NCBI GenBank assembly: GCA_017551905.1
Contig: JAFZKK010000065.1
Location: 1-56,292 of the forward strand
DNA length: 56,292 nt
Reading direction: 5' to 3'
Source of the DNA: Salinivirgaceae bacterium
GTDB lineage: Bacteria > Bacteroidota > Bacteroidia > Bacteroidales > SZUA-534
Part shown: in pieces, positions 1-56,292 of the stretch
Layout of the letters: every line of letters starts with the position of its first letter
Position numbering within the stretch: the stretch's first letter is position 1
Position numbers and translations under genes: made by a program
The notes under the pieces: model-generated
Told to the model about the DNA's origin: nothing
What the model saw: the letters and a program-made list of their open reading frames with translations, nothing else
Databases searched by the model: none

Positions 1-34
1 GATAACTCTGACGATGACTTTTTGTGTTTTCGGC

Positions 35-65
35 TTTCTTTTTTCACTCTAATTTGCTATCTTTG
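35..65 (+). promoter_or_regulatory. Candidate Bacteroidetes-type promoter of the surface adhesin gene
   Basis: A perfect TAnnTTTG box (TATCTTTG, 58-65) is preceded after 19 bases by TTTC (35-38), close to the TTTG of the phylum's -33 element. If used, transcription would start near 72 and leave an untranslated leader of about 325 bases before the gene at 398, which is unusually long. Confidence 0.45.
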
Positions 66-80
66 AAATTCTTTGGGGAA

Positions 81-222
81 AAACGATGACGATAACACTA
101 ACGAAAACTTAAACGAAAACACTAACACTGACACTGACGATAACTAAAACGATAACACTAACGATGACGATAACTAAAACGATGACGATAACACTAACGA
201 AAACTTAAACGAAAACGATGAC
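81..222. repeat. Degenerate hexamer repeat block (pattern RACNNN)
   Basis: About 23 consecutive hexamers start with AAC or GAC and continue with GAT, ACT, GAA, TTA or TAA. A 40-base stretch at 81-120 is repeated exactly at 177-216, 96 bases (16 hexamers) further on. Read in frame it would give alternating Asn/Asp residues, but it contains TAA codons and has no start, so I do not call it coding. The first 20 bases of the window show the same pattern. It lies within the predicted leader of the adhesin gene. Confidence 0.8.
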
Positions 223-241
223 GCAGGCTCTGCGTCCCTAC
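219..241. repeat. Partial copy of the GTAGRGACG palindrome family
   Basis: ACGCAG, a four-base loop and TGCGTCCCTAC form the right arm and centre of the dispersed palindrome seen complete at 3751, 53692 and 53754. The outer left arm is missing and is replaced by the hexamer repeats, so the element seems to have been overrun or truncated there. Confidence 0.55.
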
Positions 242-399
242 ACATTAAACATTAATCATTAAACATTAATCATTAACTACTAAACCCTAATCATTTAACT
301 TAAAACTTTAAACTTCAAAAACTTATAACCAAACACTTGCCTCTAAACTTTAAACCTCTTAACCTCTAAACTTTTATCTTTTTAAATACTTACCACTAT
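235..399 (+). other. G-free leader tract before the adhesin gene
   Basis: These 165 bases contain a single G on the plus strand (position 339). They are built from short motifs such as ATTAAAC, ATTAATC and CTTTAAAC, partly in tandem. The transcript would be almost unable to form GC pairs and would stay unstructured up to the start codon. No open reading frame of note is present. Confidence 0.75.
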
Positions 400-3300
400 G
401 AACAAAATCAGACACCTAATGTTGGCAGTTGCAGCCGTTTTTGCAGCTACAATGACAATGGCCCAAAACGGGTTTAATTATCAGGCGGTTATTCGTGATG
501 CCAACGGCAACCTTTTGGCCGAACAACAGATAGCTTTGCGTATAACGTTGACAACCGCCAATGGCAACGAAGTCTATTACAAGGAGATGCACAAACCTGT
601 CTCCACCAACGCCTATGGTGTGGTTTCGATTGTTGTGGGCAACGGCACGGTTTTGTCAGGTTATTTCTCGAAAGTGCCTTGGAACAGCGGCGAAGTGTAT
701 ATGAAAACGGAGTTTGACCCTACGGGCGTTGGCACCGACGATTTGCTGGTTACCATAGGCACCACCAAGCTGCAATCGGTTCCGGTGGCCGAGTACGCCA
801 AAAAGACCGGTGAGGTTGAAAACCCGAAAAACATTAAGATTCAGGCTACAAACGAGACTGGTGACGAAGAGGCTCTGTTTGAGGTGAAGGATAACGACGG
901 CAAGGTTGTGTTCGCCGTTTATAAAAACGGTGTTCGCGTTTATGTTGACGAGAACGATGCGAAGGCCGCAAAAAGCGGTTTTGCCGTGGCAGGCAAGAGC
1001 GGTAAAGACGGCACTGAGAGCCAATATTTCTCGGTAAACGCCAGCGGCACAAAGGTTTATGTTGACGATGATACCGTAACAACCGGCGGCAAAGCTGCCA
1101 AAGCCAAATTCGCCGTAGCCGGCAAGAGCGGCAAAGCCAACGCCAATACTGACTATTTTGCCGTAAACGGCTATGGCACACAGATTTACGTTGATGACAC
1201 CGCCAGCGGTAAGGCTGCTAAAGCCAAATTCGCTGTGGCTGGCAAAAGTGGCAAAGGCGATGGCAATCTGTTGGTTGTGAACGAAGCTGGAACAAAAGTC
1301 TATGTTGACGATGGCGACACAAAAGCAGCAAAAGCCAAATTCGCAGTTGCAGGACGCTCGGGTAAGGCCGGCGGGAACTCCAACTTCTTTGCCATTGACG
1401 ACAACGGAACACAAGTTTTTGTTGACGACACCGCCAGCGGAAAAGCCGCCAAGGCTAAATTTGCCGTAGCAGGAAAAAGTGGCAAAGCCGATGGCAATCT
1501 GTTGGTTGTGAACGAAGCTGGCACAAAAGTCTATGTTGACGACGGCGACACAAAAGCCGCTAAAGCAAAATTCGCTGTGGCTGGACGCTCGGGTAAGGCC
1601 GGCGGGAACGCCAATTTCTTTGCCATTGACGACAACGGAACACAAGTTTTTGTTGACGACACCGCCAGCGGAAAAGCAGCAAAAGCAAAATTTGCCGTAG
1701 CCGGCAAAAGTGGTAAAGCCGACGGCAATCTGTTGGTTGTGAACGAAGCGGGCACAAAAGTGTTTGTTGACGATGACGACACAAAAGCAGCAAAGGCCAA
1801 GTTTGCTGTGGCTGGAAAGAGCGGCGGCAAAGCCAACAACACCAACCCCAACTATCTGACTATTGACAACGAGAGCACACGTATCTATATTGATGATGCG
1901 CCAGCCGGCAGCAAGGCTGCCAAAAGCGGATTTGCCGTTGCCGGCAAAAGCGGCGGCAAGACCGGCTCAGGCGAACTTTTCAATATAGACCTCACAAAAA
2001 ATGCCGAAGTAATCAACAATGAGAACCGCGTTTACTGGTACCCAAAAAAGAACTCTTTTTTAGCTGGAAATCTGAGAGTTGACAGTGCCGCACAGGTTGG
2101 CGAAAACTCGTTTAATGTTGGTTACCAGAACAAAGCCATTGGCAACTACTCGCAAGCGATGGGGTATATGTCAACGGCAAAAGGCAGGACATCTACAGCC
2201 ATCGGTTCCGTTTCATTTGCAAATGGCGAAAACTCGGTTGCTATAGGTTCTGGTGCAACCGCCTATGGCGACAATTCCTTTTGCTTCGGCCAATATTCAA
2301 GTGCTTATGGACCGAATTCGATGGTAATTGGTCTTGCTTCAAGCACTGCCGACACTGCTATTAACTCTTTTGCATTAGGTTTATACACTGAAGCCGCCGG
2401 CAAAAACTCACAGGCTATTGGTTATTTTGCTAAAACCACGGGTGAAAATTCGTTTGCCTTAGGCTTTTTTGCAAAAGCCAAAAGCTGGGGGTCTGTGGCA
2501 ATAGGTGAAAATTGCGAAACAGCCGACACGGCTTACAATGCTTATGCTATTGGTCAAGAAACATATGCTGCGGGTATGCGTAGCTATGCGATTGGCGGCT
2601 ATGCAAAGGCAACAGGAGAAGGCAGTTTTGCTATAGGTAGTACTGGCGGCCATTATTGGGCACCAGAAGCAACTGGCGTTGCTGCGTATGCTATTGGACC
2701 AGAAGCCAAAGCATCAGGAAATGGAGCTATGGCCTTGGGGGTAGAAACAAGAGCTAAAGGCTATCAATCAATGGCTTTGGGTACATTCTCTTTTGCTGAA
2801 GGAGATAACTCGATGGCATTTGGCTATTTTTGTGGTGCAACCAATGCGTCGGCTATGGCTTTAGGACAAGAAGCAAGAGCTACTGGCTGGGCATCCACGG
2901 CATTGGGATATCAGACTCAAGCCAGCGGAACTATTTCCACAGCATTGGGATATAAGGCACAAGCCCATGGAGATTATTCCTTGGCTACGGGATATGGCAC
3001 AAAAGCTCAGTCGGCATACGAATTTGTTGTAGGTACAGAAAACGACACAGTTGTTGCCGGCCAATTCAGTGAAGATATGTGGGGCAACACTGACAGATTA
3101 TTTACCATCGGTAATGGATTATGGGGTTCAAGAAGCTCTGCAATGATTGTCTATAAGAATGGAAATACAGAATTTAGAGGAAATGTTTATCCAACAAACA
3201 GTGAACAAAATATTTGGACAGGAGCAACATTGTACGATTTAGGCACAGAGGATAATCGTTGGAATACGGTTTATACCAATGTAATTAATGCCACAAACGG

Positions 3301-3691
3301 CACAATCCAAACCTCCGACCAACGCCTGAAAACCAACATCAAACCGCTTGAAAAAGCATTGGATAAAGTGCTCACACTCAATGGTGTAACCTACGAGTGG
3401 CGCGTTAAGGAGTTCCCCAACAAGAATTTCGACAGCAACCGCCACGTGGGCGTTCTGGCGCAAGAGCTTGAGGCAGTTCTGCCCGAGGCTGACGAGACTG
3501 GCGCAGATGGTTATAAATCGGTCAATTACAGCAACATAACACCGCTGCTTATTGAGGCCGTGAAAGAGCTGAAAGCGGAGAAAGACGCATTGGAAGCAAC
3601 CGTAGCCAACCAGCAGAAAGAGAACGAGGCCATGAAAAAAGAGATGGCGGAGATGAAGAAGATGCTGGAGGAATTGATGAAGAAACAATAA
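398..3691 (+). CDS. Large secreted repeat adhesin-like protein with YadA-type head and S74 chaperone domain
   Basis: The protein has 1097 residues. A signal peptide ends near residue 22 (TMTMAQNG) and is followed by a start domain with FNYQAVIRDANG, typical of Bacteroidetes surface proteins. Residues about 187-527 hold nine repeats of 37-40 residues around KAAKAKFAVAGKSG and VYVDD. Residues about 569-880 are 14-residue YadA-like head repeats (NSxAIG, AxAxG) that should form a left-handed beta roll. The C-terminus (from Ser973) is a peptidase S74 intramolecular chaperone with the SDQRLK motif, then a coiled coil rich in Glu, Lys and Met. In the endosialidase family this Ser and Lys carry out self-cleavage after trimer folding, so the last 125 residues are probably released. 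I infer a trimeric, surface-exposed fibre or adhesin. No type IX C-terminal sorting domain is apparent, and its ligand is unknown. Confidence 0.85.
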   Translation: MNKIRHLMLAVAAVFAATMTMAQNGFNYQAVIRDANGNLLAEQQIALRITLTTANGNEVYYKEMHKPVSTNAYGVVSIVVGNGTVLSGYFSKVPWNSGEVYMKTEFDPTGVGTDDLLVTIGTTKLQSVPVAEYAKKTGEVENPKNIKIQATNETGDEEALFEVKDNDGKVVFAVYKNGVRVYVDENDAKAAKSGFAVAGKSGKDGTESQYFSVNASGTKVYVDDDTVTTGGKAAKAKFAVAGKSGKANANTDYFAVNGYGTQIYVDDTASGKAAKAKFAVAGKSGKGDGNLLVVNEAGTKVYVDDGDTKAAKAKFAVAGRSGKAGGNSNFFAIDDNGTQVFVDDTASGKAAKAKFAVAGKSGKADGNLLVVNEAGTKVYVDDGDTKAAKAKFAVAGRSGKAGGNANFFAIDDNGTQVFVDDTASGKAAKAKFAVAGKSGKADGNLLVVNEAGTKVFVDDDDTKAAKAKFAVAGKSGGKANNTNPNYLTIDNESTRIYIDDAPAGSKAAKSGFAVAGKSGGKTGSGELFNIDLTKNAEVINNENRVYWYPKKNSFLAGNLRVDSAAQVGENSFNVGYQNKAIGNYSQAMGYMSTAKGRTSTAIGSVSFANGENSVAIGSGATAYGDNSFCFGQYSSAYGPNSMVIGLASSTADTAINSFALGLYTEAAGKNSQAIGYFAKTTGENSFALGFFAKAKSWGSVAIGENCETADTAYNAYAIGQETYAAGMRSYAIGGYAKATGEGSFAIGSTGGHYWAPEATGVAAYAIGPEAKASGNGAMALGVETRAKGYQSMALGTFSFAEGDNSMAFGYFCGATNASAMALGQEARATGWASTALGYQTQASGTISTALGYKAQAHGDYSLATGYGTKAQSAYEFVVGTENDTVVAGQFSEDMWGNTDRLFTIGNGLWGSRSSAMIVYKNGNTEFRGNVYPTNSEQNIWTGATLYDLGTEDNRWNTVYTNVINATNGTIQTSDQRLKTNIKPLEKALDKVLTLNGVTYEWRVKEFPNKNFDSNRHVGVLAQELEAVLPEADETGADGYKSVNYSNITPLLIEAVKELKAEKDALEATVANQQKENEAMKKEMAEMKKMLEELMKKQ
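955..1980 (+). repeat. Nine in-gene repeats with a 231-bp higher-order unit
   Basis: Nine copies of a 37-40 residue unit lie in tandem, short and long types alternating in the middle. The segment beginning GGCAATCTGTTGG recurs at about 1261, 1492 and 1723, a spacing of exactly 231 bp (77 codons). Parts of the units (around 1352 and 1583) are almost identical in DNA, while the KAAKAKFAVAG core is conserved as protein but uses shuffled synonymous codons. Confidence 0.9.
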
Positions 3692-3696
3692 TGCGT

Positions 3697-3719
3697 GTAG
3701 GGACGCAATGTTTGCGCCC
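3697..3719. repeat. Degenerate copy of the GTAGRGACG palindrome family
   Basis: GTAGGGACGCAA is followed by TTTGCGCCC, which pairs with the inner part of the left arm; the outer right arm is lost. It lies 5 bases after the adhesin stop codon and 32 bases before a complete copy. Confidence 0.55.
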
Positions 3720-3750
3720 AGCAATGCAAAATATTGGAAATGTGATTTTT

Positions 3751-3787
3751 GTAGAGACGCGCCATGGCACGTCTCTACGTTTTTTTG
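3751..3787 (+). terminator. Palindromic repeat acting as probable terminator of the adhesin gene
   Basis: GTAGAGACG (3751-3759) and CGTCTCTAC (3770-3778) form a 9-bp stem around a centre containing GCCATGGC. The right arm is followed by G and a run of T, so the hairpin has the form of an intrinsic terminator. It is a full member of the palindrome family also present at 53692 and 53754. Confidence 0.6.
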
Positions 3788-3939
3788 TGGTGTATCGCGT
3801 TTTTTTTGGGTTGCGCCCTGCGGGCGGAAATTGTTATAAAATTGATTCTAAAAATTATACAAAATTTTAAAAATCAATTTTTATAAATTTTCTATTGAAT
3901 TTTGTTGAAATTTCTCGCAAAGCGATAAGCCCAAAACCA

Positions 3940-4118
3940 GCCCCAACGGGGCGGCATAACATAGGCAGGGGCGTAAGCCCCTGTTTTGTTGTTGCCACCC
4001 ACCTAACCCGGAACGGGTGGCACAATAAAAATGTGTCACGCTTCGGAGTTCATTATTTGTGGCTGACGTCCAATCCGGGGTTCACACCCCGGCCTGTGAT
4101 ATGTCACGCCTTCGGCGT
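3940..4118. repeat. Array of six short hairpins, probable non-coding repeat element
   Basis: Six small inverted repeats follow one another: GCCCC-AAC-GGGGC (3940-3952), CAGGGGC-GTAA-GCCCCTG (3966-3983), ACCCG-GAA-CGGGT (4006-4018), a degenerate ACGC-TTCG-GAGT (about 4038-4049), CCGGGG-TTCACA-CCCCGG (4075-4092) and ACGCC-TTC-GGCGT (4106-4118). The stretch is much richer in G and C than its surroundings. An open frame of 95 codons crosses it on the plus strand, but it has no recognisable fold and its composition is explained by the hairpins. From 3788 to 3939 I see only AT-rich sequence. Confidence 0.7.
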
Positions 4119-4127
4119 TGTTTTGGG

Positions 4128-5468
4128 TTATAAAAACGGTGCAAAATATATCGGCAAATATTCCACTGCGCCTTCTTTGTGATAATCTTTGGTGTATAGC
4201 AAAACTCTGTTGCCAATGCGAGAAGAGAATTTTTCGCAAAATGCGTCAAGCGACTTGTGCGACTTGTAGCCCGACGATTTTACTTCAACGGGCAGTAGCT
4301 TGTTGCCACGCGATAGAAGGAAATCCACTTCATAGTTGTTGCGGGTCGCGCTTGGGAACGTATAGTAGTATAATTCGTTGCCTGCGCATCGCAACATTTG
4401 GGCTACGACATTCTCATAGACGTAACCGAGGTTGGCGTCCAACTTGTCGGACAGGAGTTTCTGATATATGATGTTTTCAGTGAAGTCTTTGTCCCAAAAA
4501 GCCAACGTAACAAACAATCCTGTGTCTGAAAGATACATCTTGTACCGTTTGAAGTCGGCTGTGAGGCGAAAACCCACGTGCGGGTCGTTGCTGTGGTAGG
4601 CGATGTTGGCAATCATACTTTCGCGCATCTCGTCCAAGAGTTCCTGACGTTTTTCGGTTGACGTGTTGTCAACTACGACCGACATCTGAAAGCGGTTGGT
4701 GTTTTTGTACAATTCGGATGGAATAGCCCACAGCACGGAACGTAATTTACCTGTGTTGTCTATCTTGTGCATATCATCGGCGTACAAATTCAAAATTTGG
4801 CGTTTTACTTCGTCAACTTTTTGCATATTGTTGGTAGTCAAGTATTCGTTAACTGACTGCGGCATACCGCCCACCAACATATACAGACGGAAATCACGCA
4901 TAAGATGCCTGTGCGTGGCATCGCCCAACGCCTCTTTGCTGTCGTATGCCTGACGGAGAAGTGTAACCGTGGCGGTGTCGCCCAATGCCCAACGAAATTC
5001 TTCGTAATCCATTGGGAACATTTGAATGCGGGTCTCTTCGCTTGGAATCACAATGTCCTTCACATTTTGGCGGATGCTGATGAGCGAACCCGTCTCGATA
5101 TAGTGGTAGCGTCCATCTTTTACGAGATACTTAATTGCTTGACGTGCAAGAGGTTGCTTTTGTACTTCGTCGAAAATGATTACAGATTTATGCTCTACAA
5201 GCGTTACGCCATATATGAATTGCAGCCTCATAAAGAAATAGTTGAGGTTGTGTATATGATTTTCAATCAGGTTGTTAACTTCGGGGTTGACGTTTGCGAA
5301 ATCTATCAGTATATACGATTGGTATTCATTTTGGGCAAATTGTTCCGCCAAGGTAGATTTGCCAATCCGCCTTGCGCCCTCTATCAGAATTGCTGTTTTG
5401 CCGTTGGATTCTTGCTTCCATTTCAGCAATTTTTCGTACGCTTTGCGCTTAAAAATTGTGACCTTCAT
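4128..5468 (-). CDS. AAA ATPase with C-terminal DUF4143 nuclease-like domain
   Basis: The protein has 446 residues. Walker A is GARRIGKST (31-39), Walker B is VIIFDEVQ (about 96-103) and TGSLIS fits the sensor region. The C-terminal DUF4143 part ends in a PD-(D/E)XK-like motif, EVDF followed by PVEVKSSG. The family is common in several copies in Bacteroidetes and archaea. Its biochemical role is unknown, and some members have been discussed as toxin- or defence-like. The 3' end abuts the hairpin array at 3940-4118. The upstream side carries three 33-bp repeats (5534-5632) that may serve autoregulation. Start chosen at the only ATG giving the complete N-terminal helix. Confidence 0.85.
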   Translation of the reverse strand: MKVTIFKRKAYEKLLKWKQESNGKTAILIEGARRIGKSTLAEQFAQNEYQSYILIDFANVNPEVNNLIENHIHNLNYFFMRLQFIYGVTLVEHKSVIIFDEVQKQPLARQAIKYLVKDGRYHYIETGSLISIRQNVKDIVIPSEETRIQMFPMDYEEFRWALGDTATVTLLRQAYDSKEALGDATHRHLMRDFRLYMLVGGMPQSVNEYLTTNNMQKVDEVKRQILNLYADDMHKIDNTGKLRSVLWAIPSELYKNTNRFQMSVVVDNTSTEKRQELLDEMRESMIANIAYHSNDPHVGFRLTADFKRYKMYLSDTGLFVTLAFWDKDFTENIIYQKLLSDKLDANLGYVYENVVAQMLRCAGNELYYYTFPSATRNNYEVDFLLSRGNKLLPVEVKSSGYKSHKSLDAFCEKFSSRIGNRVLLYTKDYHKEGAVEYLPIYFAPFL

Positions 5469-5533
5469 TTGTATGTTCGTTTTGTTTGTGGCAAAAATAC
5501 TGATAATTATTTATTTACAAAACAAAAACACAC

Positions 5534-5632
5534 TGAGCGTAAAATTTATTCGCTCAAAAAACATACTGAGCGTAAAATTTTTTGAGTCAAAATTACTATT
5601 GAGCGTAAAATTTAACGTTCATATCATGTTCG
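5534..5632. promoter_or_regulatory. Three 33-bp direct repeats upstream of the DUF4143 ATPase, probable operator
   Basis: TGAGCGTAAAATTT occurs exactly at 5534, 5567 and 5600, so the period is 33 bp, about three helical turns. In the first copy it forms an inverted repeat, TGAGCG at 5534-5539 and CGCTCA at 5551-5556; the third copy has CGTTCA and the second a weaker TCA. The block begins 66 bp upstream of the ATPase start and also lies between it and the divergent ruvA promoter. The three sites on one face of the helix suggest cooperative binding of a regulator. Confidence 0.65.
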
Positions 5633-5699
5633 ATTTATAGTCATTCGTCCCCTAAATGTGATGCAAAACATTTCGCCGTTTATCAACCAACTATTTTTC

Positions 5700-5707
5700 T
5701 ACCTTTG
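5700..5707 (+). promoter_or_regulatory. -7 promoter box for ruvA-sprA-porQ
   Basis: TACCTTTG matches TAnnTTTG. Transcription would begin near 5714, about 27 bases before ruvA. No clear TTTG lies at the expected distance upstream; TTTA at 5679-5682 is the closest. Confidence 0.5.
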
Positions 5708-5740
5708 CACCTCTAATAAATAAAGGCAAGTTACTGAATT

Positions 5741-6322
5741 ATGTACGAATACATCCAAGGGCGGATAGCTGAACTGACACCGGCCTATGTGGTTATCGAT
5801 AACGGTGGCGTCGGCTATATGATTCTCATCTCGCTGAACACATACACATCGCTTTCGGGCAAGGAACAGGCCATTGTTTTCACCCACTACATTGTGCGCG
5901 AGGACGCCCAGCTGCTTTATGGTTTCGCATCGAAGACAGAGCGCGAGGTGTTCCGTCTGCTGCTCACGGTTTCGGGCGTGGGAGCCAACACTGCGCGAAT
6001 GGTTCTTTCGTCGTTGAGTGCCAGCGAGTTACGCGACGCCGTACTCACAGGAAACGTGGCGATGATAAAAAGCATCAAAGGCGTTGGGCAGAAAACCGCC
6101 GAGCGCATTATTGTCGATTTGAAAGACAAAATCGGAAAAACCGAGGCCAATACAGATTTTTTGTTTGCTCAAAGCAATACAAACCGCGAAGAAGCGTTAT
6201 CTGCTTTGGTGGCTTTGGGTTTTCAGAAAAACGTGGTGGAGAAACTGCTCGACAAGCTGCTTAAAGAAAACCCGACCATGCAGGTTGAGGAAATGGTCAA
6301 AAAAGCCTTAAAGTCGATATAA
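5741..6322 (+). CDS. ruvA: Holliday junction branch migration protein RuvA
   Basis: The protein has 193 residues, normal for RuvA. RuvA tetramers bind Holliday junctions and, with the RuvB motor, drive branch migration during recombinational repair. The N-terminal OB-fold starts MYEYIQGRIAEL, two helix-hairpin-helix motifs follow (VSGVGANTARMVLS and IKGVGQKTAERIIVDLKDK), and a C-terminal three-helix domain contacts RuvB (ALVALGF). sprA starts six bases after the stop, so the two are very likely cotranscribed. ruvB and ruvC are not in the window. Confidence 0.97.
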   Translation: MYEYIQGRIAELTPAYVVIDNGGVGYMILISLNTYTSLSGKEQAIVFTHYIVREDAQLLYGFASKTEREVFRLLLTVSGVGANTARMVLSSLSASELRDAVLTGNVAMIKSIKGVGQKTAERIIVDLKDKIGKTEANTDFLFAQSNTNREEALSALVALGFQKNVVEKLLDKLLKENPTMQVEEMVKKALKSI

Positions 6323-6328
6323 TTTTTA

Positions 6329-9300
6329 ATGAGGCGGAGGTTGAAAACAAAGCTGCGCATTGCTATTGCAGCCATTTTCATTATTGCTGCCGAGGGCGTG
6401 TTTGCGCAATCGGGCGGCGATACTACCGCTTTGCCTTTCCGCATAGCCAAACCAAAAGCAACTCCCTACGAGCCGTCAAGACCGGCATCGAACCTCAACC
6501 TGAAAGACCCGTCGAACTTCACCAACGAAGTTGAGTATGACGAGGCCACCGACCAGTACATCATCCACCAGAAAGTGGGCGGCGTCGACATCCGTCCGCC
6601 TTTCAACATGTCGCGCGAGGAGTACAACAGCTACGATGTCGACCGCTCGATGCGTAACTACTGGCGGCAGCGCTACCAAGGCGAGAATTTTGAGCGCCAA
6701 GGCTCATCGCTCACCAAAATCAATGTCAACAACGAGCTTTTTGAGACCATTTTCGGCAGCAATGTCATCGACATCAAGCCGCAGGGAACGGCGTCGCTCA
6801 AATTCGGTGTCAAGATAACCAACACGGCCAACCCTAACATTGCGCAGTCGCTGCGCCGGCAGACCATTTTCGATTTCGATGAGAAGATACAGATGAGCGT
6901 GGCCGGAAAAATCGGCGAGAATCTGGAGCTGAAAATCAGCTACGACACTGAGTCACAGTTCGATTTCGACAACACAGCCAACTTGAAATTCCAAGGCAAA
7001 GAGGATGACATCATCCAGAAGATTGAGGCCGGAAACGTGTCGCTGCCGCTGTCGACATCGCTCATCACGGGAAGCCAGAGTCTGTTCGGCGTGCTGACGG
7101 AGCTGAAATTCGGCAAACTCTACGTCTCGACTGTCATATCGCAGCAAAAAGGCGAGTCGAAAACCATTACCACGCAAGGCGGCGCGCAGACAAGCACCTT
7201 CGATGTGTCGGCTGTCGATTACGATAAGAACCGCCACTTCTTCCTGTCGCACTTCTTCCGCGCACAGTACGACAACGCCCTCAAACAGTTGCCGGTGATT
7301 GTGACAAGCGTGCAGATTACAAAAATCGAAGTTTGGGTAACGAACAATAAAAAATCGACCGAAAACGCGCATAACATTGTGGCGTTCATGGATTTGGGCG
7401 AGGAGCGCGAGGAGTACCCGATGTATAACCGCAAAGACCGCGCCGTGCTGAACTCCGATGTCAACTTCTACCGTTATGCGGCACCAGACAACGGCGCCAA
7501 CAGTCTCTACGACGATGTGGTGTCGACCGAGGGCATCCGCAACATCGACCAGGTGACCAAGCTACTCGACGCCAAAGGCTACGCCAGCGCCCGCGACTAC
7601 GAGAAAGTGGAATACGCCCGCAAGCTGAACAGCAACGAGTATTCGGTAAACACGCAGCTGGGCTACATAACGCTGAACTCCGCCCTCAACAGCGACGAGA
7701 TTCTGGCCGTGGCCTTCGAGTTCACCTACAACGGACAGAGCTACAAGGTGGGTGAGTTCTCGAGCGACGGTATAAACAACCCCAATAACTTGGTTGTCAA
7801 ACTGTTGAAAGGTAGCAACTTCACTCCCAAATATCCGAACTGGGACCTGATGATGAAAAACGTCTATTCGCTGGGCGCCTATCAGCTCAACCGCGACGAT
7901 TTTGTGCTTGAGGTTGAGTATTACAACAACAAATCACGTGTTCGCAAGCTGTCGAACGCCTATCTGTCGAACGAGATAAAAAACACCAAGTTGCTCAACC
8001 TTATGGGCCTCGACAACCTCGACAGCAAAAACAACTACGTGAAAGGCGGCAACGGATTTTTCGACTTTGTGAACGGCATAACAGTCAACGCCACCAACGG
8101 ACGCATCTATTTTCCTGTTGTTGAGCCATTTGGCGGCCACCTGCACGACACTTTGGGCGGCGATGCCCAATCGAAAGAGTTTGTGTTCCAGGAATTGTAC
8201 GACTCCACCCAGTACAAGGCGATACAGATGACGGCCAAAAACAAATTCTACCTTAAAGGTTCGTATAAATCGGCCGGCGGCTCCGAGATTATCCTCAACT
8301 CATTCAACATTCCGCAAGGCTCGGTGACAGTAACGGCGGGCGGCATCACGCTTGTCGAGAATGTCGATTACACGGTCGATTACAGCATGGGGCGCGTCAA
8401 AATCATCAACGAGAGCTACCTTGTGTCGGGCACGCCGATAAAGGTGAACCTCGAAAGCAACTCCGACTTCAACTTGATGACCAAAACGCTGTTGGGCACC
8501 CACCTCGACTACCGCTTCAGCGACCGCTTCAACTTAGGCGGAACAGTGATGCGCCTGACCGAGAAACCTACAACCACCAAGGTGAACGTTGGCGAGGACC
8601 CGATTTCGAACACCATCTGGGGCTTGAATGGTTCGTATGAGGTTGAGTTGCCGCTTGTCACAAAAATCCTCGACTGGCTGCCGCTGTTAGAGACCAAAGA
8701 GCAGTCGTCGCTGTCGGTGCAGGGCGAGTTTGCGCAGCTTGTGCCGGGCCACAACAAAGCTGTGGGCAAGAGCGGCGAGGTCTTTATCGACGATTTTGAG
8801 AGCAGCGAGTCGAACTACGACATGACCAGCCGCGAAGCATGGCGCATAGCCAGCATTCCGCAAGACAACATCTTTAGCGAGGCGTCGCTCTACGGCGACC
8901 TGCGCTCGGGCTTCAACCGCGCCAAACTTGCGTGGTACAAGATTGACCCGCTGATGTTCCAGTCGAGCTCGCCGGTGTCGAAAGCCGAACAATCAAGGCT
9001 GAACGCCTACCGCGTGCCGGAGCTTAACATCTACCCTAACCGCGACCAGTCGTCGGGCGACGCCCTCTACCTCACCACCTTCGACCTTGCCTACGACCCG
9101 ACATTGCGCGGCCCTTACAACTACAGTATCGACGACTACGACGAGACCGGCCATTTCATGAATCCGCAAGACAAATGGGCGGGCATCATGCGCGAGACAA
9201 CCATAAAGAATTTCGAGACATCGAACATCGGTTATCTTGAGTTCTGGATGATGGACCCGTTTGTTGAGGAAGACTCGCTTAACCCGGGCGGACAGCTCTA

Positions 9301-12300
9301 TTTCAACTTCGGTAACATATCGGAGGATGTGCTGAAAGACGGCCGCAAAAGCTACGAGAACGGCCTGCCGACAACCTATCCGCCCGACCCTGCCACCTAC
9401 GATGTTACTACTTGGGGACGCGTGCCGGCAGTGCAGACAAGCACGCTCAGCTTTGTCAACGACGAGAACCAGCGCCGTTACCAAGATGTCGGCCTCGACG
9501 GATTGAGCGGTACGGCTTTCAGCGGCGGACTGTCGGACGAGCAGGTTTTCTTCTCATCGTATTTGGACGAACTGAAAAACGTGCTCAACGATGATGTCTA
9601 TCGCAGTTTCTTCGACGACCCCTCGGGCGACGATTACCACTACTTCAAAGGCAGCGATTACGATGAAGCCGGCTACGGCATTGTCGACCGCTATATGAAC
9701 TACAACGGCATGGAGGGCAACTCGCCCGTGAGCACCGGCGCCACCTCAACCTACTCAACATCGATGCCTGATGTCGAAGACCTGAACAGCGACTACACGC
9801 TGTGCGAGTCGGAGTCATATTTCCAATACCGCGTTGACCTGAGCCGCGAGAACATGGTTGTGGGCACCAACTACATTGTCGATGAACGCAACGTAACCAA
9901 CACAATGCCCAACTCGGAACACAAATCGGTAAAATGGTATTTGTTCCGCATTCCGCTCAGCTCTAACGAGCGTCAGCAAATTGGTAACATTGAGGACTTT
10001 ACGTCAATCCGGTTTATGCGTATGTTCCTGCACGGATGGAGCGAGAAAGTCGTGCTGCGCTTTGCCACTCTGAATCTTGTCAAGAGCGACTGGTTCACCT
10101 ACGACTACGACCTGAAAGACGGCAGCGAGAGCCTTGTTACTACCGAGAACAACGACGATGCCGCCGCCGCGTTCAGCATGTCGACTATCAACATTGAGGA
10201 GAACGGCAGCCGCACGCCTGTCAACTATCTTCTGCCTCCGGGCGTGACACGCGAGCAAGACCCGTCGCAGACGCAGCTTGTGGAGCTGAACGAACAGAGT
10301 ATGACGATGAAAGTTGTTGATTTGGCCGACGGCTATTCGAAATCGGTTTACAAGACAACGAACGTTGATATGCGCAACTATAAGAAACTGAAGATGTTCA
10401 TCCACGCCGAAGCGGTTGACGACGAGACCTCGCTCGACGACGATGAGATAACATGCTTCATCCGCATCGGCCAAGATTATACTGAGAACTACTACGAATA
10501 TGAGGTGCCGCTGAAACTGACACCGTGGTGGACATCGCGGCCTTACCCTGATAACAAACAGAACCGCGAGCTTGTTTGGCCCGAGGAGAACAACATGGAG
10601 ATTATATTCCAGGAACTTGTCGATGCCAAACTTGAGCGCAACGCCGAGATTTCGGCCGGAAATCCGTCGGTTTCGCAGACACTGCCATACGTTGTGACAA
10701 CCACATCGGGGCACTCAAAACGCCGGATAACCGTTGTGGGCAACCCTAACATTGCGCTTGTCAAATCGCTGATGATTGGTGTTCGCAACCCGCTGGCCAA
10801 AACCAATCCGTTCCGCTCGAACGACGACGGCCGCAGCAAATCGGTCGAGATTTGGATTAACGAGCTTCGCTTGACCGACTTCGACGAGAGCGGCGGCTGG
10901 GCCGTACAGGGCGCAATGAGCCTCAAATTAGCCGATTTTGGTAATGTCAACATGGCTGGAAGCACCACGCAGGCAGGATTTGGAAGTATTGAGCAATCGA
11001 CATCGGAACGCTCGAAAGAACAGACCAAACAACTTGATGTTGCGGCTAACTTCGAGCTTGGCAAACTTCTGCCAAAGAACCTGAACGTGCGCCTGCCGAT
11101 GTTTATGAGCTACTCGCGCACGGCTGTCAATCCGGAGTACAACCCATTCGACCCCGATGTCAAAATCAAAGAGGCCACAAAAAAGATGACGCCAAAGGAA
11201 AAGAAAGAATATCTGAAAGACATTCAGGAACTTACCGAGCGCAAGAGCATCAGCTTCACAAACGTAGGTTACGGCGGTCGCACCAAGAAAGCGGCTGTCA
11301 AGAAAGAACAGAAAGCCGACGACGGCGAACAGAAAAAGCCCGAAAAGAAAAAGAGCAACAAGACTCACTTCTACTCGCCGCAGAACTTCAGCGCAAGCTA
11401 CGCCTACGTTGAGAAGAACTACAACGACTACAGCACCGCCTACGACAACACCAAGACGCACACAGGCTCGCTCAACTACACGTTCAACAACCAGCCCAAA
11501 GCCATTGAGCCGTTCAAGAACGTGAAAGTGCTGAAGAAGCCTTATCTGCGCATCATCGGCGACTTCAACTTCTATCTGGCTCCGGCGCAGATAGCTTGGC
11601 GCACAGGCGTTGAGCGCGAATACAACCAGACGCTGTTGCGCAACACCAACCTGAACGTTACATCGGACGGCGAGGAGTACACACCAACCTGCGACAAGCG
11701 GTTCGACTGGGAGCGCGAGTTCAGCATCAAATACAATCTGTCGAAAGGCATCAAATTCACCTGGCAGATGAACACCATGGCGCTGATTCAGGAGCCCGAA
11801 GGCCTGATTGACAAGACCAACCGCACTGAATACGAACAGTTTAAGAAGGAAGTCTGGGAGTCGATAATGGAAGGCGGCGTTCCCGACAAGCATAACCAGA
11901 AATTCACGGCGTCGTACACCGTGCCTATCAACAAGCTGCCCGGCTTTGCGTGGACATCGCTGACGGCGCGCTACGCCTCAACCTACGAGTGGGACCGCGG
12001 ACCTGAGATGCGCGACACATCGCTTTTTGCAGGTAACAGCATCGGCAACACCAATCAGATAACCATAAACGCACAGGGCAATCTCGACAACTTGTATAAG
12101 AAGTACAAGCCGCTCGACGACCTGAACAAAAAATACCGCCAGACACGCGAAAAACGCCTGGCAACCCGCATGGAGACTGTGTCGGCACGCAAAGAGAACT
12201 TCACTGCCAAAGCCGGCGAGAGCAAGACCATAACTCACAACTTGCGCACCGAGGAAGATATTCAGGTGAAGGTTACACAAAGCGGAAAAACACTTAAATC

Positions 12301-13843
12301 ATCGTTTGAGGTGGTTAATGGTAATCGCGTGAAAGTGAAAATGGAAGAAGACGCCGACAATGCCATTGTTACCATCAGTGGCAAGCGGTCAACCGAGGAC
12401 TCGCCCGTCCGCCGCGTAATGGAAGGTGTGGTTCTGGGTGTTACGGGCTTCAAAAACGTGTCGTTCGCCTACACCGAGTCAAATGCCATGACACTTGAAG
12501 GATACACGCCAAAATACAGCTTCACCGAGTTGCGCACCAATCCTGGATTGCCGTTCATCTTCGGCTACCAAGACACCGCCTTTGCCGACCGCACAGCACG
12601 CAAAGGCTTGCTAATCAACAATCGCGACCTTGTGGAGCCGTTCCTGACAACCAATCAGAAGCGCGTCGACATAAAAGCCACTTACCAGCCGGTTAAGGCG
12701 CTTAAGATTGACTTTACCGGACAGCGCACCATTACAAAGAAAAGTAGCGAATACTACTATGTGGGCAATTGGAACGCCAAGCACGATGAGTACGATGTTT
12801 ATCGCTCAACACGCTTGGAGTCAGGCGCTTACAACATCAACGTCTGGTCGCTGAAAACAGCTTTCGACAAGCGGCCGACCGAGAAAAACACCTCGTCGGA
12901 AGCCTTTGGCGAGTATCGCAGCAATCTGCGCAAATTCGCCTGGCGGCAAGCCGATATGCGCCGCGGACACGCCCCGATGAACTTTGGCGAGTACAATCCG
13001 GTGTATGACGCCGACTCTATGCCCGACGGCTATTCGATATCAAACCCCGACATCGCCGTCCCGGCGTTCCTGTTGGCTTACACAGGCCTTGAGTCAGGAT
13101 TGGATTTCACAAGCTGGAAGCATTTCCGCCCGGGTTGGCGCGTGAAGTACGACGGACTTGCCAACTACAAGTTATTCAAGAAGAAAATCAAGACCATCTC
13201 GCTGTCGCACAGCTACACAAGCACATTCTCCATAAGCTCGTATCGCAGCAACAGCTACTACAACTACGAACAGGCCAAACGCCCTGAATACGCCAATCTG
13301 TCGTGGGCCACAAGCTCGGTCAACGCCGGAATGTTTATCCCATACTACGACCTCACATCGTTCGCCATATCTGAATCGTTCGCTCCGTTGTTTGGTGTCG
13401 ATGTTACATGGAAAAGTAGCATGAGCTCGAAATTGGAGTTCAAACGCAGCCGCACCATGACTATGAACCTGACCAACAACCAGATGCTTGAGGTTCACAA
13501 GCGCGAGTATGTGATTGGTTCCGGCTATCGGATTGAAGATTTTGTGCTGCCGTTCAAAACGCGCCAGGGACAACAGATTGTGAGCGACCTCAACCTACGC
13601 GCCGACTTCACTGTCAGCGACAACATCAGCGTCACCCGCGACCTTGTCTATCAAACCGACGAGATAACATCGGGACAGCTTGGTCTGGCGATGAGTTTGT
13701 CGGCCGAGTATGAGCTGAATGAGAAGGTAACACTCAAACTCTATTACGACTACGATTTGACAAACCCGAAGACATCAAACTCGTACCGCAACAGCACTAC
13801 CGAATTCGGATTTGAACTGAAAATTGCTTTGGCAAAACTTTAA
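6329..13843 (+). CDS. sprA: SprA, giant outer-membrane translocon of the type IX secretion system
   Basis: The protein has 2504 residues, at the upper end of the SprA/Sov range. A signal peptide ends near residue 27 (EGVFAQS). SprA forms a 36-strand outer-membrane barrel through which folded cargo proteins pass. Family features visible here are the N-terminal block with VGGVDIRPPF and the SLRRQTIFDFDEKIQM/SYDTESQFDFDN region, plus repeated beta-strand patterns to the last residues. A lysine- and glutamate-rich segment near residues 1640-1690 is probably an exposed loop. It lies between ruvA (6-bp gap) and porQ (3-bp gap). The remaining secretion genes (PorK/L/M/N, PorV, PorU) are not in the window, as is usual because they are scattered. 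Confidence 0.95.
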   Translation: MRRRLKTKLRIAIAAIFIIAAEGVFAQSGGDTTALPFRIAKPKATPYEPSRPASNLNLKDPSNFTNEVEYDEATDQYIIHQKVGGVDIRPPFNMSREEYNSYDVDRSMRNYWRQRYQGENFERQGSSLTKINVNNELFETIFGSNVIDIKPQGTASLKFGVKITNTANPNIAQSLRRQTIFDFDEKIQMSVAGKIGENLELKISYDTESQFDFDNTANLKFQGKEDDIIQKIEAGNVSLPLSTSLITGSQSLFGVLTELKFGKLYVSTVISQQKGESKTITTQGGAQTSTFDVSAVDYDKNRHFFLSHFFRAQYDNALKQLPVIVTSVQITKIEVWVTNNKKSTENAHNIVAFMDLGEEREEYPMYNRKDRAVLNSDVNFYRYAAPDNGANSLYDDVVSTEGIRNIDQVTKLLDAKGYASARDYEKVEYARKLNSNEYSVNTQLGYITLNSALNSDEILAVAFEFTYNGQSYKVGEFSSDGINNPNNLVVKLLKGSNFTPKYPNWDLMMKNVYSLGAYQLNRDDFVLEVEYYNNKSRVRKLSNAYLSNEIKNTKLLNLMGLDNLDSKNNYVKGGNGFFDFVNGITVNATNGRIYFPVVEPFGGHLHDTLGGDAQSKEFVFQELYDSTQYKAIQMTAKNKFYLKGSYKSAGGSEIILNSFNIPQGSVTVTAGGITLVENVDYTVDYSMGRVKIINESYLVSGTPIKVNLESNSDFNLMTKTLLGTHLDYRFSDRFNLGGTVMRLTEKPTTTKVNVGEDPISNTIWGLNGSYEVELPLVTKILDWLPLLETKEQSSLSVQGEFAQLVPGHNKAVGKSGEVFIDDFESSESNYDMTSREAWRIASIPQDNIFSEASLYGDLRSGFNRAKLAWYKIDPLMFQSSSPVSKAEQSRLNAYRVPELNIYPNRDQSSGDALYLTTFDLAYDPTLRGPYNYSIDDYDETGHFMNPQDKWAGIMRETTIKNFETSNIGYLEFWMMDPFVEEDSLNPGGQLYFNFGNISEDVLKDGRKSYENGLPTTYPPDPATYDVTTWGRVPAVQTSTLSFVNDENQRRYQDVGLDGLSGTAFSGGLSDEQVFFSSYLDELKNVLNDDVYRSFFDDPSGDDYHYFKGSDYDEAGYGIVDRYMNYNGMEGNSPVSTGATSTYSTSMPDVEDLNSDYTLCESESYFQYRVDLSRENMVVGTNYIVDERNVTNTMPNSEHKSVKWYLFRIPLSSNERQQIGNIEDFTSIRFMRMFLHGWSEKVVLRFATLNLVKSDWFTYDYDLKDGSESLVTTENNDDAAAAFSMSTINIEENGSRTPVNYLLPPGVTREQDPSQTQLVELNEQSMTMKVVDLADGYSKSVYKTTNVDMRNYKKLKMFIHAEAVDDETSLDDDEITCFIRIGQDYTENYYEYEVPLKLTPWWTSRPYPDNKQNRELVWPEENNMEIIFQELVDAKLERNAEISAGNPSVSQTLPYVVTTTSGHSKRRITVVGNPNIALVKSLMIGVRNPLAKTNPFRSNDDGRSKSVEIWINELRLTDFDESGGWAVQGAMSLKLADFGNVNMAGSTTQAGFGSIEQSTSERSKEQTKQLDVAANFELGKLLPKNLNVRLPMFMSYSRTAVNPEYNPFDPDVKIKEATKKMTPKEKKEYLKDIQELTERKSISFTNVGYGGRTKKAAVKKEQKADDGEQKKPEKKKSNKTHFYSPQNFSASYAYVEKNYNDYSTAYDNTKTHTGSLNYTFNNQPKAIEPFKNVKVLKKPYLRIIGDFNFYLAPAQIAWRTGVEREYNQTLLRNTNLNVTSDGEEYTPTCDKRFDWEREFSIKYNLSKGIKFTWQMNTMALIQEPEGLIDKTNRTEYEQFKKEVWESIMEGGVPDKHNQKFTASYTVPINKLPGFAWTSLTARYASTYEWDRGPEMRDTSLFAGNSIGNTNQITINAQGNLDNLYKKYKPLDDLNKKYRQTREKRLATRMETVSARKENFTAKAGESKTITHNLRTEEDIQVKVTQSGKTLKSSFEVVNGNRVKVKMEEDADNAIVTISGKRSTEDSPVRRVMEGVVLGVTGFKNVSFAYTESNAMTLEGYTPKYSFTELRTNPGLPFIFGYQDTAFADRTARKGLLINNRDLVEPFLTTNQKRVDIKATYQPVKALKIDFTGQRTITKKSSEYYYVGNWNAKHDEYDVYRSTRLESGAYNINVWSLKTAFDKRPTEKNTSSEAFGEYRSNLRKFAWRQADMRRGHAPMNFGEYNPVYDADSMPDGYSISNPDIAVPAFLLAYTGLESGLDFTSWKHFRPGWRVKYDGLANYKLFKKKIKTISLSHSYTSTFSISSYRSNSYYNYEQAKRPEYANLSWATSSVNAGMFIPYYDLTSFAISESFAPLFGVDVTWKSSMSSKLEFKRSRTMTMNLTNNQMLEVHKREYVIGSGYRIEDFVLPFKTRQGQQIVSDLNLRADFTVSDNISVTRDLVYQTDEITSGQLGLAMSLSAEYELNEKVTLKLYYDYDLTNPKTSNSYRNSTTEFGFELKIALAKL

Positions 13844-13846
13844 AAG

Positions 13847-14902
13847 ATGATACCGCATCGGCATAACGGATTGACAGCGCTCGGCAGACATTTTTTGTTG
13901 GCAGCCGGCGTCATGTTGTTGTCCGTTACGGCTTGGGCGCAATCGGGCAAAAAGGTGTTTCAGTTTGTCGAGTTGCCGACATCGGCGCGCATTGGGGCTT
14001 TGGGCGGTGTTCCGCAAGCCATTGCCGAACCCGATTTGAATCTGGCCACCGCTAATCCGGCTTTTCTGTCGACTGAGACCGAAAACAAACTTGCCGTTAA
14101 TTATGTCAACTATGTTGCCGGAATATCGGTAGCCGATGTGGCTTACAGCTTCCACACGCCGTATGCGCCTGGCACGCTTGCCGCCGGATTGCAGTATCTG
14201 AATAGCGGCAAAAACACGCGCTACGACGAGTTTGGCAACGCCGCCGGCAGCTTCTCGTCGAACGAGTGGGCTGTCCGCCTGTCATACTGCCAGCATTTCG
14301 ATTCCTGTTTTTCGATAGGAGCCACCGTAAAACCTGTGTTTTCGAGCATTGGCGGTTATTTTTCAATAGGTTTGCTTGCCGATGTGTCGGCGGCCTACAA
14401 TTTCCGCAACGGCAACACTGCGGCCTCGATTCTTCTTCGCAATTTTGGCGCGCAGATAGTCTCTTACGACGGCAACTATGCCGATACTCCGTTTGAGATT
14501 TTAGCCTCGATAAGTCATCAGCTTGAACACGCTCCGTTCCGTATGTCGTTGGTTTTACAACAAATGCAGAAATTCAACCTTAAACCGCAAAAAGACAACA
14601 AACCGGATGATGGTTCCGAGGTTGAGGACAACAGTAACAAATTGCCCGATTTTATCGACAACTGTCTGCGTCACTGCGTTTTAGGAGTTGAGTTGTTCCC
14701 TGACAAGGCTTTCAACGCCCGTGTGGGATTCAATTACAAACGTCGTCAGGAGCTGAAATTGAGCAACTCGCCCGGAATGGCCGGAGTGTCGCTTGGTTTC
14801 GGGTTGCGGCTCAAACGGTTCAGCATTGAATATGCCAATGCTTGCTACACACTTGGCGGCCGCTCAAACCACTTCTCACTATTAATCAATTTGCCGAAGT
14901 AA
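13847..14902 (+). CDS. porQ: PorQ, type IX secretion system outer-membrane protein
   Basis: The protein has 351 residues with a signal peptide ending near AWAQSGKK. The start of the mature protein (FQFVELPTSARIGALGG, then LATANPAFLS and VNYVNYVAG) matches the PorQ/PorV group of FadL-like beta barrels. In Porphyromonas, PorQ and PorZ belong to the attachment complex that links cargo to A-type lipopolysaccharide. The gene starts four bases after the sprA stop, so the two secretion components are cotranscribed. porZ, often a neighbour of porQ elsewhere, is absent here. Confidence 0.85.
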   Translation: MIPHRHNGLTALGRHFLLAAGVMLLSVTAWAQSGKKVFQFVELPTSARIGALGGVPQAIAEPDLNLATANPAFLSTETENKLAVNYVNYVAGISVADVAYSFHTPYAPGTLAAGLQYLNSGKNTRYDEFGNAAGSFSSNEWAVRLSYCQHFDSCFSIGATVKPVFSSIGGYFSIGLLADVSAAYNFRNGNTAASILLRNFGAQIVSYDGNYADTPFEILASISHQLEHAPFRMSLVLQQMQKFNLKPQKDNKPDDGSEVEDNSNKLPDFIDNCLRHCVLGVELFPDKAFNARVGFNYKRRQELKLSNSPGMAGVSLGFGLRLKRFSIEYANACYTLGGRSNHFSLLINLPK

Positions 14903-14933
14903 CACGTTGTAACAGATTTTAAATCATACTAAT

Positions 14934-15926
14934 ATGAAAATCGCATTTTTTGATACACATTCATACGACAAACAGTCGTTCACTCTTGCAAATGAGAATT
15001 TCAAATACAAGATTGATTTTAAAGAGTACAAACTCAACGAAAACACTGCAATGACCGCCAAAGGTTATGATATAGTCTGTGTTTTTGTGAATGATGTTGT
15101 AAATGAACAGGTTATCGCCTCACTCAAGGAATGCGGAGTAAAGCTCATTGCCTTGCGTTGTGCGGGCTTTAACAATGTTGACATCAAGGCTGCCGCAGCT
15201 GCCGGAATAAAAATTGTTCGTGTTCCGGCATATTCTCCTTATGCTGTTGCCGAACATGGTGTTGCGCTTTTGATGTCGCTAACTCGTCATACACCTCAGG
15301 CTTATCTTAGAACAAAAACTGCCAACTTTAATATAGAAGGACTTACCGGACGCGACCTTCACGGACTTACTGCAGGAATTTTGGGTGCCGGAAAAATCGG
15401 TCGAATTATGGGAGATATCCTTAAAGGCTTTGGAATGAAAATTATCGCCTACGATTTGTATCCTAACAAGGAATGGGCGGAAAAAAATGATGTTGAATAT
15501 GTAACGCTCGAAGAAATCTTTAAACAAAGTGATGTTTTGAGTCTGCACTGTCCTCTTACCGAAGAAACAAAGCATATTGTAAATCACGATTCAATGAAAA
15601 TGATGAAGCATGATGCTGTAATCATCAATACAGGTCGTGGTGCGCTTATAGATTCAAAGGCTCTTGTTCACGCCCTCAAGCACGGTCACATTGGCGGAAT
15701 TGGTATGGACGTTTACGAAGAAGAGAGTAAATATTTCTTCAGCGACTGGTCAACCGATATTATGACCGATGATGTTCTTGCACGGTTGCTTACGTTCCCG
15801 AATGTTATTATTACAAGTCACCAGGCCTTCTTAACAACCAATGCTCTTAAAAATCTTGCCGAAACAACGCTCGAAAATGTAAAGGCATTTAAAGCTGGCA
15901 AAGAGCTTGTGAACGAAGTAAAGTAG
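14934..15926 (+). CDS. ldhA: D-lactate dehydrogenase (D-2-hydroxyacid dehydrogenase family)
   Basis: The protein has 330 residues, the normal length. It reduces pyruvate to D-lactate with NADH in the cytoplasm, recycling NAD in fermentation. The Rossmann motif is GILGAGKIGRIMG (about residues 149-161). The catalytic triad of the family is visible: Arg in NTGRGALID, Glu in DVYEEESKYFF and His in TSHQAFLT. The YFFSDWS segment is typical of the D-LDH branch rather than phosphoglycerate dehydrogenases. It follows porQ by 31 bases on the same strand; I see no promoter in the gap, yet the function is unrelated. Codon choice looks more AT-rich than in sprA, which could reflect high expression or different ancestry. 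Confidence 0.9.
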   Translation: MKIAFFDTHSYDKQSFTLANENFKYKIDFKEYKLNENTAMTAKGYDIVCVFVNDVVNEQVIASLKECGVKLIALRCAGFNNVDIKAAAAAGIKIVRVPAYSPYAVAEHGVALLMSLTRHTPQAYLRTKTANFNIEGLTGRDLHGLTAGILGAGKIGRIMGDILKGFGMKIIAYDLYPNKEWAEKNDVEYVTLEEIFKQSDVLSLHCPLTEETKHIVNHDSMKMMKHDAVIINTGRGALIDSKALVHALKHGHIGGIGMDVYEEESKYFFSDWSTDIMTDDVLARLLTFPNVIITSHQAFLTTNALKNLAETTLENVKAFKAGKELVNEVK

Positions 15927-15959
15927 CGGACAATTTATGAAAACTCGTGTGCATCATGA

Positions 15960-17795
15960 ATGCCATTGAAATTGGAAACTGAAGAACAACATATCGCCCG
16001 CCTGAAAGAATTGGTTGCCGTGCTGCCCGAGAGCCCCGGCGTTTATCAGTATTTGGATAAGAACGGGACAATCATCTACGTGGGCAAGGCGAAAAGGCTC
16101 AAGCGGCGCGTATCGTCGTACTTCAACAAATACCAGGAGCGGGCGAAAATCCGCGTTTTGGTCCGCAACATCAACGACATTAAGCATATTGTGGTTGATA
16201 CCGAACAAGATGCATTGTTGCTCGAAAACAACCTGATAAAGAAATATCAACCGCGCTACAACTCGCTTTTGAAAGACGATAAGACTTACCCGTGGATTTG
16301 CATCAAAAACGAGCCGTTTCCGCGCATCTTCTCCACCCGCAAGTTCGTCCGCGACGGCTCCACCTATTTCGGGCCGTACACCTCGGGCTTCGCCATGAAA
16401 ACATTGCTGGAGCTTATCCGGCAGCTTTATCCGATACGCACCTGCGCACTCAATTTGAGCCGCGAGGCGGTTGAAAAAGGCAAATACAAAATCTGCCTCG
16501 AACATCATATTGGCAACTGCCTTGGCCCTTGCGAGGGGCGGCAAACCGAAGAAGACTACGCCGAAGCCGTTTCGAACATCAAAGAGATTCTGAAAGGCAA
16601 CTCAAACGCTGTGATTGAGCTTCTGAAAACTAAAATGAACGCTTTAAGTAAGGATTATAAATTTGAAGAGGCTCAACAGATTAAAAATAAAATTGACAAG
16701 CTATCAGAGTTCCAGAGCAAATCGACCATTGTCAGCCCGACAATCCACAATGTCGATGTCTTTTCGATAATTGATGACGATGATTGCGCCTATATCAACT
16801 TTATGAAGGTGGTGAACGGCGCCATAGTGCAGGTACACACTTTCGAGATGCAGAAACACATTGAGGAAGACAAGGAATCGACGTTGCTGTCGGTCATTCA
16901 AGAGGCGCGGGAGCGTTATTTGAGCACATCGCACGAGATAATTGTGCCGTTCGATTTGGATTTCGAGCTCGACAACATCACTTTTACCATTCCGCAGCGC
17001 GGCGACAAGAAAAAATTACTTGAATTGAGCCAGCGTAATGCCCTGACTTACAAACACGAAAAACTGAAACAACAGCTTAACCGCAATCCCGAAAAGCGCA
17101 CCGAGCGCATTATGGAGACAATGAAAAAAGATTTGCGGTTGAAAGAGTGTCCGGTTCTGATTGAGGGCTTCGACAACTCTAACATTCAGGGAACCAATCC
17201 GGTAGCGTCGTGCGTGGTGTTCCGCAACGGCAAGCCCAGCAAGTGCGACTATCGGCATTTCAACATCAAAACCGTGGTGGGCGCCAACGACTTCGCCTCA
17301 ATGGAGGAGATAATCTATCGCCGCTACAGCCGCCAGCTTGAGGAAGGAAACGAGCTGCCGCAGCTGATTCTTATTGATGGCGGCAAAGGACAGTTGGGCG
17401 CAGCTGTCAACAGTCTGACCAAGCTCGGGCTGATGGGCAAAATATCGGTCATCGGCATTGCTAAACGTCTTGAAGAACTCTACTACCCGGGCGACCCTGT
17501 TCCGCTTTATCTTGACAAGAACAGCGAGACGCTGAAAGTGCTGCAGAACGTGCGCAACGAGTCGCACCGATTCGGCATCACCTTCCACCGCGACAAGCGC
17601 TCGAAGGCGTTCCTCGTGTCGGAGCTCGACAATATCAAAGGCATTGGCGACAAGACCAAAGAGGCGCTTTTCAACGAGCTGAAAACCATCGACGCCATCC
17701 GCACGGCGCCAATTGAAATGCTTGAGAAAATCGTTGGACACGCCAAAGCCATGGTAGTTGCCAACTACTTCAGGCAAGGGCGGCTGGAGTTGTAA
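15960..17795 (+). CDS. uvrC: UvrABC excinuclease subunit C
   Basis: The protein has 611 residues. UvrC makes both incisions in nucleotide excision repair. The GIY-YIG nuclease begins GVYQYLDKNGTIIYVGKA (residues about 25-42), followed by a UVR domain (KDYKFEEAQQIKNKIDKL, about 225-242). The C-terminal RNase H-like nuclease has Asp in EGFDNSNIQG, Asp in LILIDGGKGQ and His in ESHRFGITFHR. A helix-hairpin-helix pair (IKGIGDKTKEAL) ends the protein. The ATG four bases earlier (15956) is in another frame and stops after eight codons, so 15960 is the start. Confidence 0.97.
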   Translation: MPLKLETEEQHIARLKELVAVLPESPGVYQYLDKNGTIIYVGKAKRLKRRVSSYFNKYQERAKIRVLVRNINDIKHIVVDTEQDALLLENNLIKKYQPRYNSLLKDDKTYPWICIKNEPFPRIFSTRKFVRDGSTYFGPYTSGFAMKTLLELIRQLYPIRTCALNLSREAVEKGKYKICLEHHIGNCLGPCEGRQTEEDYAEAVSNIKEILKGNSNAVIELLKTKMNALSKDYKFEEAQQIKNKIDKLSEFQSKSTIVSPTIHNVDVFSIIDDDDCAYINFMKVVNGAIVQVHTFEMQKHIEEDKESTLLSVIQEARERYLSTSHEIIVPFDLDFELDNITFTIPQRGDKKKLLELSQRNALTYKHEKLKQQLNRNPEKRTERIMETMKKDLRLKECPVLIEGFDNSNIQGTNPVASCVVFRNGKPSKCDYRHFNIKTVVGANDFASMEEIIYRRYSRQLEEGNELPQLILIDGGKGQLGAAVNSLTKLGLMGKISVIGIAKRLEELYYPGDPVPLYLDKNSETLKVLQNVRNESHRFGITFHRDKRSKAFLVSELDNIKGIGDKTKEALFNELKTIDAIRTAPIEMLEKIVGHAKAMVVANYFRQGRLEL

Positions 17796-17876
17796 AAACT
17801 CAAACATATAGCTAACTTTCTCAAAAAATATCCGATAGGCATACAGACATTTGAGAAATTTGAATATAAATACTGA
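17796..17876 (+). pseudogene. Remnant of the N-terminus of a second AAA-ATPase-like gene
   Basis: Directly after the uvrC stop, one frame reads KKYPIGIQTFEKF and then stops at 17874. This matches KNMPIGIQDFESL at the start of the intact gene at 17899. The DNA is also alike (GGCATACAG then TTTGAGA in both), offset by 91 bp. It is best read as the leftover of a tandem paralogue, or as a partial duplication of the gene's 5' end. Confidence 0.55.
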
Positions 17877-17897
17877 TATTTGTAAAAAGTAATATCA
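17850..17897 (+). promoter_or_regulatory. Promoter overlapped by a perfect inverted repeat before the AAA-ATPase-like gene
   Basis: TTTG (17850-17853), 21 bases and GATATTTG (17875-17882) resemble the -33/-7 promoter. TGATATT (17874-17880) and AATATCA (17891-17897) form a perfect 7-bp inverted repeat with a 10-base spacer that covers the -7 box and ends one base before the start codon. This position fits an operator or a hairpin masking translation. Confidence 0.45.
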
Positions 17898-17898
17898 A

Positions 17899-19467
17899 AT
17901 GAACGAACAACTTAAAAATATGCCTATCGGCATACAGGATTTTGAGAGCCTTCGCAACGACGGCTACTTTTATTTAGATAAAACAGCGTTGATGTACAGA
18001 TTGTTATCAACTGGCCGATACTATTTTCTCTCTCGTCCGCGCAGGTTTGGAAAAAGTTTGCTAATCAGCACGTTGGAAGCCTTTTTTTTAGGCAAAAAAG
18101 AGTTGTTCAAGGGGCTGGCTGTTGAGCGGTTGGAAAAAGAGTGGGCGGTGCACCCTGTGCTGCATTTGGATTTGAATACTGCAAAATATGCCGAAAAGGG
18201 CACATTGGATAAAATGCTAAACAATGCATTGGTGAATTGGGAAAAAGTTTACGGCGCACAAGCGTCCGAAGCCGATTTTGGAATGCGTTTCGAGGGTGTT
18301 ATCCGCCGTGCATACGAAAAAACAGGCCACCGTGTGGTGATTCTTGTCGATGAGTACGACAAACCAATGCTGGAAACCATTAACAATCAAGAACTTCAAG
18401 ACGACTACCGTGGCACGCTCAAAGCCTTCTACGGCGCGCTTAAAAGTATGGACGGCTGCATAAAATTCGCATTGCTCACGGGCGTCACAAAATTCGGCAA
18501 GGTGAGCGTCTTCAGCGATTTAAACAACCTTGAAGACCTGTCAATGAACAAGAATTATTACAATATCTGCGGTATTGATAATGAAGAACTTAGCACTGAT
18601 TTACACCCGTATGTAGAGCGGTTGGCCAATGCCAAGAAAATCAGCGTTGACGATGCGTACGCCCAACTCAAACAACGCTACGACGGTTATCATTTCACCA
18701 TTGGCACCGACGGAATGTACAATCCATATAGCGTGCTAAACACACTGAAAAACAACGAATTTGGCAGCTATTGGTTCGAGACTGGCACGCCTTCGTACCT
18801 TGTTGAGCTACTCAAGCGGCACAACTATGAGCTTCAGCAACTGGAACACACCGAAGTTATGGGCGACGTGCTCAACTCGATTGACTCATCATCAACCGAC
18901 CCCATACCCGTGATTTTCCAAAGCGGGTATCTGACAATTAAAGGATTTGACGAGGAGTTCAAACTCTACAAGTTAGGTTTTCCGAACGAGGAAGTGCGGG
19001 AAGGGTTTTTGCGTTATCTGCTGCCATTTTACACCGCGCTCAACCGAAACACTTCCGATTTCCACATTATGAACTTCGTGCGCGAGGTTCGCTCGGGCAA
19101 CGTTGACGCCTTTATGCAGCGCTTGAAAAGTTTTATGGCCGACGTGCCGTACAGCCACACGGCAAAGATTGTTGAGGCAAACTACCAAAACATTCTGTAT
19201 CTGCTTTGCAACCTTTGCGGTCTTTACACCAAAACCGAATACACCACAGCCGACGGCCGCGTAGATATGACAATTGAAACGGCCGATTATGTCTATATCT
19301 TTGAGTTTAAATACAATAAGAGCGCCACAGCCGCCATGCAACAGATAAAAGACAACAACTACGCCGAGCCATTCCACGCAAGCGGTAAAAAGATTTTCCT
19401 GATAGGCGTGAACTTCCAAAACAAGAAGCCGCGCGGAATAGAACGGTATGTGGTGGAAGAAATTTAA
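17899..19467 (+). CDS. AAA-ATPase-like protein with C-terminal PD-(D/E)XK nuclease-like domain
   Basis: The protein has 522 residues. The N-terminus MPIGIQDFESLRNDGYFYLDKT and the Walker A region SRPRRFGKS (45-53) are hallmarks of the AAA-ATPase_like family. Walker B is VVILVDEYDKP (about residues 147-157). The C-terminal part has the nuclease-like pattern VDMTIE followed by YIFEFKYNKS. The family is strongly expanded in gut and rumen Bacteroidales and clostridia, and its function is unknown. It differs from the DUF4143 protein at 4128 although the architecture (P-loop ATPase plus nuclease-like tail) is parallel. A decayed copy of its start lies 91 bp upstream. Confidence 0.88.
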   Translation: MNEQLKNMPIGIQDFESLRNDGYFYLDKTALMYRLLSTGRYYFLSRPRRFGKSLLISTLEAFFLGKKELFKGLAVERLEKEWAVHPVLHLDLNTAKYAEKGTLDKMLNNALVNWEKVYGAQASEADFGMRFEGVIRRAYEKTGHRVVILVDEYDKPMLETINNQELQDDYRGTLKAFYGALKSMDGCIKFALLTGVTKFGKVSVFSDLNNLEDLSMNKNYYNICGIDNEELSTDLHPYVERLANAKKISVDDAYAQLKQRYDGYHFTIGTDGMYNPYSVLNTLKNNEFGSYWFETGTPSYLVELLKRHNYELQQLEHTEVMGDVLNSIDSSSTDPIPVIFQSGYLTIKGFDEEFKLYKLGFPNEEVREGFLRYLLPFYTALNRNTSDFHIMNFVREVRSGNVDAFMQRLKSFMADVPYSHTAKIVEANYQNILYLLCNLCGLYTKTEYTTADGRVDMTIETADYVYIFEFKYNKSATAAMQQIKDNNYAEPFHASGKKIFLIGVNFQNKKPRGIERYVVEEI

Positions 19468-19602
19468 TGGATAAAATAATAAGAGAAGGCGAATTTGTCA
19501 GCATTGACGTACTCGTATAATTAAAGTTTGCGTTTTCCCCGTTCAACTTATTATTATAATTTCTAATTTCGTTGGATTTTCAGAAGAACTAATATTTAAG
19601 TT

Positions 19603-20625
19603 ATGGAAAACATTGATTGGGCCAACATAGGATTTGGCTACCGTAAGACCGACTACAATGTCCGTTGCTACTATCGCGACGGCAAATGGGGCGAAATTGA
19701 AGTTTGCTCCGAAGAGACAATTCCGATGCATATGGCAGCAACCTGCCTGCATTACGGACAAGAGGCATTTGAAGGCTTGAAGGCCTACCGCTGCCCCGAC
19801 GGCAAAGTGCGCGTGTTCCGTTCCGATGAGAACGCAGCCCGTCTGCAATCGACCTGCCGCGGCATTTTGATGCCCGAGTTGCCAACTGAAACTTTCAACA
19901 AGATGATTGATATGGTGGTCCGCCTCAACGAGCGTTTCATTCCGCCCTATGAGACTGGCGCCACGCTTTATCTGCGTCCGTTGCTTGTCGGCACAAGCGC
20001 ACAGGTGGGCGTTCATCCGGCATCGGAATATCTGTTCCTGATTTTTGCTACTCCGGTTGGTCCGTACTTCAAGGGCGGATTTGCCTGCAACCCATACGTG
20101 ATTATCCGCGAGTTCGACCGTTCGGCTCCGCTCGGCACGGGCATCTATAAGGTAGGCGGGAACTACGCTGCCAGCCTTCGTGCCAACAAAATGGCTCACG
20201 ACCTTGGCTATGCCTGTGAGTTCTATTTGGACGCAAAAGAGAAGAAATATATGGACGAGTGCGGTGCCGCTAACTTTTTCGGTATCAAGAACAACACATA
20301 CGTGACACCGAAATCGACATCGATTCTGCCGTCAATCACTAACAAGAGCCTGATGCAGCTTGCCGAGGACCTTGGAATGACGGTTGAGCGCCGCCAGATT
20401 CCGGAAGAGGAATTGGCAACATTCGAAGAGGCCGGCGCTTGCGGAACAGCAGCCGTTATCTCGCCAATCTCGAAGATTGACGACCTTGAGCAGAAAAAGA
20501 CTTTTGTCTTCTCGAAGGACGGCAAACCAGGTCCGGTTTCGACGAAGCTCTACAACTTGCTGCGCGGTATCCAATACGGTACCGAGCCCGACAAGCACAA
20601 CTGGACTCGCGTGGTTATTGGATAA
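19603..20625 (+). CDS. ilvE: Branched-chain amino acid aminotransferase
   Basis: The protein has 340 residues, matching the larger bacterial and eukaryotic-like BCAT subgroup. It is a PLP enzyme of fold type IV that transfers amino groups between glutamate and the keto acids of leucine, isoleucine and valine. Visible features are HYGQEAFEGLKAY, RVFRSDENAARLQ, the presumed Schiff-base lysine in GIYKVGGNYAASL and ECGAANFFGI. It stands alone with a clear terminator after it. The 135-base upstream gap contains TAATTTCG (19564-19571), seven of eight matches to the -7 box, as a possible promoter. Confidence 0.95.
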   Translation: MENIDWANIGFGYRKTDYNVRCYYRDGKWGEIEVCSEETIPMHMAATCLHYGQEAFEGLKAYRCPDGKVRVFRSDENAARLQSTCRGILMPELPTETFNKMIDMVVRLNERFIPPYETGATLYLRPLLVGTSAQVGVHPASEYLFLIFATPVGPYFKGGFACNPYVIIREFDRSAPLGTGIYKVGGNYAASLRANKMAHDLGYACEFYLDAKEKKYMDECGAANFFGIKNNTYVTPKSTSILPSITNKSLMQLAEDLGMTVERRQIPEEELATFEEAGACGTAAVISPISKIDDLEQKKTFVFSKDGKPGPVSTKLYNLLRGIQYGTEPDKHNWTRVVIG

Positions 20626-20646
20626 TTTTTGAATTTGACAATAAAC

Positions 20647-20678
20647 AAAAGCCCCGCATTCTCATTCGGGGCTTTTTT
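20647..20678. terminator. Bidirectional intrinsic terminator between ilvE and the AspT-type transporter
   Basis: AAAAGCCCCG (20647-20656), a 10-base loop and CGGGGCTTTT (20667-20676) form a perfect 10-bp stem flanked by A on one side and T on the other, so it can stop transcription from both convergent genes. Confidence 0.9.
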
Positions 20679-20705
20679 GTGCGTTGTAAATATCAATTTA
20701 TAGCT

Positions 20706-22370
20706 TTACCACAATACCAATATCAGCGTCTGCGCCAGCACAATACGCAGAAACATTGCCAAAGGATAAACCGTTGAATAAGCCACCGACGGGCGGTCGT
20801 TTTCGGCTATCATATTCGAATAGTAAAGTGCGGGCGGATTGGTATTGGTTCCCGAAATCATTCCCACTATTGTGAAGTAGTTCAAGTGGAAAACTTTTCG
20901 GGCTATACAGCCTATAATCAGCACCGGAATCATTGTTATTAGCAATCCGTAGCCTACCCAAAGCAAACCGTCGCCGTTGATGAGCGTGTCGAAGAAGTGC
21001 TCGCCTGCCTCAAGTCCGACACAGGCAAGAAACAACGATATGCCTATCTCGCGGAGCATCAGGTTGGCGCTTTGTGTTGTGTAGCACGTCAAGCCGATTT
21101 TGTGGCCAAAAGCACCCATCAAAAGCGACACGATAAGCGGACCGCCAGCCAATCCGAGCTTTGCCGGTTGCGGCATTCCGGGGAAAGCGATTGGGATGTA
21201 GCCGACAATTATTCCCAAGAAAATTCCGGCAAAAATAGTAGAAAGGTGCGGCTCGTTGAGGTGCTTAACCGAGTTGCCAAGGAATTTCTCAACAAGGCTG
21301 AGATTCTCCTCGCTGCCGACAATTTTCACCTTGTCGCCTATATGCAGAACCAAATCGGCCGTAGCCACAAGCTCAACACCCGAACGGAAAACGCGCGTCA
21401 CATTAACGTTGAACGACTTTCGCAACTCCAGGTTTTGAAGGCTTTTTCCTTCAAGCCGCTTGTTGGTTACCAATATTTTACGTTGTTTCAGTTCTTCGGT
21501 TTGAGCGTTTAACAAATCGTTTTGGATTTTTTCGCCGAACAGCTTGTCAAGCTCCGCCTCGCGCTGTTTGGGAGCTATCACGCGCACCAAATCACCTTTT
21601 TCGAGAACAGTATCGCCGGTTGGCACAAACACATTGCCCAAATGGCTGATTCGCGCGAAAATCACCTCTTTGTCGAACATCCGCGATATCTCTTTCACCT
21701 GTTTTCCAATGATTTCCGCATTCGAAATGCTATAGCTGCAACGAGCCGGTTCTTCGTTATTTTTTCCGGCAACCGATTTGCGTTCTTCGTCGTAATTAAT
21801 TCTGAATATGCATTTTATAATAACGATGCTCAAAATAACGCCTATCACGCCCATCGGATAAGCAACGGCGTAACCAAGTGAAATTGAAGGCATATCGCCT
21901 GTCGGATTCATCTGGTTGATAGCCTGTTGCGCCGCGCCCAAGCCCGGAGTGTTGGTTACGGCGCCTTGCATCACTCCTATCAGCATTGAGAAATCGATAT
22001 TACCTAAAAAGTAGAAAATCAACAAAGTAACGATTATGTTCAGACTGATACTGCCAACAGCCAAGCCGTTAAGCAACAAGCCCGATTGTTTGAACGACGA
22101 GAAAAAGTTTGGACCTACCTGCAGACCGATGCTGAAAACGAAGAGTATCAGGCCGAAATCTTTCATGAAATGCGAAATCGACGGGTTGAGGGTGAAGCCG
22201 AAATGCGAGACAATTATTCCGACAAAAAGCACGAATGTCGAGCCAAGCGATATTCCTTTGAATTTCAGTTTTCCAAGTATCGAGCCGACGGCCACCACAA
22301 AGGCGAAAATCATTACTGTGCGCCCTACCGATTCGTTAAAAATCAGCGATTCAAACCAATTCATATTCAT
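20706..22370 (-). CDS. AspT/YidE-type transporter with two TrkA-C domains
   Basis: The protein has 554 residues. Two hydrophobic halves, about five membrane helices each (residues 15-190 and 385-554), flank a soluble middle part of about 190 residues with two TrkA-C-like repeats (VFVPTGDTVLEKGDLVRVI and LVLHIGDKVKIVG). The motifs GAVTNTPGLGAAQQ in the first half and GMISGTNTNPPAL in the second are the family's duplicated signature. The relative AspT exchanges aspartate for alanine; the substrate here cannot be read from sequence. It is divergent from the LysR regulator at 22461, which may control it. Confidence 0.88.
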   Translation of the reverse strand: MNMNWFESLIFNESVGRTVMIFAFVVAVGSILGKLKFKGISLGSTFVLFVGIIVSHFGFTLNPSISHFMKDFGLILFVFSIGLQVGPNFFSSFKQSGLLLNGLAVGSISLNIIVTLLIFYFLGNIDFSMLIGVMQGAVTNTPGLGAAQQAINQMNPTGDMPSISLGYAVAYPMGVIGVILSIVIIKCIFRINYDEERKSVAGKNNEEPARCSYSISNAEIIGKQVKEISRMFDKEVIFARISHLGNVFVPTGDTVLEKGDLVRVIAPKQREAELDKLFGEKIQNDLLNAQTEELKQRKILVTNKRLEGKSLQNLELRKSFNVNVTRVFRSGVELVATADLVLHIGDKVKIVGSEENLSLVEKFLGNSVKHLNEPHLSTIFAGIFLGIIVGYIPIAFPGMPQPAKLGLAGGPLIVSLLMGAFGHKIGLTCYTTQSANLMLREIGISLFLACVGLEAGEHFFDTLINGDGLLWVGYGLLITMIPVLIIGCIARKVFHLNYFTIVGMISGTNTNPPALYYSNMIAENDRPSVAYSTVYPLAMFLRIVLAQTLILVLW

Positions 22371-22404
22371 TCATTTTTTTCGGCTGCAAAATTATTCAAT
22401 ATCT

Positions 22405-22412
22405 TACATTTG
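22405..22412 (+). promoter_or_regulatory. -7 promoter box for the LysR-type regulator
   Basis: TACATTTG matches TAnnTTTG, 48 bases before the regulator start and inside the 90-bp divergent region shared with the transporter. A LysR protein would normally bind in this interval. Confidence 0.45.
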
Positions 22413-22460
22413 TGAAATTGAATGATTCTATAAGAACGATTAATAAAAACGATTGATGTT

Positions 22461-23351
22461 ATGGAACTGCGTCAACTCAAATATTTTGTGAAAACCGCTG
22501 AGACTCTGAATTTTACCGAAGCGGCTAAACTTTTGTTCATCACCCAGAGCACTCTGTCGCAACAGATAAAACAGCTTGAAACTGAGCTGCAAACTTTGCT
22601 GTTCGACCGCATTGGCAAAAAAATCTATCTGACCGAAGCCGGAACCGAGTTTCTGCCTTTCGCCAAAAAAACCATTGCCGATAGCGAGTTTGGCATCCAG
22701 CGTCTGCGCGACCTTCAAAACATTCAAACCGGTGAGTTGCGCATAGGTGTCATTTTTACACTTAGCGATTTGATTACCAGTACAATAATCGCTTTTTCGA
22801 AAAAATATCCCAACATCAAACTTGTTGTCATAAACAAACCTGTAAGCGAATTGCTCGATTTGCTGAAAGAGAGAGAGTTAGACCTTATTCTGTCGTACAA
22901 GCCCGACAATGAGGATAATCAGATTGAATATTACAGTCTGTTCGATTCAAATCTTTCGGTTATAGTCAATTATCGGCATCCACTTGTTGCACAACGTGAA
23001 GTGTCGCCATCACTTTTGAAACAGTTTCCGCTTGTGCTGCCGTCGGTTGGTTCGCAAGCGCGCCTAATGATTGACCAGATTCTGAACAACCATCATGTCA
23101 GACTCACGCCGCAGATAGAAATTTCGAGTATGACGATTATGATGAAGTTGGTTGAAACGGGGCACTGGATTGCTGTCATGTCGGAAACGCTTGTCCGCGG
23201 CCATGACAATCTGCGAGCCATACCGATAGCCGGAAAACAACATCAGATGCACCCGGCCGTGATTGTGCTGAAAGAAAGCTATCAAAAGCTTTCCGCAAAA
23301 GAATTTATCAGGATTTTGTTCGAAAATCTTAATCCGAATTCAGAAAAATGA
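22461..23351 (+). CDS. LysR-family transcriptional regulator
   Basis: The protein has 296 residues, the standard length. The N-terminal winged helix-turn-helix is MELRQLKYFVKTAETLNFTE followed by AAKLLFITQSTLSQQIKQLE and LFDRIGKKIYLTEAG. Residues about 90-290 form the periplasmic-binding-like effector domain (GELRIGVIFTLSDLI, ISYKPDNE-like loops). The divergent arrangement with the AspT-type transporter suggests control of that gene. The effector is unknown. The stop lies 10 bases from the convergent thrH stop. Confidence 0.93.
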   Translation: MELRQLKYFVKTAETLNFTEAAKLLFITQSTLSQQIKQLETELQTLLFDRIGKKIYLTEAGTEFLPFAKKTIADSEFGIQRLRDLQNIQTGELRIGVIFTLSDLITSTIIAFSKKYPNIKLVVINKPVSELLDLLKERELDLILSYKPDNEDNQIEYYSLFDSNLSVIVNYRHPLVAQREVSPSLLKQFPLVLPSVGSQARLMIDQILNNHHVRLTPQIEISSMTIMMKLVETGHWIAVMSETLVRGHDNLRAIPIAGKQHQMHPAVIVLKESYQKLSAKEFIRILFENLNPNSEK

Positions 23352-23361
23352 CGTTTGCACC

Positions 23362-23967
23362 CTACTCGCAAACATATTTTTCGATTAAAGCTTTCAACTC
23401 GTTAAGATTACGCGCCACGGGAAACTGCGGATAGTCTTTAACCACATTGTCGGGCGGGCAATACAAAATGCCAACATCGGCCGATTCAACCATTGGAATG
23501 TCGTTGTATGAATCGCCAAAAGCTAAAACCTTGTATTTCAGACTTTGGAAAGCCTCAACTGTGCGGCGTTTCGGGTCTGGCTGACGGAGTTTATAATTCA
23601 CAACCCTGCCTGTCGAATCTATCTCAAGCGAATGGCACAGCAAGAAAGGATTTTCTAATTGTTCCATTAGCGGTTTTGCAAACTCAACAAACGTGTCGGA
23701 AACTATGGCAAACCGCGTTATTTTGCGCAGCCAGCGAGTAAAATCAAGAGCGCCTTCAAGCGGCTTCATTGTTGCTATAACTTCCTGAATATTTTGTATT
23801 TTAAGGTTGTGTTCGTCAAGTATTTTCAAACGATAACGCATCAACTCGTCATAATCTTTAATATCGCGAGTGGTCAGCTTTAACGCGTCGATACCTGTTT
23901 TCTTGGCAAAATTAATCCACACCTCAGGCACAAACACACCTTCTAAATCAGCACATACAATCCACAT
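23362..23967 (-). CDS. thrH: Phosphoserine phosphatase / homoserine phosphotransferase ThrH
   Basis: The protein has 201 residues, as in ThrH of Pseudomonas. It is a HAD-family enzyme whose nucleophile motif has DLEG instead of DxDxT (VCADLEGVFVPE), as in ThrH. Further matches are TGIDALKLTTRDIKDYDELM, IQEVIATMKPLEGA, VSDTF and GDSYNDIPM. ThrH dephosphorylates phosphoserine and can pass the phosphate to homoserine, linking serine and threonine synthesis. It is the last minus-strand gene of the left-pointing block; 146 bases separate it from mnmG. Confidence 0.93.
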   Translation of the reverse strand: MWIVCADLEGVFVPEVWINFAKKTGIDALKLTTRDIKDYDELMRYRLKILDEHNLKIQNIQEVIATMKPLEGALDFTRWLRKITRFAIVSDTFVEFAKPLMEQLENPFLLCHSLEIDSTGRVVNYKLRQPDPKRRTVEAFQSLKYKVLAFGDSYNDIPMVESADVGILYCPPDNVVKDYPQFPVARNLNELKALIEKYVCE

Positions 23968-24099
23968 AGTTTTCCGTTTATGTTTGACACCACAAAATTA
24001 CCTTTTGTTTTATATGTTCAAAATTGTTATTGTTTTAATGTGATATTTAAGTTTTATCTTATTGATTTATAATATTTTATACTGTATTACATATATAAA

Positions 24100-24115
24100 T
24101 GTTTCACGTGGAACT
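24100..24115. promoter_or_regulatory. parS-like centromere site at the 3' end of mnmG
   Basis: TGTTTCACGTGGAACT matches the parS consensus TGTTTCACGTGAAACA at 14 of 16 positions, including the full central CACGTG. It overlaps the mnmG stop codon. ParB sites next to gidA/mnmG and close to the origin are a known arrangement in many bacteria. Confidence 0.6.
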
Positions 24116-25976
24116 ATCGCCCGAAATAGACAAGAAGCACGTTGATGTCGTTCGGGCTGACGCCTGATATACGCGATGCCTGGCCGATGGTTGTCGGAGC
24201 ATATTTAGTCAGTTTGGTCCGCGCCTCAATGGTTATCGACTGCAGCTTTGAATAGTCAAAGTTCTCGGGGATTTTCAAGTTTTCAAGTTTTCGCAGCTTC
24301 TCGGCATTGTTCTTCTCGCGTTCCACGTAACCAGAATATTTGATGTCAAACTCCGCTCCCTCTATCACTTCGCGTGTTGTGTTTTTGTATTCAAACAGGG
24401 CGTCTAGCGACTCAATCATATTGTTCAGCGTGATGTTTGGCCGCGAAAGTATTTGTGAGCATTTTTGACCTTCAACCACCGGTGATTCATTGTTTTCCGA
24501 CAGAAATATATTAGCGTCTTCAACCCTCACTTTAGTTGATTTTAAGAAACCGACTAAGTCAGAGATTTTCTTTTCTTTTTCTTGATATTGTTTCAGTTGT
24601 TCTTCTTTGGCCAGCCCTATTTTATATGATTTTTCGGTCAAACGTGCATCGGCATTATCTTGGCGCAGCAACATTCGATATTCGGCACGGCTAGTGAACA
24701 TTCGGTAAGGTTCGTCAACGCCTTTATAGATAAGGTCGTCAATAAGCACGCCAATGTAAGCCTCATCTCGATTCAAAACAAAAGGCTCTTTCTCGTTGCA
24801 GAAAAGATGGGCGTTAATGCCTGCAACAATTCCTTGTGCAGCGGCTTCTTCGTATCCGGTTGTGCCATTGATTTGTCCCGCAAAATATAGTCCAGAGATT
24901 AGTTTTGTCTCCAAGGTGGGCTTTAATTGAGTTGGCGGAAAATAGTCATACTCAATAGCATATCCCGGGCGATATATCTTGGCGTTTTCGAGTCCCGGTA
25001 TCTTGTGAATAGCCTCGTATTGAACCTGCCATGGCAACGATGATGAGAAACCGTTTATATAATATTCGTTGGTTGAAAAACCTTCCGGCTCCAAAAACAA
25101 CTGATGCGAGTCCTTATCACTAAATGTAACAAGTTTGCTCTCGATGCTCGGACAATATCGCGGACCTATGCCAATAATCGTATGATTGAATATTGGAGAG
25201 TCAACAAAACCTTTGCGTAATTCTTCATGTACGGCCTCGTTTGTGCGTGTAATATAACAAGGTATCTGCCTGTCGTGATACGGTTTTTTTGTGGTGTAGC
25301 TGAAAAAATACGGGTCATCGTCACCATTTTGGATGGTGCATTTGCTGAAATCGATGGTTTTTCCGTTGATTCTGGCAGGTGTTCCAGTCTTCATCCTGCC
25401 TGACTCAAATCCTAACGAAACAAGATTTTCAGTCAATCCCGACGATGGCAATTCAGAAAACCGGCCACCCGAAAACTGAACTCGACCAACGTGCATCATT
25501 CCATTAAGAAATGTGCCATTGGTGAGAACAACCGTTTTTGAGTTAAACTCAAACCCGAGTTGGGTTTTCACTCCGCGAACTTTTTCACCTTCAGTCAATA
25601 TAGAAACAACACTGTCTTGAAACAAATCAAGATTTTCGATGCTTTCGAGCTGTTTGCGCCATTCTATCGAGAACAAAGTGCGGTCGCATTGGGCACGCGG
25701 ACTCCACATAGCCGGTCCTTTCGACCTGTTTAACATTCGATATTGTATGGCCGATTTGTCGGTTATAATGCCTGTATATCCTCCCAAAGCGTCAATTTCC
25801 TTAACAATCTGGCCTTTTGCAATGCCGCCGATAGCCGGATTACACGACATACAAGCAAATTTTGTCATGTCCATTGTAATCAAAAGAGTTTTGGAACCCA
25901 TATTTGCGGCAGCGGCGGCAGCTTCACAACCAGCATGACCGCCTCCTACAACAATAACATCGTATTCAAAATCCAT
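24114..25976 (-). CDS. mnmG: tRNA uridine-5-carboxymethylaminomethyl modification enzyme MnmG (GidA)
   Basis: The protein has 620 residues, full length. With MnmE it installs the cmnm5 group on wobble uridine of several tRNAs using FAD and methylene-tetrahydrofolate. The FAD site is [65 protein letters not shown] and the C-terminal [15 protein letters not shown] are family signatures. It ends the long minus-strand operon, with a one-base gap to ybeY. A parS-like site overlaps its stop. Confidence 0.98.
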
Positions 25977-25977
25977 C

Positions 25978-26391
25978 TTAAATGAATAAAGGAAGATATT
26001 GATTTTCTTTTTGGCGCATCAGTTTCGCATCTTCATCAGTTTTATCCTTATAGCCGATAAAATGCAAAACACCATGAACCATAACGCGCGCAAGTTCTTT
26101 TTCAAATTCTACAGCATACTCTTTGGCGTTATCTTTTACAGTATCGACACTGATGAAAATGTCGCCCGAAATAATGCCGTCTTCCGAATAATCGAAAGAA
26201 ATGACATCGGTGTAATAATCATGATTCAAATATTGCTTGTTGATGTTGAGCAAATATTCATCGGAACAAAAAATGTAATTGACTTCGCCTAAGGTTCTGT
26301 TTTCGTTAGCTAAAACAGTTTCGATATTTTTTTCGACATTCAAGCCGCTGACATCAAACTCGTCAGTTTCCTCAAAAAAGAAATTAATCAC
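25978..26391 (-). CDS. ybeY: Endoribonuclease YbeY (rRNA maturation factor)
   Basis: The protein has 137 residues. YbeY is a zinc-dependent endoribonuclease acting in 16S rRNA 3' processing and ribosome quality control. The metal site reads [11 protein letters not shown]: the first two histidines are present, and the third position of the usual HxxxHxxxxxH is Asp. [13 protein letters not shown] and GDIFIS are conserved. The start is GTG at 26389-26391, overlapping the stop of the upstream gene by one base. No ATG fits the conserved N-terminus. Confidence 0.92.
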
Positions 26392-26786
26392 TATATATTA
26401 AATATTAAGGTTACTTCTGCCCCGTTTTTATCGAATTTCAGGTCATCGGTCAGATTTCGCATAAGGAAAATGCCACGTCCATCGGGTTGTTCAATCAGTT
26501 CTGGTTTTGTTGGGTCAGGAATTTTATCAATATCAAATCCCGGACCTTCGTCAGAAACAGTTATTTGAAGAATATGTTTGTCGCGGAGAACTTTGATACG
26601 AACTTGCTTTGCCGGGTCCGATTTATTGCCGTGAACAATAGCGTTCGTTACCGCTTCAATAGTCGATATAAGAATGTTACCATACAATTCGGTGGCAATC
26701 GACTGTTCAATAGCCAGTTCGTCAATAAAATTCTCGACAAAATAAACATTGTCTATCTTCGACTTTATTATCAATTCGTTATTCAT
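26391..26786 (-). CDS. Small ATP-binding protein of the RsbW/SpoIIAB HATPase type
   Basis: The protein has 131 residues and consists of a single HATPase domain: N-box TIEAVTNAIVHGNKSD, G1 box VSDEGPGFD, G2 region PDGRGIFLMRNLTDDL. Such proteins are often anti-sigma-factor serine kinases, but no sigma factor, anti-anti-sigma factor or PP2C gene is nearby. It overlaps the DUF4175 gene by 8 bases and ybeY by 1, so translation is probably coupled. The role is unknown; the conserved link to envelope and RNA-processing genes is suggestive only. Confidence 0.85.
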   Translation of the reverse strand: MNNELIIKSKIDNVYFVENFIDELAIEQSIATELYGNILISTIEAVTNAIVHGNKSDPAKQVRIKVLRDKHILQITVSDEGPGFDIDKIPDPTKPELIEQPDGRGIFLMRNLTDDLKFDKNGAEVTLIFNI

Positions 26787-29700
26787 TTGCTGTTGTATTT
26801 AACTGATTGATATATTCTTCGTACTTCTTTTTGTAAAACGAATTTAACCTCAAATTGTTCTTGTTCAACAAATCCACATTCTTATCAAAAGTAAAATCTT
26901 CCGGCAAATTATCGGGCGATTTTCTATTAATATTTTTCGACGCAGTCGATTCGCGTTTATTATCCTCCTCTCGTTCATTTTCGGCATTCTCAGCTTCAAG
27001 CAGTTTTGTAAGAATTTTTTGCTGGCGAAGCATTGTTTGTGCCGAAAGCCTATTGTTTGCCAAATCGCGATGATTAGCCTGCATTAGTTTTTCAATTTCT
27101 TGCAAGATTTTTGCGGTTTTGTCATCAATATCAGAGTTATACATCATTTGTTGAAGCATTTGTTGATATATCTCATTCTGCACCAGCGATTTTGCTAACT
27201 CGTTATTTAATTGTTTGCCGTTGTCGTTTTTCATCTGATTCAACAAATCCTTCATCTGATTCTTTAAACTCTCCTGCATTTTACGCATATCAGACAATGA
27301 TTGTTTTGTTTCCGGCTGTTTTTTTTGCTTTTTCTTTTTACTGGGACCAGCACCTACACCATTTATATCCTTCAAAGACTCAGACAACAATAAAATCATT
27401 TCATTGGTTTGTTTCAATGCCTCGCGCTGATTTTTCTTCGCTTTATATGAATTCTGCTCCTGCATATTTTTCAACGATGAAATAAGTTCGTCTTCAATAA
27501 GAAAGGCAGATTTTGATATCTGGTTATTCAAATATGGTGTTCGGAGCGACAAGGCATAAAGACTGTCGCGAACCAATTTGAAATTATCAAGTATCTTGGT
27601 TAGTCTAATAACAGCATCTTGGTTTACTTTATTAACATCTGACATTGAAGCATATACGTTTTCCAATTCGAACGATACTTCAAAAAGATTGTCAAGCATA
27701 ACTCTCAAATCATCGGCATTTTCCGATTCGGTGGAAGCATTATTGTCATCTATCATTTTTTTCAACTCTTGTGACAACTTTTCCATTTTTTCGGCATTCT
27801 GCTTAACAGACTCATTAAAACCGTCGATATTATTTTGCTCTAGTGCATTCTTTTCGTTATTAAATTCATTTTCAATATCTTCAAACTCGCTTTCGAAATC
27901 ATTCATATCAAAAGGTCGGGTTAAAGTATTGTTTTCTTCCTTAATATTTTGGTATTCGTTTTTCAGGTCATTCAAAATCTTCTCTTGGTTATTTACATCA
28001 TCATTGAGTTTTTCTTTGTCTTTATCGACAAGCTCGGCATGTTTTTGAGAAAGCATATTAAGATTGTCGGACAGATTAAGAATGCTCTCTTCCAATTTTA
28101 TCTTTTTAGCAAGCTCATATAGCTTATCAATTGATTTTTCAAAACTTTCAAGTTCTTTTTTGATTTGCTCCGGTGTTAAATCCTTATTCTGATTGTTTGA
28201 CATCTGTTGAATCTCCTGATACATTCGTTTCATCTCATCGTCAATCAAATCTTTTATCATTTCACTGATAAGTTCTTGTTTTTCGAGCAACTCTTTGTTT
28301 TGTTCTGGCATTAACGAATTGGTGGCCTGTTTATAATCTTGGCTTATTTGATTTAACTGTTCTTCAAGTTTTTGGGTTTTATCAGATATTTGCTTCAGAA
28401 TGTTATTACGTTCCCAATCAGTTAAATTTTCATCAAGCATTTTACGTCGCAGTTTTTCGATATCAGTTTTGATTTCATTTGCTTGACTTTGCGCATTCAT
28501 AAAGCGATAAAACAATTCGTTGTATTTCTTTTCTTTATCGGCAGTCTGTTGAATAATGTTTTTAGAAGTATGATTAAAAATGGTTGACTGTGTTTTCTTT
28601 ATACCATTGACAGCATCATTATCATAAATTTCGAACCAAAACGATAAATTACGCTCTTCAAAATCAAAATTATTATCCAAATAATAGGTATAGAAGAATT
28701 TTTGCGATAGTAAATTCTTATAGATTGGAACAACGATAGTATCAATTTTATTGTTTTCTTGTTTGAATAACAATAGTTTAGTGAAACCATAGTCATCAGA
28801 AATTTTACCAATAAAATTTAACCGGCCTTCATAAGAAACACTATCATCTAATTGTGCTTGAATTTCCGGGTAAGCATCATTAACGCTAACAATGTTGAAA
28901 TTGATGAAATCGCGTTCTATGTAATTATTAGATAACCGCAATTTAAACTTGCAATTTTTCAAAACGCGCAAACGATACTTATTGACATTTTGATGCGCAA
29001 ATGCTTGTATTAGTGTAGAGTCAGGTAAAGAAATTATCGAGAGAGTATCGTAATTGGAACCATAGAAACCAAAATTCAAAAATGTTCCTTGTGGAACAAT
29101 TAAAATGTTTTGGTTTTCAACTGTGGTGTCGGTTTTATTAACATACTTAGGAAATTGTATATCAGTAGAATAAGAAGTCAATAAAGGCGGTTCGTATACA
29201 AAAACAGTATATGATTTAGAAACAAAACCCTCTGATGTAACATTAAATTTGAAAGTGTTTCGAACGCTTTTAAAAACATAATTATAAATGGTGTCTTGCT
29301 GGCGACTTAACACATAATTGTTTCCATTTGCACTGATAAAAATCTCTCTATTAGAATCATTATTTTTAATTATTATATTGATTTTCAAATCTTTTCCTTG
29401 TTCAATAAATAATGATTCTTCATCAATTTCAACAATAAGCGAATTTTTGTCAGAATATTGAACAGAATAATTCCATATTCGATTAAAGCCTTCTTGAACA
29501 GTATTATGCAGCGTTGATAATAATAATAAAACAACAATAGAAAAATAGATGCTAATTCTATTATCATGAAGAACTTTTTGTCTCACAACAACATTAAAAT
29601 CAACCTCAGAAATCAGACTAAATTTTTGAATAATACTTTCGCAAACAAGTTGTGTTTGTGGTAATTGAGACAATTCCAAGATATTAATCGGAATATCTTT

Positions 29701-30015
29701 TACTATGGCTAGTACAGACTGTATAAATAGACAAAATTCTCTGTCGGTTTTACCTTTAAATATGTGAGCTAAACAAAATAATGGTAATAATACAAAATAG
29801 AAAAATAGTCCTAAAAAGCTGATTGACAGTAAAAATAATAATATTAAACGTAGCTGACTACTAAAATTAAAACCTACTTCAAAAACAGAAGCGATGAATA
29901 TAATTGAAAGTGAATAAACAAAAACCTTGAATATTCCTTCTAAAAGCTTACGCAAATAATAAGCACGACGGAATTGATTGAGTTTTGCATTGAATTGTTC
30001 AATACTGTTATTCAT
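26779..30015 (-). CDS. Large DUF4175-type membrane protein with long coiled coils
   Basis: The protein has 1078 residues. Three hydrophobic segments lie in the first 190 residues (around 25-50, 53-80 and 150-170). A beta-rich extracytoplasmic region of about 300 residues follows. From about residue 500 to 1000 the chain is dominated by charged heptads rich in Lys, Glu, Gln and Asn, and a basic stretch KKKKQKKQPE lies near residue 900. The layout matches DUF4175 proteins known from Bacteroidetes. No enzymatic motif is visible. Its place in an operon with an EnvC-like protein and a flippase suggests an envelope structural role. The AT content is clearly above that of the sprA region. Confidence 0.75.
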   Translation of the reverse strand: MNNSIEQFNAKLNQFRRAYYLRKLLEGIFKVFVYSLSIIFIASVFEVGFNFSSQLRLILLFLLSISFLGLFFYFVLLPLFCLAHIFKGKTDREFCLFIQSVLAIVKDIPINILELSQLPQTQLVCESIIQKFSLISEVDFNVVVRQKVLHDNRISIYFSIVVLLLLSTLHNTVQEGFNRIWNYSVQYSDKNSLIVEIDEESLFIEQGKDLKINIIIKNNDSNREIFISANGNNYVLSRQQDTIYNYVFKSVRNTFKFNVTSEGFVSKSYTVFVYEPPLLTSYSTDIQFPKYVNKTDTTVENQNILIVPQGTFLNFGFYGSNYDTLSIISLPDSTLIQAFAHQNVNKYRLRVLKNCKFKLRLSNNYIERDFINFNIVSVNDAYPEIQAQLDDSVSYEGRLNFIGKISDDYGFTKLLLFKQENNKIDTIVVPIYKNLLSQKFFYTYYLDNNFDFEERNLSFWFEIYDNDAVNGIKKTQSTIFNHTSKNIIQQTADKEKKYNELFYRFMNAQSQANEIKTDIEKLRRKMLDENLTDWERNNILKQISDKTQKLEEQLNQISQDYKQATNSLMPEQNKELLEKQELISEMIKDLIDDEMKRMYQEIQQMSNNQNKDLTPEQIKKELESFEKSIDKLYELAKKIKLEESILNLSDNLNMLSQKHAELVDKDKEKLNDDVNNQEKILNDLKNEYQNIKEENNTLTRPFDMNDFESEFEDIENEFNNEKNALEQNNIDGFNESVKQNAEKMEKLSQELKKMIDDNNASTESENADDLRVMLDNLFEVSFELENVYASMSDVNKVNQDAVIRLTKILDNFKLVRDSLYALSLRTPYLNNQISKSAFLIEDELISSLKNMQEQNSYKAKKNQREALKQTNEMILLLSESLKDINGVGAGPSKKKKQKKQPETKQSLSDMRKMQESLKNQMKDLLNQMKNDNGKQLNNELAKSLVQNEIYQQMLQQMMYNSDIDDKTAKILQEIEKLMQANHRDLANNRLSAQTMLRQQKILTKLLEAENAENEREEDNKRESTASKNINRKSPDNLPEDFTFDKNVDLLNKNNLRLNSFYKKKYEEYINQLNTTANE

Positions 30016-30016
30016 T

Positions 30017-31216
30017 TCAATTTTTAATACGTGCTAACCAATCCTGAGGATTTAGCTTTTGATTTTCTTTCCAAATTTGGAATTGTAAAACTGACTTATT
30101 ACCGTCTTCATGGTCGGTAAAAATTTTACCAATAGTCTGTTTTGTTTTAACTTTATCTCCTTGTTTTACAAAAACTTCGGAAAGATTTGAATAAACCGAC
30201 AAATAATTACCATGACGTATAATAACTGTTTTATGAGCGCCTGGAATTACAAATACGCGAGTAACATCGCCATCAAAAACTGAACGAATATATGAATCCT
30301 CGGTAGTTGAAATATCGATACCATCATTACGAATGAATACACCTTTAAGCACAGGATGCGGATTTTCGCCAAAGAAACCAGTTATAACGCCACGCTCGGT
30401 TGGCCAAGGAAGTTTACTTTTATTGCTTATAAAATTGTCAGCAAGCTTCTTTTCTTCAGGTGTAAGCTGAAAAACTTTCATATCGGCCTTTTTCGACTTC
30501 TTAAGTTCCTCAGCTATCACTTTTTCAATTTCTTTCTGCAGCTTATTTGCCAGCTGAACCTGTTCATCGAGTTTCTTTTTTAGTTCAGTTTTTTGTTTGT
30601 CAAGTTGCTGAATCATAACATTTTGGTCCGACTTTTCACGCTTAAGTTCGTCGGTTTCAATACGATGTTCGGACAATAAATTTTCCTTATCAGAATGTAA
30701 TGTTTTCAGTTCCGACAGTTGTTTTTCAATTTCCAATTTGGTTTGCATAAGTTGCTTTGCTTGAAGAGTTCGGTAATTGCTATATTGCTGTAGATATTTG
30801 ATTCGTTTGAAGGCTACATTTACATTTTCAGAAGCCAAAATAAACATCATCCGGCTGTACTTGTTGCGGTTTTTATAATAATTAGTGATGATTTTGGCAT
30901 ACTCTTGCTTCAATTCCTCATAATCTTTCTCAAGATTCGAAATCAACTCTTGCTGGTCGGTTATTTTGTATTCAATAATTTGAATTTCATTATTTATGTC
31001 AGTGATAATCTTCTCACGACTTTTAATTTTTGAGTTGATTAACAATAATTTACTGTACGAGTCTTTCTTGTTTTTTTCGGTTTTGGCTATCAGCTCGTTA
31101 GTATATAAAATGTCTTTTTCGTTTTGGATTTTCTGTCGTTCAAGCTCTTGACGCGACTGAGCGAAAACACTGCAAAAAGAAAACAAAAAAATCAGTAAAA
31201 CGTTAAATCTCAACAT
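30017..31216 (-). CDS. EnvC-like murein hydrolase activator with degenerate LytM domain
   Basis: The protein has 399 residues. A signal peptide ends at SVFAQS (residue about 21), two long coiled-coil stretches cover about 21-240, and a LytM/M23 fold fills about 280-399 (GIDIST, VIIRHGNYLSVYSNLSEV, VKQGDKVKTKQTIGKI). In active M23 enzymes the zinc ligands are HxxxD and HxH. Here the first position is Asn (RNDGID) and the last is Asn (YSNL), so it should lack hydrolase activity and act, as EnvC does, by activating an amidase at the division site. It overlaps the DUF4292 gene by 14 bases. Confidence 0.88.
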   Translation of the reverse strand: MLRFNVLLIFLFSFCSVFAQSRQELERQKIQNEKDILYTNELIAKTEKNKKDSYSKLLLINSKIKSREKIITDINNEIQIIEYKITDQQELISNLEKDYEELKQEYAKIITNYYKNRNKYSRMMFILASENVNVAFKRIKYLQQYSNYRTLQAKQLMQTKLEIEKQLSELKTLHSDKENLLSEHRIETDELKREKSDQNVMIQQLDKQKTELKKKLDEQVQLANKLQKEIEKVIAEELKKSKKADMKVFQLTPEEKKLADNFISNKSKLPWPTERGVITGFFGENPHPVLKGVFIRNDGIDISTTEDSYIRSVFDGDVTRVFVIPGAHKTVIIRHGNYLSVYSNLSEVFVKQGDKVKTKQTIGKIFTDHEDGNKSVLQFQIWKENQKLNPQDWLARIKN

Positions 31217-32006
31217 CTTTCAATTCTCTTTTCTTATAGTTTTCAATCGATGGCTTAGAATGAATTGAACTCTTATTTTTCAACAAATCGACATTATCCA
31301 CATCCATTTTCAGCTCGATACTTTTCTTTTTAAAAGAAGCGACCAAAACTATTTCGGCCGGAAAATTATAATTGGCAACAAAATTAGAATAATTAACTTT
31401 TAAATAATTTCCGTCATAAGATTTATAATCAATCTTTTCGACATTGCCGAAAGAATCGAATTGTGTAGAAACAAAATAGTTCGAAATAGTGTCCGACTTA
31501 TACAAGTCGTTGACAATAAATTTTTTAAAATCAGAAAGATAATGGCAATTGTTTGTTGAAATAGAATTGCCAAAATATGAATTGGAAAATATCGAATAGC
31601 ACAACGAAAAATCGAAAATGTCGGCAAAATCAGCATAACTACCTGAATAGTATTCCTTGTCAATCTTGTTCACTATAAAAACCGAATCGGTATTAACAAA
31701 TAACTGCGCCAACTCCACTCCTACTGAATAAGATAAAATACTGATATGCAAAGAAGAATCGGCAAAAACAGACACCTTTCCGACTATTTTATTGTCTTTT
31801 CCAGCCAACGAAACAACTGATTTGAACTTATACTTTATGCTATTCGAAGCAAAAAATTGATGACGCTTATCAATCTTTGTCTGTAAAGCTGCCAAATCAG
31901 AAACCGGGCGTGTATTTGTTATTGATTTTGAACAAGATGTTATCAAAATGACTAAAAAAAACGCCAATGTTCTATTCAATGTATTTATGATTAGCGATTT
32001 TCTCAT
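31203..32006 (-). CDS. DUF4292-type lipoprotein
   Basis: The protein has 267 residues. The signal ends in a lipobox, LITSC (Cys at residue 25), so it should be lipid-anchored, most likely at the outer membrane. The rest is predominantly beta strand (SIKYKFKSVVSLAGKDNKIVGKVSVFADS, AQLFVNTDSVFIVNK), compatible with a LolA/LolB-like half barrel, which is my inference from the strand pattern. The start lies 35 bases inside the upstream TPR gene, pointing to translational coupling. Confidence 0.78.
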   Translation of the reverse strand: MRKSLIINTLNRTLAFFLVILITSCSKSITNTRPVSDLAALQTKIDKRHQFFASNSIKYKFKSVVSLAGKDNKIVGKVSVFADSSLHISILSYSVGVELAQLFVNTDSVFIVNKIDKEYYSGSYADFADIFDFSLCYSIFSNSYFGNSISTNNCHYLSDFKKFIVNDLYKSDTISNYFVSTQFDSFGNVEKIDYKSYDGNYLKVNYSNFVANYNFPAEIVLVASFKKKSIELKMDVDNVDLLKNKSSIHSKPSIENYKKRELKDVEI

Positions 32007-33687
32007 TCAATTTTGTGTTATCCTGTCCTACTCCAATTTTACTTGCTCTAATCCATTGCTCAATAGCCTGGTCAATATCGTTGTTAAAATATAGAATATC
32101 ACCGTAATGCTCAATAATTACAGCACTGCGTGTTCTATCATAATTGACGGCTTTTTCGATATATTTTAGCGCATCGGTGTAATTCTCCATTTGGAAAAGA
32201 ATCCAAGCGTATGTGTCAAGATATGTTGAATTTTCTGGCTCCTTTCGTATGGTTTTAAATGACATCTGTTCGGCCTTTTCGAGGTTTTCCTTATCGAGCG
32301 ACAAATAATAGCTGTAGTTGTTAAGAACCATAACATTATCAGGCTCAATTTCAAGCAACTTGTCAAAATAGCTGTAAGCTGTTTTCTTGTCGGAAAGTTT
32401 ATAGTTTACTTCACCAAGAAACGACAGAAAATCAGACTGCAACGGGTCGTCTTTCGAAATAATCTTATAGCCAAATTCCAATGATGTTTTTGCTTTTTCA
32501 ATTTTCGACAACTGGAAAGCGCTAATGCCATTCAACAAATAAAGAAAAGGCATATTTGGAAAATATTCAATGGCCTCGCTACTGTGTTTAAACATCGAAA
32601 TCCAATCTACCATTTGATTGTCAATCAACAATATCTGTTCCCAAATTTGATATTTGTCCTTTCGTTTTTCTATTACATTTTGTAAAGCTGTCCGGGCAAT
32701 GTCAATATTTCCCAAACTCATTTGAAAATTGGCGTAAATGGTATTAACATCCGGGTCGTTCGGGTAATTTTTGACAAGTATCTCGCACAATTGGAATAAT
32801 TTATCAAGTTCTTCTGGCGAATTGGTATGCTGCGTCTGCATTACCAAAATGTTTACTTTCACATCGGAAGGAACATCGCGGGATGGAAAGGCTTTAAAAA
32901 GCTCCGAATACATTTTGTCGTATTCGTTTGTCATCTGATAACAGCCTGCCAAACCAATATGAGAAAATCCATCGTTCGGATTGATTTTCAAAATTTCGTT
33001 GTATGTTGAAATTGAAGTTTTTATGTCATTTGTTTGCAAATAGAAATCTGCCAACAGGCGTTTGTAATGCAAGTCGTCGGGAAAAGCGGCAACAAGTTTT
33101 TCCAACTCGGCTGCAGCTTTCTTTTTCTTATTGAGTCTCAGATAGATATTTTTCTTTTGTATAGAGACAGCTTCGTCAATCCCGAATTTTTTTTCAATCA
33201 TATCGTAGATTTCCAAAACGCCGTTCAAATCGTTGGCATCAAGATAGACATCGGCAAGCGAAAGATAAAAATCAAACTCGTTAGGTTTCTGATTTATAAG
33301 TGTTTGAAAGATATTTTTAGCTTTATCGAAATGACTGTTCAAACTGTAAATTGTCCCAGCCAAATACATATACCATTCATTGTCGGGAGAAAGTGAAAGA
33401 CACTTATCTATATACTCTTCCGAAAGTTTTAATTCGTTCTTTTTCAAATAAATGGCTGCCAAACGATAAAGAATGAAAGGATTATCGGGCTTTTGGCTCA
33501 GACAAAGCTGATAATAGTTTTCGGCCAAATCGAAGTTCTCATCAAGAAAACATTTGTCGGCCTCAAAGAAATTGTAAGAGTAATTTATTTCGTCATCGAA
33601 CAAAAAGACCTCAGAATCATTGTTTTGAGCAAATGAAACAATTGAAAAAAACAGCAATAATAAAACTGAAGAAAGTCTTTTATTCAT
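31972..33687 (-). CDS. Secreted tetratricopeptide repeat protein
   Basis: The protein has 571 residues with a signal peptide ending at VSFAQNN. It is almost wholly made of TPR motifs; examples are NPFILYRLAAIYLKKNELKLSEEYIDKCLSLSP-type blocks near residue 73 and DNVMVLNNYSYYLSLDKENLEKAEQ near 435, each about 34 residues. It should be a periplasmic or outer-membrane-associated scaffold. It follows dut by three bases. Partner unknown, but the adjacent lipoprotein and EnvC-like protein are natural candidates. Confidence 0.85.
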   Translation of the reverse strand: MNKRLSSVLLLLFFSIVSFAQNNDSEVFLFDDEINYSYNFFEADKCFLDENFDLAENYYQLCLSQKPDNPFILYRLAAIYLKKNELKLSEEYIDKCLSLSPDNEWYMYLAGTIYSLNSHFDKAKNIFQTLINQKPNEFDFYLSLADVYLDANDLNGVLEIYDMIEKKFGIDEAVSIQKKNIYLRLNKKKKAAAELEKLVAAFPDDLHYKRLLADFYLQTNDIKTSISTYNEILKINPNDGFSHIGLAGCYQMTNEYDKMYSELFKAFPSRDVPSDVKVNILVMQTQHTNSPEELDKLFQLCEILVKNYPNDPDVNTIYANFQMSLGNIDIARTALQNVIEKRKDKYQIWEQILLIDNQMVDWISMFKHSSEAIEYFPNMPFLYLLNGISAFQLSKIEKAKTSLEFGYKIISKDDPLQSDFLSFLGEVNYKLSDKKTAYSYFDKLLEIEPDNVMVLNNYSYYLSLDKENLEKAEQMSFKTIRKEPENSTYLDTYAWILFQMENYTDALKYIEKAVNYDRTRSAVIIEHYGDILYFNNDIDQAIEQWIRASKIGVGQDNTKLNEKIANHKYIE

Positions 33688-33690
33688 CGT

Positions 33691-34122
33691 CTACTTACCT
33701 GTATGACCAAAGCCGCCAGCGCCGCGCTCTGTCTCGTTAATCTCTTCAACTTCAACAAAATCAACCTTTTCGTGTTTTGCAATAACCATTTGACAGATGC
33801 GTTCACCTGACTTTATTGTAAAATCTTCGTTACTCAAATTGATTAGAATTACCTTAATCTCGCCACGATAATCGGCGTCGATGGTTCCTGGCGAATTGAG
33901 CACAGTAATTCCACTTTTAATTGCCAATCCGCTGCGTGGACGAATCTGTGCTTCGTATCCATCAGGCAACTCAATATAAAGGCCTGTCGGGATAAGTTTG
34001 CGTTCAAACGGCTTTAAAACGATGTCAGCATCAATAAAAGCTCGCAAATCCATCCCGGCCGAACTTGCTGTTTCGTATGCCGGCAGCTGATTGTTTGATT
34101 TATTTATAATCTTTACACGCAT
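33691..34122 (-). CDS. dut: Deoxyuridine 5'-triphosphate nucleotidohydrolase
   Basis: The protein has 143 residues, the usual length of the trimeric dUTPase. It hydrolyses dUTP to dUMP and pyrophosphate, keeping uracil out of DNA and feeding thymidylate synthesis. All five motifs are visible: [42 protein letters not shown] and the C-terminal [12 protein letters not shown]. It overlaps the flippase gene by 10 bases. Confidence 0.97.
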
Positions 34123-35573
34123 AAAATTTTCTTAATGTTTTTCCGCTCAAAATAATACAAAATGCCAATATAAAACAGCATAAACATTGTACTAACTGCA
34201 AGCGAAGCAAAAGTATTGTCTAAAACGATATAATTTCGAATGTAAAGAACTATTAAAGCAAGAAAAGTATAAGCGATTAGTTTTCCAACATTATAATTTA
34301 CCGGATAAACCTTATGACCCCACAAATAGCAAATCACTACCATAACAAAATAGCAAACAATTGTAGCAATTGCACAGCCCCAATAACCAAAATAAGGTAT
34401 AAGCAAAATATTAAGAATCAAAGTTAAAACCGCACCAATTACAGAAATGACAGCACCGCAAATTGTTTTATTACATATCTTGTACCAAACAGAAAGATTA
34501 TAGTAAATACCAAGAAACATATTGGCAAGAAGAATAACTGCCACAATATCAAGTCCGCCATGAAAATCTTTGCCAATGAAATATTTAAAGATATCAATAT
34601 ACATTGTCACCATTAAGAAAATCAGCAGACAGAAGATTACAAAATAATCCATAACAATGCGGTACGACTCTTTTGCATCTTTTGAAACCGATTTCTTAAA
34701 GAAAAACGGTTCGGCCGCATAGTTAAACATCTGAATGAAAATGGTCATCAAAACGGCGATTTTGTAGTTGGCGGCATAAATTCCTACCTGTTCCAAAGGA
34801 TTCATTCCTTCACAATGAATGAATTTGAGAAAAATCTTATCAAACACTTCGTTAATCATCCCCGCAGCCCCAATCAAAATGAAAGGCCAGGTATATTTAA
34901 GCATAGTCTTATAGAAACTGAACGAAATTTCAGGACGAAAAGTCTTGAATTCGGGAAGCAGCAATAAGAATGAAACAAAAGAAGCAAATAGGTTGCTGAA
35001 AAAGGCGTAACCAACATTCACTTCTGGGTTATATAAAGAAGCAAGGAAAGAATTATCGCTGTTTCGGCACACAACGTAAAAGAAAATATTGAGTAAAATA
35101 CTGAATGAAACATTGATAAGTTTGATAATAGAAAATTTAAGTGCTTTATTCTGATTACGTAATCTTGCAAATGGAATAGCGGTTATTACATCAAAAAATA
35201 TGATGAAAGCAAAGCAAATTATAAAATTAACGTTGTTTGGATAATCAATCCAACTGGCAACTTGGTGTCTGAAAATCAGAACAAATAATAGAAATAAAGT
35301 CGCAAAAAGAGAAGTGCTGAAAAGTGCGTGATTGTAGGTTTTTTGTTCATCGTTATTTACGCTAAATCTGAAATAGGTGGTTTCCATTCCATGAAGAAGC
35401 ATAACTAAAGAAAATGAAGAAAAAGCATAAAACACTGAAAATGTGCCATATGCTTCTGTATTGAAAACGCGGGTAAAAAATGGTGTTAGCAACAGATAAT
35501 TGAGTAGCCGCGGAACAATTGTTCCTAAACCATAAATCATTGTCTGCCCGGCAAGGCCTTTGAAAAACTTCAT
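34113..35573 (-). CDS. Polysaccharide flippase (Wzx/MVF-like membrane protein)
   Basis: The protein has 486 residues with 12-14 hydrophobic segments over the whole length. The start [26 protein letters not shown] and the following [20 protein letters not shown] are typical of polysaccharide biosynthesis/oligosaccharide flippases of the MATE-like superfamily. The substrate is probably a lipid-linked sugar; MurJ-like lipid II flipping cannot be excluded. It is the first gene of the minus-strand operon and borders the putative origin region. Confidence 0.88.
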
Positions 35574-35596
35574 AAAACAATAAAATCAGCTGTTTG

Positions 35597-35604
35597 CAAA
35601 AATA
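35597..35604 (-). promoter_or_regulatory. -7 promoter box of the flippase-mnmG operon
   Basis: The minus strand reads TATTTTTG, matching TAnnTTTG, 23 bases upstream of the flippase start codon. A -33 element at the right distance is not evident. Confidence 0.45.
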
Positions 35605-36230
35605 ATAACTCAAGCAAAGCAACAGTTATTGCCGGCATTAAAAATTGTCATAATTTTGATTTCGAAAATCAAGACAAAATTGTCCGCAGAAAACAAAAAA
35701 GCCATATTTTGTCAACAAAAATCATCACATATTATTTATATATATTGATTTAATTACTTAAAAAAGATGATGTATATTATTATCTGTTGAAATTGTGGAA
35801 AGAAACACGGAAAAAAACTTGGATTTTTAAAAGAGACAATTTTAAGAAGCGTATTTAACAATATTATAACAGGTGCTTTAATTAAAAATCAGGGCATTAT
35901 GTATTGGAACAAACAGATTGTTGAAAACTTGAAAGCTGATAAAATTGTTGAAAACCCAAAATGTTAAAAACCAAACAGAGTGTTGATTTTTCAAGCAAAA
36001 AAAGTCCTTTAAAAAATTTGCAAGAACAATATTTTTTATATCCAATTGTTAAAAATAAAAAGCAAGAAAAATTTCATAAAAGAAATAAACAGCAGTCTTT
36101 TTATGATATTAACAATTTAACATAATATTTTAAAATTCATTATCAATCATATACTCAAAATGGAATTCATATAAGATTGAATTTTAAAAAATTAACCATT
36201 GTTAAAAACATCAATAAAAAGCAAAAGGTT
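35605..36230. other. Candidate chromosomal replication origin in an AT-rich divergent gap
   Basis: This gene-free stretch lies between the last left-pointing and the first right-pointing gene. It holds DnaA-box-like motifs: TGTTGACAA (minus strand, 35709-35717), TGTTGAAAT (35785), TGTGGAAA (35794), TGTTGAAAAC (35919 and 35946), TGTTAAAAAC (35962), TGTTGATTTT (35981), TGTTAAAAA (36047) and TGTTAAAAAC (36200). A segment of about 90% A+T at 35729-35783 could serve as an unwinding element. None of the boxes is an exact TTATNCACA, so assignment as oriC is an inference supported by gene orientation and the parS-like site near mnmG. Confidence 0.5.
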
Positions 36231-36238
36231 TATATTTG
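36231..36238 (+). promoter_or_regulatory. -7 promoter box of the DUF3108 / Ig-like gene cluster
   Basis: TATATTTG matches TAnnTTTG, 46 bases before the start codon at 36285. No good -33 match lies about 20 bases upstream. Confidence 0.45.
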
Positions 36239-36284
36239 TTTGATTTATAGAAACAAATGATTTTAAAATTGTAACGGAATTAAA

Positions 36285-37106
36285 ATGAGAATGTTCAGGA
36301 CACTTTTGATTTCAATACCGATAATAATTTTTTCTGTCGCAAAGAGTTATTCCCAGCAAGAAAACGCATGGCAAGTAGGTGAAAACATCAGGTTAACGAT
36401 AGGTTATACTTTAGGTTTTATAGAATTAAAAGCAGCACAGGCAAACATTACCACAAATGCTTGTAAATATGAAGGAAAAGATGCCGTGACTCTTGAGATA
36501 GGGGCAAAAACAATTAAAGCGTTCAAGTCTTTCAAAGTTCGCGATACTCTCAGTGCAATAGTTGATGCCAAGACAATGGAACCATATTTTACTCAAGTTC
36601 AGTCGCATGAAGACGATTATTTTGCTTCGTTTCAAACCACATATACAAAAGACGAGAATGGAGAGAACCTTCTTCGCATCAAAAAATACAAACGCGACGG
36701 ACTGAAAAAGGATACTACAATCAGAAATGAGAAAATGTATTTGGATGTAGTAACCATATTATATGGTTTGCGAAACACCGATTTCAGCAAAATTTACAAA
36801 AACCAGAAGATGCAAATGCCGTCGGTTTTTCAAATGGACCTTTATGACCTTTATTGGCGATATGCAGGAAAAGAACTCATAACTCTCAGAAAAGGAGAAA
36901 CTTACAAATGTTTAAAGATTTGTCCGTACTTTGTTGAAGGCGACCTTTTTGACAAAGGCGAGGTTATGACCATTTGGCTTACCGACGACCAAAACAAGAT
37001 TCCTATTCTAATTGAATCTAAGCTTAAGATAGGCAGCATAAGAGCTGTAATGGAAAATGTTAAAGGAAACAAGTATCCGATGACTTCAAAGGTTGCAAAA
37101 CAATAA
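36285..37106 (+). CDS. DUF3108-type secreted protein (first paralogue)
   Basis: The protein has 273 residues with a signal peptide ending at SYSQQEN. The beta-rich mature part contains GYTLGFIELKAAQANI, FKVRDTLSAIVD and KIPILIESKLKIGSIRAVM, the DUF3108 pattern. It is homologous to the protein at 38988 (FKVRDT, LGFIxL/WGFIWL, a closing VPILVQAKIAVGSIKA-like strand), so the two are paralogues flanking an Ig-like lipoprotein. The function of the family is unknown; an outer-membrane or periplasmic location is inferred. Confidence 0.8.
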   Translation: MRMFRTLLISIPIIIFSVAKSYSQQENAWQVGENIRLTIGYTLGFIELKAAQANITTNACKYEGKDAVTLEIGAKTIKAFKSFKVRDTLSAIVDAKTMEPYFTQVQSHEDDYFASFQTTYTKDENGENLLRIKKYKRDGLKKDTTIRNEKMYLDVVTILYGLRNTDFSKIYKNQKMQMPSVFQMDLYDLYWRYAGKELITLRKGETYKCLKICPYFVEGDLFDKGEVMTIWLTDDQNKIPILIESKLKIGSIRAVMENVKGNKYPMTSKVAKQ

Positions 37107-37134
37107 TTAAGTTTGCGACCAAAACAAAATTCAG

Positions 37135-38988
37135 ATGAATTTGAAACACTTACAAATAATAGCAATCGTATTTGTTTTGTTTATAACTGGTTGTGCAAAA
37201 CAATCGTCACCGGTAGGCGGACCAAAAGACACCGAACCGCCTGTTGCTTTGCGAAGTTCGCCAGTCAACTATTCCACAAATTTCAAAGGCAAAAAGTTTA
37301 TTGTCGAATTTGATGAGTTTATCGACTTAAAGAATGTAAATCAAGAACTTGTAGTATCTCCGCCACTCGAAAAAAAGCCAAAAGTATTGATGCGTGGCAA
37401 GAAAATGGTTGTTACAATAAACAACCAGCTGGCCGACAGCACAACGTATAACTTCAACTTTTTCAATTCGATAACCGATTTGAATGAAGGAAATGTGCTA
37501 GAGAATTTTCAGTTTGAGTTTTCGACAGGCAGCACGTTCGATTCAATATATATGGGTGGCCGCTTGTTAAGTGCTTTCGACTGCAACCCTATCGAGAACG
37601 CATACATAATGCTTTACAGAAACTATGACGATTCAATTCCACGCAAGACAAAACCGGAATGTGTGGGTAAAACCAACAAAGACGGCTATTTTATAGTGCC
37701 TAATATGCGCAATGTTCCATATTACATTTTTGCGCTTAAAGATATGAATAACAATATGTTATTCGATTTACCGAATGAGGCGATAGCTTTTTGCGACAGC
37801 GTTTTCCGCCCGACATTCAAACCCGCCGAATTCACTGATACATTGCGCATTATAGAATCAATTTCGAAAAACAAAAAAGACACAGTTTTCCGTGATTCAA
37901 TATATACCTACACAGTAATGGTGACAACAATTGACGACATAAAGCTGAATATGTTCACCGAAGAACACAAGATTCAGTATCTGCATGGCAATTATCGGAA
38001 ACAAGACAGACAATGTTCCATTGCTTTCAACAACGAGCTTGACGAGTCTTTCTCCATTAAATTGATTTCAGATTCAACTTATAATGAAAATTGGTATTTG
38101 ATTGAAGGCGAGCAACCTACTGATTCCGTAGTATTTTGGATAACCGATTCGACAATCTATAAAAAGGACACTATCAAGATTGCTGTAAGTTACTTAATGA
38201 CAGACACTGTTGATTATGTCAGAACCGATACGCTCGATTTTATTTTCGACAGCAAGCAAGCCAAAAAAGAGAAAGCCAGCAAGGATAAAAAGAAGCGTGG
38301 TAACAACTTGTTGGCGAAAATCATAGGCGAGGAAAACACCGATAATGCTGAAAATGAACAAAAAAGAAAAGAATCGGAGTTGAAGATAAACCACAATATG
38401 AAGGAAGAATTCGATTTGAATCAGCCTGTAAAACTTACGATGAGCTATCCGATAAAAAACTATTCGGCTGAAAATGTGAAGTTTGTAAGAAAAGAAGATG
38501 AAAAGGAATTTAATGTTGATTTCACAATCGAAAAAGACAGCGTCAGCGACCGGATATTTAATTTGAAATTCAGCCCAAAAGAGGCGTCAAACTATTACGT
38601 TGAAATACCAGAAGGCTCGTTTACAGATATTTACGGCAACATAAACGACACACTTAAAAAGGAGTTTATAACCCGTGGTTCAGAGTATTACAGTAGCATA
38701 ATAATGAACTTGAGCGGCGTAAAAAGCTCTAATTGTATTTTACAATTGCTCAATGCCAAAGAAAAAGTGCTTGAAGAACATAAAGTTACTGGCAACACAA
38801 CAATCACAATCAACTTTTTGCCGCCCGGAACCTACAAATGCAAGCTGTTTTACGATGAAAACGGTAATGGAATCTGGGATACAGGCAATTACAAAGAGCG
38901 CAGACAACCGGAAAAAGTATTCTACTTTGGTAGAAATATAGAGACCAAATCGGGTTGGGATATGGAATACACTTGGATTGTTGAGTGA
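37135..38988 (+). CDS. Ig-like-domain lipoprotein
   Basis: The protein has 617 residues. The signal ends with the lipobox FITGC (Cys at residue 21). The following SSPVGGPKDTEPP is the common start of Bacteroidetes lipoproteins with an N-terminal bacterial Ig-like (Big_5 type) domain (about residues 30-130). A carboxypeptidase-regulatory-like beta domain may follow (GGRLLSAFDCNPIENAYIML), and a Lys/Glu-rich linker lies near 380-425. It probably sits on the outer membrane. The stop TGA overlaps the ATG of the next gene by one base. A precise role cannot be assigned. Confidence 0.82.
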   Translation: MNLKHLQIIAIVFVLFITGCAKQSSPVGGPKDTEPPVALRSSPVNYSTNFKGKKFIVEFDEFIDLKNVNQELVVSPPLEKKPKVLMRGKKMVVTINNQLADSTTYNFNFFNSITDLNEGNVLENFQFEFSTGSTFDSIYMGGRLLSAFDCNPIENAYIMLYRNYDDSIPRKTKPECVGKTNKDGYFIVPNMRNVPYYIFALKDMNNNMLFDLPNEAIAFCDSVFRPTFKPAEFTDTLRIIESISKNKKDTVFRDSIYTYTVMVTTIDDIKLNMFTEEHKIQYLHGNYRKQDRQCSIAFNNELDESFSIKLISDSTYNENWYLIEGEQPTDSVVFWITDSTIYKKDTIKIAVSYLMTDTVDYVRTDTLDFIFDSKQAKKEKASKDKKKRGNNLLAKIIGEENTDNAENEQKRKESELKINHNMKEEFDLNQPVKLTMSYPIKNYSAENVKFVRKEDEKEFNVDFTIEKDSVSDRIFNLKFSPKEASNYYVEIPEGSFTDIYGNINDTLKKEFITRGSEYYSSIIMNLSGVKSSNCILQLLNAKEKVLEEHKVTGNTTITINFLPPGTYKCKLFYDENGNGIWDTGNYKERRQPEKVFYFGRNIETKSGWDMEYTWIVE

Positions 38989-39791
38989 TGTGTAAAAAGC
39001 AAGCCATAATTTTTTTTCTGTGCCTCTTGCCGCTTTTTGCTCATACGCAGATTAATTACAACTACGGAAAGTTCAAGTCGGGCGAGTCGTTCACTCTCGA
39101 TATTTATTACAACTGGGGATTCATCTGGCTGAATGCCGGCTGGGCAAAATTCGAGATTAGAGACACATTATATAATAAAACAAAAGCATACCATTTATAC
39201 AGCACCGGAGCGACAAATCCAGGCTACGACTGGTTTTTCAAGGTCCGCGACACATATGAGGCAATAGTGGAACCTGCAGAATACCGGCCATATTGGTTCC
39301 GGTGCAATACACACGAAGGAAGTTTTTGGGATAGGGAAGAGGCAGTTTTCAATTATGTCGATAGCATAGCCATAACCAAAACCGAAACGGCCAAAAGAGC
39401 TTACGGAATAGACACAATTAAAATCAACAGACAGGTAACCGATTTGGTTTCAGCAATATACATCTGTCGGTCAATCGATTTCAGTAACATAAAAGTAAAC
39501 CAGCAAGTGCCGATACCGGTGATTGTTGGAAACAAATTTTATAATTTGCATATCAGATATTTAGGAAAAGAAGATGTAACTGACCGCAACGAAAAAACTC
39601 ACACATGCCGGAAATTTGCAGTGATGATGGTTAGTGGTACAATTTTCAACGGCGGCGAAGACCTTGTTGCCTGGGTTACTGCCGACGACAAGTGCGTTCC
39701 GATACTTGTTCAGGCCAAAATTGCTGTTGGGTCGATAAAAGCATTTTTGTCGAAATACGAAGAAAACGCATACAAAAACGAAAAAAAATAG
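38988..39791 (+). CDS. DUF3108-type secreted protein (second paralogue)
   Basis: The protein has 267 residues from the ATG at 38988, which overlaps the preceding TGA (TGATG). The GTG three bases earlier would be in frame, but the ATG is the more natural coupled start. The signal peptide ends near FAHTQINYN. The mature chain has YNWGFIWLNAGWAKFEI and FFKVRDTYEAIVEPAEYRP. It is the better match to the standard DUF3108 family and is paralogous to the protein at 36285. Function unknown. Confidence 0.82.
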   Translation: MCKKQAIIFFLCLLPLFAHTQINYNYGKFKSGESFTLDIYYNWGFIWLNAGWAKFEIRDTLYNKTKAYHLYSTGATNPGYDWFFKVRDTYEAIVEPAEYRPYWFRCNTHEGSFWDREEAVFNYVDSIAITKTETAKRAYGIDTIKINRQVTDLVSAIYICRSIDFSNIKVNQQVPIPVIVGNKFYNLHIRYLGKEDVTDRNEKTHTCRKFAVMMVSGTIFNGGEDLVAWVTADDKCVPILVQAKIAVGSIKAFLSKYEENAYKNEKK

Positions 39792-39810
39792 AAAAACCGC
39801 CAAAACATTC

Positions 39811-39818
39811 TATTTTTG
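39811..39818 (+). promoter_or_regulatory. -7 promoter box for ftsX
   Basis: TATTTTTG matches TAnnTTTG and lies 20 bases before the ftsX start codon, between the preceding stop and ftsX. It would allow the cell-division gene to be expressed separately with a very short leader. Confidence 0.4.
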
Positions 39819-39838
39819 CCATTCAAATTCTGTTGAAA

Positions 39839-40717
39839 ATGAACAAAAAAGAAAAACGAATCTCTTCGCGGCAATTGCGAAGTTCTTATATAACAACAGT
39901 TATCAGCATCTCGTTGGTGCTGTTTGTGATAGGATTGGTTGGTTTACTGATTCTGAACGCACACAAGATTTCGCAGCATGTTAAAGAAAACATCGAATTG
40001 ACAATCTTCTTAAACGACGATGTCAAGGAGGTGGAAATGATTCGATTTGAAAACATCCTCAAAACATCTGATTTTGTAAGGCAGACAGCGTTTGTGTCGA
40101 AAGATTCTGCCGCCCGCGAATTGACACAAGAGATAGGCGAGGATTTTGTTAGTTTCTTGGGTTACAATCCGTTATCGCCGTCGATAGAAGTGAAGCTGAA
40201 AGCCGATTACGCCAACATCGACAGCATTGCCAAGATTGAGAAGAAACTTTCAAAATATTCGTTGGTGAAAGAGGTTTCGTACCAAAAATCGCTGATAGAG
40301 ACTATCAATCAGAATGTCAAAAAGATAAGCATTATTTTGCTTGTTTTCTGCGGATTGCTGTTCATCATATCGCTTTCGCTAATCAACAACACAATACGGC
40401 TGTCGGTGTATGCACGCCGGTTCCTGATTAAGACAATGGAACTTGTGGGCGCCACTCGGTCGTTTGTCCGTGCGCCGTTCATTATCAAGAGTTTGTGTCA
40501 TGCGCTTTACAGTATAATAATAGCGTACATTTTATTGGGCGGCGTTATCTATATGATAAACGAGCATGTGCAAGAGCTTGAAATAATGTGCGAACTCGAT
40601 ACAATTGCTATTCTTTACGCCGGAATCATGATAATTGGCTTCTTAATTGTTTGGATATCAAACTTTTTTGCGGTCAACAGATATTTACGGATGAAAGGAA
40701 ACGAACTTTACGCTTAA
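39839..40717 (+). CDS. ftsX: Cell division ABC-transporter-type protein FtsX
   Basis: The protein has 292 residues. FtsX forms with the ATPase FtsE a membrane complex that activates peptidoglycan hydrolases at the septum, often through EnvC. It has four membrane helices (about 20-45, 170-190, 220-245 and 260-285), an extracytoplasmic domain after the first (ELTIFLNDDVKEVE, VKEVSYQKSLIETIN) and the conserved TMELVGATRSFVRAPF loop. An in-frame upstream start at 39692 would overlap the previous gene by 100 bases and add residues unlike FtsX, so 39839 is preferred. ftsE is not adjacent, but an EnvC-like gene lies on the other side of the putative origin. Confidence 0.93.
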   Translation: MNKKEKRISSRQLRSSYITTVISISLVLFVIGLVGLLILNAHKISQHVKENIELTIFLNDDVKEVEMIRFENILKTSDFVRQTAFVSKDSAARELTQEIGEDFVSFLGYNPLSPSIEVKLKADYANIDSIAKIEKKLSKYSLVKEVSYQKSLIETINQNVKKISIILLVFCGLLFIISLSLINNTIRLSVYARRFLIKTMELVGATRSFVRAPFIIKSLCHALYSIIIAYILLGGVIYMINEHVQELEIMCELDTIAILYAGIMIIGFLIVWISNFFAVNRYLRMKGNELYA

Positions 40718-40727
40718 AATAACAGAG

Positions 40728-40970
40728 ATGGAAGAAAAAAAATCAAAAACAGGCTTTGCCTTAAGCCAGAAAAACTATCGGTTCATATTGATAGGCATAG
40801 CATTGATAATCTTTGGTTTTATACTTATGACAGGCGGCCGCTCGAACGACCCACAAGTGTTTAACGAGACAATGTTCAGCGCGCGCCGTATTATTGTGGC
40901 ACCAATCATTGTTTTAGCCGGTTTCTTTTTCGAAATCTATGCCATAATGCACAAGCCGAAGGAAGAGTAA
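40728..40970 (+). CDS. DUF3098 small membrane protein
   Basis: The protein has 80 residues with two hydrophobic helices (about 20-38 and 55-72). The sequence FALSQKNYRFILIGIALIIFGF and MTGGRSNDP match the DUF3098 family, known from Bacteroidetes directly after ftsX. Function unknown; the constant neighbourhood suggests a part in division or envelope synthesis. It lies 10 bases after ftsX and 12 before truB. Confidence 0.88.
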   Translation: MEEKKSKTGFALSQKNYRFILIGIALIIFGFILMTGGRSNDPQVFNETMFSARRIIVAPIIVLAGFFFEIYAIMHKPKEE

Positions 40971-40982
40971 CATTTTTATTCA

Positions 40983-41708
40983 ATGATATTTACACCCGGA
41001 AAAAAGCAATATGATTTTGAGGAAGGGCAAATCATATTGATTAACAAACCGCTGAAATGGACTTCGTTCGATGTGGTGAACAAAGTGCGTTATTTGCTTA
41101 GAAATCAGTTTGGTTACAAGAAGATAAAAGTCGGCCATTGCGGAACGTTGGACCCTTTGGCGACAGGCCTTCTGATTGTTTGCACAGGCAAATTCACCAA
41201 AAAGATAGAAGAACTGCAGGCAAGCGTCAAAGAGTATGTCGGCACGTTTGTGCTGGGTGCAACAACTCCTTCATATGACCTTGAAACCGAGATAGATAAT
41301 AGATATTCAACGGAAGGAATCACAGAAGAAAAAGTGCGAGAGGCGCTCAAATCGTTCGAGGGAGAGCAAGAACAGATTCCGCCGCTTTTTTCGGCTAAAA
41401 TGGTCGATGGGCAGCGTGCTTACATTGCCGCACGTAAAGGAAAAAATGTCGAAATGAAACCTTCGCTAATCAACATTGAGAAATGTGAACTTGTGAGCTA
41501 CAATTTTCCTGAAGTAACGGCCCGGATAGTATGCAGTAAAGGCACGTATATCAGGTCGATAGCGCGCGATTTTGGCGAAAGGCTCAACTCCGGAGCGTAT
41601 CTTGGCGGACTGCAGCGCACACGCATAGGCGAATACACTATAAATAATGCAGTTGATATTTTGGAATTTGAAAAAATTATAAAAAATTGCGCCCAAATTC
41701 GCGGATAG
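40983..41708 (+). CDS. truB: tRNA pseudouridine-55 synthase TruB
   Basis: The protein has 241 residues. TruB converts uridine 55 in the T loop of tRNAs to pseudouridine. The catalytic Asp lies in HCGTLDPLATGLL (residue about 57). LLINKPLKWTSFDV-like start, KEYVGTFVLGATTPSYDLE, GEQEQIPPLFSAKMVDGQRAY and CSKGTYIRSIARDFG are all family motifs. Length fits the short bacterial form. In many Bacteroidetes a uppP gene precedes truB; here only 12 bases separate it from the DUF3098 gene. Confidence 0.97.
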   Translation: MIFTPGKKQYDFEEGQIILINKPLKWTSFDVVNKVRYLLRNQFGYKKIKVGHCGTLDPLATGLLIVCTGKFTKKIEELQASVKEYVGTFVLGATTPSYDLETEIDNRYSTEGITEEKVREALKSFEGEQEQIPPLFSAKMVDGQRAYIAARKGKNVEMKPSLINIEKCELVSYNFPEVTARIVCSKGTYIRSIARDFGERLNSGAYLGGLQRTRIGEYTINNAVDILEFEKIIKNCAQIRG

Positions 41709-41784
41709 GCAAACGAACTCATTTTCTTAACAATAAGAACAGAAAAACATAGTTTATTATTCATATAAAAACACAAATTTTCCA

Positions 41785-42834
41785 ATGAAACTTTCACAAT
41801 TTAACTACGATTTACCAGAGGACAGGATAGCGTTGTATCCTACCGAAAACAGGGATGAATCAAGATTGTTAGTTTTGAACCGTAAGACAGGACAAGTTGA
41901 ACATAAGATTTTCAAGGATATAATCAATTATTTCGACGACAAGGATGTGTTTGTGTTCAACAACACCAAAGTTTTTCCGGCTCGTTTATATGGAAATAAA
42001 GAAAAGACAGGTGCTAAAATAGAAGTTTTTTTGCTTCGCGAGCTGAATCACGACCAGCGTCTTTGGGATGTTTTGGTTGACCCGGCTCGCAAAATCCGCA
42101 TAGGAAACAAACTCTATTTTGGTGAAGATGACTCACTTGTGGCAGAAGTTATTGATAACACCACATCGCGCGGCCGCACGCTTCGTTTCTTGTTCGACGG
42201 CCCGTACGAGGAATTCAAAAAGACACTTTATTCGCTTGGCGAGACTCCGCTGCCGCGTTCAATCAAACGCCCGGTTGAGCCCGAAGATGCCATTCGTTAC
42301 CAGACAATATTCGCAAAACACGAAGGCGCTGTTGCCGCTCCTACGGCCGGGTTGCATTTCAGCCGCGAACTTCTGAAACGCTGCGAGATAAAGGGTATAA
42401 AATTCGCCGAGATAACACTTCACATCGGACTTGGCAATTTCCGCTCTGTCGATGTTGAGGATTTGACAAAACACAAGATGGATTCCGAACAGATTTTCAT
42501 TTCGGAGGAAGCCGCCAATATTGTCAACAAGGCGAAAGAGGAGAAACATCAGGTTTGCGCTATAAGCACAACGGTGATGCGCACACTCGAAAGTTCAGTA
42601 TCGACATACGGATACCTGAAACCGTTTGAGGGTTGGACAAACAAATTCATCTTCCCGCCATACGATTTCAGTGTGGCCTCATCGATGGTGTCGAACTTCC
42701 ATTTGCCGCAATCGACAATGCTGATGATGGTTGCCGCATATGCCGGCTATGACCTGTTGATGGACACCTACCAGCTCGCCCTAAAAGAAGGGTATAGGTT
42801 TGGTGCTTACGGAGATGCAATGCTGATTATCTGA
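41785..42834 (+). CDS. queA: S-adenosylmethionine:tRNA ribosyltransferase-isomerase QueA
   Basis: The protein has 349 residues. QueA moves the ribosyl part of SAM onto 7-aminomethyl-7-deazaguanine in tRNA, forming epoxyqueuosine. Recognised motifs are [65 protein letters not shown] and [15 protein letters not shown]. It follows truB by 76 bases, so the two tRNA modification genes probably share a transcript; no TAnnTTTG box was found in the gap. Confidence 0.97.
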
Positions 42835-42852
42835 TAAATAAAACTTACAACT

Positions 42853-43764
42853 GTGGACAACTTGAAAGATTTTGAATCGGTCAATGGCAACGGAAACAAG
42901 AAATACATTGTTATAATTGCTATCGAAACCATTTTATTAGCTGTAATGTGCGTGCTTTATTTTACCAAACAGCACACAACCACCGTGCAGCAAGTGCAAA
43001 TAGTAACTGTCAGCGCTGAAAAAGACTCGCTGGCGGCACAATATCAGAATTTGTTGGCCGATTATGAGAATATCGAAACAACAAACGATAGTATTTCGGC
43101 TCAACTTGAACAACAGAAGGAGCACATCCGTGAGTTGATGACAGAACTGAAGACCACAAAATCGGAAAACAAAGCGCAGATTGCCAAGATGAAAAAAGAG
43201 CTGAAAACCCTGCGCGATGTGATGAAAAACTTTGTGCATCAGATAGATTCGCTCAACACTCTTAACATTCAGTTGACCGAGGAGAACACCGAAGTGAAAA
43301 AGCAGATTACGGCAGCTAAAAAAGAGAACAAACAGCTGACACAGAAATACGAGGAGTCGCAGGCTAAAGTGGCGAAAGCATCTGTCATTAAAGCCATAAA
43401 CTCAGCAATGACAAGCTTCAACGCAAAAGGCAAACCCGCCAATAAAGCCAAGAAAATCAAACGGTTGGCTGTAAGTTTCACACTCGATGAAAACCCGATT
43501 GCACCACGCGGCAACAAAAAAGTGTATGTCCGCATCACTTCGCCCGACGGGCTGATGCTTATCAATAAGGAGCAGGACACCTTCAAATTTGAGGATGACA
43601 AAATCACCTTCTCGGCTCTGCGTCAGGTTGATTACAAAGGCGAAAAGATTGACATGGTAATTTACTATGAGTGCGAGGAGGGAGAGCTGAAGACCGGCGT
43701 CTATAAAACCGATATCTTCTGCGACGGAAATATGATTGGAACAACAGAAATCGATTTGAAGTAA
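42853..43764 (+). CDS. Membrane-anchored coiled-coil protein of unknown function
   Basis: The protein has 303 residues starting at GTG, 18 bases after queA. One membrane helix lies at about 18-38 (YIVIIAIETILLAVMCVLYF). A long coiled coil covers about 50-180 (SLAAQYQNLLADYENIET, MKKELKTLRDVMKNF), and a compact beta domain fills about 190-303 (LAVSFTLDENPIAPRGNKKVYV, YKTDIFCDGNMIGTTEIDL). I do not recognise a named family. The layout suggests a sensor or spacer holding the beta domain in the periplasm. Confidence 0.75.
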   Translation: MDNLKDFESVNGNGNKKYIVIIAIETILLAVMCVLYFTKQHTTTVQQVQIVTVSAEKDSLAAQYQNLLADYENIETTNDSISAQLEQQKEHIRELMTELKTTKSENKAQIAKMKKELKTLRDVMKNFVHQIDSLNTLNIQLTEENTEVKKQITAAKKENKQLTQKYEESQAKVAKASVIKAINSAMTSFNAKGKPANKAKKIKRLAVSFTLDENPIAPRGNKKVYVRITSPDGLMLINKEQDTFKFEDDKITFSALRQVDYKGEKIDMVIYYECEEGELKTGVYKTDIFCDGNMIGTTEIDLK

Positions 43765-43783
43765 GACCTTAAATTCTGTGGTT

Positions 43784-44143
43784 ATGAAATGGTTGCATAA
43801 TCTATTGAAATGTTTTTCGTTTTCGGCCGTATTATTCACATTTCAAGCATGTTACGGCGATGACCCCGGATACGATTATTTTGATGAAATACGTTTCATT
43901 GTTACCGACGAGTCGGGAAAATGTATTCCGGATGTCGATGTACATTTGAGAACATCTTTGACGGACAAATGGAGTTATATAGGAACAACAAATATAAAAG
44001 GAACCACTGCCGGAAGTGATATTTACAGCGAGTGCGACAGCCTATGGTTCAAATTCACTCCGAAAGACTATTACCAGGAAAAAGACACTGTTGTAAAATA
44101 TTCAGGTCCAGCCAAATATGTGATAAAACTCAACAAGAAGTAA
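43784..44143 (+). CDS. Radical SAM-associated putative lipoprotein
   Basis: The protein has 119 residues from the ATG at 43784; a GTG six bases earlier is in frame. A signal ends with FQAC (Cys at residue 23), so it should be lipid-anchored. The mature part contains YGDDPGYDYF, FIVTDESGKCIPDVDV and a single Ig- or CarDB-like beta fold, with two more cysteines (KCIPD, YSECDS). From memory it fits the lipoprotein family that occurs next to a particular radical SAM/SPASM enzyme in Bacteroidetes, and that enzyme gene begins 31 bases downstream. It may be the substrate or partner of the enzyme. Confidence 0.75.
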   Translation: MKWLHNLLKCFSFSAVLFTFQACYGDDPGYDYFDEIRFIVTDESGKCIPDVDVHLRTSLTDKWSYIGTTNIKGTTAGSDIYSECDSLWFKFTPKDYYQEKDTVVKYSGPAKYVIKLNKK

Positions 44144-44174
44144 TCTGTTGGTTTGCGGGCACTAAAATCCGATT

Positions 44175-45245
44175 ATGAGAGCCGCTATCCGCAATCTTCT
44201 GTTCAGGTTTTTCCGTTGGAACGAGACTAAAGTCCACGAACTCAATTATTTATTTTGGGAGTGCACAACCCGATGCAACTTGCATTGCCGTCATTGTGGC
44301 AGCGATTGTTCGGAGTCGAAAGGCGAGCCCGATATGCCGCTTGCCGATTTTATTAGTGCGCTTAAAACCATTCCGCCGAAAGAGAAAGTCAAGAATTTTC
44401 ACGTAGTGCTGACAGGTGGTGAACCATTGTTGAGGCCTGATATTGAGGAGATTGGCCAACAACTGTGCGCCAACGGCTGTCATTGGGGAATGGTGAGCAA
44501 CGGCTATTTCTACTCGGCCGAAAAACAACAAAAACTTCTGCAAGCCGGTATGGAATCGCTAACAATCAGTCTCGATGGAATGGAAGCTTCGCACGACTGG
44601 ATGCGCGGAAAAACCGGAAGTTTCAACCATGCGACAACGGCTATCGGGCTTGCAGCCAAAGAGTTACGGCTGTCGTTTGATGTGGTTACGTGTGTCAACA
44701 AACGCAACATTGGTGAGTTGGAGGAAATCTACAATTTGCTTAGCGGACTGGGCGTGCGGCAATGGCGGATATTCACAATAATACCAATAGGCCGAGCCAA
44801 AAACGAACCCGATTTGCATTTGAGCGACAGCCAATTTGTTGAACTAATGGAGTTTATCAAGACAAAACGCGAACAGCCAAGCCAACCAATGCGGGTGACA
44901 TTCAGTTGCGAGGGTTACCTTGGCAGCTACGAGTGCATAGTGCGTAACATGCCGTTTTTCTGCCATGCAGGCATCAACATTGCGTCAGTTTTGATTGACG
45001 GCCGCATCTGCGCCTGTCCCAACATTGACCGTGACCGTTTTTCGCAAGGAAGCATCTACAATGACAACTTTTTCGAGGTTTGGAACAACAGGTTTGAACC
45101 GTTCAGAAACCGCAAGTGGGCGAAAAAAGGAATTTGCAAAGAGTGCAAAGCTTTCAATCTCTGCCTTGGAAACGGAATGCATAACTGGCACGGCGCATGC
45201 GACGAGGTAATCAACTGCCACTATCGGAAAACCCTCGGCAAGTAA
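44175..45245 (+). CDS. Radical SAM/SPASM protein paired with a lipoprotein
   Basis: The protein has 356 residues. The radical SAM cluster motif is CNLHCRHC (Cys34, Cys38, Cys41), with extra cysteines at 30 and 45. VLTGGEPLLRPD and SLDGMEASHDWMRG are the SAM-binding and barrel motifs. A SPASM-type C-terminus supplies further cysteines (FCHAGINIASVLIDGRICACPN, GICKECKAFNLCLGNGMH, CDEVINCHY) for auxiliary iron-sulfur clusters. SPASM enzymes usually modify peptides or proteins. The upstream lipoprotein, only 31 bases away, is the obvious candidate. The modification is unknown. Confidence 0.88.
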   Translation: MRAAIRNLLFRFFRWNETKVHELNYLFWECTTRCNLHCRHCGSDCSESKGEPDMPLADFISALKTIPPKEKVKNFHVVLTGGEPLLRPDIEEIGQQLCANGCHWGMVSNGYFYSAEKQQKLLQAGMESLTISLDGMEASHDWMRGKTGSFNHATTAIGLAAKELRLSFDVVTCVNKRNIGELEEIYNLLSGLGVRQWRIFTIIPIGRAKNEPDLHLSDSQFVELMEFIKTKREQPSQPMRVTFSCEGYLGSYECIVRNMPFFCHAGINIASVLIDGRICACPNIDRDRFSQGSIYNDNFFEVWNNRFEPFRNRKWAKKGICKECKAFNLCLGNGMHNWHGACDEVINCHYRKTLGK

Positions 45246-45260
45246 AAAACTGCAGAATAA

Positions 45261-45292
45261 TTGGTTTTCATTACCGACATTTTCTATCTTCG
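45261..45292 (+). promoter_or_regulatory. Candidate promoter of the phosphohexomutase gene
   Basis: TTGG (45261-45264), 20 bases and TATCTTCG (45285-45292) resemble the -33/-7 promoter with one mismatch in each box, 21 bases before the start codon. Confidence 0.4.
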
Positions 45293-45313
45293 GCATAACA
45301 AAAACTTTGAGTT

Positions 45314-46657
45314 ATGAACGCATTTCACGCCTACGACATTCGCGGAATCTATCCCGACCAATTCAACAAAGACGATGTTTACAAAATCGGCTTTTTCGTT
45401 CCTGAACTGTTCAAAACCAACAAGATACTTGTTGGACGCGACATGCGCACATCGTCGCCTGAGATTTTCGAATCGCTGTGCCGCGGCATAACCGATGCCG
45501 GCGCCGACGTTTACGCCGCCGGACTTACCACCACGCCGATGGTTTACTACGCCACCGCAAAATTCGGGTTCGAGGCGTCGGTGCAGATAACCGCTTCGCA
45601 TAACTCGAAGGAATACAATGGGTTGAAGATTTCGCGGGCGCAAGCCTTGCCCGTTGGCTTAGACTCCGGTCTGGGCGAACTGAAAACGATGTGCGAAACG
45701 CGACAAGTGGCGCCTGTGGCCACGAAAGGCAAAATCATCGATTTCGATTTTAAAGCTGAATATATTGATTTTCAGCGCAAATACTTGAAAGACCTGTCGA
45801 ATCTGAAAATCGCCATCGACTGCTCGAACGGCATGGCATCGATGCTGATTCACGACATTTTAGGCGATGCGCCGACTTACATCTACGACACTCTCGATGG
45901 TACTTTTCCGCACCACGAGCCAAACCCGCTCATCGAAGCTAACTGTGCTGACATTGAGGCACTTGTGAAACGCGAGAAAGCCGATGCGGGCGTTATCTAC
46001 GATGGCGATGCCGACCGTGTGATGTTCATAGATGAGCAAGGCCACTTCATCAGCCCCGACTTGATTATCGGTCTGATGGCGCACTATTTCCTTGAGGAGA
46101 AAGGCCTGAAAGGCAATGTGTTGCAAGACATCCGTACATCGAAAGCCGTGGGCGAATATGTCGAAAAATTCGGCTCAAAAATGAATATGTGGCGCGTTGG
46201 CCGAGCGTATGCGGCGCTCAAACTGCGCGAGATTGACGGCATCTACGGCGGTGAGCTGGCCGGCCACTACTATTTCCGCGACTTTTTCTACAGCGATTCA
46301 GGCATTATGGCGTCGCTCATTGTTCTGGGCATTGTGGCTGGCTTGAAAAAGCAAGGCAAAACTTTCTCGCAAGCCATTGCCAACATTGCAAAATATTGCA
46401 ATTCAGGCGAAATCAACTTCAAAATAGAGAAGAAACAAGAGGCCATGGACGCCGTGCGCGACTATTTCACAAGCACCGAGAAACCGACCGCTATGTTCGA
46501 TTTCGACGGCTACCGCGTTGAGTTCGCCGACTGGTGGTTCAACATCCGCCCGTCGAACACCGAGCCGTATCTGCGCCTTCTGGCCGAAGCCAAAACACAA
46601 CAGATGCTTGATGAAAAATTAAAGAAAATCAAAGAGATAATTGGCACATTCAAGTAA
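45314..46657 (+). CDS. Phosphomannomutase/phosphoglucomutase family enzyme
   Basis: The protein has 447 residues, typical of bacterial PMM/PGM. It interconverts hexose-1- and hexose-6-phosphates for sugar-nucleotide synthesis. The N-terminus FHAYDIRGIYPDQF, the phosphoserine loop TASHNSKEYNGLKI (Ser about residue 97), the metal loop DGDADR, the sugar-specificity loop GGELAGHYYFRD and the phosphate loop RPSNTEPYLRL are all present. The specificity loop has GELAGH in place of the more usual GExSGH. Whether mannose or glucose phosphate is preferred cannot be read from sequence. Confidence 0.93.
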   Translation: MNAFHAYDIRGIYPDQFNKDDVYKIGFFVPELFKTNKILVGRDMRTSSPEIFESLCRGITDAGADVYAAGLTTTPMVYYATAKFGFEASVQITASHNSKEYNGLKISRAQALPVGLDSGLGELKTMCETRQVAPVATKGKIIDFDFKAEYIDFQRKYLKDLSNLKIAIDCSNGMASMLIHDILGDAPTYIYDTLDGTFPHHEPNPLIEANCADIEALVKREKADAGVIYDGDADRVMFIDEQGHFISPDLIIGLMAHYFLEEKGLKGNVLQDIRTSKAVGEYVEKFGSKMNMWRVGRAYAALKLREIDGIYGGELAGHYYFRDFFYSDSGIMASLIVLGIVAGLKKQGKTFSQAIANIAKYCNSGEINFKIEKKQEAMDAVRDYFTSTEKPTAMFDFDGYRVEFADWWFNIRPSNTEPYLRLLAEAKTQQMLDEKLKKIKEIIGTFK

Positions 46658-46715
46658 AACGGAGCAAATCGGCATAACTTTTGTAGCAACAATCATAAAA
46701 TTTTTGCAATAACAT

Positions 46716-46744
46716 TTTGCATACCGTTTATTTCATTACTTTTG
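46716..46744 (+). promoter_or_regulatory. Candidate promoter of the lipoprotein gene at 46802
   Basis: TTTG (46716-46719), 17 bases and TACTTTTG (46737-46744), a full TAnnTTTG match. The spacing is slightly short. The predicted leader would be about 50 bases. Confidence 0.4.
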
Positions 46745-46801
46745 GTTGCGTGTGTAATAGGCATACGCCATTGCAATAATTTAGAAGAAAACAACTTAAA
46801 A

Positions 46802-47695
46802 ATGTGTAAAATGAACATATATCGCGCACTAACGGCAGTTTTGCTAATATGCTTAGTAACAGCATGTTCGAACGAGAAAAAGCAAAAACAACAACAGCTT
46901 GCAGAGGCTCTTGCCGTTGACAGTAGCATGAGTCAGACAACAGCAAAAAAGATATTCTTTAACCTGCCTTCGCCGGTTGAAATTACACAGACATTGCTGA
47001 AAACCGAGGAAGATTTTGACGCCAACCTACTTAATTCGGCCGACAATCTTGACAAATACAACACATCGAGCGCGCTGGCGTTGAATTTTGGTGTTTATGG
47101 CGCCGATTTGTGCTACTGCCGCGTTTACGACCAGTTGCAGGAAGCCATCAGCTATCTTTCGGTTATCAAGAAAGTGACTGAAAAACTGCAAATTCCGGAG
47201 GAAGAAGGTTCGGAGACAATCAACCGCGTTGAGCAAAGCATCGAAAACCGCGACACCATATTCTATATCATTTCAGACACTTACGCAAAAGCCGACAGCT
47301 ATCTGAAAGAGACAGAGCGCGATATGACAGCATCGCTTATTTTGGTAGGAGCGTGGGTTGAGGGTATGCACTACGCCACTCAATTGGCCATCAGACCGAA
47401 TGCCAAAGGCGATATGGTGCAAAGCATTATCGACCAGAAACATACGGTTACAAACCTTATCAATCTGATGGAGGAATACAAAGGGACTCCTGAGATTGCC
47501 GTTCTGATTGACGATTTCAACAAGCTTCAGGACGAATACAACAGCATTGAAATAGTTTACGACAAATCGGTTGTGGTTACCGACCAGGACAAGCACTCGA
47601 CAACCATCGACGCACCGGTGACAGTGAAAGTAACCGCCGACCAAGTGAAGAAAATAGCTGAATTGGTAGAGAAAATCAGAAACAACATAATTTAA
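46802..47695 (+). CDS. Uncharacterised lipoprotein
   Basis: The protein has 297 residues from the ATG at 46802 (another ATG at 46811 is equally possible). An upstream in-frame ATG at 46742 would put a hydrophilic stretch in front of the signal and overlap the promoter box, so I reject it. The signal ends with lipobox LVTAC followed by SNEKKQKQQQ. The mature chain is mostly helical (QLQEAISYLSVIKKVTEKL, QSIIDQKHTVTNLINLMEEY, VKKIAELVEKI). I recognise no named family. The next gene is 29 bases downstream on the same strand. Confidence 0.8.
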   Translation: MCKMNIYRALTAVLLICLVTACSNEKKQKQQQLAEALAVDSSMSQTTAKKIFFNLPSPVEITQTLLKTEEDFDANLLNSADNLDKYNTSSALALNFGVYGADLCYCRVYDQLQEAISYLSVIKKVTEKLQIPEEEGSETINRVEQSIENRDTIFYIISDTYAKADSYLKETERDMTASLILVGAWVEGMHYATQLAIRPNAKGDMVQSIIDQKHTVTNLINLMEEYKGTPEIAVLIDDFNKLQDEYNSIEIVYDKSVVVTDQDKHSTTIDAPVTVKVTADQVKKIAELVEKIRNNII

Positions 47696-47724
47696 CAAAA
47701 TATTGAAATTAAAACAGATACGAT

Positions 47725-48159
47725 ATGAAAAAGATAATCAGAATTTTAGCGGTTGCCATAGCTTGTATGACTCTTCAGACAAGTGTTGACGCTCAATGCA
47801 AGACATTTATCAAGAATGTGTGCAAGCCGAAACTTGACCCGTACATCTACAACGGTCAGATGAACAGCGCTGTGCTCAACCAAGGCGATATTGCCGAGCT
47901 GATGCTGACATTCTACAGCAACCAGGATTACCGCATTGTTGTTTGCGCCGACGAGTTTGACGATGTTCAGTTCCGTCTTGTTGACCTGACAGGCAAAGAG
48001 CTTTACTCGAACACCAACCACGGCAACGCCGACCATTGGGACTTCTCGACCAACTCGACACAGTTGCTTACTGTTGAGGTGAGCATTCCCGAAAACAAGA
48101 CCAGCGAAGACACTAAAAGCGGTTGCGTGTCGATTTTAGTAGGTTTTAAGGAAAAATAA
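47725..48159 (+). CDS. Small secreted protein of unknown function
   Basis: The protein has 144 residues with a signal peptide ending at SVDAQCK. The mature part has four cysteines (QCKTF, NVCKPK, VVCADE, SGCVS) that could form two disulfides, and an alternating pattern suggesting a small beta sandwich (IAELMLTFYSNQDYRIVV, FRLVDLTGKELYSN, LLTVEVSIPENK). No family recognised. It is probably cotranscribed with the lipoprotein upstream and is followed by a terminator-like hairpin. Confidence 0.78.
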   Translation: MKKIIRILAVAIACMTLQTSVDAQCKTFIKNVCKPKLDPYIYNGQMNSAVLNQGDIAELMLTFYSNQDYRIVVCADEFDDVQFRLVDLTGKELYSNTNHGNADHWDFSTNSTQLLTVEVSIPENKTSEDTKSGCVSILVGFKEK

Positions 48160-48213
48160 ATCGACAAAAACGGGTTCTTTTTTAAAAAAGGGCTCGGTTT
48201 AAAAGAAAAACTG

Positions 48214-48221
48214 TATATTTG
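48214..48221 (+). promoter_or_regulatory. -7 promoter box for greA
   Basis: TATATTTG matches TAnnTTTG. Transcription would begin near 48228, inside the hairpin that follows, so either the hairpin sits at the extreme 5' end of the greA mRNA or this box is not used. Confidence 0.35.
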
Positions 48222-48222
48222 T

Positions 48223-48257
48223 AAAAAGAGTTCCGCATAAAAAGCGGGATTCTTTTT
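48223..48257. terminator. Terminator-like hairpin between the small secreted protein gene and greA
   Basis: AAAAAGAGTTCCGC (48223-48236) and GCGGGATTCTTTTT (48244-48257) form a 14-bp stem with two G-T wobbles and a 7-base loop. A on one side and T on the other make it work in both directions. It probably ends the transcript from 46802-48159. Confidence 0.7.
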
Positions 48258-48286
48258 GTTTTATATCAAAATTAAAAAAGAGAATC

Positions 48287-48766
48287 ATGGACAAAGTATC
48301 CTACATTACAAGCGAAGGGTTGAAAAAACTTGTTGCTGAAGTGGAATATCTGAAATCGGTGGAGCGTCCACGCATATCGCAGGCCATTGCCGATGCGCGC
48401 GACAAGGGTGATTTATCGGAGAATGCCGAATATGATGCCGCAAAAGAGGCTCAGGGACTTCTTGAGATGAAAATATCGCAGCTTGAAGCCAAAATCATCA
48501 ACTCGCGTGTTATTGACGAGTCGAAACTTGACTTTTCGAAGGTGCAGATATTGTCGAAAGTGAAAATCAAAAATGTAGCCAACGGCGCCACAATGACATA
48601 CAGCATTGTTTCGGAAACCGAAGCCAATCTGAAGGAATTCAAGATTTCGGTAAGCACACCGATAGCGCAAGGCCTGATGGGGCATAAGGTTGGCGAGATT
48701 GCCGAGGTTAAGGTTCCGAACGGCATAATGAAATTCGAAATTCTTGAAATTGGACCAATAGCATAA
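48287..48766 (+). CDS. greA: Transcription elongation factor GreA
   Basis: The protein has 159 residues. GreA enters the secondary channel of RNA polymerase and stimulates cleavage of backtracked transcripts. The N-terminal coiled coil carries the acidic tip region (ARDKGDLSENAEYDAAKEAQ), and the C-terminal FKBP-like domain has ISVSTPIAQGLMGHKVGEIAEV. The HIT gene starts three bases after its stop; this greA-HIT pairing is common in Bacteroidetes. Confidence 0.97.
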   Translation: MDKVSYITSEGLKKLVAEVEYLKSVERPRISQAIADARDKGDLSENAEYDAAKEAQGLLEMKISQLEAKIINSRVIDESKLDFSKVQILSKVKIKNVANGATMTYSIVSETEANLKEFKISVSTPIAQGLMGHKVGEIAEVKVPNGIMKFEILEIGPIA

Positions 48767-48769
48767 GCC

Positions 48770-49162
48770 ATGGCATCGATATTCACAAAAATCGTAAACG
48801 GCGAAATCCCATGCTACAAGATAGCTGAGGACAAGGACTATTTTGCTTTTCTCGACATCAGCCCGGTGCAGAAAGGGCACGTGCTGGTGATTCCGAAGCA
48901 AGAGGTTGACTACATTTTCGACCTTGAGCCGGCTGTTTTGGGCGGTCTGCATCAGTTTGCGCAGCGCGTGGCAACGGCTATCAAAAAAGCCATTCCGTGC
49001 AAGAAGGTGGCCGTTGTGGTTCTGGGGCTTGAAGTTCCGCACGCCCACATCCATCTTATCCCGATGAACAGCGAGGCCGATGTCCGTTTCGACAAAAAAC
49101 AGACGCTGACCAAAGAGGAATTTGAGGCCATTGCCGCAAAAATCAGCAAAGAGTTTGTATAG
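48770..49162 (+). CDS. HIT-family nucleotide-binding protein
   Basis: The protein has 130 residues. The histidine triad is VPHAHIHLIP (about residues 90-99), and the start FTKIVNGEIPCYKIAEDKDY plus FLDISPVQKGHVLVIPK are typical of the HinT branch, which hydrolyses nucleoside phosphoramidates. It lies in one transcript with greA and is closed by a terminator. Confidence 0.95.
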   Translation: MASIFTKIVNGEIPCYKIAEDKDYFAFLDISPVQKGHVLVIPKQEVDYIFDLEPAVLGGLHQFAQRVATAIKKAIPCKKVAVVVLGLEVPHAHIHLIPMNSEADVRFDKKQTLTKEEFEAIAAKISKEFV

Positions 49163-49185
49163 ATAAAACATTGTTTATAAGCACG

Positions 49186-49213
49186 AAACGCAGCCCCTGA
49201 GGTTGCGTTTTTT
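49186..49213 (+). terminator. Intrinsic terminator after the greA-HIT pair
   Basis: AAACGCA (49186-49192) and TGCGTTT (49204-49210) form a 7-bp stem followed by further T residues; CC and GG in the loop can add pairs. It lies 24 bases after the HIT gene stop. Confidence 0.8.
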
Positions 49214-49252
49214 GTTTTCGTTTCATTTTCTATTAAAATGGTGATTTTTGTC

Positions 49253-49260
49253 TATCTTTA
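49253..49260 (+). promoter_or_regulatory. -7 promoter-like box before the 59-residue gene
   Basis: TATCTTTA matches seven of eight positions of TAnnTTTG, 58 bases before the start codon. It begins the transcript unit after the greA-HIT terminator. Confidence 0.35.
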
Positions 49261-49318
49261 CAAAGATGCAACTGTTGCAAAAAATGCAATAGTTCAATAG
49301 ATTAAAAGGCAAATAGTT

Positions 49319-49498
49319 ATGTCGGAAGAGCAAATAAACAGTTACAGGCTGACAAGTATGGAGGAGCCAACCGACGAAATGCTGGCTTACATTATGCGAG
49401 AAGCGGCTGAAGACGCACGCACAAGCAACGAAGCGGCTCTGAAAAAGTATTTTGAAGAGATTGCAGAGATGCGAAAAAAAAATGCAGAGAAGCAATGA
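49319..49498 (+). CDS. Small acidic helical protein, 59 residues
   Basis: The frame runs from an ATG to TGA and encodes MSEEQINSYRLTSMEEPTDE, then a helix-forming stretch (MLAYIMREAAEDARTSNEAA, LKKYFEEIAEMRKK). I do not recognise a formally named family, although short proteins with the pattern INSYRLTSxEEPTDEML seem widespread in Bacteroidales. It is separated from the RhuM gene by 138 bases and could be a regulator or small partner of it. The amphipathic sequence and promoter-like box support it as a real gene. Confidence 0.65.
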   Translation: MSEEQINSYRLTSMEEPTDEMLAYIMREAAEDARTSNEAALKKYFEEIAEMRKKNAEKQ

Positions 49499-49552
49499 GC
49501 GAAATTGTTGAATGACAGAGATTTATAAATAGTAACGAATTAAACGAATAGT

Positions 49553-49567
49553 ATAAGAAACAGAAAG
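49553..49567 (+). repeat. 15-bp direct repeat flanking the RhuM gene, left copy
   Basis: ATAAGAAACAGAAAG occurs here and again at 50528-50542, before and after the RhuM-type gene. The bases in front are also partly alike (AACGAATTA here, AACTAATTA there). The pair could mark the ends of an inserted cassette or be duplicated control sequence. Confidence 0.55.
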
Positions 49568-49581
49568 AACAACTAAGAATC

Positions 49582-49606
49582 AACTACCGAGAAAACCCCG
49601 GTAGTT
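49582..49606 (+). promoter_or_regulatory. Hairpin in the leader of the RhuM gene
   Basis: AACTACCG (49582-49589) and CGGTAGTT (49599-49606) form a perfect 8-bp stem with a 9-base loop, 30 bases before the RhuM start. No T run follows, so it is not a simple terminator; it may affect translation or be bound by a regulator. Confidence 0.5.
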
Positions 49607-49636
49607 CGCTATAAGAGATGTGTCGAATAAAATTAT

Positions 49637-50494
49637 ATGACCGAAAACGAAATCATATTATACCAACCCGACGAAGCCGTTAAACTTGAAGTGCGGTTGA
49701 GTGATGAGACAGTGTGGCTGACACAGCAACAAATGACGGTGCTTTTTGAGACCACAAAACAAAATGTCAGTCTTCATATAAATAACATATTCAAAGAGAA
49801 TGAGTTATCGCCAAATTCAACTGTCAAGGATTACTTGACAGTTCAAAAAGAAGGCAACCGAACTATTAAAAGAATACAAAAATACTACAATCTCGACGTC
49901 ATTATTTCAGTTGGCTATCGCGTTAAAAGTCCGAGAGGTACCCAATTCAGAATATGGGCAACAGGCATATTAAAAGATTATCTTTTAAGAGGATACGCAT
50001 TGAATAGCCGAATTGCCAACATTGAGGACCGACTTGAAACACAACAAAAAATACTTGAAGAGCATTCTAACAAAATCGACTTCTTTGTGCGCACATCGCT
50101 GCCGCCTGTCGAGGGAATTTTTTACGACGGGCAGATGCTTGAGCCGTTTGCCTTTGTCAACAATCTGATTCGCTCGGCGCGGAAACGCATTGTGCTGATT
50201 GACAATTATGTTGATGAGACCGTTTTGCTGCGGTTGGCCGAACGAGCCAAAAACGTGACTGCAAAAATCTACACGCAACAGACTTCGCCGTCGTTCGATG
50301 TGGCGCTGGCGCAGCACAATAATCAGTACGAACCAATAGATTTGTGTATCTTTACAAAGTCGCACGACCGATTCCTGATTATCGACAACGATGTGTACCA
50401 CATTGGCGCGTCAATCAAGGATTTGGGCAAGCGATGGTTTGCTTTTTGCAAGATGCAAATGCAGGCCGATGAGATGATAACGAGATTGATTTAG
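49637..50494 (+). CDS. RhuM-type DNA-binding protein with phospholipase D-like C-terminal domain
   Basis: The protein has 285 residues. The N-terminal part (about 10-110: VRLSDETVWLTQQQMTVLFE, KQNVSLHINNIF, YNLDVIISVGYRVKS, FRIWATGILKDYL) matches the RhuM family. A short coiled coil follows (about 113-140). The C-terminal part (about 145-275) contains IVLIDNYVDETVL and HDRFLIID, an HxRxxxxD variant of the HxKxxxxD phospholipase D motif at residues 243-250, then GASIKDLG. Only one such half-site is present, so activity would need a dimer. RhuM proteins lie in pathogenicity and defence islands; the exact role is unknown. Location next to a restriction enzyme suggests defence. Confidence 0.82.
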   Translation: MTENEIILYQPDEAVKLEVRLSDETVWLTQQQMTVLFETTKQNVSLHINNIFKENELSPNSTVKDYLTVQKEGNRTIKRIQKYYNLDVIISVGYRVKSPRGTQFRIWATGILKDYLLRGYALNSRIANIEDRLETQQKILEEHSNKIDFFVRTSLPPVEGIFYDGQMLEPFAFVNNLIRSARKRIVLIDNYVDETVLLRLAERAKNVTAKIYTQQTSPSFDVALAQHNNQYEPIDLCIFTKSHDRFLIIDNDVYHIGASIKDLGKRWFAFCKMQMQADEMITRLI

Positions 50495-50527
50495 ATATAA
50501 ATCGCAGTGTTTTAACTAATTATAGGA

Positions 50528-50542
50528 ATAAGAAACAGAAAG
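50528..50542 (+). repeat. 15-bp direct repeat flanking the RhuM gene, right copy
   Basis: ATAAGAAACAGAAAG, identical to 49553-49567, begins 34 bases after the RhuM stop codon and 42 bases before the structured element at 50584. Confidence 0.55.
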
Positions 50543-50583
50543 TAATAAACTAAAACATTAACATACAAGGCATTATCTATTAT

Positions 50584-50790
50584 TCACGTTCAAAAGAAAA
50601 AAGTCCGCTAAACTGATTTTCTTACGAATCGGATAATAATGTTCACGGCATAGTCCATTAGTGATGCTCGCCTACAATATTTTAAGATAAATGCTCGCGT
50701 TTCGGCGTGGGTAATATCTATATTGTAGGGCGGGGTTTCTTAGCGGACTTCCCCGTGAACGTGAGTAGAGAGGCCGGCGCCTTTCTTTTT
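50584..50790 (+). ncRNA. Strongly structured element, possible non-coding RNA or leader of the restriction enzyme
   Basis: Nested inverted repeats span this gene-free region. TCACGTTCA (50584-50592) pairs with TGAACGTGA (50756-50764); AAGTCCGCTAA (50601-50611) pairs perfectly with TTAGCGGACTT (50740-50750). CCTACAATAT (50671-50680) pairs with ATATTGTAGG (50720-50729) and extends by CTCG/CGGG past a bulged G. A side hairpin CTGATT/AATCGG lies at 50613-50632. GTTCACGG (50641-50648) can pair instead with CCGTGAAC (50753-50760), giving a second fold. AGAGAGGC-CGGC-GCCTTTCT (50767-50786) followed by TTTT looks like an intrinsic terminator. The strand is uncertain: on the minus strand the TTAGCGGACTT arm is followed by TTTTC. 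No known RNA family recognised. Confidence 0.5.
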
Positions 50791-50841
50791 CTGGTTCAAT
50801 GATTTGTGTTGGTAGTTAGTGCCAGCTAAACTATTAACACT

Positions 50842-53664
50842 ATGACACCAAAAGAACAAGCAAAGGCAGCCAAGAGCTTCGCCGAAACGTGGAAGGACAA
50901 AACCAGTGAGATTCAACACGCACAATCGTTTTGGACAGCATTGTTGCGCAATGTATTCGGTATAGAGGATGTAGAGAACTTTATTGAATTTCAAAGTCCG
51001 GTTGTAATCAAAAACACAGGCCACATTGATGGCTATATTCCTGCGACAAAAGTGCTGATTGAGCACAAAGGAGCTGATGTCGATTTGTTAAAAGAGGCCA
51101 GGCAAAGTGATGGCGCAATGCTGACACCATTTCAACAAGCGAAACGCTATGCCGACGAAATGTCAAATACTAGGCGACCCGATATAATTGTGGTCTGCAA
51201 CTTTCACGAGTTTCATATTTACGACCTCAATAAAGAAGGAAAAGACAGGTATAAACCTGATGTGGTTTTGTTGAAAGACCTTGAAAAAGAATATTATAGG
51301 TTATCATTTTTGGTTGACGAGACAAATGTCCACTTGAATAAGGAACAAGAACTCACTTTCAAATCGGGCGAATTGGTAGGGTTGCTCTACGACAAACTGA
51401 AAGTGCAATATGGCGATGAGTCGGATGAGAACTTAAAGAATCTCAATAAGTTATGCGTACGTTTGGTATTTTGTCTTTATGCTGAAGATGCTGGCATTTT
51501 TGGTAAGAAATCGATGTTTGGCGACTATTTGAAACGGTTCAATGCCGACAGTTTGCGCGATGCCTTACTCAATTTGTTCCGCATTCTCGACCAAAAAGAA
51601 AATGAACGTAGCAAATACGAAAAGCCGGAACTTCTTGAATTCCCGTACGTTAATGGTGGTTTGTTTTCCGGTGCTACACTTGACGAGATTCCTCAACTGA
51701 CCGAAGAAATAAAAACGCTTTTGGTGACCAAAGCCAGCGACGATTTCGATTGGAGCCAAATCAGCCCGACTATTTTTGGCTCACTTTTCGAATCGACACT
51801 AAATTTGGAGACGCGGCGGAGTGGTGGAATGCATTATACGTCTATCGAAAACATTCACAAGGTGATAGACCCGCTGTTTATGAACCAACTTAACGAAGAA
51901 TTTGCTACTGCAAAAGCAATAAACACTAACAAAAAAGCAAAAGTCAAAGAAAAGCAAGACGCATTAAAAGGTTTGCAAGATAAAATCAGCAAACTTCAAT
52001 TTCTTGACCCAGCTTGCGGAAGCGGCAACTTCTTGACTGAAACCTATTTGAGCTTACGTCGCCTGGAAAACAAAATACTTAAAGAATTAAGCGGAGGCAC
52101 GGGCTATCTCGATTTAGGCGATGTTATAAAAGTGAAAATCAACCAATTCTATGGTATTGAGATTAACGATTTTGCCGTGGCCGTTGCCAAAACAGCATTA
52201 TGGATTGCCGAAAGCCAGATGCTTGCCGAAACCGAAGGCATTGTTAATCAAAACTTTGATTTTCTACCACTTAAATCGAACGCAAACATAGTGGAAGGCA
52301 ATGCTTTAAGAATGGACTGGAATGATTTATGTCCAGCCAATGAATTGTCATATATTATTGGTAATCCGCCATTTGTTGGTAGTGCCAGGCTCTCTGACGA
52401 GCAAAAACAAGATAGGGCATTGCTTTTTGGAGAAAAAGGAGGTGAACTTGATTACGTAGCTTGTTGGTATAAGAAGGCAGCAGATTATGTTGGTGACAAT
52501 CTTATTTGCAGCGCTTTTGTTTCAACAAATTCGATATGTCAAGGACAACAAGTCTTTCCCCTTTGGAATGATTTGATAAATCAAGGATTTAAAATAGATT
52601 TTGCATATCGTACGTTCCGTTGGGATAATGGTGCTAAAGGCGAAGCACACGTCCATTGCGTCATCATAGGATTTTCGCGCACAAAAAGATACCCAATAAA
52701 ATTAATATTCACATCTGATAATCAAACAATTGTTGCTAAAAACATCAACGGGTATCTTTGTGATGCCCCGGACATACTTATTCAAAAAAGAAATGAGCCA
52801 TTGCCTAATGTACCAGTTGTGATAAAGGGGTATCAGCCCACAGATGGCGGTTTTCTGATTTTAGATGACAGTCAGAAAAAAGCATTGATAAATAAAGAGC
52901 CTGAAGCTGCAAATTGGATAAAACCACTTATTACTGCAAAGGAATATATAGCTGGCAAAAAACGTTGGTGTTTATGGCTTGTTGACATTTCGCCCAAACA
53001 ACTAAATAGTATTGATGGTATAAAAAAGAGAGTTGCGGCTTGTAAAGAATGGAGAACCAATCAAACAAAAACAGGTGATGCTTATAAACTAAAAGACATT
53101 CCATATCTTATGCGACCGTGCAAAAAGTACAAAGGTGGTTCTTTTATTGTTCTTCCATTACATACAACAGAAAACAGAAAATATATCCCAATGGGATTTG
53201 TTGAAGAAGGAAGCATTCCTGGAAATAGCGTTTCCATTGTTCCCAATGCGACTTTGTATGATTTTGGCATATTGACATCAATTGTTCATATGGCTTGGAT
53301 GCGTGTAGTTTGCGGAAGGATAAAATCAGATTATAGATATTCCGTCGAGGTGGTTTACAACAATTTCCCTTGGCCAAAACTCAATGATAAACAACGAGAA
53401 AAAATAGAGCAAACAGCTCAATTAATTCTTGATGTTAGAAACAAATATCCAGATTCGTCATTGGCAGATTTTTATGATAATACCAGTATGCCCGTTGAAT
53501 TATTAAAAGCTCACGAGGCAAATGATAAAGCAGTAATGGAAGCATATGGGTTTAAGCCAACAATGTCAGAAACGGATATTGTTACAGAGTTATTTAAAAT
53601 GTACGAGAAACTAACCGCCAACCAGCCCGAGACCAAAACCAAAGGCCGGAAAAAGGCGAAATAA
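50842..53664 (+). CDS. MmeI-like type IIG restriction-modification enzyme
   Basis: The protein has 940 residues, the usual size for the family. One chain combines cleavage, methylation and target recognition. The N-terminal nuclease shows D63, E74 and K76 in HIDGY and LIEHKG (D-x10-ExK). A helical connector follows, then the adenine N6-methyltransferase with motif I FLDPACGSGNFL (about 387-398) and motif IV NPPF (about 507-510). The target-recognition part covers about 620-830, with NFPWPKLNDKQREKIEQTAQ starting the C-terminal helical domain. Such enzymes methylate one strand at their site and cut about 20 bases away. The target sequence cannot be predicted by eye. No separate methyltransferase or specificity gene is present or needed. 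Confidence 0.9.
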   Translation: MTPKEQAKAAKSFAETWKDKTSEIQHAQSFWTALLRNVFGIEDVENFIEFQSPVVIKNTGHIDGYIPATKVLIEHKGADVDLLKEARQSDGAMLTPFQQAKRYADEMSNTRRPDIIVVCNFHEFHIYDLNKEGKDRYKPDVVLLKDLEKEYYRLSFLVDETNVHLNKEQELTFKSGELVGLLYDKLKVQYGDESDENLKNLNKLCVRLVFCLYAEDAGIFGKKSMFGDYLKRFNADSLRDALLNLFRILDQKENERSKYEKPELLEFPYVNGGLFSGATLDEIPQLTEEIKTLLVTKASDDFDWSQISPTIFGSLFESTLNLETRRSGGMHYTSIENIHKVIDPLFMNQLNEEFATAKAINTNKKAKVKEKQDALKGLQDKISKLQFLDPACGSGNFLTETYLSLRRLENKILKELSGGTGYLDLGDVIKVKINQFYGIEINDFAVAVAKTALWIAESQMLAETEGIVNQNFDFLPLKSNANIVEGNALRMDWNDLCPANELSYIIGNPPFVGSARLSDEQKQDRALLFGEKGGELDYVACWYKKAADYVGDNLICSAFVSTNSICQGQQVFPLWNDLINQGFKIDFAYRTFRWDNGAKGEAHVHCVIIGFSRTKRYPIKLIFTSDNQTIVAKNINGYLCDAPDILIQKRNEPLPNVPVVIKGYQPTDGGFLILDDSQKKALINKEPEAANWIKPLITAKEYIAGKKRWCLWLVDISPKQLNSIDGIKKRVAACKEWRTNQTKTGDAYKLKDIPYLMRPCKKYKGGSFIVLPLHTTENRKYIPMGFVEEGSIPGNSVSIVPNATLYDFGILTSIVHMAWMRVVCGRIKSDYRYSVEVVYNNFPWPKLNDKQREKIEQTAQLILDVRNKYPDSSLADFYDNTSMPVELLKAHEANDKAVMEAYGFKPTMSETDIVTELFKMYEKLTANQPETKTKGRKKAK

Positions 53665-53691
53665 TTTGGTAATACGTTGATATTCTGTATT

Positions 53692-53719
53692 GTAGAGACG
53701 CGATTAATCGCGTCTCTAC
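53692..53719. repeat. Perfect 28-bp palindrome of the GTAGAGACG family
   Basis: GTAGAGACG (53692-53700) and CGTCTCTAC (53711-53719) enclose the self-complementary centre CGATTAATCG, so all 28 bases are palindromic. It lies 28 bases after the MmeI stop codon. Confidence 0.85.
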
Positions 53720-53753
53720 GTGTTTTGTGGCGTAAATATTGATAATGTGTATT

Positions 53754-53781
53754 GTAGAGACGTAGCGCGCTACGTCTCTAC
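53754..53781. repeat. Second perfect 28-bp palindrome of the GTAGAGACG family
   Basis: The arms GTAGAGACG and CGTCTCTAC are identical to the copy 62 bases upstream, but the centre is TAGCGCGCTA, again self-complementary. Each copy is preceded by a similar short phrase (TGTATTGTAGAGACG). Confidence 0.85.
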
Positions 53782-53848
53782 TGCGTTTAATTCGGTTTCA
53801 ATTTGGATTCGTTTGGTTAGAAACAAAATATAATCGCAAGATTTATGT

Positions 53849-53856
53849 AGCTTTGG
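53849..53856 (+). promoter_or_regulatory. -7 promoter box for the glycosyltransferase-MMPL genes
   Basis: TAGCTTTG matches TAnnTTTG, 28 bases before the glycosyltransferase start codon. No clear -33 element at the right distance. Confidence 0.45.
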
Positions 53857-53884
53857 CTCCCGATAACGACCGTTTTGTCAGAAG

Positions 53885-55066
53885 ATGACTGCGTGCAAAG
53901 AGAAACTCGACGAGCTGAATATTGTGATTGTTGTGCCCACCTACAACAACGCTAAAACCATTGGCGGTGTTTTGGCCGACATCAAGCAATATGCCAATCA
54001 CATTATTGTTGTGAACGACGGCTCAACCGACGATACTGCGCAGATTCTGAGCACGATAGAAGGCATCGAGATAATAACACACCAGCGCAACTGCGGCAAA
54101 GGCACAGCGCTGAAAAATGGTCTTTGCAAGGCGAAAGACGACGGCTACCGTTACGCCATAACCATTGACAGCGACGGGCAGCATTTCGCCTCCGACATAC
54201 CGACATTTGTGCAAGAGATAGATGCGACGCCCGACACATTGCTTGTTGGCGGACGCAATATCGAGGCCGACAATATGCCCGGCAAAAACACCTTTGCCAA
54301 CAAATTCTCAAATTTTTGGTTCAGGCTCGAAACAGGTGTCAAACTGCCTGATACACAGTCGGGTTACAGGCTTTATCCGCTGCAACTGATGAACGTGCAG
54401 AAATGGTATTACACGGCCAAATACGAGTTTGAGTTGGAGGCGTTGGTTTTTGCATCGTGGGCTGGCGTTACGGTTCGCAACATACCGATAAATGTCTATT
54501 ATCCGCCTGAGGGAGAGCGCGTTTCGCATTTCCGTCCGTGGCGCGATTTCACACGCATCAGCATCCTGAACACCATTTTGGTGCTTATAGCCTTGCTTTG
54601 GATTTATCCGCGCAACTTCTGCCGAAAGCTGACAAAAGAGAATATCAAGTTGTTCATCAACAACAACATAACACATTCGCCCGACTCCAATCTGCGAATA
54701 ACATCCGCCGTTATGCTTGGCATTTTTATGGGCATTATTCCGGTTTGGGGCTACCAGATGCTGATAGCTTTCGCCATAGCTCACGTGCTCAAACTGAACA
54801 AAGTGATAACGCTTGTGGCCTCAAACATCAGCATTCCGCCGATGATTCCGTTTCTGATTTACGGCAGTTACTTTACGGGCTGCAAGGTTTTGCGGGTGCC
54901 TGTCGAGTTGAGTTTGAGCAATATAACACTCGAAAGCGTTAAAAATTCGCTCATTCCGTATGTTGTTGGAAGTGTTATATTTGCGGCTTTGTGCAGCGTG
55001 GCGGTGGGATTGGTGGTTTTTGGGCTGTTGGCGGTGTTTAGAAGGAAGAAAAGGATTTCGGAATAA
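53885..55066 (+). CDS. Family 2 glycosyltransferase fused to a DUF2062 membrane domain
   Basis: The protein has 393 residues. The N-terminal GT-A domain (about 10-230) has IVIVVPTYNNAKTIGGVL, VVNDGSTDDTAQ, GKGTALKNG and the metal-binding TIDSDGQH, close to dolichol-phosphate-mannose-synthase-like enzymes. A hydrophobic part follows (from about 230), then DUF2062 (about 275-390: RITSAVMLGIFMGIIPVWGY, IAHVLKLNKVITLVASNISI). It probably transfers a sugar to a lipid carrier at the inner membrane. An MMPL exporter gene starts nine bases later. In Bacteroidetes this pair often belongs to flexirubin/aryl-polyene-type clusters, which is an inference here. Confidence 0.87.
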   Translation: MTACKEKLDELNIVIVVPTYNNAKTIGGVLADIKQYANHIIVVNDGSTDDTAQILSTIEGIEIITHQRNCGKGTALKNGLCKAKDDGYRYAITIDSDGQHFASDIPTFVQEIDATPDTLLVGGRNIEADNMPGKNTFANKFSNFWFRLETGVKLPDTQSGYRLYPLQLMNVQKWYYTAKYEFELEALVFASWAGVTVRNIPINVYYPPEGERVSHFRPWRDFTRISILNTILVLIALLWIYPRNFCRKLTKENIKLFINNNITHSPDSNLRITSAVMLGIFMGIIPVWGYQMLIAFAIAHVLKLNKVITLVASNISIPPMIPFLIYGSYFTGCKVLRVPVELSLSNITLESVKNSLIPYVVGSVIFAALCSVAVGLVVFGLLAVFRRKKRISE

Positions 55067-55075
55067 GACAATATT

Positions 55076-56292
55076 GTGAGCAAGTTTTTTATCGGCATAT
55101 ACAATTTCTTTCAGAAGCATAAGGCGCTTCTTTATAGTTTCCTGACAATCTGCGTTGTAGCTATGGCGTTGGCTGCCAGCCGCATAAGCATAAGGCAGAA
55201 CATAACCGATTTTTTCCCGACAAAAGGCGAAGGCGATAAGACGGCCGAAGTATTTCAGAATCTGAACGTTAAAGACAAAATGGTTGTCATTTTCTCGCCT
55301 GTCGGAAATGCGCCTGTCGATAGCTTGATTGTCACCGCCGAGGAGTTTGCCAACACGCTGAACGAAACGTGCGGCGAGTATCTGAAAGGTATTATGCTGC
55401 GAATTGATGACCGGCTTGTTGGTGGAGTCAGCGATTTCATTTACAATAATTTACCCATCTTCTTAACCGAAGCCGACTATGTCCGCCTCGACACTTTGAT
55501 AACCCGCCCGGCCATTGAACGGCGGATGCGGCAGAACTATCAGAATATGATTTCGCCCATTGGCATCGGCACGCGGAAATACATTATGCGCGACCCAATG
55601 GGAATAGGCACGCAAACGCTTGAGAATCTGCAAGATTTCGAGATAGAGTCGGGCAATGCAATGGTTGACAACTATCTGTTCACGGGCGACACCTCGTCGC
55701 TGATGATGATTCTGACGCCGAAATACAATTTGGGACATATTGGTGAGAATAAGGGATTTGTAATCCGGTTTGAGGAGGAGTTGCAGAAATTTAACAACCG
55801 GCATACGGGCGTGTGCGCCGAGTATTTTGGCGGAGCGTCGGTGAGTGTTTACAACGCCTTGCAGATACAAAACGACACTACGCTGACATCGCTTATAGCG
55901 CTGATAATCATAGCGGTATTCATATCGCTGATTTTCAAACGCAAGCGCACCATTCCGCTTGTCATTGTGCCGGCTTTGTTCGGCGGCCTGTTTGCTTTGG
56001 CCATAATGTCGTTGGTTAAAGGCGAGATTTCGGCAGCTGCCATTGGCGCAGGCGCGGCTATCATTGGCATTGCGCTCAGCTACTCAATCCACATGCTGGC
56101 TCACCAAAACCATGTGCGCACTGTCGAACAGTTAATCAACGAGTTAGCCTATCCGCTAACCGTCGGCAGCTTCACAACCATTGGCGCGTTTTTTGCGCTG
56201 GTGTTCACGTCGTCGGCCATTCTGCGCGACTTTGGTCTTTTCGCTTCGCTCACACTCATCGGCACAACGCTTTTCTGCCTCATCTTCCTGCC
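55076..56292 (+). CDS. MMPL/RND-type exporter, 3' part outside the window
   Basis: The frame opens with GTG at 55076 and stays open to the window end (405 residues seen). It starts MSKFFIGIYNFFQKHKALLY; the first membrane helix is at about 17-36 and is followed by ITDFFP, a hallmark of the family. A periplasmic domain of about 230 residues comes next. Then come four or more helices (LTSLIALIIIAVFISLIF, IPLVIVPALFGGLFALAIM, AAAIGAGAAIIGIALSYS, GSFTTIGAFFALVF) with SIHMLAHQN, as in the sterol-sensing-like half of MMPL proteins. It probably exports a lipid or glycolipid made with the enzyme upstream. Confidence 0.88.
   Translation, partial: MSKFFIGIYNFFQKHKALLYSFLTICVVAMALAASRISIRQNITDFFPTKGEGDKTAEVFQNLNVKDKMVVIFSPVGNAPVDSLIVTAEEFANTLNETCGEYLKGIMLRIDDRLVGGVSDFIYNNLPIFLTEADYVRLDTLITRPAIERRMRQNYQNMISPIGIGTRKYIMRDPMGIGTQTLENLQDFEIESGNAMVDNYLFTGDTSSLMMILTPKYNLGHIGENKGFVIRFEEELQKFNNRHTGVCAEYFGGASVSVYNALQIQNDTTLTSLIALIIIAVFISLIFKRKRTIPLVIVPALFGGLFALAIMSLVKGEISAAAIGAGAAIIGIALSYSIHMLAHQNHVRTVEQLINELAYPLTVGSFTTIGAFFALVFTSSAILRDFGLFASLTLIGTTLFCLIFL

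What the first reader, a model, noticed from the sequence alone, without database searches (positions are those of the whole stretch)
50584..50790. Compact structured RNA-like element between a RhuM gene and a type IIG restriction enzyme
Three long nested stems (9, 11 and about 14 bp), a side hairpin and a terminator-shaped hairpin with a T run fill a 207-base gap without an open frame. The 3' arm at 50753-50764 can pair either with 50584-50592 or with 50641-50648, so two folds exclude each other, as in a switch. ATGCTCGC also occurs twice, 27 bases apart (50664 and 50691). It could be a regulatory leader of the restriction enzyme (controlling a risky gene), a stand-alone small RNA working with the defence genes, or a small mobile element with terminal inverted repeats. 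I recognise no known RNA family.
Basis: partly seen in the sequence, partly recalled or inferred. Interest (0 to 1): 0.75.

Follow-up and report, generated by a model that had tools for sequence, protein, structure and literature searches.

The report
Switch-like RNA leader of anti-phage genes
A compact folded RNA that gut Bacteroidales reuse just upstream of many unrelated DNA-restriction and cell-surface genes looks like a shared on/off leader; it matches no described RNA family and may be a common RNA control of phage-resistance genes.

Summary
Window 50570-50791 (+) folds far better than shuffles (z -6.5) and matches no Rfam family. It belongs to a large unlisted family: 116 non-redundant copies were read, all in Bacteroidales, up to five per genome, none in phages, plasmids or viral contigs. 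On a sequence-only alignment of 102 copies, helices P1, P2 and the pseudoknot helix P5 covary strongly (289 double-change cells against 80 +/- 7 shuffled). A third exclusive pairing, P6, joins the tip of hairpin P4 to the terminator and covaries too (76 against 19 +/- 6), as in an attenuator. A Bacteroidetes promoter lies 45-95 nt upstream in about half the copies. The downstream gene starts a median 45 nt after the RNA, behind a second hairpin. It is restriction-modification in 85 of 101 copies (11 by motif only) and a surface-modifying enzyme in 13. RNA plus second hairpin behaves as an exchangeable module: in the window and a relative it is 93% identical and stops at the start codon of unrelated genes. 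Best reading: a cis-acting transcription attenuator shared by exchangeable anti-phage genes. Signal and polarity are unknown; no transcript was examined.

The parts
50570..50791 (+). structured RNA element (whole)
   Evidence: CM R1/R2 match 50570-50789; fold z -6.5; 116 non-redundant copies
50577..50591 (+). P1 5' strand (CTA....TCACGTTC)
   Evidence: pairs 50757-50768; helix 99.6% paired, 5 of 8 pairs with double changes
50757..50768 (+). P1 3' strand (GAACGTGAgTAG)
50601..50611 (+). P2 5' strand (AAGTCCGCTAA)
   Evidence: pairs 50740-50750; 7 of 9 pairs with double changes
50740..50750 (+). P2 3' strand, lies in the loop of P5 (pseudoknot)
50613..50632 (+). P3 side hairpin
   Evidence: 81.5% of cells paired
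50641..50648 (+). P1alt 5' strand (GTTCACGG); pairs 50753-50760, excludes P5 and the inner part of P1
   Evidence: 45 double-change cells vs 16.9 +/- 3.0 shuffled
50671..50729 (+). P4 long hairpin: variable lower stem (50671-50680/50720-50729), conserved tip (50693-50701/50704-50712)
   Evidence: tip 93.7% paired with double changes; coordinates
50730..50735 (+). P5 5' strand (GCGGGG); pairs 50751-50756
   Evidence: 15 double-change cells vs 3.1 +/- 1.5 shuffled
50751..50756 (+). P5 3' strand (CCCCGT), shared with P1alt
50704..50712 (+). P6 5' strand: 3' side of the P4 tip (GGCGTGGGT); pairs 50773-50781 instead of P4
   Evidence: 97.2% of cells paired, 76 double-change cells vs 19.4 +/- 5.6; 8 of 9 pairs in the window
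50769..50790 (+). terminator-like hairpin (50769-50774/50779-50784) and T-rich tract; 50773-50781 is also the P6 3' strand
   Evidence: 86% of cells paired; P6
50806..50840 (+). second hairpin directly before the start codon (GTGTTGGTAGTT/AACTATTAACAC)
   Evidence: a 6-17 bp stem in 97 of 101 copies, mostly ending 0-5 nt before ATG
50842..53664 (+). downstream gene: MmeI-type IIG restriction enzyme/methyltransferase
   Evidence: Pfam MmeI domains; PADLOC REase_MTase_IIG E=0
49637..50494 (+). upstream co-directional RhuM-family gene, probably in the same transcript
   Evidence: Pfam Virulence_RhuM; no TAnnTTTG in the 150 nt before the RNA here

Best explanation
A cis-acting leader RNA, most likely a transcription attenuator, that sits in front of exchangeable anti-phage and surface-modifying genes. 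Transcription starts upstream, at a Bacteroidetes-type promoter or with an upstream gene (RhuM here). The nascent RNA folds into a compact core (P1, P2 and P5, with P2's 3' strand threaded through P5) or into the exclusive P1alt fold. The 3' side of the P4 tip pairs either inside P4, leaving the terminator hairpin free to form (gene off), or with the terminator's loop and 3' arm (P6), so that RNA polymerase reads on into the restriction gene (gene on). The hairpin before the start codon is a likely second, translational gate; its loop is often complementary to the RNA's 5' end. Shown here by comparison: all helices, their mutual exclusion, position, promoter placement and module exchange. Inferred: termination, read-through, polarity, and that some signal (phage infection or another cue) sets the fold. 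The signal is unknown.
For: Covariation on a sequence-only alignment of 102 copies: P1/P2/P5, P1alt, P6, full structure 364 double-change cells vs 118 +/- 9. P4 tip (-14.0) and P6 (-13.9 kcal/mol, medians) are iso-energetic, the local terminator hairpin weak (-2.5). P6 and the P1-P2-P4-P5 layout recur in RNAs of almost unrelated sequence. TAnnTTTG at -95..-45 in 55/106 copies vs 2 and 5 in control stretches; co-directional upstream genes in many copies that lack it. Gene start a median 45 nt downstream, same strand. No promoter-like site seen between T tract and ATG (29; read by eye). Second hairpin in 97/101 copies. RNA and leader shared up to the start codon of unrelated genes.
Against: No transcript, termination or expression data. 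The local terminator hairpin is weak in most copies, and P6 itself is followed directly by the T tract, so P6 could be the terminator stem and the polarity reversed. A few divergent copies have only a 4-5 bp P6. Both states include pseudoknots that were not tested energetically together. Four leaders lack a detectable second hairpin, and the 5'-end/loop pairing is only suggestive. No ligand is indicated.
Confidence: 0.6

Rival explanations
1. The same cis leader, but with reversed polarity: P6 is the long-range terminator stem (9 bp followed by the T tract), and closure of the P4 tip or P1alt prevents termination.
For: P6 3' strand is directly followed by TTTCTTTT in canonical copies and by T7 in several clade II copies whose local hairpin is weak.
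Against: P6 spans about 70 nt including P1/P2/P5, unusual for a terminator stem; in L272, L273, L275 and L282 a strong local hairpin exists and P6 uses its loop; the local hairpin also shows some covariation.
Confidence: 0.2
2. A stand-alone, trans-acting small RNA released by its own terminator; the downstream gene is expressed by read-through or from an unrecognised promoter.
For: Own promoter and terminator-like end in many copies, compact fold, sequence-diverse copies; P6 and P1alt could be part of a mature fold.
Against: Co-directional and about 45 nt from a start codon; the leader hairpin travels with the RNA and the break is at the start codon; copies also lie downstream of co-directional genes; downstream proteins are unrelated, so no common protein partner is apparent.
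Confidence: 0.12
3. A DNA-level element (folded recombination site or MITE) that moves genes.
For: Patchy, multi-copy, different genes at one site, different sites in one genome.
Against: Compensatory changes keep G-U pairs and pseudoknots typical of RNA; promoter and T-tract placement; no shared 3' end; no copy in viral contigs, phages or plasmids.
Confidence: 0.05

Closest known systems
Transcription attenuators / riboswitch expression platforms (for example the trp-type 1:2-3:4 versus 2:3 arrangement)
   Same: Promoter, leader, mutually exclusive pairings that involve a terminator, coding gene just downstream.
   Different: No leader peptide, no known ligand; pseudoknotted core; one leader family for many unrelated genes; exclusion shown by covariation only.
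JUMPstart/ops (RF01707) and the eps-associated RNA (RF01735), leaders of polysaccharide operons
   Same: One leader element shared by unrelated surface genes; acts on transcript elongation in those systems (own knowledge).
   Different: No Rfam match; other phylum; here mostly restriction-modification genes; covarying antiterminator-like helix.
Type III toxin-antitoxin RNA (ToxI)
   Same: Pseudoknotted RNA and terminator directly upstream of a potentially harmful gene.
   Different: Single unit, no tandem repeats; downstream genes are unrelated enzymes rather than one RNase family.
Rfam Bacteroidales-1, Bacteroides-1, Gut-1 and other gut motifs (PMC2864571)
   Same: Structured intergenic RNAs of Bacteroidetes or gut metagenomes.
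   Different: None of them matches the window or 20 relatives at gathering scores.

Membership tests
Transcription attenuator / riboswitch-like leader | promoter upstream, gene downstream in the same orientation | tested here: met
   TAnnTTTG in 55/106 copies at -95..-45 vs 2 and 5 in controls; gene a median 45 nt downstream in 101 copies
Transcription attenuator / riboswitch-like leader | mutually exclusive helices, one of them involving the terminator, both conserved | tested here: met
   P4 tip and terminator versus P6; P1/P5 versus P1alt
Transcription attenuator / riboswitch-like leader | regulated read-through in response to a signal | not testable with these tools
   needs transcription assays; no ligand indicated
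Any Rfam 15 family | match at the gathering score | tested here: not met
   none for the window element or 20 relatives; best sub-threshold hit E 1.3 on the opposite strand
Leader-peptide attenuator | conserved short ORF before the terminator | tested here: not met
   short ATG ORFs in 42/114 copies at scattered positions
Type III toxin-antitoxin | RNA in tandem repeats and a ToxN/CptN/TenpN RNase downstream | tested here: not met
   single unit; downstream genes are methylases, endonucleases and surface enzymes
Retron ncRNA | adjacent reverse transcriptase | tested here: not met
   no RT among annotated representatives of the downstream genes
MITE | terminal inverted repeats, target duplication, no fixed orientation to genes | tested here: not met
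   no common 3' end; fixed orientation and spacing to a gene; target duplications not resolved because no clean empty site was found

The most novel reading that the evidence does not exclude
A dedicated riboregulator in Bacteroidales, built on a pseudoknotted switch with an antiterminator-like helix, that places restriction-modification systems of nearly every type and phage-receptor-modifying enzymes under one RNA logic (infection sensing or bet-hedging), and that is passed from gene to gene as a module ending at the start codon, with a wider family keeping only the architecture.
Probability: 0.35. Interest if true: 0.92.

Novelty: new variant of a known kind. Interest (0 to 1): 0.8.

Why it matters
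RNA leaders are known for metabolism, ribosomal proteins and polysaccharide operons; I found no report, in the library searched, of a structured leader shared by unrelated restriction-modification classes. If it controls expression, it gives one testable handle on how gut Bacteroidales keep dangerous DNA-cutting enzymes and surface variants in check. Because the RNA is portable and ends at the start codon, its signal can be sought with a reporter in a laboratory Bacteroides strain.

Tried and rejected
Rfam at gathering and at E 10: nothing. Phages, plasmids, viral contigs: none. MITE or transposon: no common 3' end. RNA centre specific to the downstream gene: rejected, since near-identical RNAs precede unrelated genes. 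RNA as an obligate part of these enzymes: rejected; by descriptor or CM it precedes about 4-6 of 16 EcoRI-like methylases and only the window's own among about 18 MmeI enzymes with enough upstream sequence. Leader peptide: no. Empty sites: neighbouring genes differ, so no clean empty site. My structure descriptor alone does not prove the divergent RNAs: scores 66.5-72 overlap the top of the null, maximum 69; they rest on leader similarity, location before restriction genes and P6 as well. The 224-RNA paper (NAR 2017) is not held.

Full report
WHAT IS THERE. The stretch lies between a RhuM-family gene (49637-50494) and an MmeI-type IIG restriction enzyme (50842-53664), both on +. It folds at -81.8 kcal/mol, z -6.5. 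Rfam has no match. BLAST found close relatives in the same genus and conserved ends with a variable middle elsewhere in the own genome. A covariance model from 13 copies found 5 copies in the own genome, 9 of 20 genomes of the family and 28 of 393 of the order. A later model found only the own genome among 395 genomes drawn from the phylum. A 24-base pattern hit more than 117 contigs, all titled as Bacteroidales, Bacteroidia or families within them and mostly rumen or hindgut metagenome-assembled genomes, and no viral contig; the 80 contigs read nearly all carry a full model match. In all, 116 non-redundant copies were read.

STRUCTURE. From a MAFFT alignment made on sequence alone (102 copies): P1 is 99.6% and P2 93.9% paired, with 5 of 8 and 7 of 9 pairs showing double changes. 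P5 is a pseudoknot with P2: its loop holds P2's 3' strand. Together they give 289 double-change cells against 79.5 +/- 6.8 in shuffles and at most 49 when slid (P5 alone 15 vs 3.1). It excludes P5 and the inner part of P1. The tip of P4 is conserved while its lower stem is not. Its 3' side (GGTGTGGGC) is also complementary to the terminator's loop and 3' arm (GCTCGCACC): this helix, P6, is paired in 97.2% of cells, with 76 double changes vs 19.4 +/- 5.6 and at most 22 when slid. Some copies (L026, L097) keep all nine P6 pairs while the aligned P4-tip pairs fall to 4-5 of 9. P6 cannot coexist with the P4 tip nor with the terminator hairpin. In the window P6 has 8 of 9 pairs. These tests count sequences, not independent events, and the slide and shuffle controls do not fully remove relatedness.

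SURROUNDINGS. TAnnTTTG, the sigma-ABfr -7 consensus quoted in PMC7366714, occurs 45-95 nt before the RNA in 55 of 106 copies and in 2 and 5 of 106 control stretches. Many copies without it have a co-directional gene ending 40-125 nt upstream: RhuM, zeta-like kinase, nuclease-like and others; the window is one. The downstream ORF starts a median 45 nt after the RNA. A 6-17 bp hairpin ends mostly 0-5 nt before the ATG in 97 of 101 copies, with stems that differ in sequence but stay paired. Its loop usually carries TGC, complementary to the RNA's 5' GCA; in four GACAT-type RNAs and two GCAACA-type RNAs the loop carries GTCG and TGTTGC instead. This is suggestive only. No promoter-like site was seen between T tract and ATG by eye.

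WHICH GENES. By sequence clusters and Pfam of representatives, the first gene in 101 copies is: EcoRI-like methylase usually followed by a GmrSD/HNH endonuclease (57), an unlisted ~815-aa protein with methylase-like motifs read by eye (11), MmeI-type (6), C5 methylase (HaeIII type) (2), N6_Mtase (2), N6_N4 methylase (2), and single Tsp45I, type III Mod, ResIII-HNH, Eco57I-type and D12 cases: 85 in all. Thirteen are surface-type enzymes: sulfatase/phosphoethanolamine-transferase-like (5), GT25 (2), GT2 (3), DUF2334 (2), GDSL (1). Three are unassigned. The sample is biased toward the canonical subfamily and toward rumen metagenome-assembled genomes. The RNA is an add-on: many EcoRI-like methylases and nearly all MmeI enzymes of the order lack it.

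EXCHANGE. Window versus G002: 93% identity from 38 nt before the RNA to the start codon, nothing else shared. G000:C137 versus G007:C12: shared flank, RNA and leader hairpin up to the start codon, then a glycosyltransferase in one and an 815-aa protein in the other, then shared flank again. G000:C77 versus G001:C83: same site and related gene but different RNA subfamilies.

A WIDER FAMILY. At the window's site in G007 the RNA is replaced by another one in front of another restriction pair. It and RNAs at G006:C132, G001:C110, G105:C3 and G097:C34 keep P1-P2-P4-P5 and P6 with almost unrelated sequence. A ~160-nt clade (L335-L344) precedes large secreted-looking proteins, a type III Mod and others. 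These attributions are weaker than those of the canonical family.

MECHANISM. Shown: conserved exclusive pairings, one set of which removes the terminator; leader position; portability. Inferred: attenuation. P4 tip and P6 are iso-energetic (-14.0 and -13.9 kcal/mol, medians), as expected of a poised switch. Polarity is open, because P6 is followed by the T tract and might itself be the terminator stem. Signal unknown.

KNOWN OR NOT. Five searches of the open paper library gave no description of a structured leader of restriction-modification genes; the 2010 and 2021 surveys held do not mention restriction or methyltransferase-linked motifs in their main text, but their supplements could not be read, so an unnamed earlier listing is possible.

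Noticed in passing
L272 / L146:2205-2600 (G007:C97); L273 (G006:C132); L275 (G001:C110); L282, L283: RNAs with the same architecture but almost unrelated sequence, also in front of restriction or methylase genes; a candidate superfamily.
   Followed up: partly
L335-L344 (G008:C1, G009:C34, G000:C71, G004:C123, G005:C151, G002:C19, G370, G360, G217, G242): A ~160-nt clade starting GCGTTAGCTTTTATTC in front of large secreted-looking proteins and a type III Mod.
   Followed up: partly
window 3751-3778, 53692-53719, 53754-53781: Three palindromic GTAGAGACG...CGTCTCTAC intergenic repeats (0 expected by chance), also seen near relatives; possibly a dispersed repeat.
   Followed up: no
window 3939-3984 (-) and 4074-4119 (+): Two Rfam Acido-Lenti-1 (RF01687) matches on opposite strands in a Bacteroidales genome; part of the region recurs in L146 and L150.
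   Followed up: no
L184:1757-4195(-), L017:3774-6215, L018:2718-5222(-): ~815-aa family with methylase-like motifs (DCCAGTGN, NPPY) but no Pfam, NCBIfam or PDB match in the members tested; 11 copies behind the RNA.
   Followed up: partly
L117, L118, L185, L200, L222, downstream of the RNA: Five copies precede a short helix-turn-helix-like ORF instead of an enzyme.
   Followed up: no
window 49637-50494, L083, L093, L095: RhuM or nuclease-like genes inserted just upstream of the RNA, as if between promoter and leader.
   Followed up: partly
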